A stretch of 64,000 nt of DNA from assembly GCA_947460235.1 (NCBI GenBank), contig CANHGK010000014.1:1-64000 (forward strand). The letters are read 5' to 3'. Under the pieces are notes generated by a model. That model had not been told where the DNA came from and ran no database searches. It saw nothing but the letters and a program-made list of their open reading frames with translations. Source of the DNA: Paenibacillaceae bacterium. GTDB lineage: Bacteria; Bacillota; Bacilli; Paenibacillales; CANHGK01. Within the stretch, counting starts at the first letter, position 1; every line of letters begins with the position of its first letter. Shown piece by piece: positions 1 through 64,000 of the stretch. Both the position numbers and the translations under genes were made by a program.

Positions 1-25
1 ACGAACCTGGTAAGAAGCAAGATGG

Positions 26-142
26 TTTGGTGATGATGGCGGAGGGGAACCACACGTTCCCATCTCGAACACGACCGTTAAGCCCTCCAGCGCCAATGGT
101 ACTTAGACCGCAGGGTCTTGGGAGAGTAGGTCGTTGCCAAGC
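26..142 (+). rRNA. rrf: 5S ribosomal RNA
   Basis: The 117-nt stretch has the conserved 5S core (GAACCACACGTTCCCAT, CGAACACGACCGTTAAGC, CTCCAGCGCCAATGGTACT, GGGAGAGTAGG). Its ends TTGGTGATGAT and GTCGTTGCCAA pair to form helix I with some G-U pairs. It is the last gene of an rRNA operon whose 16S and 23S genes lie before the window, and it is followed by an intrinsic terminator. An 81-codon ORF over it is an artefact. Confidence 0.95.
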
Positions 143-153
143 AATTTTGCTAA

Positions 154-201
154 AGAGAACTATTATTTTCGGTAAAACCGATGGTAATAGTTCTCTTTTT
201 A
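154..201 (+). terminator. Intrinsic terminator of the rRNA operon
   Basis: AGAGAACTATTA (154-165) and TAATAGTTCTCT (185-196) are a perfect 12-bp inverted repeat followed by a T run. It ends the rRNA transcript just after 5S. Confidence 0.9.
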
Positions 202-218
202 TTTTATTTACTGAAAAC

Positions 219-247
219 TTGCAACATCATTTTCATTTTGATAAGAT
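219..247 (+). promoter_or_regulatory. Probable sigma-A promoter of guaB
   Basis: TTGCAA (219-224) and TAAGAT (242-247) are separated by 17 nt and lie between the rRNA terminator and guaB. No riboswitch fold was recognised in the short leader. Confidence 0.55.
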
Positions 248-255
248 TCTAATAA

Positions 256-1752
<1,497 letters not shown>

Positions 1753-1782
1753 TTGTTAGGCTGTATGACAAACAAATTAAAG

Positions 1783-1818
1783 ACCTTATCCGTAATCAAA
1801 GACGGATAAGGTTTTATT
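1783..1818 (+). terminator. Intrinsic terminator of guaB
   Basis: ACCTTATCCGT (1783-1793) and ACGGATAAGGT (1802-1812) form a perfect 11-bp stem followed by TTTTATT. It ends immediately before an in-frame ATG at 1819 that lacks a ribosome binding site, which supports the downstream dacA start. Confidence 0.88.
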
Positions 1819-1842
1819 ATGTCACGAAAGGACAATATTCCA

Positions 1843-3141
1843 ATGCCGATTACTTTTATTCGTGTTCGTGTTTTTCGGATTTTGATGATTATTTGTCTCG
1901 CTTCACTTTGGATCCCATATCATGTAAATGCTGAAGATTCAACTAAAACAGGATCACTTGATGCGCTTCCTACATTAAATGTGAAATCTGCAATTTTGTT
2001 AGATGCTGCGACAGGGCAAATAATCTACGCAACAAATGAGAACCAAGCTTTTCCACCGGCGAGTATGGCAAAAATGATGACCGAATATATGGTTATGGAT
2101 GCAGTAAAATCAGGAAAAATTAAATGGGATGATATTGTTACAACGAGTGATTACGCAAGTCAAGTCGTTGGATCTAAGGCGTTATTAGCAGTTGGAGAAC
2201 AGCTTACAGTAAAAGAAATGTTTACAGCAATGGCAATCTATTCTGCCAATGATGCTACGATTGCATTGGCGGAATACATCGGTGGAAGTGAAGATGCATT
2301 TGCAAAGTTATTAAATGAGCGCGCTCGATCATTTGGATTATCCAAGGATGCTAATTTTATTAATGCAACCGGATTGAGTAGAGCGGATATGGCAGAGCAT
2401 GCTTCTCTAGATTTACCTGGTGAGACGATGCTAACGGCTAAAGATGCTGCGATTATAGGATGGCATATTGTTCATGATCATCCTGAAGCATTGGAATTTA
2501 CCAAAATGAAAGAATACAAATTACGTGACCGTGATGATAAACCGATGATCAATTGGGATTGGATGGTTGAAGGGAATAAAGATAATTTGTACTTAAAAAA
2601 ATATGCGTATGAAGGCTTGGACGGTTTGAAAACCGGTCACACTTCAGAAGCGGGATTTTGTTTTACTGGTTCTGCAGTTCGTAATGGAATGCGGTTAATA
2701 AGTACAGTTATGGGTACGGAATCAGAACCGCAACGTTTTGAAGAGACTCGTAAATTATTGGATTATGGTTTTAACAATTTTGAACTTCGCACAATTGTTC
2801 CTGCAAATACAACACTTGTTCAAATGCCATTTATTACAGTTAAAAAAGGCGTATTGACGGATTTACCGGTTGTAACAAAAAGCGACGTTCGTATGATGGT
2901 TAAAAAAGGAGCTCAATCAACTCCATATGATGTGAAAGTTGAAATTTTACCAGATGAACAACGTACTGCACCTATTGCTAACGTAACGAAACTTGGTTCT
3001 GCAACAATCACTTATAATGGGGTGGCAGAACAAGTTGATTTAGTGAGTTCTGAACAAACTGATGAAGCCGGTTGGTTCAGATTATTTTTTCGGGCTATCG
3101 GTCAATTGATTGTCGATTTATGGCATAGCTTATTTGGTTAA
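1843..3141 (+). CDS. dacA: D-alanyl-D-alanine carboxypeptidase (PBP5 type)
   Basis: Low-molecular-weight penicillin-binding protein that trims the terminal D-Ala of peptidoglycan stem peptides outside the membrane. From the chosen start (432 aa) there is a signal peptide ending near VNA-ED (residue 30). The three serine-protease-like motifs are S74-M-A-K77, S134-A-N136 and K263-T-G265. A PBP5 C-terminal beta domain and a C-terminal amphipathic anchor helix (about 412-432) follow. AAAGGA at 1827-1832 places the start at 1843. An upstream in-frame ATG (1819) abuts the guaB terminator and has no ribosome binding site. Confidence 0.95.
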   Translation: MPITFIRVRVFRILMIICLASLWIPYHVNAEDSTKTGSLDALPTLNVKSAILLDAATGQIIYATNENQAFPPASMAKMMTEYMVMDAVKSGKIKWDDIVTTSDYASQVVGSKALLAVGEQLTVKEMFTAMAIYSANDATIALAEYIGGSEDAFAKLLNERARSFGLSKDANFINATGLSRADMAEHASLDLPGETMLTAKDAAIIGWHIVHDHPEALEFTKMKEYKLRDRDDKPMINWDWMVEGNKDNLYLKKYAYEGLDGLKTGHTSEAGFCFTGSAVRNGMRLISTVMGTESEPQRFEETRKLLDYGFNNFELRTIVPANTTLVQMPFITVKKGVLTDLPVVTKSDVRMMVKKGAQSTPYDVKVEILPDEQRTAPIANVTKLGSATITYNGVAEQVDLVSSEQTDEAGWFRLFFRAIGQLIVDLWHSLFG

Positions 3142-3162
3142 GAAGTCAATTTGTGATACATT
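3134..3162 (+). promoter_or_regulatory. Possible promoter of pdxST
   Basis: TTGGTT (3134-3139), 17 nt, then TACATT (3157-3162) with an upstream TGA that resembles an extended -10. It overlaps the end of dacA. The match is moderate. Confidence 0.4.
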
Positions 3163-3223
3163 ATGTAATAGATAAATAGGGGAAATCCCTTGTATACGGA
3201 AGAATTCAGGAGGAATTTTGATC

Positions 3224-4105
3224 ATGGAATTAGGCACAAGTAGAGTAAAACGTGGTATGGCTGAAATGCAAAAAGGTGGCGTCATTATGGACGTTATCAA
3301 CGCTGAACAAGCTCGAATCGCTGAAGCAGCTGGTGCATGTGCAGTAATGGCCTTAGAACGAGTTCCTTCAGATATTCGTAAAGCTGGCGGAGTCGCACGT
3401 ATGACGGACGTCAGCATTTTAGAAGAAGTATTAAAAGCAGTTACAGTTCCGGTCATGGCAAAAGCCCGGATCGGTCACATTGTTGAAGCGCGCATTCTTG
3501 AATCAATGGGCGTTGACTATATTGATGAGAGTGAAGTATTAACACCTGCAGATGAGAACTTCCATATTGCAAAAGCTGATTTTACAGTACCTTTCGTTTG
3601 CGGTGCAAAAGATCTTGGAGAAGCTCTTCGCCGTATTGGTGAAGGCGCATCAATGATTCGAACAAAAGGCGAACCAGGAACAGGCAATGTTGTGGAAGCA
3701 GTTCGTCATATTCGTACTGTAAACTCTCAAATCAATAAAATCAAAAGCATGGCTAAAGAAGAACTTATGACAGAAGCAAAAATTTTAGGTGCACCATATG
3801 ATTTAGTGCTTTATATTCATGAACATGGTAAATTACCAGTAGTTAACTTTGCAGCGGGTGGTGTAGCTACGCCAGCAGATGCAGCGTTAATGATGGTACT
3901 TGGTTGTGATGGTGTATTCGTTGGATCTGGTGTGTTTAAATCAGAAAATCCTGAGAAATTTGCTCGCGCAATTGTAGAAGCTACAACGCACTATAACGAC
4001 TACAAATTAATTGGTGAGCTATCCAAAGGTATTGGTGAGCCAATGCGTGGACTCGAAATTTCAAAACTTCAACAAGCAGATCGGATGCAAGATCGCGGTT
4101 GGTAA
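3224..4105 (+). CDS. pdxS: Pyridoxal 5'-phosphate synthase, synthase subunit
   Basis: PdxS condenses ribose 5-phosphate, glyceraldehyde 3-phosphate and ammonia to PLP, in a dodecamer that receives ammonia from PdxT. The 293-residue protein has the family start ([15 protein letters not shown]), the imine-forming lysine in VMAKARIGH (Lys80) and the second lysine in [11 protein letters not shown] (Lys148). AGGAGGA at 3208-3214 sits 9 nt before this ATG. A TTG six bases upstream is too close to the Shine-Dalgarno. pdxT follows 46 nt later. Confidence 0.97.
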
Positions 4106-4151
4106 GATTGATGTAATAACACGTTTCGTTTTTGAATGTGAGGTTAATGTT

Positions 4152-4745
4152 ATGAAAAAAATAGGTGTTTTGGCCTTGCAAGGTGCAGTTGCTGAACATA
4201 TGAAAATGATTGAGCAATCCGGCGCAGAGGCAATCATTGTAAAACGCACGGAACAACTTGACGATCTGGATGGATTAATTTTGCCAGGCGGAGAGAGCAC
4301 TGCCATTGGTCGTTTAATGAAACGTTATGGATTTGATGAAGCAATTCCTGAGTTTGCTGCAAATGGTAAAGCATTGTTTGGTACTTGTGCTGGAATGATT
4401 TTACTTGCAAAAGATATTGATGGCGGAAAACCGGAGTCACATATTGGTGTAATGGATATGAAAGTTGTTCGCAATGCGTTCGGACGTCAAAAAGAAAGTT
4501 TTGAAGCTGAACTTGTTGTTAATGAGGTAGGCGATGATGTACGCGGTGTATTTATTCGCGCACCTTTGATCGAATCTGTAGGTCCTGATGTTGAAGTGAT
4601 TTGCACATATAAAGGGCAAATTGTTGCGGCGAAGCAAGGTCAATATTTGGCGACATCTTTTCATCCAGAATTAACGGATGATATTCGAATTCATCAATTA
4701 TTCGTAGATATGATTGTTGAGAAACGGGAGGAATCGCTTTGCTAG
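4152..4745 (+). CDS. pdxT: Pyridoxal 5'-phosphate synthase, glutaminase subunit
   Basis: Class I glutamine amidotransferase that frees ammonia from glutamine for PdxS. The 197-residue protein shows the start [11 protein letters not shown], the oxyanion strand LPGGEST (about 45-50), the nucleophile Cys79 in FGTCAGM, and the C-terminal His-Glu pair in SFHPEL. The end overlaps the TTG start of serS by 7 nt, so the three genes are probably one transcript. The longer open frame upstream runs into pdxS and is not coding. Confidence 0.96.
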
Positions 4746-6019
4746 ACCTGAAAACGGTAAGAAGCGAGTTTGATCGGGTACTTGAAGCATTGAAAAACCG
4801 TCGTGCTGATATTTCATCCATGGATCGTTTTCAAGAATTGGAAACGTCGCGACGTGAAGGGATTCAACGTTCCGAACAATTAAAGAATCGCCGGAATACA
4901 GTGTCACAAGAAGTCGCTCGATTGAAAAAAAACGGTGATAACGCGGATTCGCTGATCGATGAGATGCGCGGTGTAAACGATGAAATCAAAAGTGTGGATG
5001 AACAGCTTGCACTGGTTGAAACCGAATTAAATGACATCATGTTACGGATTCCCAATATACCACACACTACCGTTCCAATCGGGGCCTCTGAGGAAGATAA
5101 CATAGAAGTTCGCCGAATTGGGGAACAACCTGCATATGATTTTACACCGAAGGCACATTGGGAACTTGCAGAAATGCACGGAATTCTTGACTTCGAGCGT
5201 GCTGGTGTAGTTTCTGGTGCAAGATTCGTGTTTTATCGCGGATGGGGAGCTCGTTTGGAACGTGCTTTGATTAATTTTATGATGGATTTGCATAGTGATG
5301 AACATGGTTATGAAGAGTTTTTACCGCCATACCTTGTGAATGCAACAAGCCTTTATGGAACGGGCCAACTTCCAAAGTTCGAACAGGATTTATTTAAAAT
5401 AGAAAACTCTCCTTACTATTTGATTCCGACAGCAGAAGTTCCGCTTACGAACTTTTGGCGTGAACAGATTTTATCGCCAGAACAATTGCCGGTTCAAATG
5501 GTTGGGTATAGCGCATGTTTCCGGTCTGAAGCTGGTGCTGCTGGTCGAGATACACGTGGATTGATAAGACAGCATCAATTTAACAAAGTTGAATTAGTAC
5601 ACCTTGTAGCACCTGAAGCATCCTATGCAGCGTTAGAGCAACTTACAGGTAATGCGGAGCGTATCTTACAGAAGTTGAATCTTCCATATCGTGTTTTATC
5701 ATTATGTACTGGTGATATGGGCTTCTCATCTGCAAAAACGTATGATCTTGAAGTATGGTTACCATCAGCGAGTACGTATCGCGAGATTTCTTCATGTAGT
5801 AATTTTGAAGATTTCCAAGCTCGACGTGCAGGGATCCGATTCCGGCGTGATTTGAAAGCGAAACCAGAATTTGTACACACATTAAACGGTTCGGGATTGG
5901 CAATTGGACGCACTGTCGCTGCGATTCTCGAAAATGGACAGCAAGCGGATGGTTCGATTCGAATTCCCGCGGCCTTAGTTCCATATATGGGTGGCAAATC
6001 AGAATTTACAATTTCGTAA
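4739..6019 (+). CDS. serS: Seryl-tRNA synthetase
   Basis: Class II aminoacyl-tRNA synthetase that charges tRNA-Ser. The 426-residue protein has the N-terminal long coiled-coil arm (about 27-105) that grips the tRNA extra arm. The catalytic core has motif 2 ([14 protein letters not shown], from 261) and motif 3 ([16 protein letters not shown], 383-398). TTG is the start, preceded by GGGAGG about 7 nt upstream and overlapping the pdxT stop. A terminator follows. Confidence 0.97.
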
Positions 6020-6036
6020 TCTATTTTTAATGTCTG

Positions 6037-6084
6037 CACGACATTCAATGACCGAAGTTATCGTTCGTTGGATGTCGTGTTTTA
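6037..6084 (+). terminator. Intrinsic terminator after serS
   Basis: CACGACATTCAA (6037-6048) pairs with TTGGATGTCGTG (6068-6079) with one G-U pair, followed by TTTT. The tRNA gene starts only a few bases later. Confidence 0.8.
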
Positions 6085-6088
6085 TATT

Positions 6089-6161
6089 GCATCCGTAGCT
6101 CAGCGGATAGAGCAACCGTTTCCTAAACGAGAGGTCGTACGTTCAAATCGTATCGGGTGCG
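6089..6161 (+). tRNA. tRNA-Arg (anticodon CCT)
   Basis: A 73-nt cloverleaf without encoded CCA. The acceptor stem GCATCCG/CGGGTGC pairs fully with one G-U. The D arm is GCTC...GAGC. The anticodon loop TTCCTAA carries CCT, which reads AGG. The T arm is GTACG-TTCAAAT-CGTAT. The anticodon stem ACCGT/ACGAG has only its three loop-proximal pairs; the outer two positions are A-G and C-A. It has no neighbouring tRNA genes. Confidence 0.88.
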
Positions 6162-6262
6162 TAATATTAAAAAAATATCGAAAATTTTAATAGAAATTGG
6201 TAATATAATAATATAGTTGTGCCGATATTCTCTATTAATGTACCCAAAAAGGTGTGATATCT

Positions 6263-6685
6263 GTGAGTAATGAACGGCGGCAGTTTAAACGTTATCGACC
6301 CAATTTTATTATGAAGGCAATGATGATCCCGTATCTTGAATTACCAACAGGTAGACATCAGTTAGATCCGCTTGAAGGTCTTGTTCTGGATTACTCCGAT
6401 GGCGGAGTAAAAGTACATATTAACAACAATACCGGCAGAGATTTAACGAAATCGATTTGGTTAAATCAAGAATTATACGTGATTTTGCAGCTATCAAATG
6501 AATCGTATTACACATTAAAAGGTAAAGTTATGCGCTTTTCAGGTCATCCTCGTGACGAACAATTCGATTTTAGTATTATGTTTGTTGAAGAAAAGGATGC
6601 AACAAGTTTATTGCCGTTACAAGATATTGATGTGATTCGCGAACAACTTAGAAAAGTAAGCGTTGATGCAGAAGAAATTGTATAA
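6263..6685 (+). CDS. PilZ-domain protein (predicted c-di-GMP receptor)
   Basis: A 140-residue protein made almost entirely of one PilZ domain. It carries both c-di-GMP signature motifs: RxxxR in R6-QFK-R10 and D/NxSxxG in D43-YSDGG-48. No membrane segment or extra output domain is visible, so it may act on a partner protein. GTG 6263 is 10 nt after AAAGG and preferred over GTG 6254, which overlaps that site. It lies between tRNA-Arg and an ABC exporter operon but is cut off from the latter by a terminator. The target process is unknown; motility or polysaccharide control is typical of the family. Confidence 0.8.
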   Translation: MSNERRQFKRYRPNFIMKAMMIPYLELPTGRHQLDPLEGLVLDYSDGGVKVHINNNTGRDLTKSIWLNQELYVILQLSNESYYTLKGKVMRFSGHPRDEQFDFSIMFVEEKDATSLLPLQDIDVIREQLRKVSVDAEEIV

Positions 6686-6698
6686 TCATTCTTTTTAA

Positions 6699-6726
6699 CC
6701 CCTCGCTAGTTGCAGAGGGGGCTTTT
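6699..6726 (+). terminator. Intrinsic terminator after the PilZ gene
   Basis: CCCCTC (6699-6704) pairs with GAGGGG (6715-6720), followed by GCTTTTTAT. Confidence 0.85.
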
Positions 6727-6784
6727 TATGTTACAATCTTAAGGTGATTTTCAGCATATATTCAGCGCAGTTTGAGGTTTAATA

Positions 6785-6799
6785 GGCATTATTAATGCC
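6785..6799 (+). promoter_or_regulatory. Perfect 15-bp palindrome upstream of the ABC operon
   Basis: GGCATTA-T-TAATGCC lies about 27 nt before the ATPase gene start, in its untranslated leader. It could be a repressor operator. No regulator gene lies beside it and no confident promoter was found around it. Confidence 0.35.
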
Positions 6800-6825
6800 G
6801 AGATGCATGAGAGGAGTCAGGTCAC

Positions 6826-7785
6826 ATGTTAGAAGTTCGTAACGTCAGTAAAGTATTTGAAAATCAACGCGGCGTTCAGCATATGGATTTCACAATGCAA
6901 CGAGGCGAAATTGTTGGTTTTTTGGGGCCGAACGGTGCTGGAAAAACCACAACCATGCGAATGATTACCGGATACCTTTTGCCGACGAAAGGAATTATTA
7001 GTTTGGATGGCCATATCATGGCAGAACATCCTCGTGAGGCAAAGCGAAAGATCGGATATTTACCGGAAACACCTCCATTATATATGGAAATGACCGTACA
7101 TAGTTATTTGAAGTGGATTGCAGATTTGCGTGACATACCGATTCGAGAAACAAAAAAACGCATCAGTGATGTAATGGATCGCCTCGGTTTAATTGGTCGA
7201 GAGAATCAAATTATTCGAAGTTTGTCTAAGGGGTATAAACAACGGATTGGATTGGCACAAGCAATTGTACACAATCCGGATTTACTCATTTTGGATGAAC
7301 CAACGTCAGGTTTGGATCCAAAGCAAATTACAGAGATTCGTGATTTAATTCGTGAGTTGGGTGAACGGCATACGGTTTTACTTAGCACGCATATTTTACA
7401 AGAAGTGAATTCGCTTTGTACGCGAGTCATGATCGTGAATCAAGGTCGACTCGTATTGGATGAGAATACGGATCAAATCGGACATCGTATGAATGGCGGG
7501 AATGTCCAAGTTGAATTGGTTCCCAACTGTGAACGAACAAAAGCGGAAGAGATATTGAATGGGATTGAGGACATTTCCAAAATTGTTTGGGATGGCGAAT
7601 CTAACCGTTGTACAGTTACTTCATCAAAATCGAACGAAAATGGAATCAATTTAAATCAATCAAATTCATTAAACGAGCAAATTTTCTTTGCGTTTGCAAA
7701 AGCAGATGTGGCGGTCCATGAATTGAAAACGCGCTTGATGAGTTTGGAAGAAATCTTCTTAAAACTGACGTCAGGGGGTATGTAA
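6826..7785 (+). CDS. ABC transporter ATP-binding protein (GldA/NatA-like)
   Basis: ATPase subunit, 319 residues, of an ABC-2 type exporter. It has Walker A GPNGAGKTT (34-42), signature LSKGYKQR (133-140), Walker B LLILDEP (153-159) and the H-loop histidine in LLSTHI (His189). The extra C-terminal part (about 215-319) is typical of drug/sodium/gliding exporter ATPases. It is the first gene of a tight run: the permease starts 2 nt after its stop, followed by a GldG-like and a DUF4340 protein. The closest described arrangement is the gliding-motility exporter GldA-GldF-GldG, but related operons occur in non-gliding bacteria. The substrate is unknown. Confidence 0.88.
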   Translation: MLEVRNVSKVFENQRGVQHMDFTMQRGEIVGFLGPNGAGKTTTMRMITGYLLPTKGIISLDGHIMAEHPREAKRKIGYLPETPPLYMEMTVHSYLKWIADLRDIPIRETKKRISDVMDRLGLIGRENQIIRSLSKGYKQRIGLAQAIVHNPDLLILDEPTSGLDPKQITEIRDLIRELGERHTVLLSTHILQEVNSLCTRVMIVNQGRLVLDENTDQIGHRMNGGNVQVELVPNCERTKAEEILNGIEDISKIVWDGESNRCTVTSSKSNENGINLNQSNSLNEQIFFAFAKADVAVHELKTRLMSLEEIFLKLTSGGM

Positions 7786-7787
7786 TC

Positions 7788-8498
7788 ATGCGAAGATTAT
7801 GGGCGATTTGTCGCAAAGAACTTCAAATGTATTTCTTTTCACCAGTATCATATGTTGCATTTGCAATTTATTTTGTGATTGAAGGATACATGTTTAGTAA
7901 TCAGTTTACAACGATGCAAATTGTCGATGTGAGAATTATTTTTTCAAATATGAGTATGATCTTTCTCTTTATTGTGCCACTTTTGACCATGCGATTGATC
8001 AGTGACGAACTGCGGCATGGAACGGATGAGTTGTTAATGACCTCACCAGCGAATTTGGCGGAGATTGTATTTGGCAAATATTTATCTTCGATCATTGTAT
8101 TGTTTGCGTTAATTGGTGGAAGTTTGATGTATCCGGCGATTTTGGGTCGTTTTGGCGATTTGGATATGCCGGTGCTATGGATGTCGTATGTCAGCGTGTT
8201 CTTACTTGGCGCGTCAATGATGGCGGTTGGTTTATTCGCAAGTTCATTGACCATTCACCAAATGGTTGCGGGAATTGTTAGTTTTGCATCACTATTGCTG
8301 TTATCGATGATTGGGATGCTCGGAAATAGCATGCTCACTGATTGGAAAGATACACTTGGATTATTTTCATTGATTGAGCGTCTCGGAAAATTTCAGGTCG
8401 GGGTTTTAAGTATTCCTGACTTATTGTTCTACGTTAGTTTTTCGTTGTTGTTCGTGGTATTGACGATTTTGGTACTTGAACGCAAAAGACTTCGATAA
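7788..8498 (+). CDS. ABC-2 type permease (GldF-like)
   Basis: A 236-residue membrane protein with about six hydrophobic segments. It begins with the short cytosolic lead MRRLWAICRKEL, common in ABC-2 permeases, where the RKEL motif precedes the first membrane helix. The length matches GldF-type half permeases, which dimerise and pair with two ATPase subunits. A hydrophilic stretch between TM2 and TM3 contains ISDELRHGTDELL, a pattern seen in this permease group. It lies between its ATPase and the GldG-like gene, so it should be the membrane channel of the same exporter. Confidence 0.85.
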   Translation: MRRLWAICRKELQMYFFSPVSYVAFAIYFVIEGYMFSNQFTTMQIVDVRIIFSNMSMIFLFIVPLLTMRLISDELRHGTDELLMTSPANLAEIVFGKYLSSIIVLFALIGGSLMYPAILGRFGDLDMPVLWMSYVSVFLLGASMMAVGLFASSLTIHQMVAGIVSFASLLLLSMIGMLGNSMLTDWKDTLGLFSLIERLGKFQVGVLSIPDLLFYVSFSLLFVVLTILVLERKRLR

Positions 8499-8519
8499 TA
8501 AGTGAATGGAGCGAGTGCA

Positions 8520-9914
8520 TTGAATAAATGGATAAAAGGAACCAATGCAGCGGTCCTGGCGCTGGCGTTGGTCGGATTGTTCGTATTTGTGACGATCATT
8601 TTCAGCCAGTTTGCGGATTTACAGATCGATATGACGACAACGAAAAAGTTTTCGTTATCCGAGCAAAGTAAAACTGTGGTAGATCAACTAACGAAACCGG
8701 TGGTTGTTCGTGCATTTATTGCAACACAGGCGCAAAACGACCCATATGTGAAACAAGCAATTAGCCTTTTGGATGTATATAAACGTGAAAACAATCAAAT
8801 ATCAATTCAAGTGAGCGACCCGGAGAAAGACCCAGAGCAAGCACGTAAATATGGAGTATCGCAATCGGGAACGTTTATTTTCGAAAGTGGCGATCAGCGT
8901 CAATCCGTAACATTAAGTGACTTGTTTATGGCTGGAGCGGATTCCGACACTTTTTATTTTAACGGAGAAGAAGCATACACACGTTCGATCGCGGTATTAA
9001 ATGGCCAAAAAACGAAAAAAGCATATCTAGTCACTGGTCACGGCGAATTAACGCCTGCACAAGCCCCAATCATGTTTAGTAAAGTTGGACTTGCGGGTTA
9101 TGAGGTCAGTGAATTGAATTTGGATCGTGAAGAGTCAGTTCCAGCAGATGCACAAGTCATATTTTTGCTTGGACCAACGAAAGATTTGTCAATTGATGAG
9201 GTCGCGAAACTTTGGGTATATATTCAAGGAAGTGGAAAGCTTATTGCTTCCATTGGATCGCCTGAAGATGGTAAGCCATTGGTTCATTACGATGCGTTAT
9301 TGAAACAAATGGGTATCGTAAATCAAAATGCGATCGTATTTGAACCAACAAGATTAGTAAACGAGAATCCGTATTATTTAATTCCGTATTTGAGCACCCA
9401 TCCGGTCACGAAACCAATTGTTGATGCGGCATTGCAGGTAATGAGCTATCGCACAACGGCGATGACACTCGAAAAACCTGCATCAAATTGGGCACCTGCA
9501 GCGATTTTGATGTCTGGTGAAAAAGCGTATGCGAAACCAGTTAACGTTATTCAAGAGGGATTAAATAAAAATAATTTCCAACAAAGATCAACTGATATCA
9601 GTGGTCAACTCGCCATGGCGGTAGCGGTATGTGATCAAACGAATCGTGCACGTACCGTTGTGTTCGGTAGTACATCAATGCTTCAAGATCGTGTTTTTTT
9701 ACAGTTTGCGAATCGTGATCTTGTGATGAATAGTATTTCTTGGTTGGACGAAATGACCTCCGGTATTACAATCCGTCCACATGAAGAACGAGTTCAAGCA
9801 ACATTGCTCTTACCAAACCAAAAACAATGGATTTTTGCAGGTACAGTTTGGATTTTCCCAGGTGTGCTTCTATTAATTGGGGCGGTAATTTGGTGGAGGA
9901 GACAACGCGGATGA
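8520..9914 (+). CDS. GldG-like ABC transporter auxiliary protein
   Basis: A 464-residue protein with one N-terminal membrane helix (about 10-30), a large extracytoplasmic domain and a C-terminal helix ending in a WWRRQRG tail. This is the GldG / ABC-transporter-auxiliary architecture. The segment after TM1 (MTTTKKFSLSEQSKTVVDQL) fits the family pattern in which the domain opens with a short Asp/Thr-Lys-Lys-Phe-Ser-Leu motif. TTG 8520 is preferred because GGAG lies 8 nt upstream; GTG 8502 is an alternative start lacking a Shine-Dalgarno. Its stop overlaps the next start (ATGA). It may form the outer part of the exporter. Confidence 0.78.
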   Translation: MNKWIKGTNAAVLALALVGLFVFVTIIFSQFADLQIDMTTTKKFSLSEQSKTVVDQLTKPVVVRAFIATQAQNDPYVKQAISLLDVYKRENNQISIQVSDPEKDPEQARKYGVSQSGTFIFESGDQRQSVTLSDLFMAGADSDTFYFNGEEAYTRSIAVLNGQKTKKAYLVTGHGELTPAQAPIMFSKVGLAGYEVSELNLDREESVPADAQVIFLLGPTKDLSIDEVAKLWVYIQGSGKLIASIGSPEDGKPLVHYDALLKQMGIVNQNAIVFEPTRLVNENPYYLIPYLSTHPVTKPIVDAALQVMSYRTTAMTLEKPASNWAPAAILMSGEKAYAKPVNVIQEGLNKNNFQQRSTDISGQLAMAVAVCDQTNRARTVVFGSTSMLQDRVFLQFANRDLVMNSISWLDEMTSGITIRPHEERVQATLLLPNQKQWIFAGTVWIFPGVLLLIGAVIWWRRQRG

Positions 9915-10855
9915 AGCGGCTTATTTTAACTTTAGGTTGTGTTGTTGCGCTCGTAATTGCTTTCATCTATGCGAAGGATAATAATTTTTTTCGAAAAGTG
10001 AAAGAGAAGCCAGTACCACTTATTACCTTTGATATTCAGCAGAGTGTGTCGGTAGGCATCAAAACAAATAAAACAGACATCGTGTTGACTCGCACTTCTA
10101 AAGATCAACCGTGGACATTTGATCAACCTAAAGGGATTCCGGCTTCAAGTGATGCGGTTAATTATTGGTTGAGCGATTATGTAAGGCTCGAGAATATCGG
10201 AAAAGTATCAGATACAGACCAAGATTTAGCAACATTTGGGTTATTACGTCCAGTAGGTTCGTTTTATGTAGCGCTAAGTGATGGCACGAAACATACATTG
10301 TTATTGGGTGATGAGTTGCCTACGAGTACGGAAATGTATGCGAAATGGGCGGAACAACCTGGTATTTTTAAGATTGGTCCGAAAGATGCACATCGATTGG
10401 ACAAGTCGGTCTTTGATCTATCGGATAAAGCACCAGTGCATTTGAAGTTCGAACGTGTAACGAATGCATCGTTATCGTGGAGAGGCATTTCGTGGACAAT
10501 TCAAAAAACGAAAGATGCAAAAAGTGTGTTTGATACAAAATGGAAAGTGAATGATCAAACCAACGTCGAATATGTCGTGGCTGCGGAAATCATCGGTAAA
10601 GTAGCGTTCTTAAGTACGGCAGAATCACTAATTCCGATCGATCAGTATGAACCTAAGACTGCGCCTGATTTATCGTTTATGCTTACACAAGCAAATGCGG
10701 ATGGTTCAGAAAAAGATGTTAAATCATACACAGGTTACTCAGATGGTGAAGGTAATACGATCTTGCATGAAAAAGACGGAGCATTTTGGTATAAAATTAA
10801 AGATTATGCAATTAAAGATGCGGCAAACCAGCCGTTTCAAGGAATGACAGAATAA
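9911..10855 (+). CDS. DUF4340-domain membrane-anchored protein
   Basis: A 314-residue protein with a short N-terminal membrane anchor (about 3-20: LILTLGCVVALVIAFIY) and a long extracytoplasmic domain. Position and pattern (paired beta-rich repeats, WTF, GDELPTSTEMYAKW, KSVFDLSDK) fit the DUF4340 family that often follows GldG-like genes. The ATGA overlap with the GldG-like gene and GGAGGAG upstream support this start. The frame continues further upstream inside the GldG gene but is not used. The biochemical role is unknown; with GldG it probably forms the surface part of the exporter. Confidence 0.75.
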   Translation: MKRLILTLGCVVALVIAFIYAKDNNFFRKVKEKPVPLITFDIQQSVSVGIKTNKTDIVLTRTSKDQPWTFDQPKGIPASSDAVNYWLSDYVRLENIGKVSDTDQDLATFGLLRPVGSFYVALSDGTKHTLLLGDELPTSTEMYAKWAEQPGIFKIGPKDAHRLDKSVFDLSDKAPVHLKFERVTNASLSWRGISWTIQKTKDAKSVFDTKWKVNDQTNVEYVVAAEIIGKVAFLSTAESLIPIDQYEPKTAPDLSFMLTQANADGSEKDVKSYTGYSDGEGNTILHEKDGAFWYKIKDYAIKDAANQPFQGMTE

Positions 10856-10856
10856 C

Positions 10857-10906
10857 AAAAAATCACATTCGCGGGGTGTAAATTACACGCCTTGGATGTG
10901 ATTTTT
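10857..10906. terminator. Bidirectional terminator between the DUF4340 gene and tadA
   Basis: AAAATCACAT and ATGTGATTTT form the outer stem, with an inner GTGTA/TACAC stem. A-tract and T-tract flanks let it work for both converging genes. The right arm lies in the 3' end of tadA. Confidence 0.8.
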
Positions 10907-11365
10907 CTTTTTGTTCGCACGAAGCTGTTTGAAAAAATGAGTTAACAATGCGCTGCATTGTTCATGTAGAATTCCTTCTGTAACTTGTACGCGATGATTA
11001 AATCGCTGCTCATTCAAAATCGGAATTAAACTATGCACGCAGCCGGCTTTTGGATCACGTGCGCCATATACAACTCGATCGACACGAGACTGAATAAGTG
11101 CACCTGCGCACATCGGACAGGGCTCTAAAGTTACATATAGCGTACATCCGCTTAAGCGCCACGCTTGATTAAATATGCTTGCTTCTCGCATTGCGATCAT
11201 CTCTGCATGTGCAAGTGGATCAAATGTGGTTTCCCTAAGGTTATGTCCACGCCCAATGATCCAATCGTTATACACAACAACAGCACCGATCGGCACTTCG
11301 CCAATCCGTGCTGCCTTATTTGCTTCTAAAATCGCTTCAGTCATCCACAACTCATCTGAGATCAA
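10883..11365 (-). CDS. tadA: tRNA-specific adenosine deaminase
   Basis: Converts A34 to inosine in tRNA-Arg(ACG). The cytidine-deaminase fold is shown by the zinc/active-site motif HAE (in DPLAHAEMIAMREAS) and PCPMC (in LEPCPMCAGAL). The end of the protein is Lys/Asn rich. TTG 11365 has AGGTGG about 8 nt upstream. A GTG 12 nt further upstream overlaps that site. An internal ATG at codon 8 of this form also exists, so the start is not certain. The 5' end lies within a cluster of DnaA-box-like sequences. Confidence 0.92.
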   Translation of the reverse strand: MISDELWMTEAILEANKAARIGEVPIGAVVVYNDWIIGRGHNLRETTFDPLAHAEMIAMREASIFNQAWRLSGCTLYVTLEPCPMCAGALIQSRVDRVVYGARDPKAGCVHSLIPILNEQRFNHRVQVTEGILHEQCSALLTHFFKQLRANKKKNHIQGV

Positions 11366-11436
11366 CAACCAAACCACCTACTTGTCCACAGAACGCACAT
11401 TCGTTATGAACAACTTGTGCATAAATCTGTGGATAA
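11341..11436. promoter_or_regulatory. Cluster of DnaA-box-like sequences
   Basis: Against the 9-mer TTATNCACA there are two perfect boxes on the minus strand (TTATGCACA, 11416-11424; TTATCCACA, 11428-11436), spaced 12 bp. Three one-mismatch boxes lie on the plus strand (TCATCCACA 11341-11349; TTGTCCACA 11382-11390; TTATGAACA 11404-11412). They cover the tadA 5' end and the gap to the next gene. Such clusters can titrate DnaA or control promoters. The window is close to the origin by synteny, but no dnaA/dnaN is present here. Confidence 0.5.
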
Positions 11437-11466
11437 ACTGTATTGACATGTTAATAAGGAGCTGAA

Positions 11467-12045
11467 TTACTCAGCAATTTCATCGGAACCGATTAAACGT
11501 AATTGCTCACGTAAAATCAAACTACGTAATGTTCGAACATCTTCCTTGCCAAGTTCGCCAAAAGACGCACCATAACGTGTATCGCCATCTTCTTGTTCTT
11601 TCCGATGTTGAATTTGAAATGTTATCGAGAACGATTGGCCGCTCTCAGTTTGGAATGTCATTTGATAATTATTTAAAACTTCCATTGTACTGTTACCACA
11701 ACTAAATCCAATGCCGCGATGGCTAAAATCATGAATTCGTGCAGGCACCGGAGGTAACGTTGAACGAATGGATACCAAAGCATTTAAGTGTGTACCAATG
11801 CGAACTGTTCTTCTTTGATCGGAAAAAACATCTTTTTGTTTGTAAGGTGTTAATAAATAAGCAAAAGAACCGTTAATTGCAAGGACACGCAAGTAAACTT
11901 CTTTCCCATAAAAAATACACAATAAATAATCGCCAACATTCACTCGATGAGCCTCGGCAATTGTGACTTGCATTAATTCTCCATTCAAATCGACGATGGA
12001 AGCCAGCTCGAACGATTCGTTGATTTTAATTTGTAATGTTTCCAT
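11467..12045 (-). CDS. PilZ-domain protein (YpfB/YcgR-like layout)
   Basis: A 192-residue cytosolic protein. The first about 85 residues resemble a YcgR-type N-terminal domain. A PilZ domain follows with RxxxR in the segment QRRTVR and DxSxxG in IHDFSHRG, then the usual YGASF strand near the end. In Bacillus, YpfA proteins of this layout brake the flagellar motor when c-di-GMP is high; that role is an inference here. The ATG chosen is preceded by GGGG about 8 nt upstream. The frame stays open for 57 more codons, but those residues look non-coding and cross the candidate promoter. No terminator separates it from tadA, so the two may be co-transcribed. Confidence 0.75.
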   Translation of the reverse strand: METLQIKINESFELASIVDLNGELMQVTIAEAHRVNVGDYLLCIFYGKEVYLRVLAINGSFAYLLTPYKQKDVFSDQRRTVRIGTHLNALVSIRSTLPPVPARIHDFSHRGIGFSCGNSTMEVLNNYQMTFQTESGQSFSITFQIQHRKEQEDGDTRYGASFGELGKEDVRTLRSLILREQLRLIGSDEIAE

Positions 12046-12096
12046 ATCAGGAACCCCATCCCTTTGAGGTAATTTTGCAAGACGTATAACATTTCT

Positions 12097-12125
12097 ATTA
12101 TAATCAACTTCTTTGAATATGACTA
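12097..12125 (-). promoter_or_regulatory. Possible promoter of the second PilZ gene
   Basis: On the minus strand, TAGTCA, 17 nt, then a perfect TATAAT (12097-12102). The -35 is weak. Location about 50 nt before the chosen start fits. Confidence 0.4.
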
Positions 12126-12176
12126 TAGCAACTCGAATCGAAAAACGAAATGAATTTATATTTTTGCTGTGCGAGA

Positions 12177-12205
12177 TTGGAACGAAGCTGGAAATACGGT
12201 ATACT
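12177..12205 (+). promoter_or_regulatory. Probable sigma-A promoter of ychF
   Basis: TTGGAA (12177-12182), 17 nt, TATACT (12200-12205), followed after about 20 nt by AAGGAG and the ychF ATG. Confidence 0.6.
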
Positions 12206-12238
12206 TTACAAAGCATATTATATTAAGGAGTGTCTGTC

Positions 12239-13339
12239 ATGCCTTTATCTTGTGGCATCGTTGGATTACCGAATGTTGGTAAATCCACATTGTTCAATGC
12301 AATCACCCAAGCGGGTGCTGAATCAGCGAACTACCCATTTTGTACGATTGATCCGAATGTTGGGATGGTCGAAGTGCCCGATCCGCGATTGAAAGGATTA
12401 GCTGCAATTGTGAATCCGAATAAAATTGTGCCAACGAACTTTGAATTTGTGGACATTGCCGGACTCGTCAAAGGTGCGAGTAAAGGCGAAGGTTTGGGAA
12501 ATCAGTTTCTCGCACACATTCGTGAAGTTGATGCGATTCTACAAGTCGTTCGGTGTTTCGTTGATGAAAACATAACACATGTTTCGGGCAAAGTGAATCC
12601 GCTTAGCGATATTGAGATCATCAATATGGAATTGATTTTGGCGGATATGGAATCCGTCGATAAGAAGATCGACCGCGTGCGTAAGCAATCCAAAGGTGGA
12701 GACAAGAAAGTATTGTTGGAACTTGAAGTGCTGGAGAAGCTTAAAATCGCATTGGAGAACGAACAAACGGCTCGCTCCGTGGAATTGACCGATGAAGAGC
12801 GGTTAGTCGTTCGTGATTTGCATTTGTTAACGATGAAACCCGTGTTATATGCTGCGAACGTTGCGGAATCCGAAGCAGCGAATGCAGAGGATAATCCACT
12901 TGTTAAGATCGTGCGTGAATTTGCAGCTAAAGAAGGAGCAAAAGTTGTTCCAATTAGTGCAAAGGTGGAATCTGAAATCGCAGAACTAGAAGGCGAAGAT
13001 AAAACAATGTTCCTAGAAGAGTTAGGCCTCGAACAATCGGGTCTAGATCGTTTAATCAATGCGGCCTATGAATTGCTTGGGTTACAAACCTATTTTACAG
13101 CAGGCGTTCAAGAAGTGCGTGCATGGACCATTCGTAATGGAACAAAAGCTCCACAAGCGGCAGGTGTCATTCATACAGATTTTGAGCGTGGGTTTATTCG
13201 AGCGGAAGTTGTTGGCTATGAAGCATTGGTCACCAGTGGTTCAATGGCCGCTGCACGTGACAAAGGATTATTGCGCTTAGAAGGCAAGGAATACGTTGTA
13301 AATGATGGCGACGTCATGCATTTCCGATTTAATGTGTAG
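12239..13339 (+). CDS. ychF: Redox/ribosome-associated ATPase YchF (OLA1 family)
   Basis: A 366-residue P-loop protein of the Obg-related family that prefers ATP to GTP and binds ribosomes. Seen: G1 loop GLPNVGKS near residue 8, switch region with TIDPNVG, G3 [10 protein letters not shown], a coiled-coil insert (about 125-205) and a C-terminal TGS domain ending with the usual [14 protein letters not shown] sits 8 nt before the ATG; a GTG nine bases upstream is less likely. It is transcribed from its own promoter as a single gene and closed by a strong terminator. Confidence 0.95.
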
Positions 13340-13343
13340 GTAG

Positions 13344-13378
13344 AAAAAAGTCCTTGCTTCCATGCAAGGACTTTTTTT
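13344..13378. terminator. Strong bidirectional terminator after ychF
   Basis: AAAAAGTCCTTGC and GCAAGGACTTTTT are a perfect 13-bp inverted repeat with loop TTCCAT. A and T runs flank both sides and it serves the converging genes. Confidence 0.92.
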
Positions 13379-13778
13379 ATTGCGTTAAACTTAATGATTT
13401 TGAAATGGAATGGTGAACTTGTTTGATTTGAGTAAAATAATCATCAAGTTTTTTAATATTGTTGGAAAGTATTTGATTTTCTTCGGTGGTCAAAGCTATA
13501 AATTTTCGTTGCCATTCTTTTTGAACTAAATTGGTATAAGTAGTTAAACTTTCAGTAAAATTTTCGAAATTACGATCCATGCAAAATTCATTGTGTGAAC
13601 GATTTTGGTTTTGGATCCATCGTTGAATTTTTATGAGCGTATGTGGTTTAAGTGATTTTCCTTCCATCGCGTTGTACAAGGTTTGTGTACTTATTCCGAT
13701 TAACTTTGCACATTCGTTAATGGTTAATGAATGTTTTTCGCAGAAGGTACGAATGGTTAATTCATCAAGTTTTTTCAA
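13377..13778 (-). CDS. Small helix-turn-helix protein with helical C-terminal tail
   Basis: An AT-rich gene for a 133-residue protein I cannot assign to a named family. The N-terminal third has a Xre/MerR-like helix-turn-helix (LTINECAKLIGISTQTLYNA). The rest is rich in Lys, Asn, Gln and Glu and predicted mostly helical (KEWQRKFIALTTEENQIL). An ATG at 13793 contains GGAGG in its own second codon, so TTG 13778, 7 nt after that GGAGG, is the probable start. A promoter with an 11-bp-spaced direct repeat lies upstream. A second small HTH gene lies upstream on the same strand. It could be a DNA-binding regulator, for example of phage or plasmid origin; function unknown. Confidence 0.6.
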   Translation of the reverse strand: MKKLDELTIRTFCEKHSLTINECAKLIGISTQTLYNAMEGKSLKPHTLIKIQRWIQNQNRSHNEFCMDRNFENFTESLTTYTNLVQKEWQRKFIALTTEENQILSNNIKKLDDYFTQIKQVHHSISKSLSLTQ

Positions 13779-13813
13779 AAGCAACGCCTCCATATAAAAG
13801 TAATAATAAAGAA

Positions 13814-13844
13814 ATTATACAACGAAGTATAGGTTTTGTATAGG
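13814..13844 (-). promoter_or_regulatory. Promoter with direct-repeat candidate operator
   Basis: On the minus strand, TATACA (13837-13842), 17 nt, TATAAT (13814-13819). On the plus strand GTATAGG occurs twice (13827-13833 and 13838-13844), 11 bp apart, over the -35 and spacer. A related GTAGGG follows at 13851. One-turn spacing suits a dimeric or tandem regulator, perhaps one of the two HTH proteins. Confidence 0.45.
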
Positions 13845-13859
13845 TGTTCTGTAGGGAAT

Positions 13860-14180
13860 CTACGTTTTTTTGTATATGTTTTGTAGTATTTTTTCGATAT
13901 TATTAGTAACTTCTACCACTTCATTAACGGTGTTTCTGGTAACATTAAGCTTTTTTAAGTTATTGATCATCTGAAACTTCATTTTAATAAGCTCTTGTTT
14001 TTGGGATTTTTCATAACTAATAGTAAAATTAGTTATTTTTATTAATAATATATTTTTTCGTTTGGGGTTATCAATAATTTTTTTAAGCGAAGATGGCGAA
14101 ATCCGCACTCTTTTTGCAAGTTCATAATCAGACCATTGCTCGATTGCTTGTATAATAAGCATCTGTTCAATAAATTTCAC
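13860..14180 (-). CDS. Small helix-turn-helix protein
   Basis: A 106-residue, Lys/Asn/Ile-rich protein of unknown family. Residues 11-40 look like a helix-turn-helix (IEQWSDYELAKRVRISPSSL), followed by a helical tail (about 60-105) with repeated Asn/Val/Glu/Ile. The layout matches the next gene on this strand, suggesting a distantly related pair. The base composition is clearly AT richer than the flanking housekeeping genes. The start is uncertain: GTG 14180 overlaps an AAGGTG, and an internal ATG at codon 7 is possible. An imperfect palindrome lies upstream. Confidence 0.5.
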   Translation of the reverse strand: MKFIEQMLIIQAIEQWSDYELAKRVRISPSSLKKIIDNPKRKNILLIKITNFTISYEKSQKQELIKMKFQMINNLKKLNVTRNTVNEVVEVTNNIEKILQNIYKKT

Positions 14181-14202
14181 CTTAGCACATCCGTCTATGT
14201 GT

Positions 14203-14227
14203 AATATTTCTATACAATTTAGAATAT
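14203..14227. repeat. Imperfect palindrome upstream of the small HTH gene
   Basis: AATATTTCTA and TTTAGAATAT form an imperfect inverted repeat around TACAA. It contains CTATAC, the reverse complement of GTATAG found in the direct repeat upstream of the neighbouring HTH gene. It may be an operator. Confidence 0.3.
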
Positions 14228-14262
14228 CAGATTCTAAGTAGAAATAAAAACGGTTAAACTAA

Positions 14263-14300
14263 AATAAAAAAGACCGCCACCACTTGTAAGTGGAGCGGCC
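14263..14300 (-). terminator. Intrinsic terminator of ktrB
   Basis: On the minus strand GCCGCTCCACTT pairs with AAGTGGTGGCGGT (loop ACA, one bulge), followed by TTTTTTATTTT, just after the ktrB stop. Confidence 0.8.
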
Positions 14301-14317
14301 CAGACCAATATGAAGAA

Positions 14318-15661
14318 TTATCCGATAATGACGCGACCTTCTGGATACCGGATGACTTCGCGCTCATTATTGATTTTAAGTGCGAATGCGAGTGTTAGCG
14401 GACCTAGTCGACCTATGAACATCATAAACATGATCAAAATTTTACCGACAATCGTTAATTGTGTCGTTAATCCCATGGTCAGTCCAACGGTCGCAAACGC
14501 AGAGGTGACTTCAAACAATACCATTAAGAAAGAGTGCCGTTCGGTCGTACACAATATCATTGTGACGGTGACAACGAGGAATAAACATATCAAAGTCAAG
14601 GTAATGGCCTTCAAAATACGTTCTGTTGCAAGTCGGTATCGGAAGAATACGATATTCTGTTTACCTTGTGACATTGCAATTGTGGCACCAAAAAGTGTTG
14701 CGAATGTTGTTGTCTTAATTCCGCCGCCCGTAGATCCTGGGGAAGCACCAATAAACATTAAGATGACAATAAAAAACTGTGTGGCTTGTCGTAAACTTCC
14801 AATATCCAGCGTGTTTGCACCCGCTGTACGCGGTGTTATTGATTGGAATAATGCAGACAAAAATTTACCTTGAAAGTCAAGTCCGGCCATCGTCTTGGTG
14901 TTCGTATATTCAAAGATCAGAATAACAATTGTACCAATTGCGATCAGTAAACCGGTCGTTGTAAGAACAACTTTCGTATGTAGGGAAAGGCGTTTTTTGT
15001 TCCGATATTCAATTAAGTCTGACATAACGAAAAATCCAATACCACCAAGCACAATCAATGAACACGTCGTCAAATTGATTGCCCAATCTCCAACATAATT
15101 TGTAAGACTTACGTATCCGCCCATAATGTCAAAACCAGCATTATTGAACATAGATACGGCATGGAAAACGCCGAAATAAATTGCTTTTTCAAACGGCATA
15201 TCAAATGAAAAACGTGCCGAATACAAAATGGCACCGACACCTTCGATTGCAAAGGAATAAAAAATGACTTTGCGGACCAATCCGACGACGCCTTCGATGT
15301 CGAGCTGGTTTAATGCTTCCTGAAGGACAAGGCGTTCTTTTAATGTGATTTTTCGTTTAAATACGAAGGCAAACAATGATGCCATGGACATAAACCCGAG
15401 TCCACCAATTTGAATAAGTAGCATGATGACGATTTGGCCGAATAAATTCCAGTGTGTGCCGGTGTCGACGACGACAAGTCCAGTTACGCAGGTAGCGGAC
15501 GTCGCGGTAAACAATGCGTCAACAAAAGGGGTATACATTCCATCTTGCGAAGCAATTGGTAGCATTAAAAGAAATCCGCCAAAGAAAATAATCGCTCCAA
15601 ACCCGAGCACTAAAATTTGTGCCGGTGATAGCGAGGGTAGTTTAAGATTCAGGAAATTCAT
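14318..15661 (-). CDS. ktrB: Potassium uptake membrane subunit (KtrB/TrkH family)
   Basis: A 447-residue integral membrane protein of the Trk/Ktr/HKT superfamily, made of four repeated M1-P-M2 units. Visible marks are SATCVTGLVV (first selectivity-filter region), NNAGFDIMG (second), SITPRTAGANTLD (third) and FATVGLTMGLT (fourth). It should import K+ with sodium coupling when bound to a cytosolic KtrA-type RCK gate. No ktrA is adjacent, so the partner is elsewhere. GGAGGTG 6 nt before the ATG fixes the start; upstream extension of the frame is non-coding. It is divergent from gyrA. Confidence 0.92.
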   Translation of the reverse strand: MNFLNLKLPSLSPAQILVLGFGAIIFFGGFLLMLPIASQDGMYTPFVDALFTATSATCVTGLVVVDTGTHWNLFGQIVIMLLIQIGGLGFMSMASLFAFVFKRKITLKERLVLQEALNQLDIEGVVGLVRKVIFYSFAIEGVGAILYSARFSFDMPFEKAIYFGVFHAVSMFNNAGFDIMGGYVSLTNYVGDWAINLTTCSLIVLGGIGFFVMSDLIEYRNKKRLSLHTKVVLTTTGLLIAIGTIVILIFEYTNTKTMAGLDFQGKFLSALFQSITPRTAGANTLDIGSLRQATQFFIVILMFIGASPGSTGGGIKTTTFATLFGATIAMSQGKQNIVFFRYRLATERILKAITLTLICLFLVVTVTMILCTTERHSFLMVLFEVTSAFATVGLTMGLTTQLTIVGKILIMFMMFIGRLGPLTLAFALKINNEREVIRYPEGRVIIG

Positions 15662-15720
15662 TAGGCACCTCCAATGGGAAAAAGTATACTCCTTTTTACA
15701 ATTAAATAAAAGGGAATTCA

Positions 15721-15749
15721 TTGTCGGAATGAGATGAAAAAGGTATAAT
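15721..15749 (+). promoter_or_regulatory. Sigma-A promoter of gyrA
   Basis: TTGTCG (15721-15726), 17 nt, TATAAT (15744-15749), about 49 nt before the gyrA ATG. It shows that gyrA has its own promoter here. Confidence 0.75.
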
Positions 15750-15797
15750 AAAATGTGGATTTCTTTCACGAAAAGCCGCAACAATTGGAGGATTCAG

Positions 15798-18314
15798 ATG
15801 TCGGAACAGGTCTTGGAACAAATTCGCGAAATAGATATTGGATCTGAGATGCGTAACTCCTTTATGGATTATGCGATGAGCGTTATCGTAAGTCGCGCGT
15901 TGCCTGATGTGCGTGACGGGTTGAAGCCGGTTCACCGGCGAATTCTTTTTGCAATGTCCGAATTGGGCATGTCTCCTGACAAACCATATAAGAAGTCTGC
16001 CCGGATCGTCGGGGAAGTTATTGGTAAGTATCATCCGCATGGCGACTCAGCGGTTTATGAGACGATGGTTCGGATGGCACAGGATTTTTCATATCGGTAT
16101 ATGCTTGTAGATGGTCACGGAAACTTTGGATCGGTTGATGGCGATGCTGCGGCAGCGATGCGTTATACAGAGGCGAAACTTTCCAAGATCTCAATGGAAT
16201 TATTGCGTGATATCGGTAAAGATACAATTGATTTCATTCCGAACTACGACGGCGAAGAGCATGAACCGACGGTTATGCCGTCACGTTTTCCGCATTTGCT
16301 TGTGAATGGTAGTTCAGGAATCGCGGTTGGTATGGCGACGAATATTCCCCCGCATCACTTAGGCGAGGTAATTGATGGCGTCATTCGTATGATTGACCAG
16401 CCGGATGTAACGTCAGCTGAATTGATGCAAATTATCAAAGGTCCTGATTTCCCGACGGGCGGAATTATCATGGGCAGCAGTGGGATTCGATCCGCGTATA
16501 TGACTGGCCGTGGTTCAGTTGTTGTTCGTGCCGTTGCTGAAATGGAAGAAGAGAATAACCGCACGAAAATTATTGTGACGGAGCTCCCATACCAAGTGAA
16601 CAAGGCGCGTTTAATTGAGAAAATTGCGGAACTTGTTCGCGAGAAAAAATTAGAAGGTATTACTGATCTTCGGGATGAGTCTGACCGTAATGGGATGCGG
16701 ATCGTAATTGAACTTCGCCGCGATGTGACGCCAAGCGTTGTGCTTAATAATCTTTACAAACAAACACAAATGCAAACATCCTTTGGTATCATTATGCTTG
16801 CACTTGTAAACGGCGAACCGCGCGTATTGACGTTATCTGACGTTTTGAAATACTATTTGCAGCACCAACAAGTTGTGATTCGTCGTCGTACCGAGTTTGA
16901 ATTGCGGAAAGCTCAAGCGCGTGCACATATTTTGGAAGGATTGCGGATCGCATTAGATCATTTGGATGCAGTCATCGCATTGATTCGTGCGTCGCAAACG
17001 ACAGAGGAAGCGCGCAATGGATTAATCACGCAGTTCCAATTGACGGAAATTCAAGCGCAAGCGATTCTCGAAATGCGTCTCCAACGTTTGACTGGTTTGG
17101 AGCGCGAGAAGATCGAGAATGAATACCGAGAGTTAATGACTTTAATCAATTATTTACAAGGTCTTTTGGCGGATGAATCGAAAATTCTCGAAGTCATTCG
17201 TACAGAGCTTTTGGAAATCAAAGATAAATTTGCGGACGAGCGCCGTACGGAAATCGGGTTAAGCGACGATTTGATCGAAGACGAAGACTTGATTCCAGTC
17301 GAAAACGTCGTCGTGACAATCACGCACACTGGTTACGTGAAGCGCATGCCGGTAACAACATATCGTTCCCAGCGTCGCGGTGGAAAAGGTATGATTGGGA
17401 TGGACATGAAAGATAATGATTATGTGGAGCATCTGATTACGACGAGCACGCATAATTATTTGCTAATGTTCACGAACAAAGGGAAGGCTTATCGACTTAA
17501 AGCATACGAAATTCCAGATTTGGGACGAACAGCTCGCGGCACGCCGATCATCAACTTGCTCCAAATTGAGCAGGGCGAGAAAATACGTGCGGTCATCCCA
17601 GTTCCGAACATGGAAGAAGGGAAATTCCTATTCTTCGCAACGAAAAAAGGAATCGTCAAACGGACCGAACTTTCCGAGTACTCAAACATTCGCCGCAGTG
17701 GATTGATTGCGATCAATTTGCGCGAAGATGATGATTTGATTAAAGTACTACAAACGGAAGGTCAACATGAAGTGATCATGGGAACGCGATTGGGAATGTC
17801 GATTCGATTCGAAGAAACCGATGCACGTGACATGGGTCGTGGTGCGACTGGGGTAAAAGGAATAGATCTTGATGATGAAGATGAAGTCATTGACGTCGAC
17901 GTTGTATCACCTGATGACGACGTATTAATTGTAACTGAAAAAGGGTATGGTAAACGGACTCCTGTTTCGGAATATCGCGTTCAGACTCGTGGGGGTAAAG
18001 GTGTTAAAACGATTCAAGTGACATCGAAAAACGGATCACTTGCTGGTTTGAAACTTGTAAACGAGGATCATGATTTGATTATTATTACGACCGATGGACA
18101 AGTCATTCGGACACCGATCGAACATATTTCTCAAGTTGGACGAAATACGCAGGGTGTTCGTTTGATTAATTTGCGAGACGAAGACGCGGTTTCGACCGTG
18201 ACGCTTGTCATGCGCGAAGAAGACGAAGAGGAAGAACTCGAAGCATTGGAAAATGTGGAGGGCGAGGAAGTCGTAATTGAGGTAGTTGATCGTCCAGAAG
18301 GTACTGAAGAGTAA
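15798..18314 (+). CDS. gyrA: DNA gyrase subunit A
   Basis: The breakage-reunion subunit of gyrase, which with GyrB adds negative supercoils using ATP. The 838-residue protein shows the catalytic Tyr123 in [10 protein letters not shown] and the quinolone-binding region [12 protein letters not shown] with the sensitive-type Ser84 and Glu88. The GyrA-box QRRGGKG at the start of the beta-pinwheel domain defines it as gyrase rather than topo IV. The tail is very acidic ([18 protein letters not shown]). ATG 15798 has GGAGG about 7 nt upstream. gyrB is not adjacent, unlike in Bacillus subtilis. Confidence 0.97.
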
Positions 18315-18329
18315 ATAATGCATATGAAC

Positions 18330-18362
18330 CGTTCCAGGATGATTGTATCCTGGAACGATTTT
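18330..18362 (+). terminator. Intrinsic terminator of gyrA
   Basis: CGTTCCAGGAT and ATCCTGGAACG form a perfect 11-bp stem followed by ATTTTGTTTT. Confidence 0.88.
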
Positions 18363-18381
18363 GTTTTGGAGGGTTTGCCGA

Positions 18382-19170
18382 GTGATTCATATTACAAATG
18401 GAGATATGGTCGCGCGAAAAATACAACTCATTTTCCCTAATGATGTCGTCGTACCATGGCGTGAAATCAATACGGAAGGTCCAATTTGCTTGGATCCAAG
18501 AGATCTAAGTGAAAGAGAATATCGATCGCATTGGTTGGCAAGTGAATTGGGTATTCCGTCTGATGAATACTTGATAAACCATCGTAAGCAATTGGCATTA
18601 TTGGATGATGTATCAGATACAGAAGAACTTTGTCTATGGTTTGAATATGATTTATTTGATCAGTCAATTTTGTGGGAAATATGTGTAGTTTTGATTGATA
18701 AATTTGAAGCTTCTTGGTTCGATCAAGGTCATTTGAGTTTGGTGACATTGGATTCGTTCGATGGAATTAACGAATTTCATGGATTAGGACAATTGGATAC
18801 ACACCAATTGAAGAGCTTATTTCCCAAAAGGATCCAAATGAATCGAGAGATGACATTGAATGGTGCAGATTGGTGGGAACGCTTTGCGCTCGGAAATGTC
18901 GAAATCACAGAGCGGATTTCACCAAACGAATTGCCATTTGCGCGCGCTGCTTTTCAATTCCATATACTTAGAAAACCAGATGAGCAAGGATTAGGTATTG
19001 TAGAGCGCACAATTTTGCAGGTTGTTTTAGAGGGGAATCATTCGTGGGATTCCTGTTTTCATGAAACGAGTAGGCGTTTGTTGCAATATGGCATGGGGGA
19101 TTTGCAATTCAAAGCGATTCTCAAAAGAATGAAAAATATGGGCTATACAATTGACTTGATAGACAAATAA
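18382..19170 (+). CDS. DUF1835-domain protein
   Basis: A 262-residue cytosolic protein. The N-terminus has the DUF1835 pattern: IHITNGDMVARK, then WREINTEGP about 20 residues later, and a conserved LWFEYDLFDQ segment in the middle. The C-terminal part contains a winged-helix-like region (about 205-260). The biochemical role of the family is not known. GTG 18382 follows GGAGGG by 8 nt. It lies between gyrA (separated by a terminator) and a convergent fructosamine-kinase-like gene, so it is probably a single-gene unit. Confidence 0.75.
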   Translation: MIHITNGDMVARKIQLIFPNDVVVPWREINTEGPICLDPRDLSEREYRSHWLASELGIPSDEYLINHRKQLALLDDVSDTEELCLWFEYDLFDQSILWEICVVLIDKFEASWFDQGHLSLVTLDSFDGINEFHGLGQLDTHQLKSLFPKRIQMNREMTLNGADWWERFALGNVEITERISPNELPFARAAFQFHILRKPDEQGLGIVERTILQVVLEGNHSWDSCFHETSRRLLQYGMGDLQFKAILKRMKNMGYTIDLIDK

Positions 19171-19210
19171 CCCCCAGTGCGCATGTGAATTGCGACCAGG
19201 GGTTGTTTTT
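19169..19210. terminator. Bidirectional terminator between convergent genes
   Basis: AACCCC and GGGGTT form the base of the stem with an inner GCGCA/TGCG pairing. A TTGTTTTT run follows on the plus strand. It ends both the DUF1835 gene and the fructosamine-kinase-like gene. Confidence 0.75.
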
Positions 19211-19211
19211 G

Positions 19212-20075
19212 TTATTCACCGAAGCGGCGTAAAATACGATCTATTTGAGGGCCATAAGATTCACCGAAAATATTCAGATGGACTAATAAAAAGTAAAGTT
19301 GATAAATGTATCTGCGATCTTCATATCCGGGTCGGAGTGGTCTGATTTCACGATACGCTCCGTACATTTTTGGGGGAAAACCACCAAACAACTCACTAAA
19401 CGCTAAGTCATATTCAGAATCTCCAAAAGCAGGTGAAGGGTCGATCCAATACGGCTCTCCTCCAGGGCCGACAACCCAGTTTCCACTCCAAAAATCACCA
19501 TGTAAAAGGGAAGGTTTTATCGTTTTTTCATCAATCCATTGATCAAGTTTGCCCATAATTTTATCTAGCATGCGCAAACGTGCCGGGGTGCTCCATCCCG
19601 ATTTATCCATTAAATTAGACTGGAATTCTAAGCGTTGATTGCGAAAAAAGTTAGTCCAAGAAGCGTGTTGCTTGTTTTCTTGTGGAATGACTCCGATAAA
19701 ATTATTGAAATTCAGCCCGTATAACGGATCGGTAGCCGCGTGTAATTTTGCGAGTGCTTGTCCGAGGCGCTCGGGCGTTGTGTGATCGGATTTCCCCTTT
19801 ACCCAGGACATCACAAGCACTTCGGATTCAGCAGTTTGCGGAAAAATATCCGGTGTTGGAACGCCAGCGTGATTTCGAAGAAGAAGCAACCCATTTTGTT
19901 CAGCGTGGATTAAGCCATCAGGCCCATCGTGATTCCATTTAATAAAATATGAGCTTTGATTTGTGGTGATCCGATAGGAAGTCACCGTTTCGGCTTGCAT
20001 AAAAGGGTCCACTGATTGGACCTCTGTTGTATCGCCTGAGGCGTCTAATGCGTTACGTATCTGCCCGGGAACCAT
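19212..20075 (-). CDS. Fructosamine kinase family protein
   Basis: A 287-residue protein of the fructosamine/ketosamine-3-kinase family, in the protein-kinase-like/APH fold. The catalytic loop is LLHGDFWSGNW with catalytic Asp, and the metal-binding Asp is in IDPSPAFGDSEYD. A lysine in SYFIKW fits ATP binding. Such enzymes phosphorylate sugar-amine adducts on proteins, which then break down (deglycation). Bacterial substrates are mostly ribulosamines or erythrulosamines. ATG 20075 is used; a TTG 33 nt upstream also opens the frame but has no Shine-Dalgarno. It is divergent from a truncated hemoglobin gene. Confidence 0.82.
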   Translation of the reverse strand: MVPGQIRNALDASGDTTEVQSVDPFMQAETVTSYRITTNQSSYFIKWNHDGPDGLIHAEQNGLLLLRNHAGVPTPDIFPQTAESEVLVMSWVKGKSDHTTPERLGQALAKLHAATDPLYGLNFNNFIGVIPQENKQHASWTNFFRNQRLEFQSNLMDKSGWSTPARLRMLDKIMGKLDQWIDEKTIKPSLLHGDFWSGNWVVGPGGEPYWIDPSPAFGDSEYDLAFSELFGGFPPKMYGAYREIRPLRPGYEDRRYIYQLYFLLVHLNIFGESYGPQIDRILRRFGE

Positions 20076-20174
20076 AAGCCAACGTCCACTCCATTCGATT
20101 TCAAGCAATTGTTATACTACAATCATACTTATCTTAGCATTAAAATCGGTTCGAAGTTAGGGGAGTTTTCGAAA

Positions 20175-20588
20175 ATGGAAGAAAAAGATATGAATTCTGT
20201 TGATTTATTTTCAGAAATTGGCGGAATCGATGGAATTTCATTGTTGGTTGATGCTTTTTATGCGCGAGTTCAACAGCGACCAGAATTAATTCCACTCTTT
20301 CAAAATAGTGATTTTGAAGAGGTGAAGCGAAAACAGACGATGTTTTTGACACAGTTTGTTGGAGGTCCTTCATTATATTCTAATGAGTTTGGACATCCGA
20401 TGATGCGCTATCGTCATATGCCCTTTGAAATTACACCGGCACGTGCAAAGGCATGGTTGTACTGTATGCAAGATGCAATGCAAGATGTAGGTTTTCATGG
20501 GAATGCACGCGATTACTTATTTGGTAGGCTTGTTCAAGTAGCGCAGCACATGGTGAATTCCTATGATCAAGAAACGGACGAAGAGTAA
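20175..20588 (+). CDS. Group II truncated hemoglobin
   Basis: A 137-residue globin of the trHbO (YjbI-like) type. Visible family marks are FSEIGGIDGISLLVDAFYARV at the start, an FVGGPSLYSNEFGHP segment and the proximal-histidine region MMRYRHMPFEIT. A Trp within KAWLYCMQ fits TrpG8 of group II/III globins. It binds heme and O2 or related ligands and may protect from oxidative or nitrosative stress. ATG 20175 has GGGGAG about 9 nt upstream; the frame opens further upstream without a signal. It is divergent from the fructosamine-kinase-like gene. No clear terminator was found after it. Confidence 0.88.
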   Translation: MEEKDMNSVDLFSEIGGIDGISLLVDAFYARVQQRPELIPLFQNSDFEEVKRKQTMFLTQFVGGPSLYSNEFGHPMMRYRHMPFEITPARAKAWLYCMQDAMQDVGFHGNARDYLFGRLVQVAQHMVNSYDQETDEE

Positions 20589-20715
20589 CGATTATTGCGA
20601 CGGGGATATTGGTGTTTTCATCGTTCGATTTGGGTACTCTTGATGGGTCGGTTTGCGTATATTGTTAGTGGGGTCCATTTACCTTTGACTTTAATAGTAT
20701 GGCGTTATTTTTTGC

Positions 20716-20745
20716 TTGAAAAAGTTCGCGTAAATCATTTATACT
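20716..20745 (+). promoter_or_regulatory. Sigma-A promoter of the ctsR operon
   Basis: TTGAAA (20716-20721), 18 nt, TATACT (20740-20745). The CtsR operator begins 8 nt downstream, where the transcript should start. In the 127 nt between the globin gene and this promoter I see nothing else convincing. Confidence 0.75.
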
Positions 20746-20752
20746 TAGTTTA

Positions 20753-20775
20753 GGTCAAATATAGTCAAAGTCAAA
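20753..20775 (+). promoter_or_regulatory. CtsR operator
   Basis: Direct heptads GGTCAAA (20753-20759) and AGTCAAA (20763-20769), separated by 3 nt, match the CtsR box RGTCAAA-N3-RGTCAAA exactly. A third AGTCAAA overlaps the last base (20769-20775). Placement over the transcription start predicts autorepression of ctsR-mcsA-mcsB-clpC, released on heat or protein stress. Confidence 0.9.
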
Positions 20776-20818
20776 CTTTTTTCGGCCAATCGGATTCGAA
20801 GGCGGGGTGACGTTACGC

Positions 20819-21274
20819 ATGCAGAACATTTCTGATGTCATTGAAAAGCACTTAATGAAGTTGTTGGAAGAATGTGATGGTATTGCAGAAATCCAGCGGA
20901 GTGTGTTGTCGGACGAATTTAATTGTGTCCCATCGCAAATCAATTATGTAATCAGTACTCGTTTTACCGAGGACAAAGGTTATGTTGTTGAGAGTAAACG
21001 CGGCGGCGGCGGATTCATTCGAATTCAACGAGTCAAATTACCTGATGTGTTAACGACAGGTGACCATTTTTTTAAGAAAATGCAGGGCCGTTTGAGTCAA
21101 ATTGAAGCGGAAGGCATTATTTATCAACTCGAAAAAGGGAATCATATTTCTAACCGCGAAGCGCAAGTGATCTATTCAGCCATGTCTAGAGATGTGTTAC
21201 AGATTCCATTGCCGCAACGTGATTTGTTACGGGCAAGGCTTTTGAAGGCGATGTTGGTGGCTTTAATGCGTTAG
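20819..21274 (+). CDS. ctsR: Class III stress-gene repressor CtsR
   Basis: A 151-residue winged-helix repressor of clp and related genes. It begins with MQNISDVIEKHL, has the DNA-reading helix in CVPSQINYVISTRF and the Gly-rich wing SKRGGGGFIRI that senses heat. The C-terminal four-helix domain is used for dimer contact and for McsB-mediated arginine phosphorylation (known in the family). ATG 20819 is about 10 nt after GGGGTG; an in-frame GTG 12 nt upstream overlaps that site. First gene of the operon, autoregulated by the operator upstream. Confidence 0.95.
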   Translation: MQNISDVIEKHLMKLLEECDGIAEIQRSVLSDEFNCVPSQINYVISTRFTEDKGYVVESKRGGGGFIRIQRVKLPDVLTTGDHFFKKMQGRLSQIEAEGIIYQLEKGNHISNREAQVIYSAMSRDVLQIPLPQRDLLRARLLKAMLVALMR

Positions 21275-21295
21275 GATTTTGAAGGGGTGAACGAC

Positions 21296-21817
21296 ATGGT
21301 ATGCCAAGACTGTGGAAAGCGGCCTTCTACGTTACATTTTACGAAAATCGTGAACGGAGAAAAGTCAGAATATCATCTTTGTGAAGCGTGTGCCCGCGAG
21401 AAAGGCGATGTCATTCCCGGAACACCGAATGGGTTTTCGATTCATAACTTATTGTCTGGGTTAATGGATTTTGAATCGGTTACGAAGGGAGCCAGCAAGG
21501 CGCCGCAACAGTTGCGATGCGACACATGTGGTTTGACTTATTTACAATTTAGTAAGCTTGGACGCTTCGGATGTGCGGATTGTTACACGAATTTTCGTCA
21601 CAAACTTGAGCCTTTACTCAAACGGATTCATGGCAACACATCTCATAACGGTAAGATTCCACGGAGAATCGGTGGAGAATTTAGGTTTAAACGGGAAATT
21701 AATCGATTGAAACTTTTAATGATGCAAGCCATTGATCAAGAAGAATTCGAACGGGCTGCGCAAATTCGCGACCAAGTCCGTGCAATCGAAAGTCAATGGA
21801 AACGTGAGATGAGCTAG
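21296..21817 (+). CDS. mcsA: McsA, activator of the arginine kinase McsB
   Basis: A 173-residue zinc protein. CxxC pairs are seen at CQDC (3-6), CEAC (about 32-35), CDTC (about 80-83) and CADC (about 97-100), i.e. two zinc sites. A UVR-like helical hairpin closes the protein (about 138-170: EEFERAAQIRDQVRAIE). McsA binds and activates McsB and helps deliver substrates to ClpC. AAGGGG 8 nt before the ATG sets the start. It lies 21 nt after ctsR and 11 nt before mcsB. Confidence 0.93.
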   Translation: MVCQDCGKRPSTLHFTKIVNGEKSEYHLCEACAREKGDVIPGTPNGFSIHNLLSGLMDFESVTKGASKAPQQLRCDTCGLTYLQFSKLGRFGCADCYTNFRHKLEPLLKRIHGNTSHNGKIPRRIGGEFRFKREINRLKLLMMQAIDQEEFERAAQIRDQVRAIESQWKREMS

Positions 21818-21828
21818 GAGGGATACGG

Positions 21829-22917
21829 GTGGGGACACACGAATTTATGAAACAACCAGTTAGTGACTGGATGAAAGCGGAAGGTCCCGACTCAGATATC
21901 GTGATCAGCACGCGCGTTCGTCTTGCTCGGAATATTACAGGTGCACCGTTTCCGATGCTATGTACAAACTTTCAGGCGCTGGATGTTTTTGAAAAAGTGG
22001 AACATGCCGTTTCTTTGCCTAAGTTACAGGAGCTTGGCCCGTTCGAATGGGTCGCTTTAAATGATTTAGATCCCCTGGAGAAGAAAGCACTTGTTGAGAA
22101 GCATTTGATCAGCCCGAATTTTGCATCCGAAGCGAGATATGGTGCGGTATTTTTGAGCGCCAATGAATCGATCAGTGTGATGGTGAATGAAGAGGACCAT
22201 TTAAGGATTCAATGTTTAAGTTCGGGGTTCCAATTGAGTGAAACATTTCAAAAGGCGAGTTGCATTGACGATGCAATCGATTCAAAATTAGAGTATGCCT
22301 TCGATGAGAAGTGCGGATACTTAACGAGTTGTCCGACGAATGTTGGAACTGGGATGCGCGCTTCTGTGATGATGCATTTGCCAGCGCTCGTGTTAATGAA
22401 ACAAATTAATCATATGGTGCATGCAGTGACGCAAGTCGGTCTCGCAGTTCGTGGGATTTATGGCGAAGGCAGCGAAGCGCTTGGTAATTTGTTTCAAATT
22501 TCAAATCAGATCACATTGGGGCAATCCGAAGAAGAGATCATCGAACATTTGTATCAGGTTGCCAGTCAGTTGATTGATCATGAACGGCAAGCTCGCGAGC
22601 GGATGCTTCAGGCAAATAATCCGCGTACAATTGATCGGATTTTTCGTTCTTTGGGAATTTTGTCTCATGCGTATATAATTGATTCAAAGGAAGCATTGCA
22701 ACGACTTTCGGATGTACGGTTAGGTGTTGATATGGGATACATTAGCGGATTATCTTCAGGCGTTTTGAAGGAACTGATGGTGTTGACTCAACCGGGTTTT
22801 TTGCAAGTTGAAGCCGGATCCGCCTTGTCACCGGAAGAACGCGATATGCACCGGGCTCAAATGATTCGTCAGCGTTTGGATCAGGCGAATCGGGAATCTA
22901 CAGGGAAACAAGATTGA
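21829..22917 (+). CDS. mcsB: Protein-arginine kinase McsB
   Basis: Phosphoguanidino-transferase fold enzyme that phosphorylates arginines, marking proteins for ClpC-ClpP and inactivating CtsR. The 362-residue protein shows the nucleotide-binding STRVRLARN (27-35), the loop NEEDHLRI (about 120-127) with the catalytic Glu, and CPTNVGTGMRAS with Cys168. A C-terminal RDMHRA (about 338-343) matches the RDxxRA phospho-arginine binding element. GTG start with AGGAGGG 6 nt upstream. The gene sits between mcsA and clpC as in Bacillus. Confidence 0.95.
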   Translation: MGTHEFMKQPVSDWMKAEGPDSDIVISTRVRLARNITGAPFPMLCTNFQALDVFEKVEHAVSLPKLQELGPFEWVALNDLDPLEKKALVEKHLISPNFASEARYGAVFLSANESISVMVNEEDHLRIQCLSSGFQLSETFQKASCIDDAIDSKLEYAFDEKCGYLTSCPTNVGTGMRASVMMHLPALVLMKQINHMVHAVTQVGLAVRGIYGEGSEALGNLFQISNQITLGQSEEEIIEHLYQVASQLIDHERQARERMLQANNPRTIDRIFRSLGILSHAYIIDSKEALQRLSDVRLGVDMGYISGLSSGVLKELMVLTQPGFLQVEAGSALSPEERDMHRAQMIRQRLDQANRESTGKQD

Positions 22918-22944
22918 TATTTATATTAGTCGGAGGTGTTGTTT

Positions 22945-25404
22945 ATGATGTTTGGCCGATTTACAGAACGCGCCCAAAAGGTATTGGCTCTTGCACAAGA
23001 GGAAGCAGTTCGTCTTGGGCATAACAACATCGGCACGGAGCACATTTTACTCGGCTTAATTCGCGAGGGAGATGGCATCGCGGCGAAAGCGATATTGGCA
23101 CTTGGACTTAGCTTGGAGAAAATTCAGGATGAAGTTGAGGCGCTAATCGGTCGCGGTCAGGAACAACCAACGAACATTGCTTACACGCCACGTGCAAAGA
23201 AAGTTATCGAGCTATCGATGGATGAAGCACGCAAACTTGGACACACGTATGTGGGAACAGAGCATATTTTGCTTGGTTTGATTCGTGAAGGAGAAGGCGT
23301 TGCTGCTCGTGTATTAAATAATTTAGGTGTTAGTTTGAATAAAGCGCGTGGTCAAGTGCTTCAGTTACTAGGTAGTAACGAGACGGTTTCAACGTCACAT
23401 GGTCAAGCACAGAATGTGAACACACCTACGCTAGATGGTTTGGCTCGTGATTTGACGGCATTGGCGCGTGAAGGGAATCTTGATCCGGTAATTGGACGCG
23501 CAAAGGAAATTGAACGCGTGATTCAAGTGCTTAGCCGCCGTACTAAGAATAATCCGGTATTAATCGGAGAACCTGGCGTTGGTAAAACGGCAGTTGCTGA
23601 AGGTCTTGCGCAGCGCATTGTTAATAACGAAATTCCTGAGACGCTTCGTGACAAGCGTGTGATGACGCTTGACATGGGTTCGGTAGTTGCGGGTACAAAA
23701 TACCGCGGGGAATTCGAAGATCGTTTGAAGAAAATCATGGATGAAATTCGTCAAGCAGGCAATGTGATTTTGTTTATTGATGAATTGCACACGTTAATTG
23801 GCGCAGGTGGTGCTGAAGGTGCGATTGATGCTTCGAACATTTTGAAACCTGCATTAGCACGGGGTGAATTGCAATGTATTGGAGCGACAACGCTTGATGA
23901 GTTCCGTAAATACATCGAGAAAGACGCGGCATTAGAACGTCGTTTCCAACCGATACGTGTTGATGAACCTACGGCGGAAGAAGCCGTTCAAATTTTGCTT
24001 GGACTCCGTGACCGTTATGAAGCGCATCACCGTGTCAAAATCCGCGACGATTCAATTGAGCAAGCGGTGAAATTATCTGATCGTTACATCACGGATCGTT
24101 TTTTACCAGATAAAGCGATCGACTTGATTGATGAAGCGGGCTCGAAAGTACGCTTGCGGTCATACACGGTACCGCCTAATCTCAAGAAATTGGAAACAAA
24201 ATTGGATTCAGTCCGTAAAGAAAAAGACGCTTCCGTTCAATCTCAAGAGTTTGAGAAGGCGGCAAGTCTGCGTGATAAAGAACAGAAATTACGCGAAGAA
24301 TTAGATCAAACAAAAAACGAATGGAAAGAACGCCAAGGTCGTATGGACATGGAAGTTACTCCTGAAGATATTGCAGAAGTTGTTTCGGCGTGGACTGGAA
24401 TTCCAGTTAGCAAGATGGCGGAAGAAGAGACAGAGCGTTTGCTCAAAATGGAATCCATTTTGCATCAACGCGTGATTGGTCAAGACGAAGCGGTCAAAGC
24501 AGTATCCCGTGCTGTACGCCGTTCAAGAGCGGGTTTGAAAGATCCTAAGCGTCCAATGGGTTCATTTATTTTCCTCGGTCCTACTGGGGTAGGTAAAACG
24601 GAACTCGCACGAGCACTTGCGGAATCATTGTTTGGCGATGAGAATGCCGTCATTCGAATCGATATGTCCGAGTACATGGAGAAACATTCCACATCGCGTT
24701 TGGTTGGGGCGCCTCCTGGATATGTCGGGTATGAAGAAGGCGGTCAGTTGACGGAGAAAGTTCGCCGTCGTCCGTATTCGGTTGTATTACTTGATGAAAT
24801 TGAGAAAGCACATCCAGAAGTGTTTAATATTTTGCTTCAAGTATTGGAAGATGGTCGATTGACGGATTCAAAAGGTCGCGTCGTTGATTTTCGCAACACA
24901 TTAATCATTTTGACATCGAACGTCGGTGCGGACATGATTAAGAAGAATTCTTCGCTCGGCTTCACAACTTCCGACAAACAATCGGAACGTGAATACGATA
25001 ATATGAAGAATCGTGTCATGGATGAATTGAAACGCAGCTTCCGTCCAGAATTCTTAAATCGGATTGATGAAGTAATTGTGTTCCATTCTCTGGATCAACA
25101 GCACATTAGTCATATTGTTACGTTGATGGCCGATGATTTAGCGAAGCGTTTGAAAGAACATGATATTCAATTTAATTTGACGGAGAATGCCAAAGCTTTT
25201 CTTGCTAAAGTGGGTTACGATCCACTTTATGGGGCACGGCCACTGCGCCGTGCAATTCAGAAACATATTGAAGACCGACTTTCTGAAGAATTGCTAAAAG
25301 GTAATATTGTAAAAGGTGATTCGCTCGTCATCGATGAGCTAAATGGTGAATTGAACGTGACAAGAACAGAAGCTCAGGCACCGGAACTTGTTACTGAAGA
25401 CTGA
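22945..25404 (+). CDS. clpC: AAA+ unfoldase ClpC
   Basis: An 819-residue Hsp100 ATPase that unfolds proteins and feeds ClpP. Order: two Clp-N repeats (about 1-145), AAA-1 with Walker [10 protein letters not shown], a coiled M-domain with a UVR motif ([18 protein letters not shown]) that binds McsA/MecA adaptors, AAA-2 with Walker [10 protein letters not shown], and a C-terminal D2-small domain. The loop NSSLGFTTS contains the LGF tripeptide used to dock on ClpP. The start [11 protein letters not shown] has GGAGG 8 nt upstream. It is the last gene of the CtsR operon and is followed by a terminator. Confidence 0.97.
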
Positions 25405-25442
25405 CGGATTCAACAAAAAAAGGTAATAGCAAAAAAAATGTC

Positions 25443-25491
25443 GAATATTCCCGCGAAGACAGGTAAAATGGTCTTTGCGGGAATATTTTTT
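25443..25491 (+). terminator. Intrinsic terminator of the ctsR-clpC operon
   Basis: AATATTCCCGC and GCGGGAATATT, extended by AAGAC/GTCTT with a small bulge, followed by a T run. A single perfect DnaA box TTATCCACA overlaps its 3' edge at 25490-25498. Confidence 0.9.
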
Positions 25492-25514
25492 ATCCACAAA
25501 TAAGGGGTGACACC

Positions 25515-27482
25515 ATGTTTCGATTAAAGTCGATTCGCAGCAGAATATTGGTCATTGCAACTGTTGTTTCAATATTGATGTCGTTGATGTTCGCAGTCAT
25601 GCACCAAATGGACGATCAAGATAAAATGCGTGTAAATAATCGAGAATTTAACGAGAAGATATATAACGCGGTCGCAGCACAAAAACTGTTAATGCGGAAT
25701 ACAGTGCTCGTATTGGCGAGTGACAACGCATGGGAAGTTTATTTTACGCAACCCGATCAAAAGGAAGCAGCGCGTAAACGGATGGAAGAAGCGTTTAGAT
25801 TCGTGCGTAAACATATTCCAGAAACGGATGAGGCGTGCTATTTAGATAATATTCATAATGGTGCGGAATCAGCGCGAGTGGTTTTAGATGAAGTCGCTAA
25901 AGTTGAAGATTTATCTTCATCCGAGAAGAGTGCCTCTTTCTATGGTCCTACAATTAAACTCGGAGAAGGTGATGTATATCAATCACTTCCGTATATCTCT
26001 CCAGATAGCGAACGCTGGGTAATTGCTAATGCGACTCCAGTAATTGGTCAATCTGTATCACCATATCAAGGCAAAAAACTTGGGATCATCCATTATGAAG
26101 TGAATTTACTTTCCTTCTCAAATAAACTTGCTGAAAATACTCCAGAGGGATCGACGTCTTATTTGATTGACGAAAATGGACAAGTTCTTGCAAGCAGTAA
26201 TGAGGATTTGAAACAAGAAATTATTGGAGCGGGTAAACTTTCGGAAGGAACGAAACTTCCGAAATTAGCAGTTGATGCAGCGTCAGAGCGTGAGTGGCTT
26301 AACCAATTAGTCGATGACCCGACTTCAGTTTCGGACTTGAAAATTAATAATGAGTCTGAACTAACCTCTGCGAAAGTAATTACGTGGAATGAGGAACAAA
26401 ATTTATATCTAGTAACAACTACGCCATGGAAGTTTACGACATTCCATTTTTCGAAATTTACCATTACAATCGTAGTTATTTTGGCAATTTTTATTTTGCT
26501 AATGGGCATAATGTGGAACTGGTTAAATGTTGCAATTTCAATTCCGATGCGTAAAGTAATCAAACGATCGAATCAGATTGCAACGGGCAATTTGATATCT
26601 TCGAATGATTTGAGAAATTTAACTGGTGAAATGGGCGAGTTAGGTGAAGCATTTGAATCGATGATCGAAGAACTTCGCTTCATGGTCGGTAAAGTAATGA
26701 CTTCCTCACACAGTTTATCTTCAGCTACCGAAGAGATTTCGGCGAGCACAGAGCAAATTGCGGCAGGAAGTATCGGGCAAAGTGAAAATGCACATAAACT
26801 TGCGCATGTGGTCAGACAATTACAGGATAGTATGGAAGTTGTGACGGGCAAAGCCAGTCAAACATCGATATTGTCCTCTGAAATGAAAAATGATGCAGTT
26901 GAAGGTGAACGTGTCGTTCGTAGTTCCAAGAAAACAATGGACAAGTTGAACGAGCAAATGAATGTATTACAAATGGGTTCACAGCAAATCGGGGAAATTA
27001 TTGAAGTGATTGATGAGATTGCTGAACAAACGAACTTGCTGGCATTGAATGCTGCAATTGAAGCGGGACGTGCAGGAGAACAAGGTCGAGGTTTCGCGGT
27101 GGTGGCGGAAGAGGTTCGAAAGCTAGCTGAGCGAAGCGGCGAGGCGACGCAACAAATTACAGAAATTATTCAACAAATGCAAGCCAACACAGCAAACAGT
27201 GTGCATTCTGTTGATATTGCGATTCAAACATCAGAGACAATCGCGGAAGCTTTTAGTCGAATTGTAACAAAGGTAAATCAGACAGCAATGCAAATTGAGT
27301 CAATTGCTGACTCGAGTGATCACCAACAATCACAAACGACCAGCGTGAATGAGTTGGTTGTTTCAATGGCACGTAGCAGTGAAGATTCAGCTGCCGCATC
27401 GGAAGAAATTGCAAAAAGTTCTCAATTCCTTGCGAAATTGGCAGATGAATTACGTATTACTGTAGATTCATTCAAAGTATAA
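25515..27482 (+). CDS. Methyl-accepting chemotaxis protein
   Basis: A 655-residue chemoreceptor. TM1 lies at about 10-30 and TM2 at about 311-333, enclosing a sensor domain of about 280 residues outside the membrane, probably of the Cache type. A HAMP domain (about 334-390) and a long cytoplasmic signalling hairpin follow, with the highly conserved tip [20 protein letters not shown] that contacts CheA/CheW. GGGGTG about 8 nt upstream supports the ATG. It lies between clpC and radA but has the clpC terminator before it, so it is likely its own unit. The ligand is unknown. Confidence 0.92.
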
Positions 27483-27498
27483 TAAGGCAGGTTATTTC

Positions 27499-28938
27499 GT
27501 GAAATCGAAAACAAAATTTGTATGTCAAGCATGTGCGTTCGAGACGCAACGATGGTTAGGTAAATGTCCGGGTTGTGATTCATGGAATACATTCGTGGAA
27601 GAGCGGATCGAACAATCGAAACGCCCTTCCGGTGCGTTTGCTGGTAGTTCTGGTTCGCTTGGTGGAAGTAAAGAAAAACCGATGCAACTTTCCGAAATTG
27701 CAACAGATGAAGATCCGCGATATGTGACTTCAATTGCAGAATTAAATCGAGTCCTCGGCGGTGGGATTGTGCCGGGGTCTTTAATTTTGGTCGGCGGTGA
27801 TCCGGGAATTGGGAAGTCGACGTTATTATTGCAGTTATCGGATGTATTAGTGCGACAAAAGCTCCGCGTTTTGTATGTAAGTGGAGAGGAGTCGGCAAAG
27901 CAATTAAAATTACGTTCGGAAAGACTTGGCGTGTTGCCGGATGGTTTGTTTGTACTATGTGAAACGAGCGTGCAACGCATTGAGGAAGCGGTGGAGCAAG
28001 TTAAGCCTGATTTTATGGTCATCGACTCCATCCAAACTGTATATCACCCAGAAGTAACATCTGCACCGGGAAGCGTATCACAAGTTCGTGAATGCACGGG
28101 ACATTTTATGCGCATGGCAAAAGTAGGTGGAATCGCGACGGTCATCGTTGGACATGTTACAAAGGAAGGTGCAATTGCTGGTCCGAGAATGCTTGAGCAT
28201 ATGGTGGATTGTGTGCTTTATTTTGAAGGAGAACGCCACCATAGTTATCGTGTATTAAGGGCGGTAAAAAACCGTTTCGGTTCAACAAATGAAATTGGAA
28301 TTTTTGAAATGAACGAAAGCGGTTTGACGGAGGTCGGAAATCCATCGGCATTGTTTTTGGCGGAGCGGCCACTAGGAGTTCCTGGGTCAACGGTTGTTGC
28401 GAGTTTAGAAGGTACCCGTCCGATTTTGGTTGAGGTTCAAGCACTTGTGGCACCGACGCATTTTGTAACGCCGAAAAGGATGGCCACAGGCGTAGATAGT
28501 CAGCGAACGGCAATGATGTTGGCAGTTCTGGAGAAGCGGGTTGGACTTGCGCTACAGAGTCACGATGCATATGTAAACGCGGCTGGCGGAGTCCGATTAG
28601 ATGAACCTGCCATCGATTTAGCATTAGCGGTAAGTTTAGCATCTAGTTATCGAGATCAACCGACGGAACCATATGATGTAATTATAGGTGAAGTTGGATT
28701 AACTGGTGAAGTACGGGCCGTTTCACGAGTGGAACAACGGATTAAGGAAGCGGCAAAGTTAGGATTTCAGCGTGTAATCATGCCGGAAAACGGCGTGCAA
28801 AAACAACAATGGAGCATTTGGGAAGAGAAATTTGGAATCAAATTGATCGGAGTAAGCAGCGTTTCACAAGCGCTTGATGTTGCGTTGCTACCGTCCCAAG
28901 GCAAACGCGTGTTGACACCTCGTCCAAAAGTAACTTAG
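27499..28938 (+). CDS. radA: DNA repair protein RadA
   Basis: RecA-like ATPase that promotes branch migration and D-loop extension in recombination. The 479-residue protein has a C4 zinc finger (Cys9, 12, 23, 26), Walker [11 protein letters not shown] (99-108), the RadA-specific KNRFG motif (about 255) and a C-terminal Lon-protease-like domain. GTG start with GCAGG upstream. It follows the chemoreceptor gene by 16 nt. In Bacillus disA follows radA; here pssA does. Confidence 0.96.
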
Positions 28939-28992
28939 AATAAAATATTGTAAACGTACAGTGATAACTCGTTCACAAAGAGGAGATTTCGA

Positions 28993-29694
28993 ATGTTCAA
29001 AAAAAACCTCCCCAACCTTTTCACGATCGCTAATTTGTTTTTAGGAATTGTAGCGATTTTGATTTCAATTAATGGGGACCCTGCAACTGCTTCTGTAATG
29101 GTAATTATCGCGATGTTGATGGATGGATTAGATGGCCGTGTAGCACGGGCGTTAAATGTTCAAAGCGAATTTGGTAAGGAATTGGATTCGTTATCTGACG
29201 TCATATCGTTTGGTGTAGCGCCTGCATTCATTATTTATGTTGTGGCTTTTCAACCGGTAGGGTTAAACCCGGCACTCGCATGGACGGTAACTTCGTTGTT
29301 CCCGATTTGTGGAGCGGTGCGTTTGGCTAGATTCAATGTTGTGGCAGGAACACCAGGCTATTTTATCGGATTACCGATTCCAGCAGCTGGCGGTATTTTG
29401 GCAACATTATCTTTGTTCCACAAAGAGTTGCCATTAGTTGTGTTAATGCTTGCAACGATTGCGCTCTCGTTATTAATGGTCAGCACCGTCAAGTATCCCA
29501 ACTTTAAGAAAATTGGGTTGCCGCGCGGGTCTGCTTGGATCATTCCAATCGTTGTTATCGTCTGTGTATTGATCGGCGTTCTATTCCCACAAATTGTATC
29601 TAAACTTATTTTTGTACCGCTACTTTTGTATGCGATGTACGGCCTAAAAAAAAACGGTAATGATCCGCAAATAGAGATCACAAAAGAAGTATAA
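28993..29694 (+). CDS. pssA: CDP-diacylglycerol-serine O-phosphatidyltransferase
   Basis: A 233-residue integral membrane enzyme of the CDP-alcohol phosphatidyltransferase family that makes phosphatidylserine. The family motif DG-x2-AR-x8-G-x3-D-x3-D is exact (DGRVAR...FGKELDSLSD, about 47-69). About seven hydrophobic segments follow. AGAGGAG about 8 nt upstream of ATG fits. The position is unusual: it takes the place of disA between radA and yacL. No phosphatidylserine decarboxylase gene is in the window. Confidence 0.9.
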   Translation: MFKKNLPNLFTIANLFLGIVAILISINGDPATASVMVIIAMLMDGLDGRVARALNVQSEFGKELDSLSDVISFGVAPAFIIYVVAFQPVGLNPALAWTVTSLFPICGAVRLARFNVVAGTPGYFIGLPIPAAGGILATLSLFHKELPLVVLMLATIALSLLMVSTVKYPNFKKIGLPRGSAWIIPIVVIVCVLIGVLFPQIVSKLIFVPLLLYAMYGLKKNGNDPQIEITKEV

Positions 29695-29705
29695 GCAAGT
29701 TTAAG

Positions 29706-29786
29706 TTCCTCACGAATTGACTACACTAGACTCCAACAAATCATTTTAAAGATGATCGGAGTGTGTAGAATCGTGAGGAATTTTTT
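29706..29786 (+). terminator. Long terminator-like hairpin over the yacL start
   Basis: TTCCTCACGA (29706-29715) pairs with TCGTGAGGAA (29771-29780). Inner blocks CTACAC/GTGTAG and CTCC/GGAG extend it, and TTTTTT follows (29781-29786). The GTG start of yacL lies in the right arm. It is probably the pssA terminator, or an attenuator of yacL. Confidence 0.6.
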
Positions 29787-30891
29787 ATTTCGTTTGGTTT
29801 TATTTATTGGGATTTTGTTATGGGTGGTAGGGCAAGGGTGGATCGGTCATGCGCTTAATATTGTCGATTTGAATGTTTGGCCGATGTACATGTTGATTTT
29901 TCCTGCAGCAGGACTTCTTTATGTTGCGCTAAATTGGTGTGTTCAACAAGTTTCGCTTTGGTGGACGAATCAAGAAGAGAATATTGCAGGATTACCGGTA
30001 CAAAATGTATTGTTTCGTTATTTGGGATTGGTTGCCGGTTTGCTTGTTGGATTGATGATGTACCCAGCATTGACTTTGCTGGAACCGAAAAGTGGTTTAG
30101 TGCCAATGATGATCGATCTTTTGCTTGCGCTTATCGGTTATCGAATTGGTTCAATGAAAGAAAATGAATTGCAAATGGCCTTATTTCGAAGGTCGCTTGA
30201 TCCGAAAAAAACAAAAAATACGTCGACAACTGGCGACGATTCAAGTCGATCCGAACAAGCCGTAAAATTATTAGATACAAGCGCAATTATCGACGGCAGG
30301 ATTGCAGATTTGGCTAAGTCAGGATTTTTGGATGGACCGATCATTGTGCCTGATTTTGTGATTCAAGAGTTACAACAAATTGCAGATTCTTCAGATATGC
30401 TGAAAAGAAACCGTGGCCGTCGGGGCTTGGACATTTTACAACAGATCCAGCGAGAAACACCTAATGTACTGCAAATTCGGGAACTACGGTTGGAACAAGG
30501 CGATGTTGATACGCGGCTGGTAAAATTGGCAAAACGTTGGCAAGCTAAAGTAATGACCAACGACTACAATTTGAATAAAGTTTGTGAGTTGCATGGTGTC
30601 GCTGTACTGAATTTGAATGAGTTGGCAAATGCACTTAAACCTATGGTACTTCCCGGCGAATTGCTTCGCGTTCAAATTATTCGAGATGGTAAAGAACCTG
30701 GGCAAGGAGTTGGCTATTTAGAAGATGGCACGATGGTTGTTGTCGATGGCGGAAAAGAAGTAATCGGTCAGATGACAGAGGTTGTTGTTTCGAGTGTTTT
30801 ACAGACGTCAGCAGGAAAAATGGTGTTTTCGAAGCGGAAAACCTTAGAGCCCGTTAACGATGTGTTGTGGGCGGATTTGGCAGTGCAATAA
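29773..30891 (+). CDS. PIN/TRAM-domain membrane protein (YacL family)
   Basis: A 372-residue protein with about four N-terminal membrane helices (about 5-125), a PIN nuclease domain (about 160-280) and a C-terminal TRAM RNA-binding domain (about 295-360). Conserved PIN acids are seen in LLDTSAIIDGRI, VIQELQ, DVDTRLVKLA and TNDYNLNK, so a magnesium-dependent RNase is likely. GTG 29773 (11 nt after GGAG) is chosen; ATG 29752 is an alternative. Same position as yacL in Bacillus, before ispD. The start codon sits inside a terminator-like hairpin. Confidence 0.88.
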   Translation: MRNFLFRLVLFIGILLWVVGQGWIGHALNIVDLNVWPMYMLIFPAAGLLYVALNWCVQQVSLWWTNQEENIAGLPVQNVLFRYLGLVAGLLVGLMMYPALTLLEPKSGLVPMMIDLLLALIGYRIGSMKENELQMALFRRSLDPKKTKNTSTTGDDSSRSEQAVKLLDTSAIIDGRIADLAKSGFLDGPIIVPDFVIQELQQIADSSDMLKRNRGRRGLDILQQIQRETPNVLQIRELRLEQGDVDTRLVKLAKRWQAKVMTNDYNLNKVCELHGVAVLNLNELANALKPMVLPGELLRVQIIRDGKEPGQGVGYLEDGTMVVVDGGKEVIGQMTEVVVSSVLQTSAGKMVFSKRKTLEPVNDVLWADLAVQ

Positions 30892-30999
30892 ATTTGTGTG
30901 TAAAATAGGTTATTATAATTTTTCTTTTTCCGCTGTGGATCGGTCTATGAAATTAGCCGGTCCGCTTTGCGGTTTTACAATGATAAAGGAGTTGATTTC

Positions 31000-31695
31000 A
31001 TGGGCACAACAGGGGCACTTATTGTAGCTGCAGGCAACGGAACGAGAATGCGTTCAATAGAGAAAAAACAATTTTTACCGTTATTGGACAAGCCGGTGTT
31101 GGCGTGGACAGTAGATGTATTTGAGCAAATGGAAGATATACAAGAAATTGTCATTGTGGTGGCAGCGGAAGATGTGGCACGTGTAAAACTGATTGGTGAA
31201 ACCTATCATTGGCGTAAAGTCAGACATATAGTGCCAGGGGGATCGACGCGGCAAGATTCGGTGTTGCAAGGGTTAGATTCGCTATCGACGGATTGGGCGC
31301 TCGTTCATGATGGGGTGAGGCCATTGGTAAAAGCGGAAGATGTACAAATTTGTTTAGCGGCAGCAAAAAAACATGGCGGAGCTTTGCTTGGTGTACCAGT
31401 TAAAGATACAATTAAACGTGTTACAACGGATGGAAAAGTGAAAGATACCCCGGATAGAGAAACATTGTGGGCGATACATACCCCGCAAATTTTTCAGCGG
31501 TCACGATTGCGAGAAGGATTACAACGTGCAGCAAAAGAAGGTTGGCGCGTGACAGATGACGCATCAATTATTGAGCGTCTCGGCGATCCGATTATCGTCA
31601 TTGCTGATTCAGAACGGAATATTAAAATAACAACCCCAGAAGATTTGGCAATTGCCGAAATGTGGCTGAGGACATTAGAGGGAGAAACGAAATGA
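31000..31695 (+). CDS. ispD: 2-C-methyl-D-erythritol 4-phosphate cytidylyltransferase
   Basis: Third step of the MEP isoprenoid pathway: MEP plus CTP gives CDP-ME. The 231-residue protein has the nucleotide-binding start [12 protein letters not shown] followed by KKQFLPL, the loop VHDGVRPLV and the late TDDASIIE segment. AAAGGAG 8 nt before the ATG fixes the start; a TTG-type extension upstream is not needed. It overlaps ispF by 4 nt (ATGA), so the two are coupled. Confidence 0.95.
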
Positions 31696-32168
31696 TTCGA
31701 GTTGGACAAGGTTTCGATGTGCATCAGTTAGTCGAGGGACGCCCATGCATTATTGGCGGTGTTAATATACCATATGAAAAAGGATTACTCGGGCATTCAG
31801 ATGCTGATGTGTTGCTGCATGCAGTGGCGGATGCAATTTTGGGTGCACTTGCGCTTGGAGATATTGGAAAACATTTTCCGGATACGGATCCCGCCTATAA
31901 AGGTGCGGACAGCTTGAAGTTGCTAGCCCACGTTTGGGCGCTGGTTACAACACGCGGATACAAACTTGGCAACTTGGACTGCACAGTTGTTGCGCAAGCA
32001 CCTAAGTTGGCACCACATATTCCGCTTATGGTCGAAAAGATTTCAGGCGTGCTTGATTCGCAAGTAGATCAAATTAGCATCAAGGCGACGACGAGTGAGA
32101 CGATGGGGTTTACTGGTCGCGGCGAAGGGATCGTGGCGCAAGCCGTTGTTTGCCTCTTCAAAGTCTGA
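31692..32168 (+). CDS. ispF: 2-C-methyl-D-erythritol 2,4-cyclodiphosphate synthase
   Basis: Fifth step of the MEP pathway, forming MEcPP and releasing CMP. The 158-residue trimeric enzyme shows the zinc ligands D9-V-H11 (GFDVHQL) and His43 (LGHSDADVL), and the late segment [16 protein letters not shown]. Start ATG overlaps the ispD stop. The frame also continues upstream inside ispD, but this is normal coupling. Confidence 0.95.
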
Positions 32169-32211
32169 TAAAATGATCAAAGCGATTGACCGAATGAGAG
32201 GAGCAACGTGC

Positions 32212-33678
32212 ATGACTGCAACGATGCGTGTACGCTACGCACCAAGTCCGACCGGACATTTACATATTGGAGGCGCAAGAACAGCGCTTTTCAATTTTTT
32301 ATTGGCGCGAAATAGCGGTGGACAATTTATTATCCGCTTTGAAGATACAGATCAATCCCGTCATGTTGAACATGCGGAGGAGAAACAATTATCTGGACTT
32401 AAATGGCTTGGAGTGACATGGGACGAAAGTACTGATATCGGCGGTCCAAATGGACCTTACCGTCAAACCGAGCGTCTTCATTTGTATCAACCGGTTACTA
32501 AACAATTGATGAACACGGGGCATGCCTATGAATGCTTTTGTTCCGAGGAAGAACTTGAACGTGTTCGCGAAGCGCAACAATCGCGCGGTGAGACGCCTCG
32601 ATATGCGGGAACTTGTCGTTCGTTAACTGAGCATCAAAAACAAGAACTTCGGGATAGTGGACGTAAACCAACCATCCGGTTCCGTGTTCCTGTAGATCGT
32701 ACGATTACGTTTACCGATGCAGTCCGAGAGGATGTGTCGTTTCATACAAGTGAAATTGGCGATTTTATTATCGTTCGGCCGGATGGTATTCCGATGTATA
32801 ACTTTGCGGTTGTCATGGATGATTATCAAATGAGTATTACGCATGTTATTCGCGGGGAAGAACATTTAACGAATACACCGCGTCAAATCTTGATTTATGA
32901 AGCCCTAGGTTGGCAAGCGCCACAATTTGCACATATTTCTTTGATCTTAAATCAGGATCGCAAAAAGATGTCCAAACGAGACGAGTCCATCATTCAATTT
33001 ATTGAACAATACCGTGAACTTGGTTACTTGCCTGAAGCGGTTGTCAACTTTATTGCGTTACTTGGTTGGTCGCCTGGCGGTGAGCAAGAACTTTTCAGCC
33101 TCGACGAAATCATCAAAGCATTTGATATGCAACGCATCTCCAAAAGTCCTGCGGTGTTCGACGTTGAAAAGATGAAATGGATGAACAACCAATACATTAA
33201 GTTGGCAGATCCAGATCGCTTGACGCAACTTGCGATTCCGTATTTGCAAACGGCGGGACATATACCGGCAGGCGAACTTGATGAGTCGACGTATGGTTGG
33301 GTGAAGGCATTGGTGGTGTTATATCAAGAGCCAATGCGGGCAGTAAGCGAAATTTTGGAACTAAGTCGTGACTTTTTCCGCCAATTCGTGCAGGATATTG
33401 AGGATGAAGCTACGAATGTGTTAAAAGAAGAGCAAGTGCCAGCAGTCCTTGCGGCGATCCAGCAACAATTTATGTCGCTCGAGGTATGGGATGTTGCTAG
33501 CATTCAAGCGGCGATCAAGACAGTCCAGAAAGAAACTGGCGCCAAAGGTAAGGCGTTATTTATGCCGATTCGAGCAGCGATTACCGGTCAAACGCATGGC
33601 CGTGATTTAAATCAAACGATTTGGTTGCTCGGTAAAGATCGAGTGTTGAATCGTTTAAGCAAACAATTGAACTCATAA
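32212..33678 (+). CDS. gltX: Glutamyl-tRNA synthetase
   Basis: Class I synthetase charging tRNA-Glu, and in most Bacilli also tRNA-Gln as the first step of the GatCAB route (family knowledge). The 488-residue protein has the HIGH-type motif in [13 protein letters not shown] (11-23) and the KMSKS-type motif [17 protein letters not shown] about 8 nt before the ATG sets the start; the frame extends upstream into ispF but is not coding. It is followed by the Cys T-box leader. Confidence 0.95.
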
Positions 33679-33689
33679 ATTAAAGACGA

Positions 33690-33963
33690 TGAACAGGAAA
33701 GTATATTCGGGACACTTTTTCAGAGAGAGCACCCTTGGCTGTAAGGTGTTTATCGTGGTCGAATGGAAGTGCACCTGGGAGTTGCGGGATTGAAGCGGCG
33801 ATTCAAGAATATAGTCGTCAGTTAGATTCCGACGAATCACCTGCGTTAAAGGTTACGAGAGGGATGCGTACGACCGGACGACCGGAGTGTGTGTCATTCA
33901 AGCAGAGTGGAACCGCGCAAATAGCGTCTCTGCAGCATGATGCTGCAGAGACGCTATTTTTGT
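33690..33963 (+). promoter_or_regulatory. T-box riboswitch, predicted tRNA-Cys
   Basis: This covers most of the 326-nt gap between gltX and cysE. Stem I marks include AGTA near 33700, the GAGAGAG/TTGGCTG distal region and GAATGGAAG before the specifier TGC (33770-33772, Cys). The T-box AGAGTGGAACCGCG is at 33904-33917. A perfect 19-bp terminator stem (33919-33937 with 33941-33959) and T run follow. Uncharged tRNA-Cys should favour the antiterminator and switch on cysE-cysS. Confidence 0.9.
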
Positions 33964-34004
33964 GTCTATACATACAGAACGAATTTTTTCCGGAGGTGAT
34001 CGGA

Positions 34005-34703
34005 ATGAGTGATTGGATTAACGTAATGAAATCGGACGTGCGGGCTGTCTTTGATAATGATCCTGCGGCAAAATCGATCTTAGAAGTTGTGCTGACGTAT
34101 TCGGGTGTACATGCGATTTGGGCACATCGATTGGCGCATTTTCTATACCAAAATGAATGGTTTACACTTGCTCGCTTCATCTCGCAAATCAGTAAATTTA
34201 TTACCGGGATTGAAATTCATCCAGGTGCAAGAATAGGGGATCGGCTGTTTATTGATCACGGGACTGGCGTTGTGATCGGCGAAACCTGCGAAATCGGTGA
34301 TGATGTCATCATATATCAAGGGGTTACACTTGGGGGAACCGGTAAAGAAAAAGGAAAGCGCCATCCGACGATTGGAAACCGGGTCGTCATCAGTTCTGGC
34401 GCCAAAGTGCTCGGTTCTTTTACCGTAGGTGATAATTCTGCGATTGGTGCAAATGCTGTGGTGCTCCACGAAGTGCCCCCCAACTGTACGGTCGTTGGGA
34501 TCCCAGGAAAAATCGTAAAAATGGACGGCGTTCGCATGAATCGTTTGAATCATGGAGATATTCCTGATCCAGTGGTAGATATGTTCGATTCGATGCAACG
34601 CCAAATTGAGCGATTACAAGAAGAGTTGGTACAGACGCGTGAACAACTTCAGCAACAAATCAAAAAAGAAGTAGATGAATCAAACGCTCAAGGGGGCGCT
34701 TAA
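34005..34703 (+). CDS. cysE: Serine O-acetyltransferase
   Basis: Makes O-acetylserine from serine and acetyl-CoA, the first step to cysteine. The 232-residue protein has an N-terminal helical part and a left-handed beta-helix of hexapeptide repeats ([36 protein letters not shown]). His in DHGTG is the catalytic type. The tail is a coiled coil ([20 protein letters not shown]). GGAGGTG 8 nt before ATG. Under the T-box and overlapping cysS by 1 nt. Confidence 0.94.
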
Positions 34704-36145
34704 TGATGACGACGCCATCGTCAATTTATATTTATAATTCGCAAGAGCGATGTAAACAGTTGTTTAAACCGATTCAGGACGGCAAAGTGCGTATGTATGT
34801 GTGTGGCCCGACGGTTTATGATTATATTCATATTGGAAATGCGCGTCCGCTAATCGTTTTTGATGTTGCACAAAAATATTTGCGTTCAATTGGATATGAC
34901 GTGAAGTATGTTGTCAATTTTACTGATGTTGATGACAAATTAATTCGTAAAGCTGAGCAACTTGGTGGTGAATGGACGGTTCCTAAAGTTGCGGAGCGAT
35001 ATATTACTGCGTTTTATGAAGATATTGCTAAATTGGGCGTTGCACCTGCAGACGTGAGACCCCGCGTAACGGAGCATATGACAAACATTGTGAATTTTGT
35101 GGGTGGATTGATCGAAAAAGAATTTGCCTACGTAAAAGAAGGCGATGTATATTTCCGCACGGATCGATTTGTTGGTTATGGAAAGTTGTCGAATCAGGAT
35201 TTGGAGTCGTTGCAACATGGCTCGCGCATCGATGTGAACGAGCGAAAAGAAAATGCAACGGATTTTGTACTTTGGAAAGCTGCAAAACCAGGCGAAATAT
35301 TTTGGAACACACCATGGGGGGATGGTCGTCCGGGTTGGCATATCGAATGTTCGGCGATGGCCAAGGAGCATCTTGGAGAAACGATCGATATCCACGGCGG
35401 CGGTCACGACCTGATGTTCCCTCATCACGAGTGTGAGGTAGCGCAATCGGAGGCACTTCATGATGGAAAGCCGTTAGCAAATTATTGGATGCATAACGGA
35501 TACATTCAAATTAACCAAGAAAAAATGTCGAAATCGCTTGGAAATGGTGTATTTGTCCGCGATTTGATGCAAAACATAACTACTGCAGCATTTCGTTATT
35601 TCATGCTCGGTTCACATTATCGCAGCCCCCTGAATTTTTCGGACGATGCAATTGTTCAGGCTAAATCAAGTGTTGAACGCATTGCAAATTCTCGCATAAA
35701 TGCACAACATCGTTTGCAGCACGTTGCTTCCTTAGGCAATGACCAAGCGGAAGCGGCGCTGAGCGAATCGATCGAACAAATTTCGAATGAATACCACGCG
35801 CTTATGTGCGATGATTTTAATACGCCAGACGCGTTAACTTGCGTGTTCCGACTCGTATCGGCAGCAAATTTGTATTTGGAACAAGTGGATGTTTTGGAAG
35901 CTTCGTTAAAGAAAATCAATGATTTATTCGATGCGTTCAACGAAGTGTTGGGGGTTTGTCCGGCGCCCGAAGTTGCATCATCTGCGGATCCAGAAGTGGC
36001 GCGAATCGAATTGTTGCTCGAAGAACGTCAAGAAGCACGTCGCACGAAAAACTGGGCGCGTGCCGATGAAATCCGCAAAGAACTTGCGGAATTGAACATC
36101 ATGATCGAAGATACAGCGCAAGGCGCGCGATGGGTGCGTAAATGA
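34703..36145 (+). CDS. cysS: Cysteinyl-tRNA synthetase
   Basis: Class I synthetase charging tRNA-Cys. The 480-residue protein shows the zinc ligand and signature CGPTVYDYIHIGNARP (Cys34, HIGN 43-46), GWHIECSAMA and HHECEVAQSE zinc ligands, and KMSKSLGN (about 275). A second ATG 3 nt later is possible. It is co-transcribed with cysE under the tRNA-Cys T-box, which makes synthesis of cysteine and its synthetase respond together. It overlaps mrnC by 4 nt. Confidence 0.96.
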   Translation: MMTTPSSIYIYNSQERCKQLFKPIQDGKVRMYVCGPTVYDYIHIGNARPLIVFDVAQKYLRSIGYDVKYVVNFTDVDDKLIRKAEQLGGEWTVPKVAERYITAFYEDIAKLGVAPADVRPRVTEHMTNIVNFVGGLIEKEFAYVKEGDVYFRTDRFVGYGKLSNQDLESLQHGSRIDVNERKENATDFVLWKAAKPGEIFWNTPWGDGRPGWHIECSAMAKEHLGETIDIHGGGHDLMFPHHECEVAQSEALHDGKPLANYWMHNGYIQINQEKMSKSLGNGVFVRDLMQNITTAAFRYFMLGSHYRSPLNFSDDAIVQAKSSVERIANSRINAQHRLQHVASLGNDQAEAALSESIEQISNEYHALMCDDFNTPDALTCVFRLVSAANLYLEQVDVLEASLKKINDLFDAFNEVLGVCPAPEVASSADPEVARIELLLEERQEARRTKNWARADEIRKELAELNIMIEDTAQGARWVRK

Positions 36146-36588
36146 TAGGATTTGATGGAGTTCCACTAAAGTTACCCCATCGTCCTGTTGAACTTTGGCC
36201 GCCGCTCGCATGGGCGTATCTTGGTGACGCGGTGTATGAATGGTATGTGCGGTGGCATGTGTTAACAGACGCGAATTTACGACCAAACACATTGCACAAA
36301 AGCACAACGAAATTTGTTTCTGCCGAAGCGCAATCCAAAGCGCTTTCCGTATTGCTTAACGAGCTCTCGGAAAAAGAGAAAGAAATTGTTCAACGCGGTC
36401 GAAATGCAAAGTCAGGGCATCTACCCAAAAATGCGTCCGTACATGTTTATCGCCAAAGTAGCGGCTTCGAGGCGATGATTGGGTATGTATATGCAAGTGG
36501 AAATCAAGAGCGAGTGATGCAAATACTTGCAAGAACAGTCGAGATTATCGAGAACAATATCGTTCCCGCTTCTCAGAAGGAGGAGTGA
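36142..36588 (+). CDS. mrnC: Mini-ribonuclease III
   Basis: A 148-residue RNase III domain without a dsRNA-binding domain. It carries the signature YLGDAVYEWYVR, with catalytic Asp29 and Glu33, and a second acidic cluster near FEAMIGYVYASG. In Bacillus this enzyme trims both ends of 23S rRNA. ATGA overlap with cysS and 6 nt gap to rlmB indicate one operon for RNA maturation. Confidence 0.93.
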   Translation: MIGFDGVPLKLPHRPVELWPPLAWAYLGDAVYEWYVRWHVLTDANLRPNTLHKSTTKFVSAEAQSKALSVLLNELSEKEKEIVQRGRNAKSGHLPKNASVHVYRQSSGFEAMIGYVYASGNQERVMQILARTVEIIENNIVPASQKEE

Positions 36589-36594
36589 TCAACC

Positions 36595-37344
36595 ATGGAA
36601 GATTTTTTAATTGGTCGTAATGCTGTATACGAGGCGCTGCGATCGGGTCGTGCCATTCATAAAATTTTTATGGGCGAATTTACGACGGTGTCCGGTGCGA
36701 AAGAAATCATAGATCTCGCAAAAGAAAAAGGAATTGTCATTCAGCAAGTTGACCGCAAAAAATTAGAGTCTTTTGCGCCCGCGAAAAATCATCAGGGGAT
36801 CGTTGCACAAGTTGCTGCCCAAGATTATATTGAATTGGACGATTTAATCGAACGCGCGCTCACTGACCCAGAGCAACCAGGATTCATTTTGCTACTTGAT
36901 GAAGTCGAGGATCCGCATAATTTGGGTGCGATTTTAAGGACTGCAGAATGCACTGGAGTTCATGGTGTGATTATTCCAAAGCGTCGTGCAGCAGGGTTAA
37001 CTTCAACGGTGTCAAAAACGTCTGCAGGCGCGGTGTCTTATGTTCCGGTTGCTCGTGTAAGTAATTTATCGCAGGCAATCGAAGCGCTTAAGAAAGCAGG
37101 ATTCTGGATCGTTGGAACAGACGGCCAAACGAAGCAAACCGTTTATCAGATCGATGGCAAGTTGCCACTTGTGATCGTGGTCGGAAATGAAGGGCATGGT
37201 ATCAGTAGGCTCGTAAAATCGCATTGCGACTGGTTGGTTAAGCTACCAATGCGTGGTCAATTAAATTCATTGAATGCTGCCGTAGCTGCGTCAGTGGTTA
37301 TGTATGAAGTCGTTCGCCAACGTGAAGTGGGCACTCGTGGGTAA
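36595..37344 (+). CDS. rlmB: 23S rRNA 2'-O-ribose methyltransferase (RlmB/TrmH family)
   Basis: SPOUT-class SAM-dependent methyltransferase, expected to act on G2251 (E. coli numbering) of 23S rRNA. The 249-residue protein has the substrate-binding domain (about 1-75) and the knotted domain with LLDEVEDPHNLGAILRTAE, VVGNEGHGISRLVK and LPMRGQLNSLNAAVAASV, the three SPOUT motifs. AGAAGGAGGAG upstream supports the ATG. It overlaps the next gene by 8 nt. Confidence 0.94.
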   Translation: MEDFLIGRNAVYEALRSGRAIHKIFMGEFTTVSGAKEIIDLAKEKGIVIQQVDRKKLESFAPAKNHQGIVAQVAAQDYIELDDLIERALTDPEQPGFILLLDEVEDPHNLGAILRTAECTGVHGVIIPKRRAAGLTSTVSKTSAGAVSYVPVARVSNLSQAIEALKKAGFWIVGTDGQTKQTVYQIDGKLPLVIVVGNEGHGISRLVKSHCDWLVKLPMRGQLNSLNAAVAASVVMYEVVRQREVGTRG

Positions 37345-37918
37345 AAAGAAGTACCACCGAAACTTAGCAGAGTCATTTATCGCAGATTCATATTTAATTG
37401 TAGATGGTTACAATGTAATTGGGGCAACCGGTGAGTTATCTGAAATGGCGCGTAAAGATTTTGATGCGGCGCGAGATTTGCTTATTGATTGGCTTGCGGA
37501 TTACCAAGGTCATGCGAACCAACAAGTTATTGTCGTATTTGATGCACATTATGTAAAAGGGATTGGCGGAAGATACGATAGCGCAAAAGTTGAGGTTCGC
37601 TTTACGCGTGAAAACGAATCTGCGGACGAGTTCATTGAACGGCTCATTTCGGAGATGTATGCTGCCCCGAATAAGCCATTTAAGGTTGAAGTCGCAACAT
37701 CAGATCAAACGGAACAGAATATAATTTTTGGGGTTGGCGGCTTGCGCTTGCCAGCGTGGGAATTGGTCGAACGAATTCGTCTAGCAAAAGGACAAGCCCG
37801 CAAACAGATCCAAAATCAACAGCCTTCGCGTAAGCGAGTAGACGAGCGAATTGATCAACATATCTTTGAGAAATTGGACCAAATGAGAAAAGGATACGGA
37901 AAAAAGGAGGACATATGA
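37337..37918 (+). CDS. NYN-domain ribonuclease (Rae1/YacP family)
   Basis: A 193-residue protein from GTG 37337; GTG 37322 and ATG 37304 are longer alternatives within rlmB. The NYN (PIN-like) core starts at YLIVDGYNVIGA and includes VVFDAHYVKGIGG and VATSDQTEQNIIFGVGG with conserved acids. In Bacillus this RNase (Rae1) cleaves mRNA in the ribosomal A site. The end contains AAGGAGG and an ATGA overlap with a decapeptide ORF inside a terminator. Confidence 0.85.
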   Translation: MGKKKYHRNLAESFIADSYLIVDGYNVIGATGELSEMARKDFDAARDLLIDWLADYQGHANQQVIVVFDAHYVKGIGGRYDSAKVEVRFTRENESADEFIERLISEMYAAPNKPFKVEVATSDQTEQNIIFGVGGLRLPAWELVERIRLAKGQARKQIQNQQPSRKRVDERIDQHIFEKLDQMRKGYGKKEDI

Positions 37919-37945
37919 CGTTCGCGTCTATATTCCTTCTTTTTT
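37905..37945 (+). terminator. Intrinsic terminator at the end of the yacP unit
   Basis: AGGAGGACATATGACG-TTCG-CGTCTATATTCCTTCT folds as a long stem with a UUCG loop and ends with TTTTT. It begins inside the yacP stop region. Confidence 0.65.
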
Positions 37946-37947
37946 AA
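37915..37947 (+). CDS. Possible decapeptide ORF overlapping the yacP stop
   Basis: ATG 37915 overlaps the yacP TGA (ATGA) and has GGAGG 4 nt upstream. The ten codons read MTFASIFLLF then TAA. The ORF spans the right half of the terminator stem. It may be chance created by the terminator sequence, or a translated short peptide that affects termination. Confidence 0.3.
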   Translation: MTFASIFLLF

Positions 37948-37967
37948 TAGTCAAAAAAATTGAATAG

Positions 37968-37997
37968 TTGACGAAATTTTGAACAATGAGATATACT
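37968..37997 (+). promoter_or_regulatory. Promoter of sigH
   Basis: TTGACG (37968-37973), 18 nt, TATACT (37992-37997), about 45 nt before the sigH ATG. Confidence 0.75.
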
Positions 37998-38042
37998 ATG
38001 TTCATCGCGCTGTCTCAAACTGCTCTCGAAGGGGTTGAAACG

Positions 38043-38699
38043 ATGAAGGTCGACTTACAAGAGACGAACGGCAATATCCTAGACACACAAACAGATGAAG
38101 AAATACTAGAACTCGTACGTGCCGGCAACGGAGACGCGCTTGAATACTTGATCTACAAGTACCGGGCTTTTGTACGTGCAAAAGCGAGATCATATTTTTT
38201 GATCGGTGCTGATCGTGAGGACATTATTCAAGAAGGTATGATTGGGCTTTACAAGTCAATTCGAGATTTTCGAGGCGACAAATTAACGACGTTCCGTGCG
38301 TTTGCGGAATTATGTATTACTCGTCAAATTATTACCGCAATAAAAACGGCAACTCGTCAGAAGCATATTCCGCTCAATTCCTACATATCGTTGGACAAGC
38401 CAATATATGATGAGGATTCTGATCGCACATTGCTGGACGTGATAAGCGGTACACGCAGTGGTGATCCAGAAGAATTAATTATTCATCGTGAAGAGTTTAG
38501 CGGTTTGGAAGACAAGATGGCCGAATTACTTAGTGATTTGGAACGCAGAGTTTTGATGCTTTACCTAGATGGCCGTTCATATCAAGAGATTGCTGTTGAT
38601 TTGGATCGCCATGTGAAATCCATCGATAACGCTCTACAGCGCGTGAAGCGGAAGTTGGAAAAATACCTAGAATTCAGAGATGTGGCTTACCGATTGTAA
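38043..38699 (+). CDS. sigH: RNA polymerase sigma factor SigH
   Basis: Alternative sigma factor of the sigma-70 family, known in Bacilli for transition-phase and early sporulation genes. The 218-residue length equals the Bacillus protein. Region 2 contains GDALEYLIYKYRAFVRAKAR and REDIIQEGMIGLYKSIRDF; region 4 contains SDLERRVLMLYLDGRSYQEI and a helix-turn-helix. AAGGGG 8 nt before ATG 38043 fixes the start over a longer frame. It has its own promoter and is closed by a terminator. Confidence 0.96.
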   Translation: MKVDLQETNGNILDTQTDEEILELVRAGNGDALEYLIYKYRAFVRAKARSYFLIGADREDIIQEGMIGLYKSIRDFRGDKLTTFRAFAELCITRQIITAIKTATRQKHIPLNSYISLDKPIYDEDSDRTLLDVISGTRSGDPEELIIHREEFSGLEDKMAELLSDLERRVLMLYLDGRSYQEIAVDLDRHVKSIDNALQRVKRKLEKYLEFRDVAYRL

Positions 38700-38778
38700 A
38701 ATGGCTTAAGATCAAAAAATGTTTAGTAGTTGCGCAATGAATTGGTTACGCTTACAACGCGATGTGTCAGACAATTTC

Positions 38779-38814
38779 AAAAAACCTGCCGATGCAAATT
38801 GGCAGGTTTTTTTC
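38779..38814 (+). terminator. Intrinsic terminator of sigH
   Basis: AAAAAACCTGCC and GGCAGGTTTTTT form a perfect 12-bp stem with a T run. Confidence 0.92.
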
Positions 38815-38830
38815 TTTAATTTGATATTTC

Positions 38831-38859
38831 TTGACATGAATATTTTGGTTTGATATAGT
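38831..38859 (+). promoter_or_regulatory. Sigma-A promoter of rpmG-secE-nusG
   Basis: TTGACA (38831-38836), 17 nt, TATAGT (38854-38859); the -35 is a consensus match. Confidence 0.85.
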
Positions 38860-38924
38860 ATTCGAGTGACCTTGCGCCCTTGGAGGAATTGACGCCATTT
38901 TGGCTTATTATAGGAGGTGTCACC

Positions 38925-39074
38925 ATGCGTGTAATTATTACACTCGCTTGCACGGTTTGCAAACAAAGAAACTACACCAGCACGAAGAACAAACGTACTC
39001 ATGCTGATCGGATGGAGTTTAAGAAGTTTTGCAAGTTTTGTAACGACCATACGCCACATCGCGAAACGCGTTAA
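38925..39074 (+). CDS. rpmG: 50S ribosomal protein L33 (zinc type)
   Basis: A 49-residue protein of the large subunit. It has two CxxC pairs (CTVC and CKFC), i.e. the zinc-binding form. GGAGGTG before the ATG sets the start; a longer frame upstream is not used. First gene of the rpmG-secE-nusG unit, as in other Bacilli. Confidence 0.95.
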
Positions 39075-39091
39075 TTGCTGGAGGTGATTTT

Positions 39092-39319
39092 GTGCCCGTT
39101 ATTACCAAGATTGGTAGCGTGCTGAAAGACAGTTTCGGCGGAATCGCAACTTTCTTTTCGGAGAGTTGGTCTGAGTTGAAGAAAGTTCGTTGGCCTAATC
39201 GCGCTGAACTTACCTCATATACGGTTGTTGTCGTTATTACAGTAGCGATTGTAACAATCTATTTTTGGGGATTGGATCTCGGATTTTCGCGTCTAGTAGA
39301 CGTAGTATTGAAGAAATAG
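39092..39319 (+). CDS. secE: Preprotein translocase subunit SecE
   Basis: A 75-residue single-pass clamp subunit of the SecYEG channel. The amphipathic helix carries the family signature SWSELKKVRWPNRAEL, followed by one membrane helix (about 45-65). GTG start with GGAGGTG upstream. Lies between rpmG and nusG, the conserved order. Confidence 0.96.
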   Translation: MPVITKIGSVLKDSFGGIATFFSESWSELKKVRWPNRAELTSYTVVVVITVAIVTIYFWGLDLGFSRLVDVVLKK

Positions 39320-39340
39320 TCGCCTTCCTGAGGGGGGAGA

Positions 39341-39365
39341 GGGGCCGAGAAGCGGCCCTGTTTTT
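39341..39365 (+). promoter_or_regulatory. Terminator-like hairpin just before nusG
   Basis: GGGCCG (39342-39347) and CGGCCC (39353-39358) with loop AGAAG, then TGTTTTT directly before the nusG ATG. The Shine-Dalgarno candidate GGGGGGAG (39332-39339) lies upstream of it. Folded, the hairpin leaves only about 7 nt between GGAG and ATG. It could be an attenuator, a bridge for initiation, or both. Confidence 0.6.
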
Positions 39366-39899
39366 ATGGAAAAAAGATGGTACGTCGTGCATACCTATTC
39401 AGGGTATGAGAACAAAGTGAAAGCCAACTTGGAGAAGCGAGTTGAATCCATGGCGATGGAGGACAAGATTTTTCGTGTCCTCGTTCCGATGGAAGAAGAG
39501 ACCGTGAACAAGGATGGCAAGAAAAAAACGGTGATGCGGAAAGTCTATCCAGGGTACGTTTTGGTCGAAATGGTCCAAACCGATGACTCTTGGTATGTCG
39601 TGCGCAACACACCTGGTGTGACAGGGTTTGTTGGTTCAACAGGCGCAGGGTCCAAACCGACTCCGTTGTTGCCGGATGAAGTTGAGCAAATTCTTAAGCA
39701 CATGGGCATGGAAATGCCAAAACCAAAAGTGGACTTCGAAATTGGATCATCGGTTCGCGTACTCGTGAAACCGTTTATCGACTTCGTTGGGATCATTGAG
39801 GAGATTTTGTTAGACAAAGGTAAACTTCGCGTACTCGTGAATATGTTTGGACGCGAAACTCCACTTGAACTTGAATTTGATCAAGTAGAGAAAATTTAG
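39366..39899 (+). CDS. nusG: Transcription elongation factor NusG
   Basis: A 177-residue factor that binds RNA polymerase and modulates pausing, termination and ribosome coupling. The NGN domain begins MEKRWYVVHTYSGYENKVK and includes VYPGYVLVEM; the C-terminal KOW domain is FEIGSSVRVLVKPFIDFVG. This start is the family start, yet no Shine-Dalgarno sits directly upstream; a hairpin lies between GGGGGGAG and the ATG. It precedes rplK. Confidence 0.97.
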   Translation: MEKRWYVVHTYSGYENKVKANLEKRVESMAMEDKIFRVLVPMEEETVNKDGKKKTVMRKVYPGYVLVEMVQTDDSWYVVRNTPGVTGFVGSTGAGSKPTPLLPDEVEQILKHMGMEMPKPKVDFEIGSSVRVLVKPFIDFVGIIEEILLDKGKLRVLVNMFGRETPLELEFDQVEKI

Positions 39900-39933
39900 T
39901 TTTTCGATTTATTTTGTAAGGAGGTGAATACAA

Positions 39934-40359
39934 ATGGCAAAAAAGATTACGAAAGTAATTAAACTTCAAGTTCCTGCAGGTAAAGCGAATCCAGCACCTC
40001 CAATTGGTCCGGCGCTCGGTCAAGCTGGTGTAAACATCATGTCTTTCGTTAAAGAGTTCAACGCACGGACAGCAGACCAAGTTGGTTTGATCATTCCGGT
40101 TGAAATTTCTGTTTTCGAAGACCGTTCATTTACATTCATCTGTAAGACGCCACCGGCAGCAGTATTGCTCCGCGTAGCAGCTGGAATTCCGAAGGGTTCA
40201 GGCGAACCAAACCGTAAAAAGGTTGCTACAGTGACGAAAGAAACTGTTCGCAAAATTGCGGTAGAAAAAATGCCCGATCTTAACGCAGCTAGCGTTGAAT
40301 CAGCAATGAGAATGATCGAAGGCACGGCACGCAGTATGGGTGTAGTCGTTAAAGACTAG
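39934..40359 (+). CDS. rplK: 50S ribosomal protein L11
   Basis: A 141-residue protein of the GTPase-associated centre, binding 23S rRNA H43/H44. It has the family start [19 protein letters not shown] with the proline-rich N-terminal domain and the C-terminal RNA-binding part (TARSMGVVV). GGAGGTG upstream of the ATG. First gene of the L11-L1 pair. Confidence 0.97.
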
Positions 40360-40361
40360 TC

Positions 40362-40395
40362 CGGTGCCACTGTGGGAGGGTTCCCCGTCACACCA
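40362..40395 (+). promoter_or_regulatory. Possible L1-binding hairpin before rplA
   Basis: Between rplK and rplA, TGTG-GGA...TCCC...CACA can pair, with an outer GGTG/CACC option. L1 is known to repress its own operon by binding mRNA, but no kink-turn-like L1 site could be confirmed by eye. Confidence 0.3.
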
Positions 40396-40414
40396 CATTT
40401 AGGAGGATATTATA

Positions 40415-41104
40415 ATGGCTAAACATGGTAAGAAGTACTTGGAGGCTCGCAAACAAGTTGATGCAACGGCTTCCTACGAAATGATCGATGCGATCGAATT
40501 AGTAAAAAAAGTTTCAACTGCAAAGTTTAACGAAACAGTTGAAGTAGCGGTTCGTTTGGGTGTTGACCCTAAGAAACAAGACCAGCAAGTTCGTGGCGTA
40601 GTAGTATTGCCACATGGAACTGGTAAAACAAAACGCGTTTTGGTATTTGCGCGTGGCGAAAAAGCGAAAGAAGCTGAAGCAGCAGGCGCTGACTTTGTTG
40701 GAGATAGCGATGTTATCGCGAAAATCCAACAAGGATGGTTGGATTTCGATGTATGTGTAGCGACACCTGACATGATGGCTGAAGTCGGTAAATTGGGTCG
40801 TATTCTCGGGGGTAAAGGTTTGATGCCTAACCCGAAAGCTGGCACAGTGACTCCTGACGTTACCAAAGCAATTGGTGAGATCAAAGCTGGTAAAATTGAG
40901 TATCGTCTTGATAAAGCCGGCCAAGTTCATGCTCCAATTGGTAAAGTGTCATTTGAAGCTGACAAATTGAAAGAAAACCTTGCGACGTTAATCGATGCGT
41001 TGCAAAAAGCAAAACCGGCAGCAGCGAAAGGCGTATATATGAAAAACATTTCGATTTCATCGACAATGGGACCATCTGTACGTGTTTCGATCCAATCCAA
41101 GTAA
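40415..41104 (+). CDS. rplA: 50S ribosomal protein L1
   Basis: A 229-residue protein of the L1 stalk that guides deacylated tRNA out of the E site. Family marks are [10 protein letters not shown] at the start, [36 protein letters not shown] and [16 protein letters not shown] about 7 nt upstream. It is followed by the L10 leader. Confidence 0.97.
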
Positions 41105-41107
41105 GAC

Positions 41108-41263
41108 CCGACCTATGAACGTGTTCACCACAGACAGCTGGTGCCGAGAGGCTTAATTTCCCGCCGAGGTGTTCGGATATACGATAGATGAAGTATGCCC
41201 GATCCTCTGTCTCCGCAACGGAAGCAAGAGATGGATGTATGAGTGAACCGGGGTTCCGATCTC
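41108..41263 (+). ncRNA. L10 leader (autoregulation of rplJ-rplL)
   Basis: The core CAGACAGCTGGTGCCGAGAG-GCTTAA...CCGCCGAGGT (41131-41170) is the conserved L10-binding structure in Bacilli. The 180-nt gap between rplA and rplJ matches such a leader. L10(L12)4 should bind it and reduce rplJL expression. Confidence 0.85.
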
Positions 41264-41284
41264 GAAGTACAGGAGGTGTAATTA

Positions 41285-41782
41285 GTGGCAAATCCAAAGA
41301 TTATCGCAGAGAAAGCTGGCGTGGTTGCTGAGATCCGTACGAAACTTGAAGCAAGTAATTGTACTGTATTGGCTGACTACCGCGGTTTGAATGTGAAGCA
41401 AGTAACTGAACTTCGTAAAACATTGCGTGAAGCTGGCGTTGAGATGAAAGTGTTAAAAAATTCATTAACTCGCCGTGCGACAGCACAAGCAAACTTGTCG
41501 GATTTGGATCAATATCTTGTTGGTCCTACAGCTATCATTTTTGGTAAAGAAGATATTATTGCTCCAGCAAAAATCATGATGGATTACGCGAAAAAATTCG
41601 ACAAGCTTAATGTAAAAGGCGGCGTTGTTGAAGGTCGTGTAGTTGACGAAGCGCAAATCAAGGCGTTGGCAGAATTGCCGAACCGCGATGGCATGTTGTC
41701 CATGTTGCTCAGCGTGTTGCAAGCTCCAATGCGCAACTTTGCATTGGCAGTCAAAGCCGTTGCAGAACAAAAAGAAGCATAA
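41285..41782 (+). CDS. rplJ: 50S ribosomal protein L10
   Basis: A 165-residue stalk base protein. It has the L10 motifs [20 protein letters not shown] and KNSLTRRA, with a C-terminal helix that binds L7/L12 dimers. GTG start with GGAGGTG upstream. It should bind the leader directly upstream. Confidence 0.96.
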
Positions 41783-41834
41783 GCATCCAAAACAATTTTT
41801 AATAAAACATATAACCTTATGGAGGTAATTCAAA

Positions 41835-42197
41835 ATGTCAACACAATTAATTCTTGATGCAATCGAGAAAATGACCGTTCTTGAATTGAACGATCTTGTA
41901 AAAGCAATCGAAGAGAAATTCGGAGTAACAGCAGCAGCTCCAGTAGCAGCATCTGGTGCGGTTGCAGCAGTAGTTGAAGAAGAGCAAACTGAGTTTGATG
42001 TAATCCTTACAAACGCAGGCGCTTCCAAAATTGGCGTAATTAAAGTTGTTCGCGAAATCACAGGCCTTGGCTTGAAAGAAGCTAAAGATCTTGTTGATGC
42101 GGCACCAAAAGCAGTTAAAGAAAAAATCTCAAAAGCTGACGCTGATGCAATCAAAGCTAAATTGACAGAAGCTGGCGCTACTATTGAAGTTAAGTAA
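41835..42197 (+). CDS. rplL: 50S ribosomal protein L7/L12
   Basis: A 120-residue stalk protein that recruits translational GTPases. It has an N-terminal dimerisation helix, an Ala-rich hinge ([20 protein letters not shown]) and the C-terminal domain with [26 protein letters not shown] upstream. It is followed by a terminator. Confidence 0.97.
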
Positions 42198-42210
42198 TTT
42201 TTTGAACAAT

Positions 42211-42248
42211 CACACCCCCAGAACATAACAATCTGGGGGTGTTTTGTT
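42211..42248 (+). terminator. Intrinsic terminator of rplJL
   Basis: ACACCCCCAGA and TCTGGGGGTGT form a perfect 11-bp stem followed by TTTGTTT. Confidence 0.9.
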
Positions 42249-42262
42249 TCACGGAGGAACGC

Positions 42263-42877
42263 ATGACAGAGCATTATTATTCAGCAAAACCAACCATTGC
42301 TTCGAAAGAGTCCGTGATCGAAGCAAGCATTTGCGGGATGTCGCTTTCATTTACTTCGGATCAAGGTGTTTTTTCAAAAAACGGAATAGATTTCGGCTCC
42401 AGATTACTCGTCGAAACAATAATAAGAACTTCTATTAAGGGCGAGTCTCTCAATCAAAAATGGTTAGACCTTGGTTGTGGATATGGTGCGATGGGATTAT
42501 CGCTCGCAAAGTATTTTCAAGAGAGCGATTTTACATTGGTAGATATTAACGAGCGTGCAGTTGAGTTATCACGCAAAAATGCTAATAAATTTGGGCTTTC
42601 GAATGTTGATGTTTTTCAATCGGATGGATTGAAAAATGTCAATGAGCGAAAGTATCATAAGATTTTTACGAATCCACCAATTCGTGCCGGGAAACAAATG
42701 ATTCATCGCTGGTTTGAAGAAGCTGTGAGTCATCTTGAGACAGATGGGCAATTATGGATTGTGATTCAAAAGAAACAAGGTGCACCATCTGCACTTGAGA
42801 AATTAGAAGTGTGTTATTCATCGGTTGACGAGATGGAACGAGATAAAGGTTACTTTATCTATCGGGCAATCAAATAA
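42263..42877 (+). CDS. Class I SAM-dependent methyltransferase (RsmC/YbxB-like)
   Basis: A 204-residue protein with the Rossmann methyltransferase motif I LGCGYGAMGLSLAK and motif IV TNPPIRAG, the RsmC/RlmG N6/N2-guanine type NPPI/F. The related RsmC methylates G1207 of 16S rRNA; the substrate of this single-domain form is inferred. GGAGG about 7 nt before ATG. Same place as ybxB between rplL and rpoB in Bacillus. Confidence 0.87.
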   Translation: MTEHYYSAKPTIASKESVIEASICGMSLSFTSDQGVFSKNGIDFGSRLLVETIIRTSIKGESLNQKWLDLGCGYGAMGLSLAKYFQESDFTLVDINERAVELSRKNANKFGLSNVDVFQSDGLKNVNERKYHKIFTNPPIRAGKQMIHRWFEEAVSHLETDGQLWIVIQKKQGAPSALEKLEVCYSSVDEMERDKGYFIYRAIK

Positions 42878-42989
42878 TTTCTAATAAATTGTTGCGTTTG
42901 CACGCGATTTGTAGTAACATAATCAATTGTCAGCTTAAAGCATTGCTATATTTATCGTTATTTGCTAATTCGCATGAGGGGTGAACAAA

Positions 42990-45900
42990 TTGGCAGGTCA
43001 TAATGTTCAATTTGGACGGAGAACTAGAAGATCGTACGCACGTATTCGTGAGGTTCTGGATGTCCCTAATTTGATCGAGATTCAACAGAAATCCTATCAA
43101 TGGTTTTTAGAGGAAGGTCTTCACGAGTTATTTCAGGATATTTCACCCATTCAAGATTTTACTGGGAATCTAATATTGGAATTTATTGATTACAGCCTGG
43201 GCGAGCCGAAGTATGACGTCGACGAATCGAAAGAACGCGACGTAACATATGCGGCACCGTTACGGGTTAAAGTTCGTTTAATCAATAATGAGACTGGTGA
43301 AGTCAAAGAGCAAGAAGTATTTATGGGCGATTTCCCGTTAATGACTGATACGGGTACGTTTATCATTAATGGTGCTGAACGTGTTATTGTCAGCCAATTA
43401 GTGCGTTCGCCAAGTGTTTATTTTAGCAAAAAGATTGATAAGAACGGTAAAAGATCTTTCTCTGCTACTGTGATCCCGAATCGCGGAGCTTGGTTAGAGT
43501 TGGAAACCGATGTTAAGGATATCATTTATGTTCGGATTGATCGTACCCGCAAAATTCCGGTAACGGTTTTGTTGCGCGCACTCGGTTTTGGATCCGATCA
43601 AGAAATTATCGATCTACTTGGCGATAATGATTATATCCGCAATACGTTAGACAAAGACAACACGGACTCCACAGATAAAGCGCTGTTGGAGATTTATGAA
43701 CGGCTTCGTCCAGGTGAGCCGCCAACGATTGAGAATGCGAAAAATCTCTTGATTGCACGCTTCTTCGACCCGAAACGCTATGATCTTGCGAACGTAGGCC
43801 GATATAAAATCAATAAGAAACTACACATTAAGAACAGATTATTCAATCATTTGACGCCAATCAGACTTGCTGAACCATTGATCGATCAAACGACCGGAGA
43901 AGTATTGGCCGATGCAGGACGAATGATGGACCGTCGTTTGTTAGATGAGATTATAGTTCAATTAGAGAAGTCTGTAGGGTTTAATACTTTTAATATTCGA
44001 ACGGGTGTAATACCGACAGATTCGATTCGCTTACAACGTATCAATGTATACGCACCAGGAGAAGAAGGGAAAATTATTCCTATTATTTCGAACGGGCATG
44101 TTGATAAAGCTGTAAAGAACGTGACTGCAGAAGATATTATTGCATCTATTAACTACTTTATAAACTTGTTGCATGGTATTGGGCACACAGATGATATCGA
44201 TCACTTGGGTAACCGTCGTTTACGTTCAGTCGGTGAATTGTTGCAAAATCAATTCCGTATTGGATTGTCTCGTATGGAACGTGTCGTTCGCGAACGTATG
44301 TCCATTCAAGACACGAATATGATTACTCCACAAGCGTTGATAAATATCCGTCCTGTTATTGCATCAATTAAAGAATTCTTTGGTAGTTCTCAGTTATCAC
44401 AATTTATGGACCAAACAAATCCACTTGCGGAATTAACTCATAAACGAAGATTGTCTGCACTCGGACCGGGTGGTTTGACCCGTGAGCGGGCGGGATTCGA
44501 AGTTCGTGACGTGCATCATTCTCACTATGGGCGGATGTGTCCGATCGAGACTCCAGAGGGTCCAAATATTGGTTTGATCAACTCATTATCAAGTTATGCA
44601 CGTATTAATGAATATGGATTCATTGAGACCCCGTATCGCTGGGTAGACCCAAAAACAGGGGTTGTTTCTGAGAAAATTGATTATTTAACCGCTGATGAAG
44701 AAGATAATTACATCATCGCACAAGCGAATGCAGCACTTAGTCCTGATGGGACATTTACTGCAGAAAATGTTATCGTTCGTGCTGAAGACGAAATCTACGA
44801 AGAAGCGAGAAGTAATGTTGATTACATGGACGTATCCGCGAAACAGGTAGTTTCTGTTGCGACAGCGATGATTCCGTTCCTTGAGAACGATGACTCCAAC
44901 CGTGCGCTCATGGGTTCAAACATGCAACGACAAGCGGTTCCATTGCTAATTCCGCGTTCCCCATTAGTAGGAACAGGAATGGAGCATAAAGCTGCTAAGG
45001 ATTCCGGCGTATGTGCTGTGTCCAAAACAGACGGAATCGTTGAATATGTTTCTGCTAACGAAATTCGTGTTCGTGAAACGAAAGTCATCGATGGTAAATT
45101 GGTGAAAGGCGATATCACGAAATACAGAATGCATAAATTTATTCGTTCCAATCAAGGGACATGTATTAACCAACGACCTTTAGTTCGTGAAGGTGAGATC
45201 GTCAAAAAAGGAGATATCCTTGGGGACGGACCATCTACAGAACAAGGTGAATTGGCATTAGGTAGAAATGTCGTCGTAGCATATATGCCTTGGGAAGGTT
45301 ATAACTACGAGGATGCAATTTTGTTGAGTGAGCGCCTCGTTAAAGAAGACGTCTTTACTTCAATTCACATTGAGGAATACGAATCCGAAGCGCGTGATAC
45401 AAAGCTTGGGCCAGAAGAGATCACTCGTGATATACCGAATGTCGGTGAAGAAGCACTTCGCAATCTTGATGATCGCGGAATCATTCGCATTGGTGCTGAG
45501 ATCAACGCGGGAGATATTTTAGTTGGTAAAGTTACACCGAAAGGCGTAACGGAGTTGACTGCTGAAGAACGTTTATTACACGCGATCTTTGGTGAGAAAG
45601 CTCGTGAAGTTCGTGATACTTCATTGCGCGTTCCACATGGTACTGATGGTATCGTTGTGGATGTAAAAGTATTCACGCGTGAGAATGGCGACGAATTGCC
45701 GCCGGGCGTGAATCAACTCGTGCGTGTATATATTGCTCAGAAACGTAAAATTTCTGAGGGCGATAAAATGGCGGGACGTCATGGTAACAAAGGGGTTATT
45801 GCCCGCATTTTACCAGAAGAAGATATGCCGTTCTTACCCGACGGTACCCCAGTAGAAGTTGTATTGAACCCACTAGGGGTTCCTTCTCGGATGAACATCG

Positions 45901-46523
45901 GTCAAGTACTTGAAGTTCATTTAGGGATGGCGGCAAAAATTCTCGGTATTCATGTTGCTTCACCGGTTTTTGATGGTGCGCGTGAGTACGACGTATTTGA
46001 CACGGTCAAAGAAGCTGGAATGCAAAGCAATGCTAAAACCGTACTTTACGATGGACGCTCGGGAGAGATGTTCGAACGCGAAGTAACCGTTGGCGTGTTG
46101 TATATGATCAAACTTGCACACATGGTTGATGATAAAATCCATGCCCGTTCTACAGGTCCTTACTCACTCGTTACACAACAGCCATTGGGCGGTAAAGCTC
46201 AATTCGGTGGTCAGCGTTTCGGGGAGATGGAGGTTTGGGCACTTGAAGCATATGGCGCTGCATACACATTACAAGAAATTCTTACGGTCAAATCCGATGA
46301 TGTTGTCGGTCGCGTTAAAACATATGAAGCGATCGTCAAAGGCGAAAATGTTCCTGAACCAGGTGTACCTGAGTCGTTCAAAGTTTTGATCAAAGAATTA
46401 CAAAGCTTAGGGATGGACGTGAAAATCTTAGGCGGCGATAAACAGGAGATCGAATTGCGAGACGACGATGACGATGACACTGCTTCACTCAACTTGGAAG
46501 CCTTAGAGACCGGCGCGGAATAA
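42990..46523 (+). CDS. rpoB: RNA polymerase subunit beta
   Basis: A 1177-residue core subunit of RNA polymerase. The rifampicin region [20 protein letters not shown] and SALGPGG carries the sensitive-type residues. The C-terminal clamp region ([19 protein letters not shown]) is intact, followed by an acidic tail of DDDDDD type. TTG 42990 matches the family start (LAGHNVQFG) with GAGGGG 8 nt upstream; GTG 42981 overlaps that site. It pairs with rpoC 33 nt later. The 112 nt before it hold no strong promoter by eye. Confidence 0.96.
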
Positions 46524-46556
46524 TGCGCAACCATCAATCATAAGGAGGGTTGCCCC

Positions 46557-49500
46557 TTGCTAGATGTAAACAATTTTGAATTTATGAAGATCGGATTGGC
46601 TTCCCCTGAAAAGATTCGATCATGGTCAAGAGGCGAAGTAAAAAAGCCTGAAACGATCAACTATCGTACGCTCAAACCTGAAAAAGAAGGATTGTTCTGC
46701 GAAAAGATTTTTGGACCAACAAAAGATTGGGAATGTCATTGTGGAAAATATAAACGTGTTCGTTATAAAGGCGTTGTATGTGACCGTTGCGGCGTAGAAG
46801 TAACACGCCAAAAAGTGCGCCGTGAGCGCATGGGTCATATTGAACTCGCAGCACCGGTATCACATATTTGGTATTTCAAAGGAATACCAAGCCGTATGGG
46901 ACTTGTACTTGATATGTCACCTCGTTCACTTGAAGAAGTAATTTATTTTGCTTCATACGTAGTGACGGAACCGGGTGATACGCCACTTGAGAAAAAACAA
47001 CTTTTAACTGAAAAAGAATTCCGGAGTCATCGCGAAAAATTCGGTTACGAATTTTCGGCGGGAATGGGTGCTGAGGCGATTAAAAAATTGCTTCAGGATC
47101 TTGATGTCGATGCAGAATGCGAACAGTTAAAAGAAGATTTAAAAACAGCTCAAGGTCAACGTCGTAACCGTGCGATTAAACGCTTGGAAGTCATTGAGGC
47201 GTTCCGTATGTCTGGAAATATGCCAGAGTGGATGGTTTTAGATGTATTACCTGTCATTCCACCAGAGTTGCGTCCGATGGTTCAATTGGACGGAGGGCGT
47301 TTTGCGACATCAGACTTAAATGATTTATACCGCCGTGTAATCAACCGAAATAATCGATTGAAGCGTTTATTGGATCTCGGTGCACCTGATATTATTGTTC
47401 AGAACGAAAAACGGATGTTGCAAGAAGCGGTAGATGCTTTAATTGACAATGGTCGTCGTGGTCGTCCAGTAACGGGACCAGGTAACCGTCCATTAAAATC
47501 ATTAAGTCATATGTTAAAAGGTAAACAAGGACGTTTCCGTCAAAATCTACTCGGAAAACGTGTTGACTACTCCGGTCGTTCAGTTATCGTTGTTGGGCCG
47601 AACTTAAAAATGTACCAATGCGGTCTTCCGAAAGAAATGGCACTAGAATTGTTCAAACCGTTTGTCATGAAGGAACTTGTGAAACAAGGTCTTGCTCATA
47701 ATATCAAGAGTGCAAAACGCAAAGTTGAGCGTGTGAGTGCAGAAGTTTGGGATGTACTAGAGGGTGTCATTAAAGAACATCCTGTACTTTTGAACCGTGC
47801 ACCAACATTGCACAGACTTGGTATTCAGGCGTTCGAACCGATTCTCGTTGAAGGTCGTGCCATCAAATTGCACCCACTCGTTTGTACTGCGTATAACGCA
47901 GACTTCGACGGTGACCAAATGGCGGTTCACGTACCATTATCTGCAGAAGCACAAGCGGAAGCGCGAATTCTGATGCTTGCGTCTGGTAACATTTTGAATC
48001 CTAAAGACGGTAAACCAGTTGTTACACCTTCACAGGATATGGTTCTTGGTATTTTCTACTTAACGATGGACGACATGGAAGCGAAAGGGTCAGGGATGAT
48101 CTTCCGTTCCGTAAATGATGCAGTTTCTTCCTACTATCGTGGAGAAACATCCATGCATTCCCGTGTTGCAATTCGAGTAAGCGCATTGAAAAAAACATGT
48201 TTCACAGCGAAACAACAGAATGCCTTGCTTGTAACAACTGTAGGCAAAATCATATTCAATGAAATCTTCCCTGCAGATCTGCCGTTTATGAATGAACCAA
48301 CAAAAGATAACCTTAAGAATGGTACTCCTGACAAATACTTCATCTATGAGCGCGGTGCGAACATCCGTAAAGAGATGGAAGAGCGTAGTGTAAAGGGTGC
48401 GGTTGGGAAAGATTTCTTGGGAATTATCATTGCAGAATGTTTCCGTGCCTATGAAACAACAAAAACTTCTATGATTCTTGATAAAATCAAAGAACTTGGT
48501 TTCACATATTCAACACGTGCGGGGATTACAATTGCGGTTTCAGACGTAAATGTACCACCTGAAAAAGTCGAAGTATTAAGCCAAGCGGAAGATAAAGTTG
48601 CGATTGTAACAAAACAATTCCGTCGCGGTTTGATCACGGATGAAGAGCGCTATGATAGAGTTATTGGAATCTGGGGTAAAGCGAAAGATCAAATTACTGA
48701 GATTCTAATGAAATCATTGCATAAATTCAATTCGATCAACATGATGCAGGAATCTAAAGCGCGTGGTAATAAATCACAAATTACACAATTGGCAGGTATG
48801 CGTGGATTGATGGCCAACCCATCAGGTCGTATTATCGAGTTGCCAATTAAATCAAATTTCCGTGAAGGCTTAACAGTCTTGGAGTACTTTATTTCTACAC
48901 ACGGTGCTCGTAAAGGCTTAGCAGATACAGCATTGCGTACAGCTGACTCAGGATACTTGACCCGTCGTTTGGTTGACGTTGCACAGGATGTTATTGTTCG
49001 TGAGGATGATTGCGGTACTGATAAAGGTTTTGTCGTGTCGAAAATCCAAGATGGTAAAGAAGTGATTGAAGTTTTGTACGACCGAATCGAAGGTCGTTAT
49101 TGCTTCGAAACTTTACGCAATCCTCAAACGGGTGAAATTATTTGCAATAAAAATGAATTAATTGAATCTCAAACAGCTGATGCAATTATTGATGCAGGTA
49201 TCGAGAAACTCGTAATTCGTTCTGTATTAAGTTGCCGCACGCGTCACGGTGTTTGTAAAAAATGTTACGGTCGTAATTTAGCGACAGGTAAATTCGTAGA
49301 GATTGGTGAAGCGGTAGGGATTATCGCAGCTCAATCGATTGGTGAACCTGGAACGCAATTAACGATGCGTACTTTCCATACCGGCGGGGTTGCTGGAGAT
49401 GATATCACTCAAGGTTTACCGCGGATTCAAGAATTATTTGAAGCGCGTAACCCGAAAGGTCAAGCGATTATCTCAGAACTGGATGGAGTAGTAGAAGAAA

Positions 49501-50186
49501 TCCGTGAAGTAAAAGATAAACGCGAGATTGTTGTAAAAGGTGAAGCTGAATCGAAGACATATGGCGTACCATATGGTTCCCGTGTTCGTGTTCATATTGG
49601 ACAACAAATCGAAGCTGGTGATGAACTAACGGACGGTTCTATTGATCCTAAGGAAATGCTTAAGATCAAAGGAATACGTGGCGTGCAGAACTATATTCTT
49701 CAAGAAGTACAACGTGTATATCGGATGCAAGGGGTAGAAATTAACGATAAACACATTGAGGTTATGGTTCGCCAAATGTTACGTAAAATCCGTATAGTTG
49801 ATGCAGGGGATACTACATTATTGCCGGGTGCATTCGTGGACATTCATGAATACGAACAAGCAAACTTAGTTTCATTGCTTGATGGAAATGAACCTGCAGT
49901 AGCTAGACCAGTACTACTTGGTATCACAAAAGCATCACTGGAGACAGATTCATTCCTATCTGCAGCCTCTTTCCAAGAAACTACTCGCGTCTTAACGGAT
50001 GCAGCAATCAAAGGAAAGATCGACCAACTGCTTGGATTGAAGGAAAATGTTATCATCGGTAAATTGATCCCCGCGGGAACAGGCATGCCGAAGTATCGTA
50101 ACATTACGGTAACTCCATACGTTGATGAAGAAGATCAAGAAGAATTTACAACCACTAGTGCTAATGCAATTGAAGCAAAAGTGTAA
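46557..50186 (+). CDS. rpoC: RNA polymerase subunit beta'
   Basis: A 1209-residue core subunit. It has the zinc finger of the clamp ([10 protein letters not shown]...CDRCGVEVT), the catalytic magnesium site [12 protein letters not shown] (about 450), and the bridge-helix/trigger-loop segments ([31 protein letters not shown]). TTG start with AAGGAGG 8 nt before. No large lineage-specific insertion, as expected for Bacillota. Operon with rpoB. Confidence 0.97.
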
Positions 50187-50206
50187 CTTTTAAGTGATGT
50201 ATTAAC

Positions 50207-50236
50207 TTGACACTGCAATTTCAGCGGTGATACTAT
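50207..50236 (+). promoter_or_regulatory. Promoter before the L7Ae-family gene
   Basis: TTGACA (50207-50212), 18 nt, TACTAT (50231-50236); a shifted -10 GATACT gives 16 nt. The -35 is a consensus match. Confidence 0.65.
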
Positions 50237-50286
50237 ATCATAGTGCGTGTTGAGCAGTATTTCCGTTTGTTCTTGGAGGCAAGACA

Positions 50287-50538
50287 GTGACTTATGATAA
50301 AATCAAGTCGTCCGAATCCGTAACGATCGGTACGAAACAAGCAGTAAAGATGATTGAACAAGGTGTAGCATCTGAAGTATTCATTGCGAACGATGCGGAT
50401 AGTAGTATTTCTATCCGCATCGTGTCGCTTTGTAATAAAATGGGCGTTCGCGTTACCTATGTAGATTCTATGAAATCACTCGGTAAAGCTTGCGGGATTG
50501 AAGTTGGTGCCGCAGTGGTAGCCATAAAGCATGAATAA
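50287..50538 (+). CDS. rplGB: L7Ae/L30e-family kink-turn RNA-binding protein
   Basis: An 83-residue protein (YbxF-type) with the L7Ae fold. [21 protein letters not shown] matches the family start, with the conserved GT.Q..K core and the C-terminal [11 protein letters not shown]. In Bacillus the homologue binds kink-turns and associates with ribosomes. GTG start with GGAGG upstream. It lies between rpoC and rpsL, the conserved place. Confidence 0.92.
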
Positions 50539-50540
50539 CA

Positions 50541-50597
50541 CTTTTCAATATGCTGGAATATCTTCGGATCATCAGCATATTGAGAAGATTTTATTTG
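50541..50597 (+). terminator. Strong hairpin between rplGB and rpsL
   Basis: CTTTTCAATATGCTG (50541-50555) pairs with CAGCATATTGAGAAG (50573-50587), 15 bp with one G-U, and an inner ATC-TTCG-GAT. ATTTTATTT follows. It is a terminator or attenuator inside the str cluster. Confidence 0.7.
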
Positions 50598-50651
50598 GCC
50601 GCGAATGAACCACCTGGATCTGTGGACTTAAAATTGGAAGGGGGTGCAAGA

Positions 50652-51092
50652 ATGCCAACAATTAATCAGTTGGTCCGTAAAGGACGTATTGCGAAAGTGG
50701 ATAAATCCAAATCGCCAGCGTTGCAAAAAGGATTCAACGCACTTAAACGTGAAGAGACTGACCTTAGCGCACCACAAAAACGTGGCGTGTGTACTCGTGT
50801 CGGTACAATGACTCCGAAAAAACCAAACTCGGCGTTGCGTAAATATGCCCGTGTTCGTTTAACGAACCGTGTAGAAGTTACAGCATACATTCCGGGCGTA
50901 GGTCACAACTTACAAGAACACAGCGTTGTTCTCGTTCGTGGTGGTCGGGTTAAAGACTTACCGGGGGTACGTTACCACATCGTTCGTGGAGCTCTCGATA
51001 CAGCAGGTGTTAACAACCGTAAACAATCTCGTTCCAAATATGGTACGAAACGTGGTAAAAAAGGTGCAGCAGCAGCAGCGAAGAAGAAGTAA
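50652..51092 (+). CDS. rpsL: 30S ribosomal protein S12
   Basis: A 146-residue protein at the decoding centre. It shows [11 protein letters not shown] and [12 protein letters not shown] with the streptomycin-sensitive lysines. The C-terminal end is Ala/Lys rich ([12 protein letters not shown]) and makes it a few residues longer than the Bacillus protein. GAAGGGGG upstream supports ATG 50652; the frame is open further upstream through the hairpin but is not coding. Confidence 0.97.
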
Positions 51093-51135
51093 TTTTTCTT
51101 AAACGTTGATATTCAGTTGAAAGGAGGAAATTAGA

Positions 51136-51606
51136 ATGCCTCGTAAAGGTCCAGTTACTCGTCGGGATGTATTGCCAGACCCGATTTACAATAGCAAATT
51201 GGTTACACGTTTAATCAATCGTATTATGATCGACGGTAAACGTGGAACTTCCCAACGTCTTCTTTATTCCGCGTTTGAAATGATTCAAACGAAATCAGGT
51301 AAAGAACCGATGGATGTGTTCGAATCCGCAATGAAAAACATCATGCCGTTACTTGAAGTTAAAGCTCGTCGTGTTGGTGGTGCGAACTATCAAGTTCCGA
51401 TTGAAGTGAAACCAGAACGTCGTTATACGCTTGGTCTTCGTTGGTTAGTTAACTACTCACGTCTACGTGGGGAGAAAACAATGGAAGAGCGTTTAGCAGC
51501 TGAAATCTTAGATGCTAGCAATAACACTGGTGCTTCTGTTAAGAAACGCGAAGATACACACAAAATGGCTGAAGCTAACAAAGCTTTTGCTCATTATCGC
51601 TTCTAG
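51136..51606 (+). CDS. rpsG: 30S ribosomal protein S7
   Basis: A 156-residue primary 16S rRNA-binding protein of the small-subunit head. The family start is [15 protein letters not shown], with [14 protein letters not shown] and the C-terminal [27 protein letters not shown] upstream of ATG. It follows rpsL by 43 nt and precedes fusA. Confidence 0.97.
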
Positions 51607-51654
51607 AATTAAACGACTTCAATTAAAAGAAAAAGAACAAGCGAGGTGTGAAAC

Positions 51655-53730
51655 ATGCCAAGAGAGTTTACCTTGGCCAATACTCGGAATATCGGGATCA
51701 TGGCCCACATCGATGCCGGTAAAACGACTACCACTGAGCGTGTTTTGTTCTACACTGGTCGCGTTCACAAAATCGGAGAAGTGCACGAAGGTGCAGCTAC
51801 GATGGACTGGATGGAACAGGAACAAGAACGCGGAATTACGATTACTTCTGCTGCAACAACGACGCAATGGAAAAACAAACGCGTTAACATCATTGATACA
51901 CCAGGTCACGTAGACTTCACAGTTGAAGTTGAACGTTCACTTCGGGTATTGGATGGAGCTGTTGGTGTTTTCTGTGCGAAAGGTGGAGTAGAACCACAAT
52001 CCGAAACCGTATGGCGCCAAGCGGATCGTTATAACGTTCCACGTATTGCTTACGTCAACAAAATGGACATTATCGGTGCAGACTTCGAAGGAGCGGTTCA
52101 CCAAATGCGTGATCGTCTTCGTGCGAATGCAGTACCAATTCAATTTCCAATTGGTGCAGAAAATGACTTCAAAGGTATTATTGATTTGATCGAAAACGTT
52201 GCATATATGTACCGTGACGATCTTGGGAAACAAATCGATCTTACTGACATTCCAGCCGATTACCAAGCAAAAGCTGATGAATTGCGTGCTGAAATGATTG
52301 AGAAAATTTGCGAACTTGATGAAGAATTAACAATGAAATACCTTGAAGGTGAAGAAATTTCCAAAGAAGAATTGAAAGCTGTACTTCGTAAAGGAGTTTG
52401 CGAAGTCAAAATCACTCCAGTTCTTTGCGGATCTTCATACCGTAATAAAGGTGTTCAGTTAATGTTAGATGCTGTAGTTGATTACTTGCCTGCTCCAATC
52501 GACGTTCCAGATATTAAGGGCGTATTGGAAGATGGTGAAGAAACAGTTCGTAAATCTTCTGATACCGAGCCTTTCTCAGCATTAGCATTCAAGATCATGA
52601 CAGACCCTTACGTCGGTAAGTTGACATTCTTCCGAGTTTATTCGGGCGTATTGTCTTCTGGGTCTTACGTATATAATTCAACAAAAGGTAAACGTGAACG
52701 TATTGGCCGTATTTTGCAGATGCATGCTAATACGCGTCAAGAGATTTCGGAAGTATATGCAGGAGATATCGCAGCAGCAGTAGGATTGAAAGATACTACT
52801 ACAGGTGATACTTTGTGCGACGAGAACAATCTCGTAATTTTGGAATCCATGACGTTCCCAGATCCAGTTATCTCAGTTGCAATTGAACCGAAAACAAAGG
52901 CAGATCAAGACAAAATGGGTGTCGCTTTGCACAAATTGGCTGAAGAAGATCCAACGTTCAAAACGCACACTGATGAAGAAACGAATCAAACGATTATTTC
53001 TGGTATGGGTGAACTTCACCTTGAGATTATCGTTGACCGTATGCTTCGTGAGTTCAAGGTAGAAGCGAATGTGGGTAAACCACAAGTAGCATACCGTGAA
53101 ACATTCCGTCTTCCTGCTAAAGTTGAAGGTAAGCATATTAAACAATCCGGTGGTAAAGGTCAATACGGTCATGTGTGGGTTGAATATGAACCACAAGAGG
53201 CTGGTAAAGGCTTTGAATTCGTTAGCAAAATTGTTGGTGGATCAATTCCTCGTGAATACATCCCTGCAATTCAATCCGGTATCGAAGAATCAATGAAAAA
53301 TGGGGTTTTGGCAGGTTTTCCACTTGTTGACATTAAAGCAACCGTTGTTGACGGTTCTTATCATGATGTTGACTCCAGTGAGATGGCGTTCAAAATTGCA
53401 GGATCATTGTCTTTGAAAGCTGCTAAAGAAAAATGTAAACCAGTGATCATGGAACCAATCATGAAAGTTGAAGTTAACGTACCTGAAGATTACATGGGAG
53501 ATGTTATGGGTGACCTTAACTCACGCCGTGGTCGTATCGAAGGTATGGATTCACGTAGCGGAGCTCAAATCATCCGTTCACTTGTACCACTTTCAGAAAT
53601 GTTTGGTTACTCGACTACTTTACGTTCGCGTACACAAGGCCGCGGAACATATGCGATGGAAATTTCGCACTATGAAGAAGTGCCTAAATCAATTTCAGAA
53701 GAAATTATCGCTAAGCACAAAGGTGCTTAA
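51655..53730 (+). CDS. fusA: Elongation factor G
   Basis: A 691-residue translocase GTPase. G1 is [10 protein letters not shown]2 lies in [10 protein letters not shown]3 is DTPGHVDF, G4 is NKMD. Domains II to V follow, with the domain IV segment [12 protein letters not shown] and domain [11 protein letters not shown]. It moves tRNAs and mRNA after peptide transfer. GAGGTG upstream of the ATG; str operon with rpsL, rpsG and tuf. Confidence 0.98.
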
Positions 53731-53756
53731 CATACAATTTAAGGAGGAATCTTTCC

Positions 53757-54947
53757 ATGGGTAAGGCAAAATTCGATCGTTCAAAACCACACGTTAACAT
53801 CGGAACAATTGGTCACGTTGACCACGGTAAAACAACGTTAACAGCAGCAATCACTACAGTATTATCAAAAAAATACGGCGGAGCAGCAGTTGCTTTTGAC
53901 CAAATCGACAAAGCTCCAGAAGAGCGCGAGCGCGGTATCACAATTTCAACAGCACACGTTGAGTACGAAACTGCAAACCGTCACTATGCACACGTAGACT
54001 GCCCAGGCCACGCTGACTATGTTAAAAACATGATCACTGGTGCTGCACAAATGGACGGAGCTATCTTGGTAGTATCCGCAACAGATGGTCCTATGCCACA
54101 AACTCGTGAGCACATCTTGTTGTCCCGCCAAGTAGGGGTTCCTTACATCGTAGTTTTCATGAACAAATGTGATGTAGTTGAAGACGAAGAATTATTAGAA
54201 TTAGTTGAAATGGAAATTCGTGATTTGTTGAACGAATACGAATTCCCAGGCGACGACACTCCAGTAATCCGTGGTTCAGCTCGTGAAGCGTTGCAAAATC
54301 CAGATGGTCCTTGGGCTGCTAAAATTGTTGAATTGTTTGAGCAAATCGACACTTTTATTCCAACTCCAGAGCGCGATGTTGCAAAACCTTTCTTGATGCC
54401 AATTGAAGACGTATTTACAATCACTGGTCGTGGAACAGTTGCTACAGGACGCGTTGAGCGTGGTGTAGTTAAAGTCGGCGACGAAGTTGAAATCGTCGGA
54501 ATCAAAGAAGATACTCGTAAATGTATCGTAACAGGCGTTGAAATGTTCCGTAAATTGTTAGATCAAGCGCAAGCTGGGGATAACGTTGGAGCATTGTTAC
54601 GCGGTGTTGACCGTAAAGATATCGAGCGTGGTCAAGTGTTGGCGAAAACTGGTTCAGTAAAACCACACACAGATTTTGAAGCTCAAATCTACGTTTTGAC
54701 AAAAGAAGAGGGTGGACGTCATAAGCCATTCTTTGCTGGATACCGTCCACAGTTCTACTTCCGTACAACTGACGTTACAGGTATCATCAACTTGCCAGCA
54801 GGTGTTGAGATGGTTATGCCAGGCGACAACATCACTGTAACTGTTGAATTGATCAACCCGATCGCTATCGAAGAAGGAACTCGTTTCGCGATTCGTGAAG
54901 GCGGCCGTACCGTTGGTGCAGGCGCAGTTGCTTCTATTAAGAAGTAA
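53757..54947 (+). CDS. tuf: Elongation factor Tu
   Basis: A 396-residue GTPase that brings aminoacyl-tRNA to the ribosome. G1 GHVDHGKTT, switch ERGITIS, G3 DCPGHADY, G4 NKCD and the domain II/III sequences are intact. GGAGGA upstream. Last gene of the str operon, closed by a terminator. Confidence 0.98.
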
Positions 54948-54984
54948 TTCTTAAAACGTTCAAAAAAAACTTCGAAAAAGTTTT

Positions 54985-55017
54985 AACCCACTCTTGTAAA
55001 AGGGTGGGTTTTTATTA
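54985..55017 (+). terminator. Intrinsic terminator of tuf
   Basis: AACCCACTCT and AGGGTGGGTT form a 10-bp stem (one T-G pair) followed by TTTATTAT. The right arm and the T run overlap the predicted rpsJ promoter spacer. Confidence 0.85.
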
Positions 55018-55023
55018 TATAAT
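54994..55023 (+). promoter_or_regulatory. Possible promoter of the S10 operon, overlapping the tuf terminator
   Basis: TTGTAA (54994-54999), 18 nt, TATAAT (55018-55023). The -35 lies in the loop of the tuf terminator. The -10 is perfect. Confidence 0.45.
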
Positions 55024-55058
55024 CTTGTCTGTTGGTCTGTTTTTTAGCAATGATGCGA

Positions 55059-55471
<413 letters not shown>

Positions 55472-55502
55472 TTCTATTTCATTAAAGAAACGAGGTGTAA
55501 AC

Positions 55503-56129
55503 ATGTCTAAAGGAATCTTGGGTAGAAAACTAGGGATGACACAAGTGTTCACAGCTGATGGCACTGTAATTCCTGTAACTGTCATTGAAGCAGGTCCTTG
55601 CGTAGTATTGCAAAAGAAGGATCAAGAAAATGATGGTTACGAAGCAATCCAATTGGGGTTTGACGATAAGAAAGACTCCCGCTCTACGCGTCCAGAAATT
55701 GGTCACGCGAAAAAAGCGTCGGCTGCTCCCAAGCGCTTCATTAAAGAAATTCGCGGTATAGACCTCGGAATTTATGAAGTAGGGCAGTCAATTAATGCAA
55801 ACGTGTTTGCTGAGGGTGAGATTGTTGATGTAACCGGTACATCCAAAGGTAAAGGGTTCCAAGGTGTAATTAAACGCCATGGTCAAACTCGCGGACCTAT
55901 GAGTCACGGTTCACGTTATCACCGCAGTCCAGGTTCAATGGGATCCATTCAAGCTAACCGTGTTGCTCCAGGTAAATTGTTACCAGGTCGCATGGGTGCT
56001 GATACGATCACAATTCAGAACCTGCCAATCATTAAAATCGACGAAGCCAAAAACTTGATCGTTGTGAAAGGTTCCATTCCGGGCCCGAACAAATCATACG
56101 TTACGATTCGTAATTCCGTTAAGAAGTAA
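55503..56129 (+). CDS. rplC: 50S ribosomal protein L3
   Basis: A 208-residue early-assembly protein near the peptidyl-transferase centre. It has the start [13 protein letters not shown] and the loop segment GHGTRG-like [23 protein letters not shown] upstream supports the ATG. It lies between rpsJ and rplD. Confidence 0.97.
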
Positions 56130-56155
56130 GATATGTAAGGAAAGGAGGAACAATT

Positions 56156-56779
56156 ATGCCGAAAGTTTCAGTTTATAACGTGAGCGGCAAGCAAGTTGGA
56201 GAAATTCAATTGGCAGATTCCGTATTCGGAATAGAACCACATACAAGCGTATTGCATGACGCAGTAGTAATGCAATTGGCATCGCTTCGCAGTGGAACAC
56301 ATAAAACGAAAACACGTACAGAAGTAAGCGGTGGCGGTCGCAAACCTTGGAAACAAAAAGGTACAGGCCGTGCTCGTCAAGGCTCCATCCGTGCACCACA
56401 ATGGAAGGGCGGCGGAATTGTGTTTGGACCAACGCCACGCAGTTACGCATACAAGCTCAACAAGAAAGTGCGTCGTTTGGCGTTGAAATCAGCGTTGTCA
56501 GCAAAAGTACAAGACCAAGAAGTAATCATTCTTGATCAATTGGAAATGCAACAACCTAAAACGAAAGAGTTTGCACAATACTTGTCAAACTTGAACGTAA
56601 CTCGTAAGGCTTTGATCGTTTCAGCTGATATCAATGAAGCAGTTCAATTGTCCTCACGTAACATCCCAGGTGTGAAATACGTTGCCGCGGATGGCATCAA
56701 CGTGTTGGATTTGTTGAACCACGACCGTGTAATCTTTACACAAGCAGCAGTAGCTAAGGTTGAGGAGGTGTTCGCGTAA
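56156..56779 (+). CDS. rplD: 50S ribosomal protein L4
   Basis: A 207-residue protein with a long loop in the exit tunnel: [19 protein letters not shown] and RAPQWKGGG are intact, i.e. the macrolide-sensitive type. AAAGGAGG upstream. Its stop shares one base with the rplW start (TAATG). Confidence 0.97.
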
Positions 56780-57069
56780 TGAAAAACGCTCGTGATATTA
56801 TCAAGCGTCCGGTCATTACCGAGCGCACCAGTGAATTAATGTCGAACTTGCAATATGTATTCGAAGTTGACAAACATGCCAACAAAATCGAAATCAAAAA
56901 TGCAGTTCAAGAAATTTTCAAAGTAAAAGTGTTGAGTGTTAACACAATCAACATGCCGGCTAAACCAAAGCGTTATGGCCGTCATTCCGGATATACATCC
57001 GAGTGGAAAAAAGCGATCGTATCATTAGCGAAAGACAGCAAACCGTTAGAGTTTTTTGAAACGGTTTAA
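56779..57069 (+). CDS. rplW: 50S ribosomal protein L23
   Basis: A 96-residue protein at the tunnel exit, which is the docking site for trigger factor and SRP. It has the start DIIKRPVITERTSELM and the loop MPAKPKRYGR. The GGAGGTG Shine-Dalgarno is within the end of rplD. Confidence 0.96.
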   Translation: MKNARDIIKRPVITERTSELMSNLQYVFEVDKHANKIEIKNAVQEIFKVKVLSVNTINMPAKPKRYGRHSGYTSEWKKAIVSLAKDSKPLEFFETV

Positions 57070-57092
57070 TGGCAGAGTGAGGAGGAAAAGGA

Positions 57093-57923
57093 ATGCCGAT
57101 CAAAACGTATAAGCCGACCTCACCGGGGCGTCGCTCACAATCCGTTCTTTCATTTGCTGAAGTAACTACTTCAACACCTGAAAAATCGTTGCTCGCTCCA
57201 CTGCCTAAAAAAGCAGGTCGGAATAACCAAGGTAAAATTACTGTTCGTCACCATGGCGGCGGACATAAACGTAAATATCGTATTATCGACTTCAAACGCA
57301 ACAAAGATGGAATTCCAGGTAAAGTTGCCACAATCGAGTACGATCCGAACCGTTCAGCGAACATCGCATTGATCAACTATGTTGATGGTGAAAAACGCTA
57401 TATCATTGCTCCAAAAGGTTTGAAAGTCGGAGATCAAGTCGTTTCCGGACCGGAATCAGATATTAAAATTGGTAACGCCCTTCCTTTGGAGAACATTCCA
57501 GTGGGTACAGTTATTCACAATATCGAATTAAAACCGGGTAAAGGCGCACAATTGGTTCGAGCAGCTGGAACACAAGCTCAACTTCTTGGTAAAGAGCAAG
57601 AGTATGTCATCATCCGTTTGAATTCCGGTGAAGTTCGTAAAGTTTTGAAAGTTTGCCGTGCTACAATCGGTTCCGTTGGTAACGAAGATCATGAATTGGT
57701 GAGCATCGGTAAAGCCGGTCGTAACCGTTGGTTGGGTAAACGCCCAGTTGTCCGTGGGGTAGTAATGAACCCTGTTGACCATCCACACGGTGGTGGTGAA
57801 GGCCGCGCTCCAATCGGACGCAAATCACCATTATCACCTTGGGGTAAACCAACACTTGGCTACAAAACTCGCAAGAAGAAGAAAGCTTCGAGTCAATTTA
57901 TCGTTCGTCCTCGTTCGAAATAA
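57093..57923 (+). CDS. rplB: 50S ribosomal protein L2
   Basis: A 276-residue protein needed for subunit joining and peptidyl transfer. It has [26 protein letters not shown] with the conserved His, and a basic tail [19 protein letters not shown] upstream of the ATG. Confidence 0.97.
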
Positions 57924-57951
57924 TCAGGTTGCCTGAAAGGAGGATCAGATC

Positions 57952-58233
57952 ATGGGTCGCAGTTTGAAAAAAGGTCCGTTTGTTGATGATCATTTATACA
58001 AAAAAGTTGAAGTGTTAAATACAGCGAGCAAAAAAGCGGTTATTAAAACATGGTCGCGCCGTTCTACGATATTCCCTGAATTCGTAGGTCACACATTCGG
58101 TGTATATGACGGAAAGAAACACGTTCCGGTATATGTAACCGAAGATATGGTCGGCCACAAATTAGGTGAGTTCGCTCCATCGCGTACTTACAAAGGACAT
58201 ACCGACGACGATAAGAAATCAGGTAAACGATAA
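57952..58233 (+). CDS. rpsS: 30S ribosomal protein S19
   Basis: A 93-residue head protein. It has the start [14 protein letters not shown] and the segment [19 protein letters not shown], followed by [19 protein letters not shown] upstream. Confidence 0.97.
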
Positions 58234-58257
58234 GATTGAACGGAAGGAGGAACTGCC

Positions 58258-58641
58258 ATGCAACAATCCAAATCGATTGCCCGCTACGTACGAGTTGCAC
58301 CACGCAAAGTGCGATTGGTTGTCGACTTGATTCGTGGTAAAGGGGTAGGCGAGGCAATTTCGATTTTGCGCAACACGCCGAGAGCGGCATCTCCACTAGT
58401 TGAGAAAGTTTTGAACTCAGCAATTGCAAATGCTGAACATAACTACTCAATGAATGTTGAAACATTAGTTGTTTCCGAGGTTTTCGTTGACCAAGGTCCA
58501 ACTTTAAAACGTTTTATGCCGCGTGCTATGGGTCGCGCAAGCAAAATCCATAAACGCACTAGCCATATCACAGTTGTCGTAACAGAAAAACAAGTTCAGC
58601 CTAAAGCGGCTGGCGCGAAAACCGGGAATAAGGAGGGATAA
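58258..58641 (+). CDS. rplV: 50S ribosomal protein L22
   Basis: A 127-residue tunnel protein. It has [23 protein letters not shown]-type residues near the start and the beta-hairpin [20 protein letters not shown]. The C-terminus has a short Lys/Ala tail. Only 2 nt separate it from rpsC. GGAAGGAGG upstream. Confidence 0.96.
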
Positions 58642-58643
58642 TC

Positions 58644-59306
58644 GTGGGTCAAAAAGTCAATCCCGCTGGACTGCGTCTCGGAATCATTCGTGATTGGGAA
58701 TCCAAATGGTATGCCGAGAAAGATTTCGCAGACCTTTTACATGAAGACATTAAAATCCGTGAGTTTTTGAAAAAGAAACTTAAAGATGCTAGCGTTTCGA
58801 AGATCGAAATCGAACGCGCTGCAAACCGTGTTAATGTAACAATCCATACTGCGAAACCAGGAATGGTAATTGGTAAAGGTGGTACTGAAGTTGAAAACAT
58901 TCGCACAGCACTAGCGAAAATTTCGAATAAGAAAGTACACATCAATATTTCCGAAATCAAAAATGCTGACCTTGATGCAACATTAGTTGCTGAAAATGTC
59001 GCACAACAATTGGAACGCCGCGTATCGTTCCGCCGTGCAATGAAACAAGTGATTCAACGTACGATGCGCTCAGGCGCAAAAGGTATCAAAACACTTGTAA
59101 GTGGTCGTCTTGGCGGCGCTGAGATCGCGCGTAGCGAAGGTTATAGCGAAGGAACAGTTCCATTGCATACACTTCGTGCAGATATCGATTACGGTACAGC
59201 TGAAGCGCACACAACATATGGCCGCATCGGCGTGAAAGTATGGATCTATCGCGGAGAAGTATTGCCGACAGTCAAGAAAAAAGGTTCTGAGGAAGGAGGA
59301 AACTGA
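58644..59306 (+). CDS. rpsC: 30S ribosomal protein S3
   Basis: A 220-residue protein of the mRNA entry site, with a KH domain containing [15 protein letters not shown] and the C-terminal [23 protein letters not shown] start with AGGAGGG 6 nt before. Confidence 0.97.
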
Positions 59307-59307
59307 C

Positions 59308-59745
59308 ATGTTACTGCCTAAACGCGTAAAACACCGCAAAGAACACCGCGGGAACATGAGAGGTTACTCCAGAGCCGGTACTGAAGTTGCATTCGGTACT
59401 TTCGGTCTTCAGGCATTGGAACCAGCATGGATCACTAACCGCCAAATCGAAGCTGCTCGTATTGCGATGACACGTTACATCAAACGTGGTGGCCAAGTTT
59501 GGATTAAAATCTTCCCAAGTAAACCTGTAACGCAAAAGCCTCTTGAAGTTCGGATGGGTAGCGGTAAAGGTAACGTAGAGAAATGGGTTGCAGTTGTTCG
59601 TCCGGGACGTATCTTGTTCGAAATGGACGGAGTTACTGAAGAGATCGCTCGTGAAGCGATGCGTCTTGCTGCCCACAAACTACCGATTAAAACAAAATTT
59701 ATTGTTAAACAAGAAGTAGGCGGTGAAGTCCATGAAAGTCATTGA
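59308..59745 (+). CDS. rplP: 50S ribosomal protein L16
   Basis: A 145-residue protein next to the A site. It has the start [30 protein letters not shown] and the [16 protein letters not shown] loop. GGAAGGAGG in the rpsC end. It overlaps rpmC by 14 nt. Confidence 0.97.
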
Positions 59746-59932
59746 GTTTCGTAACTTAACCACTGCAGAAATCGAGCAAAAAGTGAACGGCTACAAGGAA
59801 GAGTTGTTCAACCTCCGCTTTCAATCGGCTACAGGCCAATTGGATAACCCGAACCGAATCGGTCAAGTGCGCAAAGAAATCGCGCGTGCAAAAACGATTT
59901 TACGTGAACGGGAACTCGGAATACGCTCATAA
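59732..59932 (+). CDS. rpmC: 50S ribosomal protein L29
   Basis: A 66-residue two-helix protein near the tunnel exit. It has the family pattern [20 protein letters not shown] and [22 protein letters not shown] 59732 fits the family start MKVIEF; GTG 59723 is an in-frame alternative. Confidence 0.95.
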
Positions 59933-59953
59933 GCAGCGAAAGGAGGAACAGTA

Positions 59954-60217
59954 ATGAGCGAACGTAACGATCGCCGTGTCCAAATCGGCAAAGTGGTTAG
60001 CGATAAAATGGATAAAACAATCGTAGTTGCTGTTGAAACATACAAAAAGCACGAATTGTACCATAAACGCATTAAACACACGAAGAAATTTAAGGCTCAT
60101 GATGAAGACAACCAAGCAAAAACAGGGGATACTGTGAAAATCATGGAAACTCGTCCATTGTCGAAAGACAAAAATTGGCGTTTGGTTGAAATCGTCGAAG
60201 TAGCAGTAATTCTATAA
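59954..60217 (+). CDS. rpsQ: 30S ribosomal protein S17
   Basis: An 87-residue primary 16S rRNA-binding protein. It has the conserved [19 protein letters not shown] and [28 protein letters not shown] upstream. Confidence 0.97.
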
Positions 60218-60248
60218 GAATTAAGCAGGAACGGAAGGAGGGGCATCG

Positions 60249-60617
60249 ATGATCCAACCATTTACACGATTAGCGGTTGCCGATAACTCCGGCGCGAAAT
60301 CATTAATGTGTATCCGCGTTTTAGGTGGTACAGGTCGCCGCGTTGGGCTGATCGGAGATTTGATTATATGTTCAGTAAAACAAGCAACACCAGGTGGCGT
60401 TGTCAAGAAAGGTGATGTAGTGAAGGCTGTTGTCGTTCGTACGCGCAGCGCATCACGTCGTAAAGACGGTTCCTACATCCGTTTCGATGAAAATGCAGCG
60501 GTTATTGTAAAAGACGATAAAAGCCCGCGTGGAACGCGGATTTTTGGACCGGTTGCACGTGAGTTGCGGGAAAAAGATTTCATGAAAATCATCTCGTTGG
60601 CTCCTGAAGTGATCTAA
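60249..60617 (+). CDS. rplN: 50S ribosomal protein L14
   Basis: A 122-residue protein at the subunit interface. It has the start [17 protein letters not shown] and the segment [20 protein letters not shown] with [23 protein letters not shown] upstream. Confidence 0.97.
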
Positions 60618-60634
60618 CCGAAGGAGGTGTCTAT

Positions 60635-60985
60635 ATGAAGCAGAAAAAACCATTACTCCCTACTAATCATAAACTACACGTCAAAAAAGACGATAAAGTA
60701 ATCATTATTACGGGAAAAGATAAAGGTAAAAAAGGTCGCGTAATCGCAGCGTTCCCTCGTGAGAACCGAGTTCTTATTGAAGGTGTTAACCTCGTGAAAC
60801 GACACACAAAACCAAGCCAAGCTAACCCACAAGGTGGTATCATCAACAAAGAAGCTCCGATTCATGCTTCTAACGTGATGTTGCTAGACCCGAAATCCGG
60901 ATTGCCAACACGTATTGGTTATCTTGTGCAAGCTGACGGTACAAAAGTTCGCATTGCTCGTCGATCCGGTGAAGTGATCGATTAA
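60635..60985 (+). CDS. rplX: 50S ribosomal protein L24
   Basis: A 116-residue assembly initiator. It has a KOW motif [20 protein letters not shown] and the segment [19 protein letters not shown]. The N-terminus is about ten residues longer than in the Bacillus protein. AAGGAGGTG upstream supports the ATG. Confidence 0.95.
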
Positions 60986-61016
60986 GCCATTGATATTGGA
61001 AAGGAGGTTTCCACCC

Positions 61017-61559
61017 ATGGCATCTCGTTTGAAAGAACGATATGAAAAAGAAGTATCATCTACTTTGATGAAAAAATTCTCTTATACTACTGTCATGCAA
61101 TTACCTAAAATTGAGAAAGTTGTTATCAATATGGGTATTGGAGAAGCTGTTGGTAATGCAAAAATTATCGATACAGCAGTAGAAGATTTGAAGAAAATAT
61201 CTGGTCAAAAACCAGTAGTAACTCGCGCGAAAAAGTCCATCGCAGGTTTCAAACTTCGTGAAGGAATGCCAATCGGAGCGAAAGTTACATTGCGTGGAGA
61301 CCGCATGTATTATTTCTTAGATAAGTTGTTCAACGTTTCACTTCCACGGGTACGTGACTTCCGCGGGGTATCAAGCAAATCGTTTGATGGCCGTGGTAAT
61401 TATACGCTTGGATTGAAAGAACAATTAATCTTTCCAGAGATCGAGTATGACAAGATTGATAAGGTTCGCGGTATGGATATTGTTATCGTGACAACAGCTA
61501 AAACGGACGAAGAGGCACTTGAATTACTTTCACAAATGGGAATGCCGTTTGTAAAGTAA
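61017..61559 (+). CDS. rplE: 50S ribosomal protein L5
   Basis: A 180-residue 5S-rRNA-binding protein. It has [12 protein letters not shown] at the start, [16 protein letters not shown] and SVPRVRD-type segment [25 protein letters not shown] before ATG 61017; the frame extends upstream but is not coding. Confidence 0.97.
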
Positions 61560-61594
61560 CAGAGACGGCCTAAAAACGGAGGTGTACGAAAGCC

Positions 61595-61780
61595 GTGGCA
61601 AAAAAATCGATGATTATTAAGTGCAATAGACCGCAAAAATTTAAGGTTCAAGAATATACGCGTTGTGAACGTTGCGGACGTCCACATTCAGTATTGCGTA
61701 AATTCAAATTATGCCGTATTTGCTTCCGCGAACTCGCGTATAAAGGGCAAATCCCTGGCGTAAGAAAAGCAAGTTGGTAA
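61595..61780 (+). CDS. rpsN: 30S ribosomal protein S14, zinc type (type Z)
   Basis: A 61-residue protein with the zinc ligands CERC and CRIC around [14 protein letters not shown] start with GGAGGTG upstream. It lies in the spc operon; any zinc-free paralogue would be elsewhere. Confidence 0.97.
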
Positions 61781-61806
61781 GGTAATTTAGGAAGGAGGGG
61801 CACCTA

Positions 61807-62205
61807 ATGGTAATGTCCGACCCGATTGCAGATATGCTTACGCGCATTCGCAATGCTAACGTTGTTAAGCATGAGAAAGTTGAAATTCCTGCATCAAAAA
61901 CGAAAAAGCAAATCGCAGAAATTTTGAAACGCGAAGGTTTTATCCGCGACGCAGAATTTGTCCAAGACGAACATCGTGGGATTATCCGTATTTTCTTGAA
62001 ATATGGACAAAACCAAGAGCGCGTTATCACTGGTTTGAAACGCATAAGTAAACCAGGTCTGCGTGTATACGCAAAAAGCCAAGAAGTGCCGAAAGTATTA
62101 GGTGGCCTCGGGATCGCTATTCTTTCGACTTCAAAAGGTGTAATCACTGACAAAGAAGCTCGTCAACAGAATGCTGGCGGAGAAGTTATCTGTTACATTT
62201 GGTAA
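61807..62205 (+). CDS. rpsH: 30S ribosomal protein S8
   Basis: A 132-residue 16S rRNA-binding protein. It has [18 protein letters not shown] at the start and the C-terminal [31 protein letters not shown] upstream. The double Met start matches the family. Confidence 0.97.
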
Positions 62206-62232
62206 TCAATTTAAGCAAGTGGAGGTGTACAC

Positions 62233-62775
62233 ATGTCACGTATTGGTAGAAAACCGATTGACGTTCCAGCTGGCGTTAATGTAACGATCGCTGAACAATC
62301 AATTACGGTTGTAGGACCTAAAGGAACGTTGACGAAAGGTCTTCACAAAGATATGAAGATTGTGATCGACGAAAAAACAATTTCCGTAGAACGTCCTTCG
62401 GACCATAAGTTGCACCGCGCATTACACGGTACAACCCGAAGCGTTATTGCAAATATGATTCAAGGCGTTACAGCAGGATATGTGAAAAACCTTGAGTTAG
62501 TAGGGGTTGGTTACCGCGTTAATAAAACAGGCGACAAACTCAATCTTAGCTTAGGTTTTTCACACCCAGTTGAAGTCATTCCTGCAGATGGCATCGAGTT
62601 CGAAGTCCCTGCTAACACGAAGATTTCAATTAAAGGGATCGACAAAGAACTTGTTGGTGCTGTGGCTGCAAAAATCCGTTCATACCGTGAACCTGAACCG
62701 TATAAAGGTAAAGGAATCAAGTATGAAGGCGAACGCATCCTTCGTAAAGAAGGTAAAGCAGGTAAAAAGAAATAA
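62233..62775 (+). CDS. rplF: 50S ribosomal protein L6
   Basis: A 180-residue protein near the sarcin-ricin loop, with two L6 repeats. It has the start [16 protein letters not shown] and the C-terminal [23 protein letters not shown] upstream of the ATG. Confidence 0.97.
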
Positions 62776-62809
62776 TGCCGCTTAACAGGCAGAAAAGGAT
62801 GTGAAACGC

Positions 62810-63175
62810 GTGATTTCGAAAGGCGATAAAAATAAAGCGCGTCTGAAAAGACATTATCGTATTCGTAAGGTGGTTAAAGGTACGCCTGACCGTCCGCGTT
62901 TGAGCGTTTACCGCTCAGGAAAGAACACGTACGCTCAAATCATCGACGATACAAAAGCTATTACTATTGTAGCTGCATCAACTAAAGAGAAAGCTTTAGC
63001 AACTCTTAAAAACGGTGGGAACATCGAAGCAGCTAAAGAAGTAGGAAAATTGATTGCTACTAAAGCAGTCGAAAAAGGGATCAATAAAGTGGTTTTTGAC
63101 CGCGGGGGATACCTTTATCATGGTCGAATTCAAGCATTAGCAGACGCTGCGCGCGAAGCTGGCTTGGAATTCTAA
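62810..63175 (+). CDS. rplR: 50S ribosomal protein L18
   Basis: A 121-residue 5S-rRNA-binding protein. It has [20 protein letters not shown] and the C-terminal [26 protein letters not shown] 62810 is 10 nt after AAGGA and gives the family start MISKGDKNK; the frame opens at GTG 62801. Confidence 0.96.
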
Positions 63176-63203
63176 TTGACGGCAGAAAAAGGAGGTAAAA
63201 ACG

Positions 63204-63701
63204 TTGCGGATTGATCCAAATACCTTAACATTGACAGAAAAAGTCGTAAACATTGCCCGTGTTGCGAAAGTTGTAAAAGGTGGACGTCGGTTTAGCTTTA
63301 GTGCACTTGTAGTTGTCGGCGACGGTAACGGTTGGGTAGGCGCTGGTATCGGCAAAGCTTCTGAAGTTCCAGACGCGATCCGTAAAGGGATCGAAGATGC
63401 GAAGAAGAACTTGATTCATGTTCCAATCGTATCGACTTCCATTCCTCACCTAATCATTGGGGAGTTCGGTGCTGGAGAAGTTCTTTTGAAACCAGCATCC
63501 AAAGGTACAGGAGTTATCGCTGGCGGACCTGTTCGTGCGGTACTTGAACTTGCCGGAGTTGGTAATATCTTAACTAAATCGTTGGGTTCGTCGAACTCCA
63601 CAAATATGGTTCGTGCTACACTTGAAGGTCTTAGCCGTTTGAAACGCGTTGAAGAGGTTGCAAAACTTCGCGGTAAAACAGTTGAAGAACTGACAAACTA
63701 A
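63204..63701 (+). CDS. rpsE: 30S ribosomal protein S5
   Basis: A 165-residue accuracy protein of the mRNA entry channel. It has [19 protein letters not shown] and [19 protein letters not shown] start with AGGAGG about 8 nt upstream. Confidence 0.97.
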
Positions 63702-63714
63702 GGAGGGTATCCAG

Positions 63715-63903
63715 ATGGCAAACAAACTACAGATCACCCTCAAACGGAGTTTAATCGGTCGTACCGAAGAACAACGCGTTACAGTTCGTACTCTCGGATT
63801 GCGTAAAATAAACTCATCCGTAGAGCAATTGGACAACGCTTCGATTCGTGGTATGGTTGAAAAAGTCAAACATCTCGTTGAAGTGAAAGAAATCCAAGCA
63901 TAA
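63715..63903 (+). CDS. rpmD: 50S ribosomal protein L30
   Basis: A 62-residue protein with the family pattern [17 protein letters not shown] and [28 protein letters not shown] upstream. Confidence 0.96.
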
Positions 63904-63931
63904 TAAACCGTTTGGGTGAGGAGGTGCACGT

Positions 63932-64000
63932 ATGAAATTACATGAACTTAAACCTGCAGAAGGTTCAAGACATGTTAAGAAACGTATCGGTCGTGGTATC
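63932..64000 (+). CDS. rplO: 50S ribosomal protein L15 (5' end only)
   Basis: The first 23 codons (MKLHELKPAEGSRHVKKRIG...) match the L15 start. GGAGGTG lies upstream of the ATG. The gene runs past the window edge. It is the expected next gene after rpmD in the spc operon, before secY. Confidence 0.93.
   Translation, partial: MKLHELKPAEGSRHVKKRIGRGI

Follow-up and report, generated by a model that had tools for sequence, protein, structure and literature searches.

In a 64,000-nt stretch of DNA from a Paenibacillaceae bacterium (hereafter the window), a group of DnaA boxes lies directly in front of tadA, which raises the question of whether these boxes serve replication or the control of the gene next to them. 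The gene itself (10883–11377, minus strand) was assigned to tRNA adenosine(34) deaminase by NCBIfam model NF008113, above cut-off, and likely starts at the TTG at 11368, as indicated by a preceding AGGTGG (11374–11379). Upstream and on the same strand follow a gene for a PilZ-domain protein (11467–12045) and then ychF, and where the PilZ gene ends, upstream of the DnaA boxes, a terminator-like hairpin (11461–11475, minus strand) is located. A second, different PilZ-domain gene was found at 6254–6685, placing both within 6 kb. Rfam matches in the window comprised a T-box leader (33680–33934) and a ribosomal protein leader of the S10-Clostridia type (55042–55142).

For scoring of the window as well as the genome, TTATNCACA was used as the perfect DnaA box 9-mer. 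An earlier note on this DNA had reported two perfect boxes on the minus strand with starts 12 bp apart and three one-mismatch copies on the plus strand, all of which were recovered. The perfect ones are box 1 (TTATCCACA, 11428–11436), a member of the direct pair kept in the order Paenibacillales, and box 2 (TTATGCACA, 11416–11424), running in the same direction 12 bp after it. The one-mismatch copies begin at 11404, 11382, and 11341, namely the reverse box 3 (TTATGAACA, 11404–11412), which follows box 2 after another 12 bp and overlaps the predicted −35 of tadA, a box overlapping the predicted −10 (TTGTCCACA, 11382–11390), which is inconstant in the elements of relatives, and a third one (TCATCCACA, 11341–11349). 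Two further boxes had been missed, i.e., a one-mismatch box upstream of box 1 (TTATTAACA, 11449–11457, minus strand) and a perfect one within tadA (11268–11276, plus strand). The description of the cluster as intergenic applies to most of its boxes, but not to 11341–11349, which is coding and covers Trp-Met codons of the tadA frame.

Density was scored per 100-bp stretch, with two points for a perfect box and one for a box with one mismatch. The highest-scoring stretch in the window reached 7, compared with a maximum of 4 in 300 first-order shuffles, none of which (0/300) attained the observed density; clustering beyond chance, as had been proposed, was thus verified, and the site represents a denser-than-chance DnaA-box cluster outside oriC. 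The window as a whole revealed no enrichment (5 perfect boxes vs 3.2 expected). Genome-wide, TTATNCACA occurs 122 times in 2.72 Mb (reversed control, 66), and since the word is not rare, it is grouping and conservation that count rather than the word itself. The commonness of these words, with 122 perfect boxes in the genome, is also what speaks for a cluster arisen by chance in this genome, an explanation that we consider practically negligible: the shuffles do not match the density, and the exact composite described below recurs in front of tadA in 36 of 61 genomes, which already refutes it.

Density elsewhere in the genome was assessed by pattern searches together with about 241 kb of sequence, consisting of the window and of chosen and arbitrary stretches; positions were obtained for 100 of the 122 perfect boxes, and smaller contigs might hide another cluster. 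In the approximately 241 kb examined, only one place was denser than the tadA site (C10:21526–21577). It contains three perfect boxes in 30 bp as well as one-mismatch boxes, is flanked by a transglutaminase-like gene (judged by its look) and a gene for a long repeat protein, and does not contain the LexA box pattern; it is a candidate titration site. Two perfect DnaA boxes in opposite orientations were also seen at C5:111403–111422, where open reading frames indicate genes for a hybrid sensor kinase and an ABC-F type ATPase on the two sides.

The reading of the locus as a cluster of DnaA boxes proved right as far as the boxes are concerned, but it had missed an adjoining site of LexA type. This predicted LexA (SOS) box, CGAATGTGCGTTCT, is located at 11390–11403 on the minus strand, with the core CGAATGTGCGTTC at 11391–11403. 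As a same-clade control, we used the regions upstream of recA and lexA. In 27/29 genomes of the order, the recA upstream region carried CGAAT-N4-GTTCG with T at position 5, and the lexA upstream regions displayed arrays of CGAAC-N4-GTTTG or GTTCT; in the genome of the window, the best boxes were CGAACATATATTCT for recA and CGAACTAATGTTTG for lexA. The box at tadA therefore resembles the recA form of related genomes, a Gram-positive LexA/SOS operator, from which the copy in the window deviates by one mismatch, the loss of the final G. On this sequence match, the CGAAT-N4-GTTCG word at tadA is a LexA box. To our knowledge, tadA is not among the described SOS genes.

Conservation in relatives, the test that the earlier note itself had named, turned out strongly positive. 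We compared 72 tadA loci, derived from 60 genomes of the order plus named Paenibacillus and Cohnella loci (P. naphthalenovorans is counted twice, as G033 matches it in sequence), all oriented on the tadA strand before counting. A direct box pair with at most two mismatches was present in 68 of the 72 loci, while the same DNA read backwards always gave at least four mismatches. Within 300 bp upstream of tadA, at least two perfect boxes were found in 58/72 loci and at least three boxes, including those with one mismatch, in 64/72, and in relatives extra DnaA boxes often flank the core of the element. When the loci were aligned by their best direct pair, the consensus TTATCCACA-N3-TTATnCACA-N3-TGTTAACAA-N0..3-CGAATnnnnGTTCG emerged. 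In 65/68 loci, its third 9-mer differs from a reverse DnaA box by no more than two mismatches (background about 0.5%), which makes the whole an array of box, box, and reverse box in 12-bp steps, with box 3 usually in the weak form TTGTTAACA at the loci of the order. The LexA word CGAAT-RNNY-GTTCG follows 11–15 bp after the pair with at most one mismatch in 59 of the 68 pair-bearing loci, 43 of them exact. Its fixed inner positions hold about 1.4–1.9 bits, and columns downstream mostly hold less than 0.6. Among 69 tadA loci from other groups (Bacillus, Oceanobacillus, Lysinibacillus, Brevibacillus, Clostridia, and others), two perfect boxes never occurred (0/69) and a LexA-like word occurred in six.

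The whole element, pair and LexA box alike, is missing from four of 61 genomes (G002, G004, G007, and G009), apparently by separate losses, which makes these genomes natural tests of its role. Others keep DnaA boxes without the LexA box, namely G015, G020, G041, and genus g9. In the g9 loci (G008, G016, G021, and G025), the DnaA pair was kept and the usual LexA box is gone, and G016 looks as though its operator had moved, with a GAAC-AAAC-GTTC sitting on the reverse DnaA box. In a tree based on DnaA and TadA, with one outgroup and moderate support, the genome of the window branches first and carries the full element, so that the element probably originated at the base of the Paenibacillales and was later lost in the four genomes without it. 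The window's genome represents a deep, sparsely sampled lineage, with no genome of the same family in the comparison.

A search of 61 whole genomes with the composite pattern TTATNCACA-N10..17-GAAYRNNYGTTC resulted in 38 matches, and the reversed control in one. Of these matches, 36 lie directly upstream of tadA and on its strand, in 36 genomes, and the genome of the window has a single one, at 11391–11424. The two remaining matches were located upstream of sda-like genes, homologues of which in other families are assigned to Pfam PF08970. When the search was extended to 399 genomes of the class, matches outside the order fell on sda promoters in eight genomes and on a few single cases; tadA was not among the out-of-order matches examined. 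Thus, a blind pattern recovers tadA within the order along with sda, a known target of DnaA and LexA, and by its conserved adjoining sites the tadA region would belong to the promoters co-controlled by both proteins. A 36-residue sda query, run without a positive control, gave no match in the window's genome.

The genes on both sides of tadA change across the order while the element stays, which shows that it belongs to tadA. Ownership by a neighbour was rejected, as PilZ, ychF, and the other neighbours are variable; moreover, the PilZ gene runs in the same direction as tadA in the window's genome, and a divergent gene is therefore no constant partner. A downstream operon, such as dnaX-recR in B. 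subtilis, was likewise rejected as a target, since no gene is constantly found 3' of tadA in the order.

Promoter positions were scored on the 30 loci that share the most frequent gap. In these, the hexamer in front of the LexA box revealed a mean match of 4.5/6 to TTGACA and was TTAACA in most cases; for the hexamer located 18 bp beyond it, the mean match to TATAAT was 3.3/6. Shifted positions scored below this placement. In the window, the predicted −35 is TTCATA (11405–11410, minus strand), which belongs to a conserved column block and reads TTAACA in most relatives, and the aligned position of the −10 holds GACAAG (11381–11386, minus strand), a weak and unconvincing hexamer here that is better in relatives. 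With these positions, the LexA box would fall into the spacer, the reverse box over the −35, and the direct pair just upstream. The overlap of the LexA box with the predicted promoter is clear across the order; the window's genome has a weak −10, and the implied transcription start there coincides with the ribosome-binding site. The expectation that the boxes cover the place of a tadA promoter agrees with the predicted −35 and −10 at the boxes.

Taken as a control region of tadA, the site would act as a double switch of DnaA and LexA that responds to replication and to the SOS response, a reading to which we assign a probability of about 0.72. From the arrangement of the sites, we infer that LexA would occupy the operator in the −35/−10 spacer and keep tadA expression low until DNA damage sets off the SOS response. 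DnaA, bound to an array of two direct boxes upstream of the −35 and a reverse box over it in 12-bp steps, would alter promoter activity with the replication state. The geometry suggests that DnaA is anchored by boxes 1 and 2 and that the weaker box 3 is filled at high levels of active DnaA, leading to repression; activation by DnaA, the mode described for sda, is almost equally likely. The earlier note had left the choice between titration and promoter control unmade. Promoter control is favoured by the fixed spacing from the boxes to the LexA box and to the predicted −35 and −10, by the constant orientation towards tadA, and by the changing neighbours.

Among the explanations that attach the boxes to replication, an origin or second origin at tadA was rejected, in agreement with the earlier note, which had held oriC to be less likely: the site does not adjoin dnaA-dnaN, and dnaA (C2:41961–43280), with its own boxes on both sides (C2:41572–43385), is located on a different contig from the window. 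An oriC-proximal DnaA titration site as in B. subtilis, with tadA as a mere neighbour, appears unlikely, though several features fit it. datA consists of boxes with an IHF site, and its deletion advances initiation. In well-joined genomes carrying the pair, the element is 28–106 kb away from dnaA, the core is often flanked by additional boxes, and clusters analogous to datA have been described for B. subtilis, as cited in PMC5742627. However, a titration site could do without a fixed spacing to LexA box and −35 and without a single orientation towards tadA, both of which are kept, and a binding sink has no need for DnaA and LexA sites to stay joined. According to the listed strands, tadA is oriented head-on to replication.

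No DARS is known to us from Firmicutes, and an element of this kind, which would recharge DnaA with ATP and overlap an SOS promoter as DARS1 does at uvrB in E. coli, is less probable still. Its three boxes with one opposed to the others match the orientation of the DARS core, in which box I is opposite to boxes II and III (PMC5742627), the 12-bp step between the two like-oriented boxes is that of DARS1 and DARS2, and DARS1 overlaps the LexA-controlled promoter uvrBp3 (PMC6015884). The remaining core step measures 12 bp at tadA vs 14 bp in both E. coli elements, box 3 is mostly the weak TTGTTAACA, and membership in the DARS class was rejected on this core spacing (12 and 12 instead of 14 and 12 bp between starts), measured against the real E. 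coli sites. That the two kinds of sites serve separate purposes, the LexA box making tadA an SOS gene and the DnaA boxes serving a neighbour or replication, is the least probable of these functional alternatives; it would explain the genomes with boxes and no LexA box (G015, G020, G041, and genus g9), but the gap of 11–15 bp is fixed order-wide and the neighbours are variable.

Should binding and induction be borne out, DNA replication and damage would influence decoding through the DnaA-LexA switch at tadA. TadA makes inosine in tRNA and edits mRNAs in several bacteria. A further step, by which stress shifts TadA via DnaA and LexA and thereby both the inosine of tRNA-Arg and the recoding of mRNAs by A-to-I editing, forming an arm of the SOS response at the level of translation throughout this order of spore-formers, is a tentative and rather doubtful proposal. 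Regulation of bacterial A-to-I editing is described as unclear in recent work (PMC13170351), and a confirmed switch at this locus would open its control to direct testing, for which one promoter and a standard DNA-damage assay suffice. A search of the accessible literature returned no paper tying tadA to LexA or DnaA boxes. Double control by DnaA and LexA is already known; what we could not find described is tadA as its target, this architecture, and its extent across a whole order.

Compared with known systems, the oriC-proximal clusters of B. subtilis share with the tadA site dense boxes outside oriC near the origin, whereas at tadA a LexA box and a predicted promoter adjoin the cluster. Among the B. 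subtilis DnaA targets named in the main text of PMC4447404, neither tadA nor yaaJ appears. DnaA is described as an activator and LexA as a repressor of sda (PMC11925247, PMC12112137), and the sda promoter in Bacillus and relatives displays, like the tadA element, a reverse DnaA box directly before the LexA box. Its two boxes are convergent and 15 bp apart, unlike the direct pair in 12-bp steps at tadA, and its product is a sporulation checkpoint protein instead of a tRNA deaminase. In several families, we observed sda promoters of the form TTATNCACA-N6-TGTGGATAA, followed after 1 bp by a GAACG-like LexA box, a form conserved between families that offers a benchmark for promoters under both DnaA and LexA. 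The nearest tested analogue of the tadA element is the uvrB region of E. coli, whose LexA recognises a different sequence. There, DnaA and LexA both act, with one LexA box in the −35/−10 spacer and a second one overlapping DARS1 (PMC6015884). Both loci have a group of three boxes with one reversed; the E. coli region belongs to another gene and phylum and has core spacings of 14 and 12 bp vs 12 and 12 bp at tadA. Checkpoint and repair genes such as sda and uvrB are among the known targets of promoters under the control of DnaA and LexA, while the gene behind the element of the Paenibacillales encodes a tRNA deaminase.
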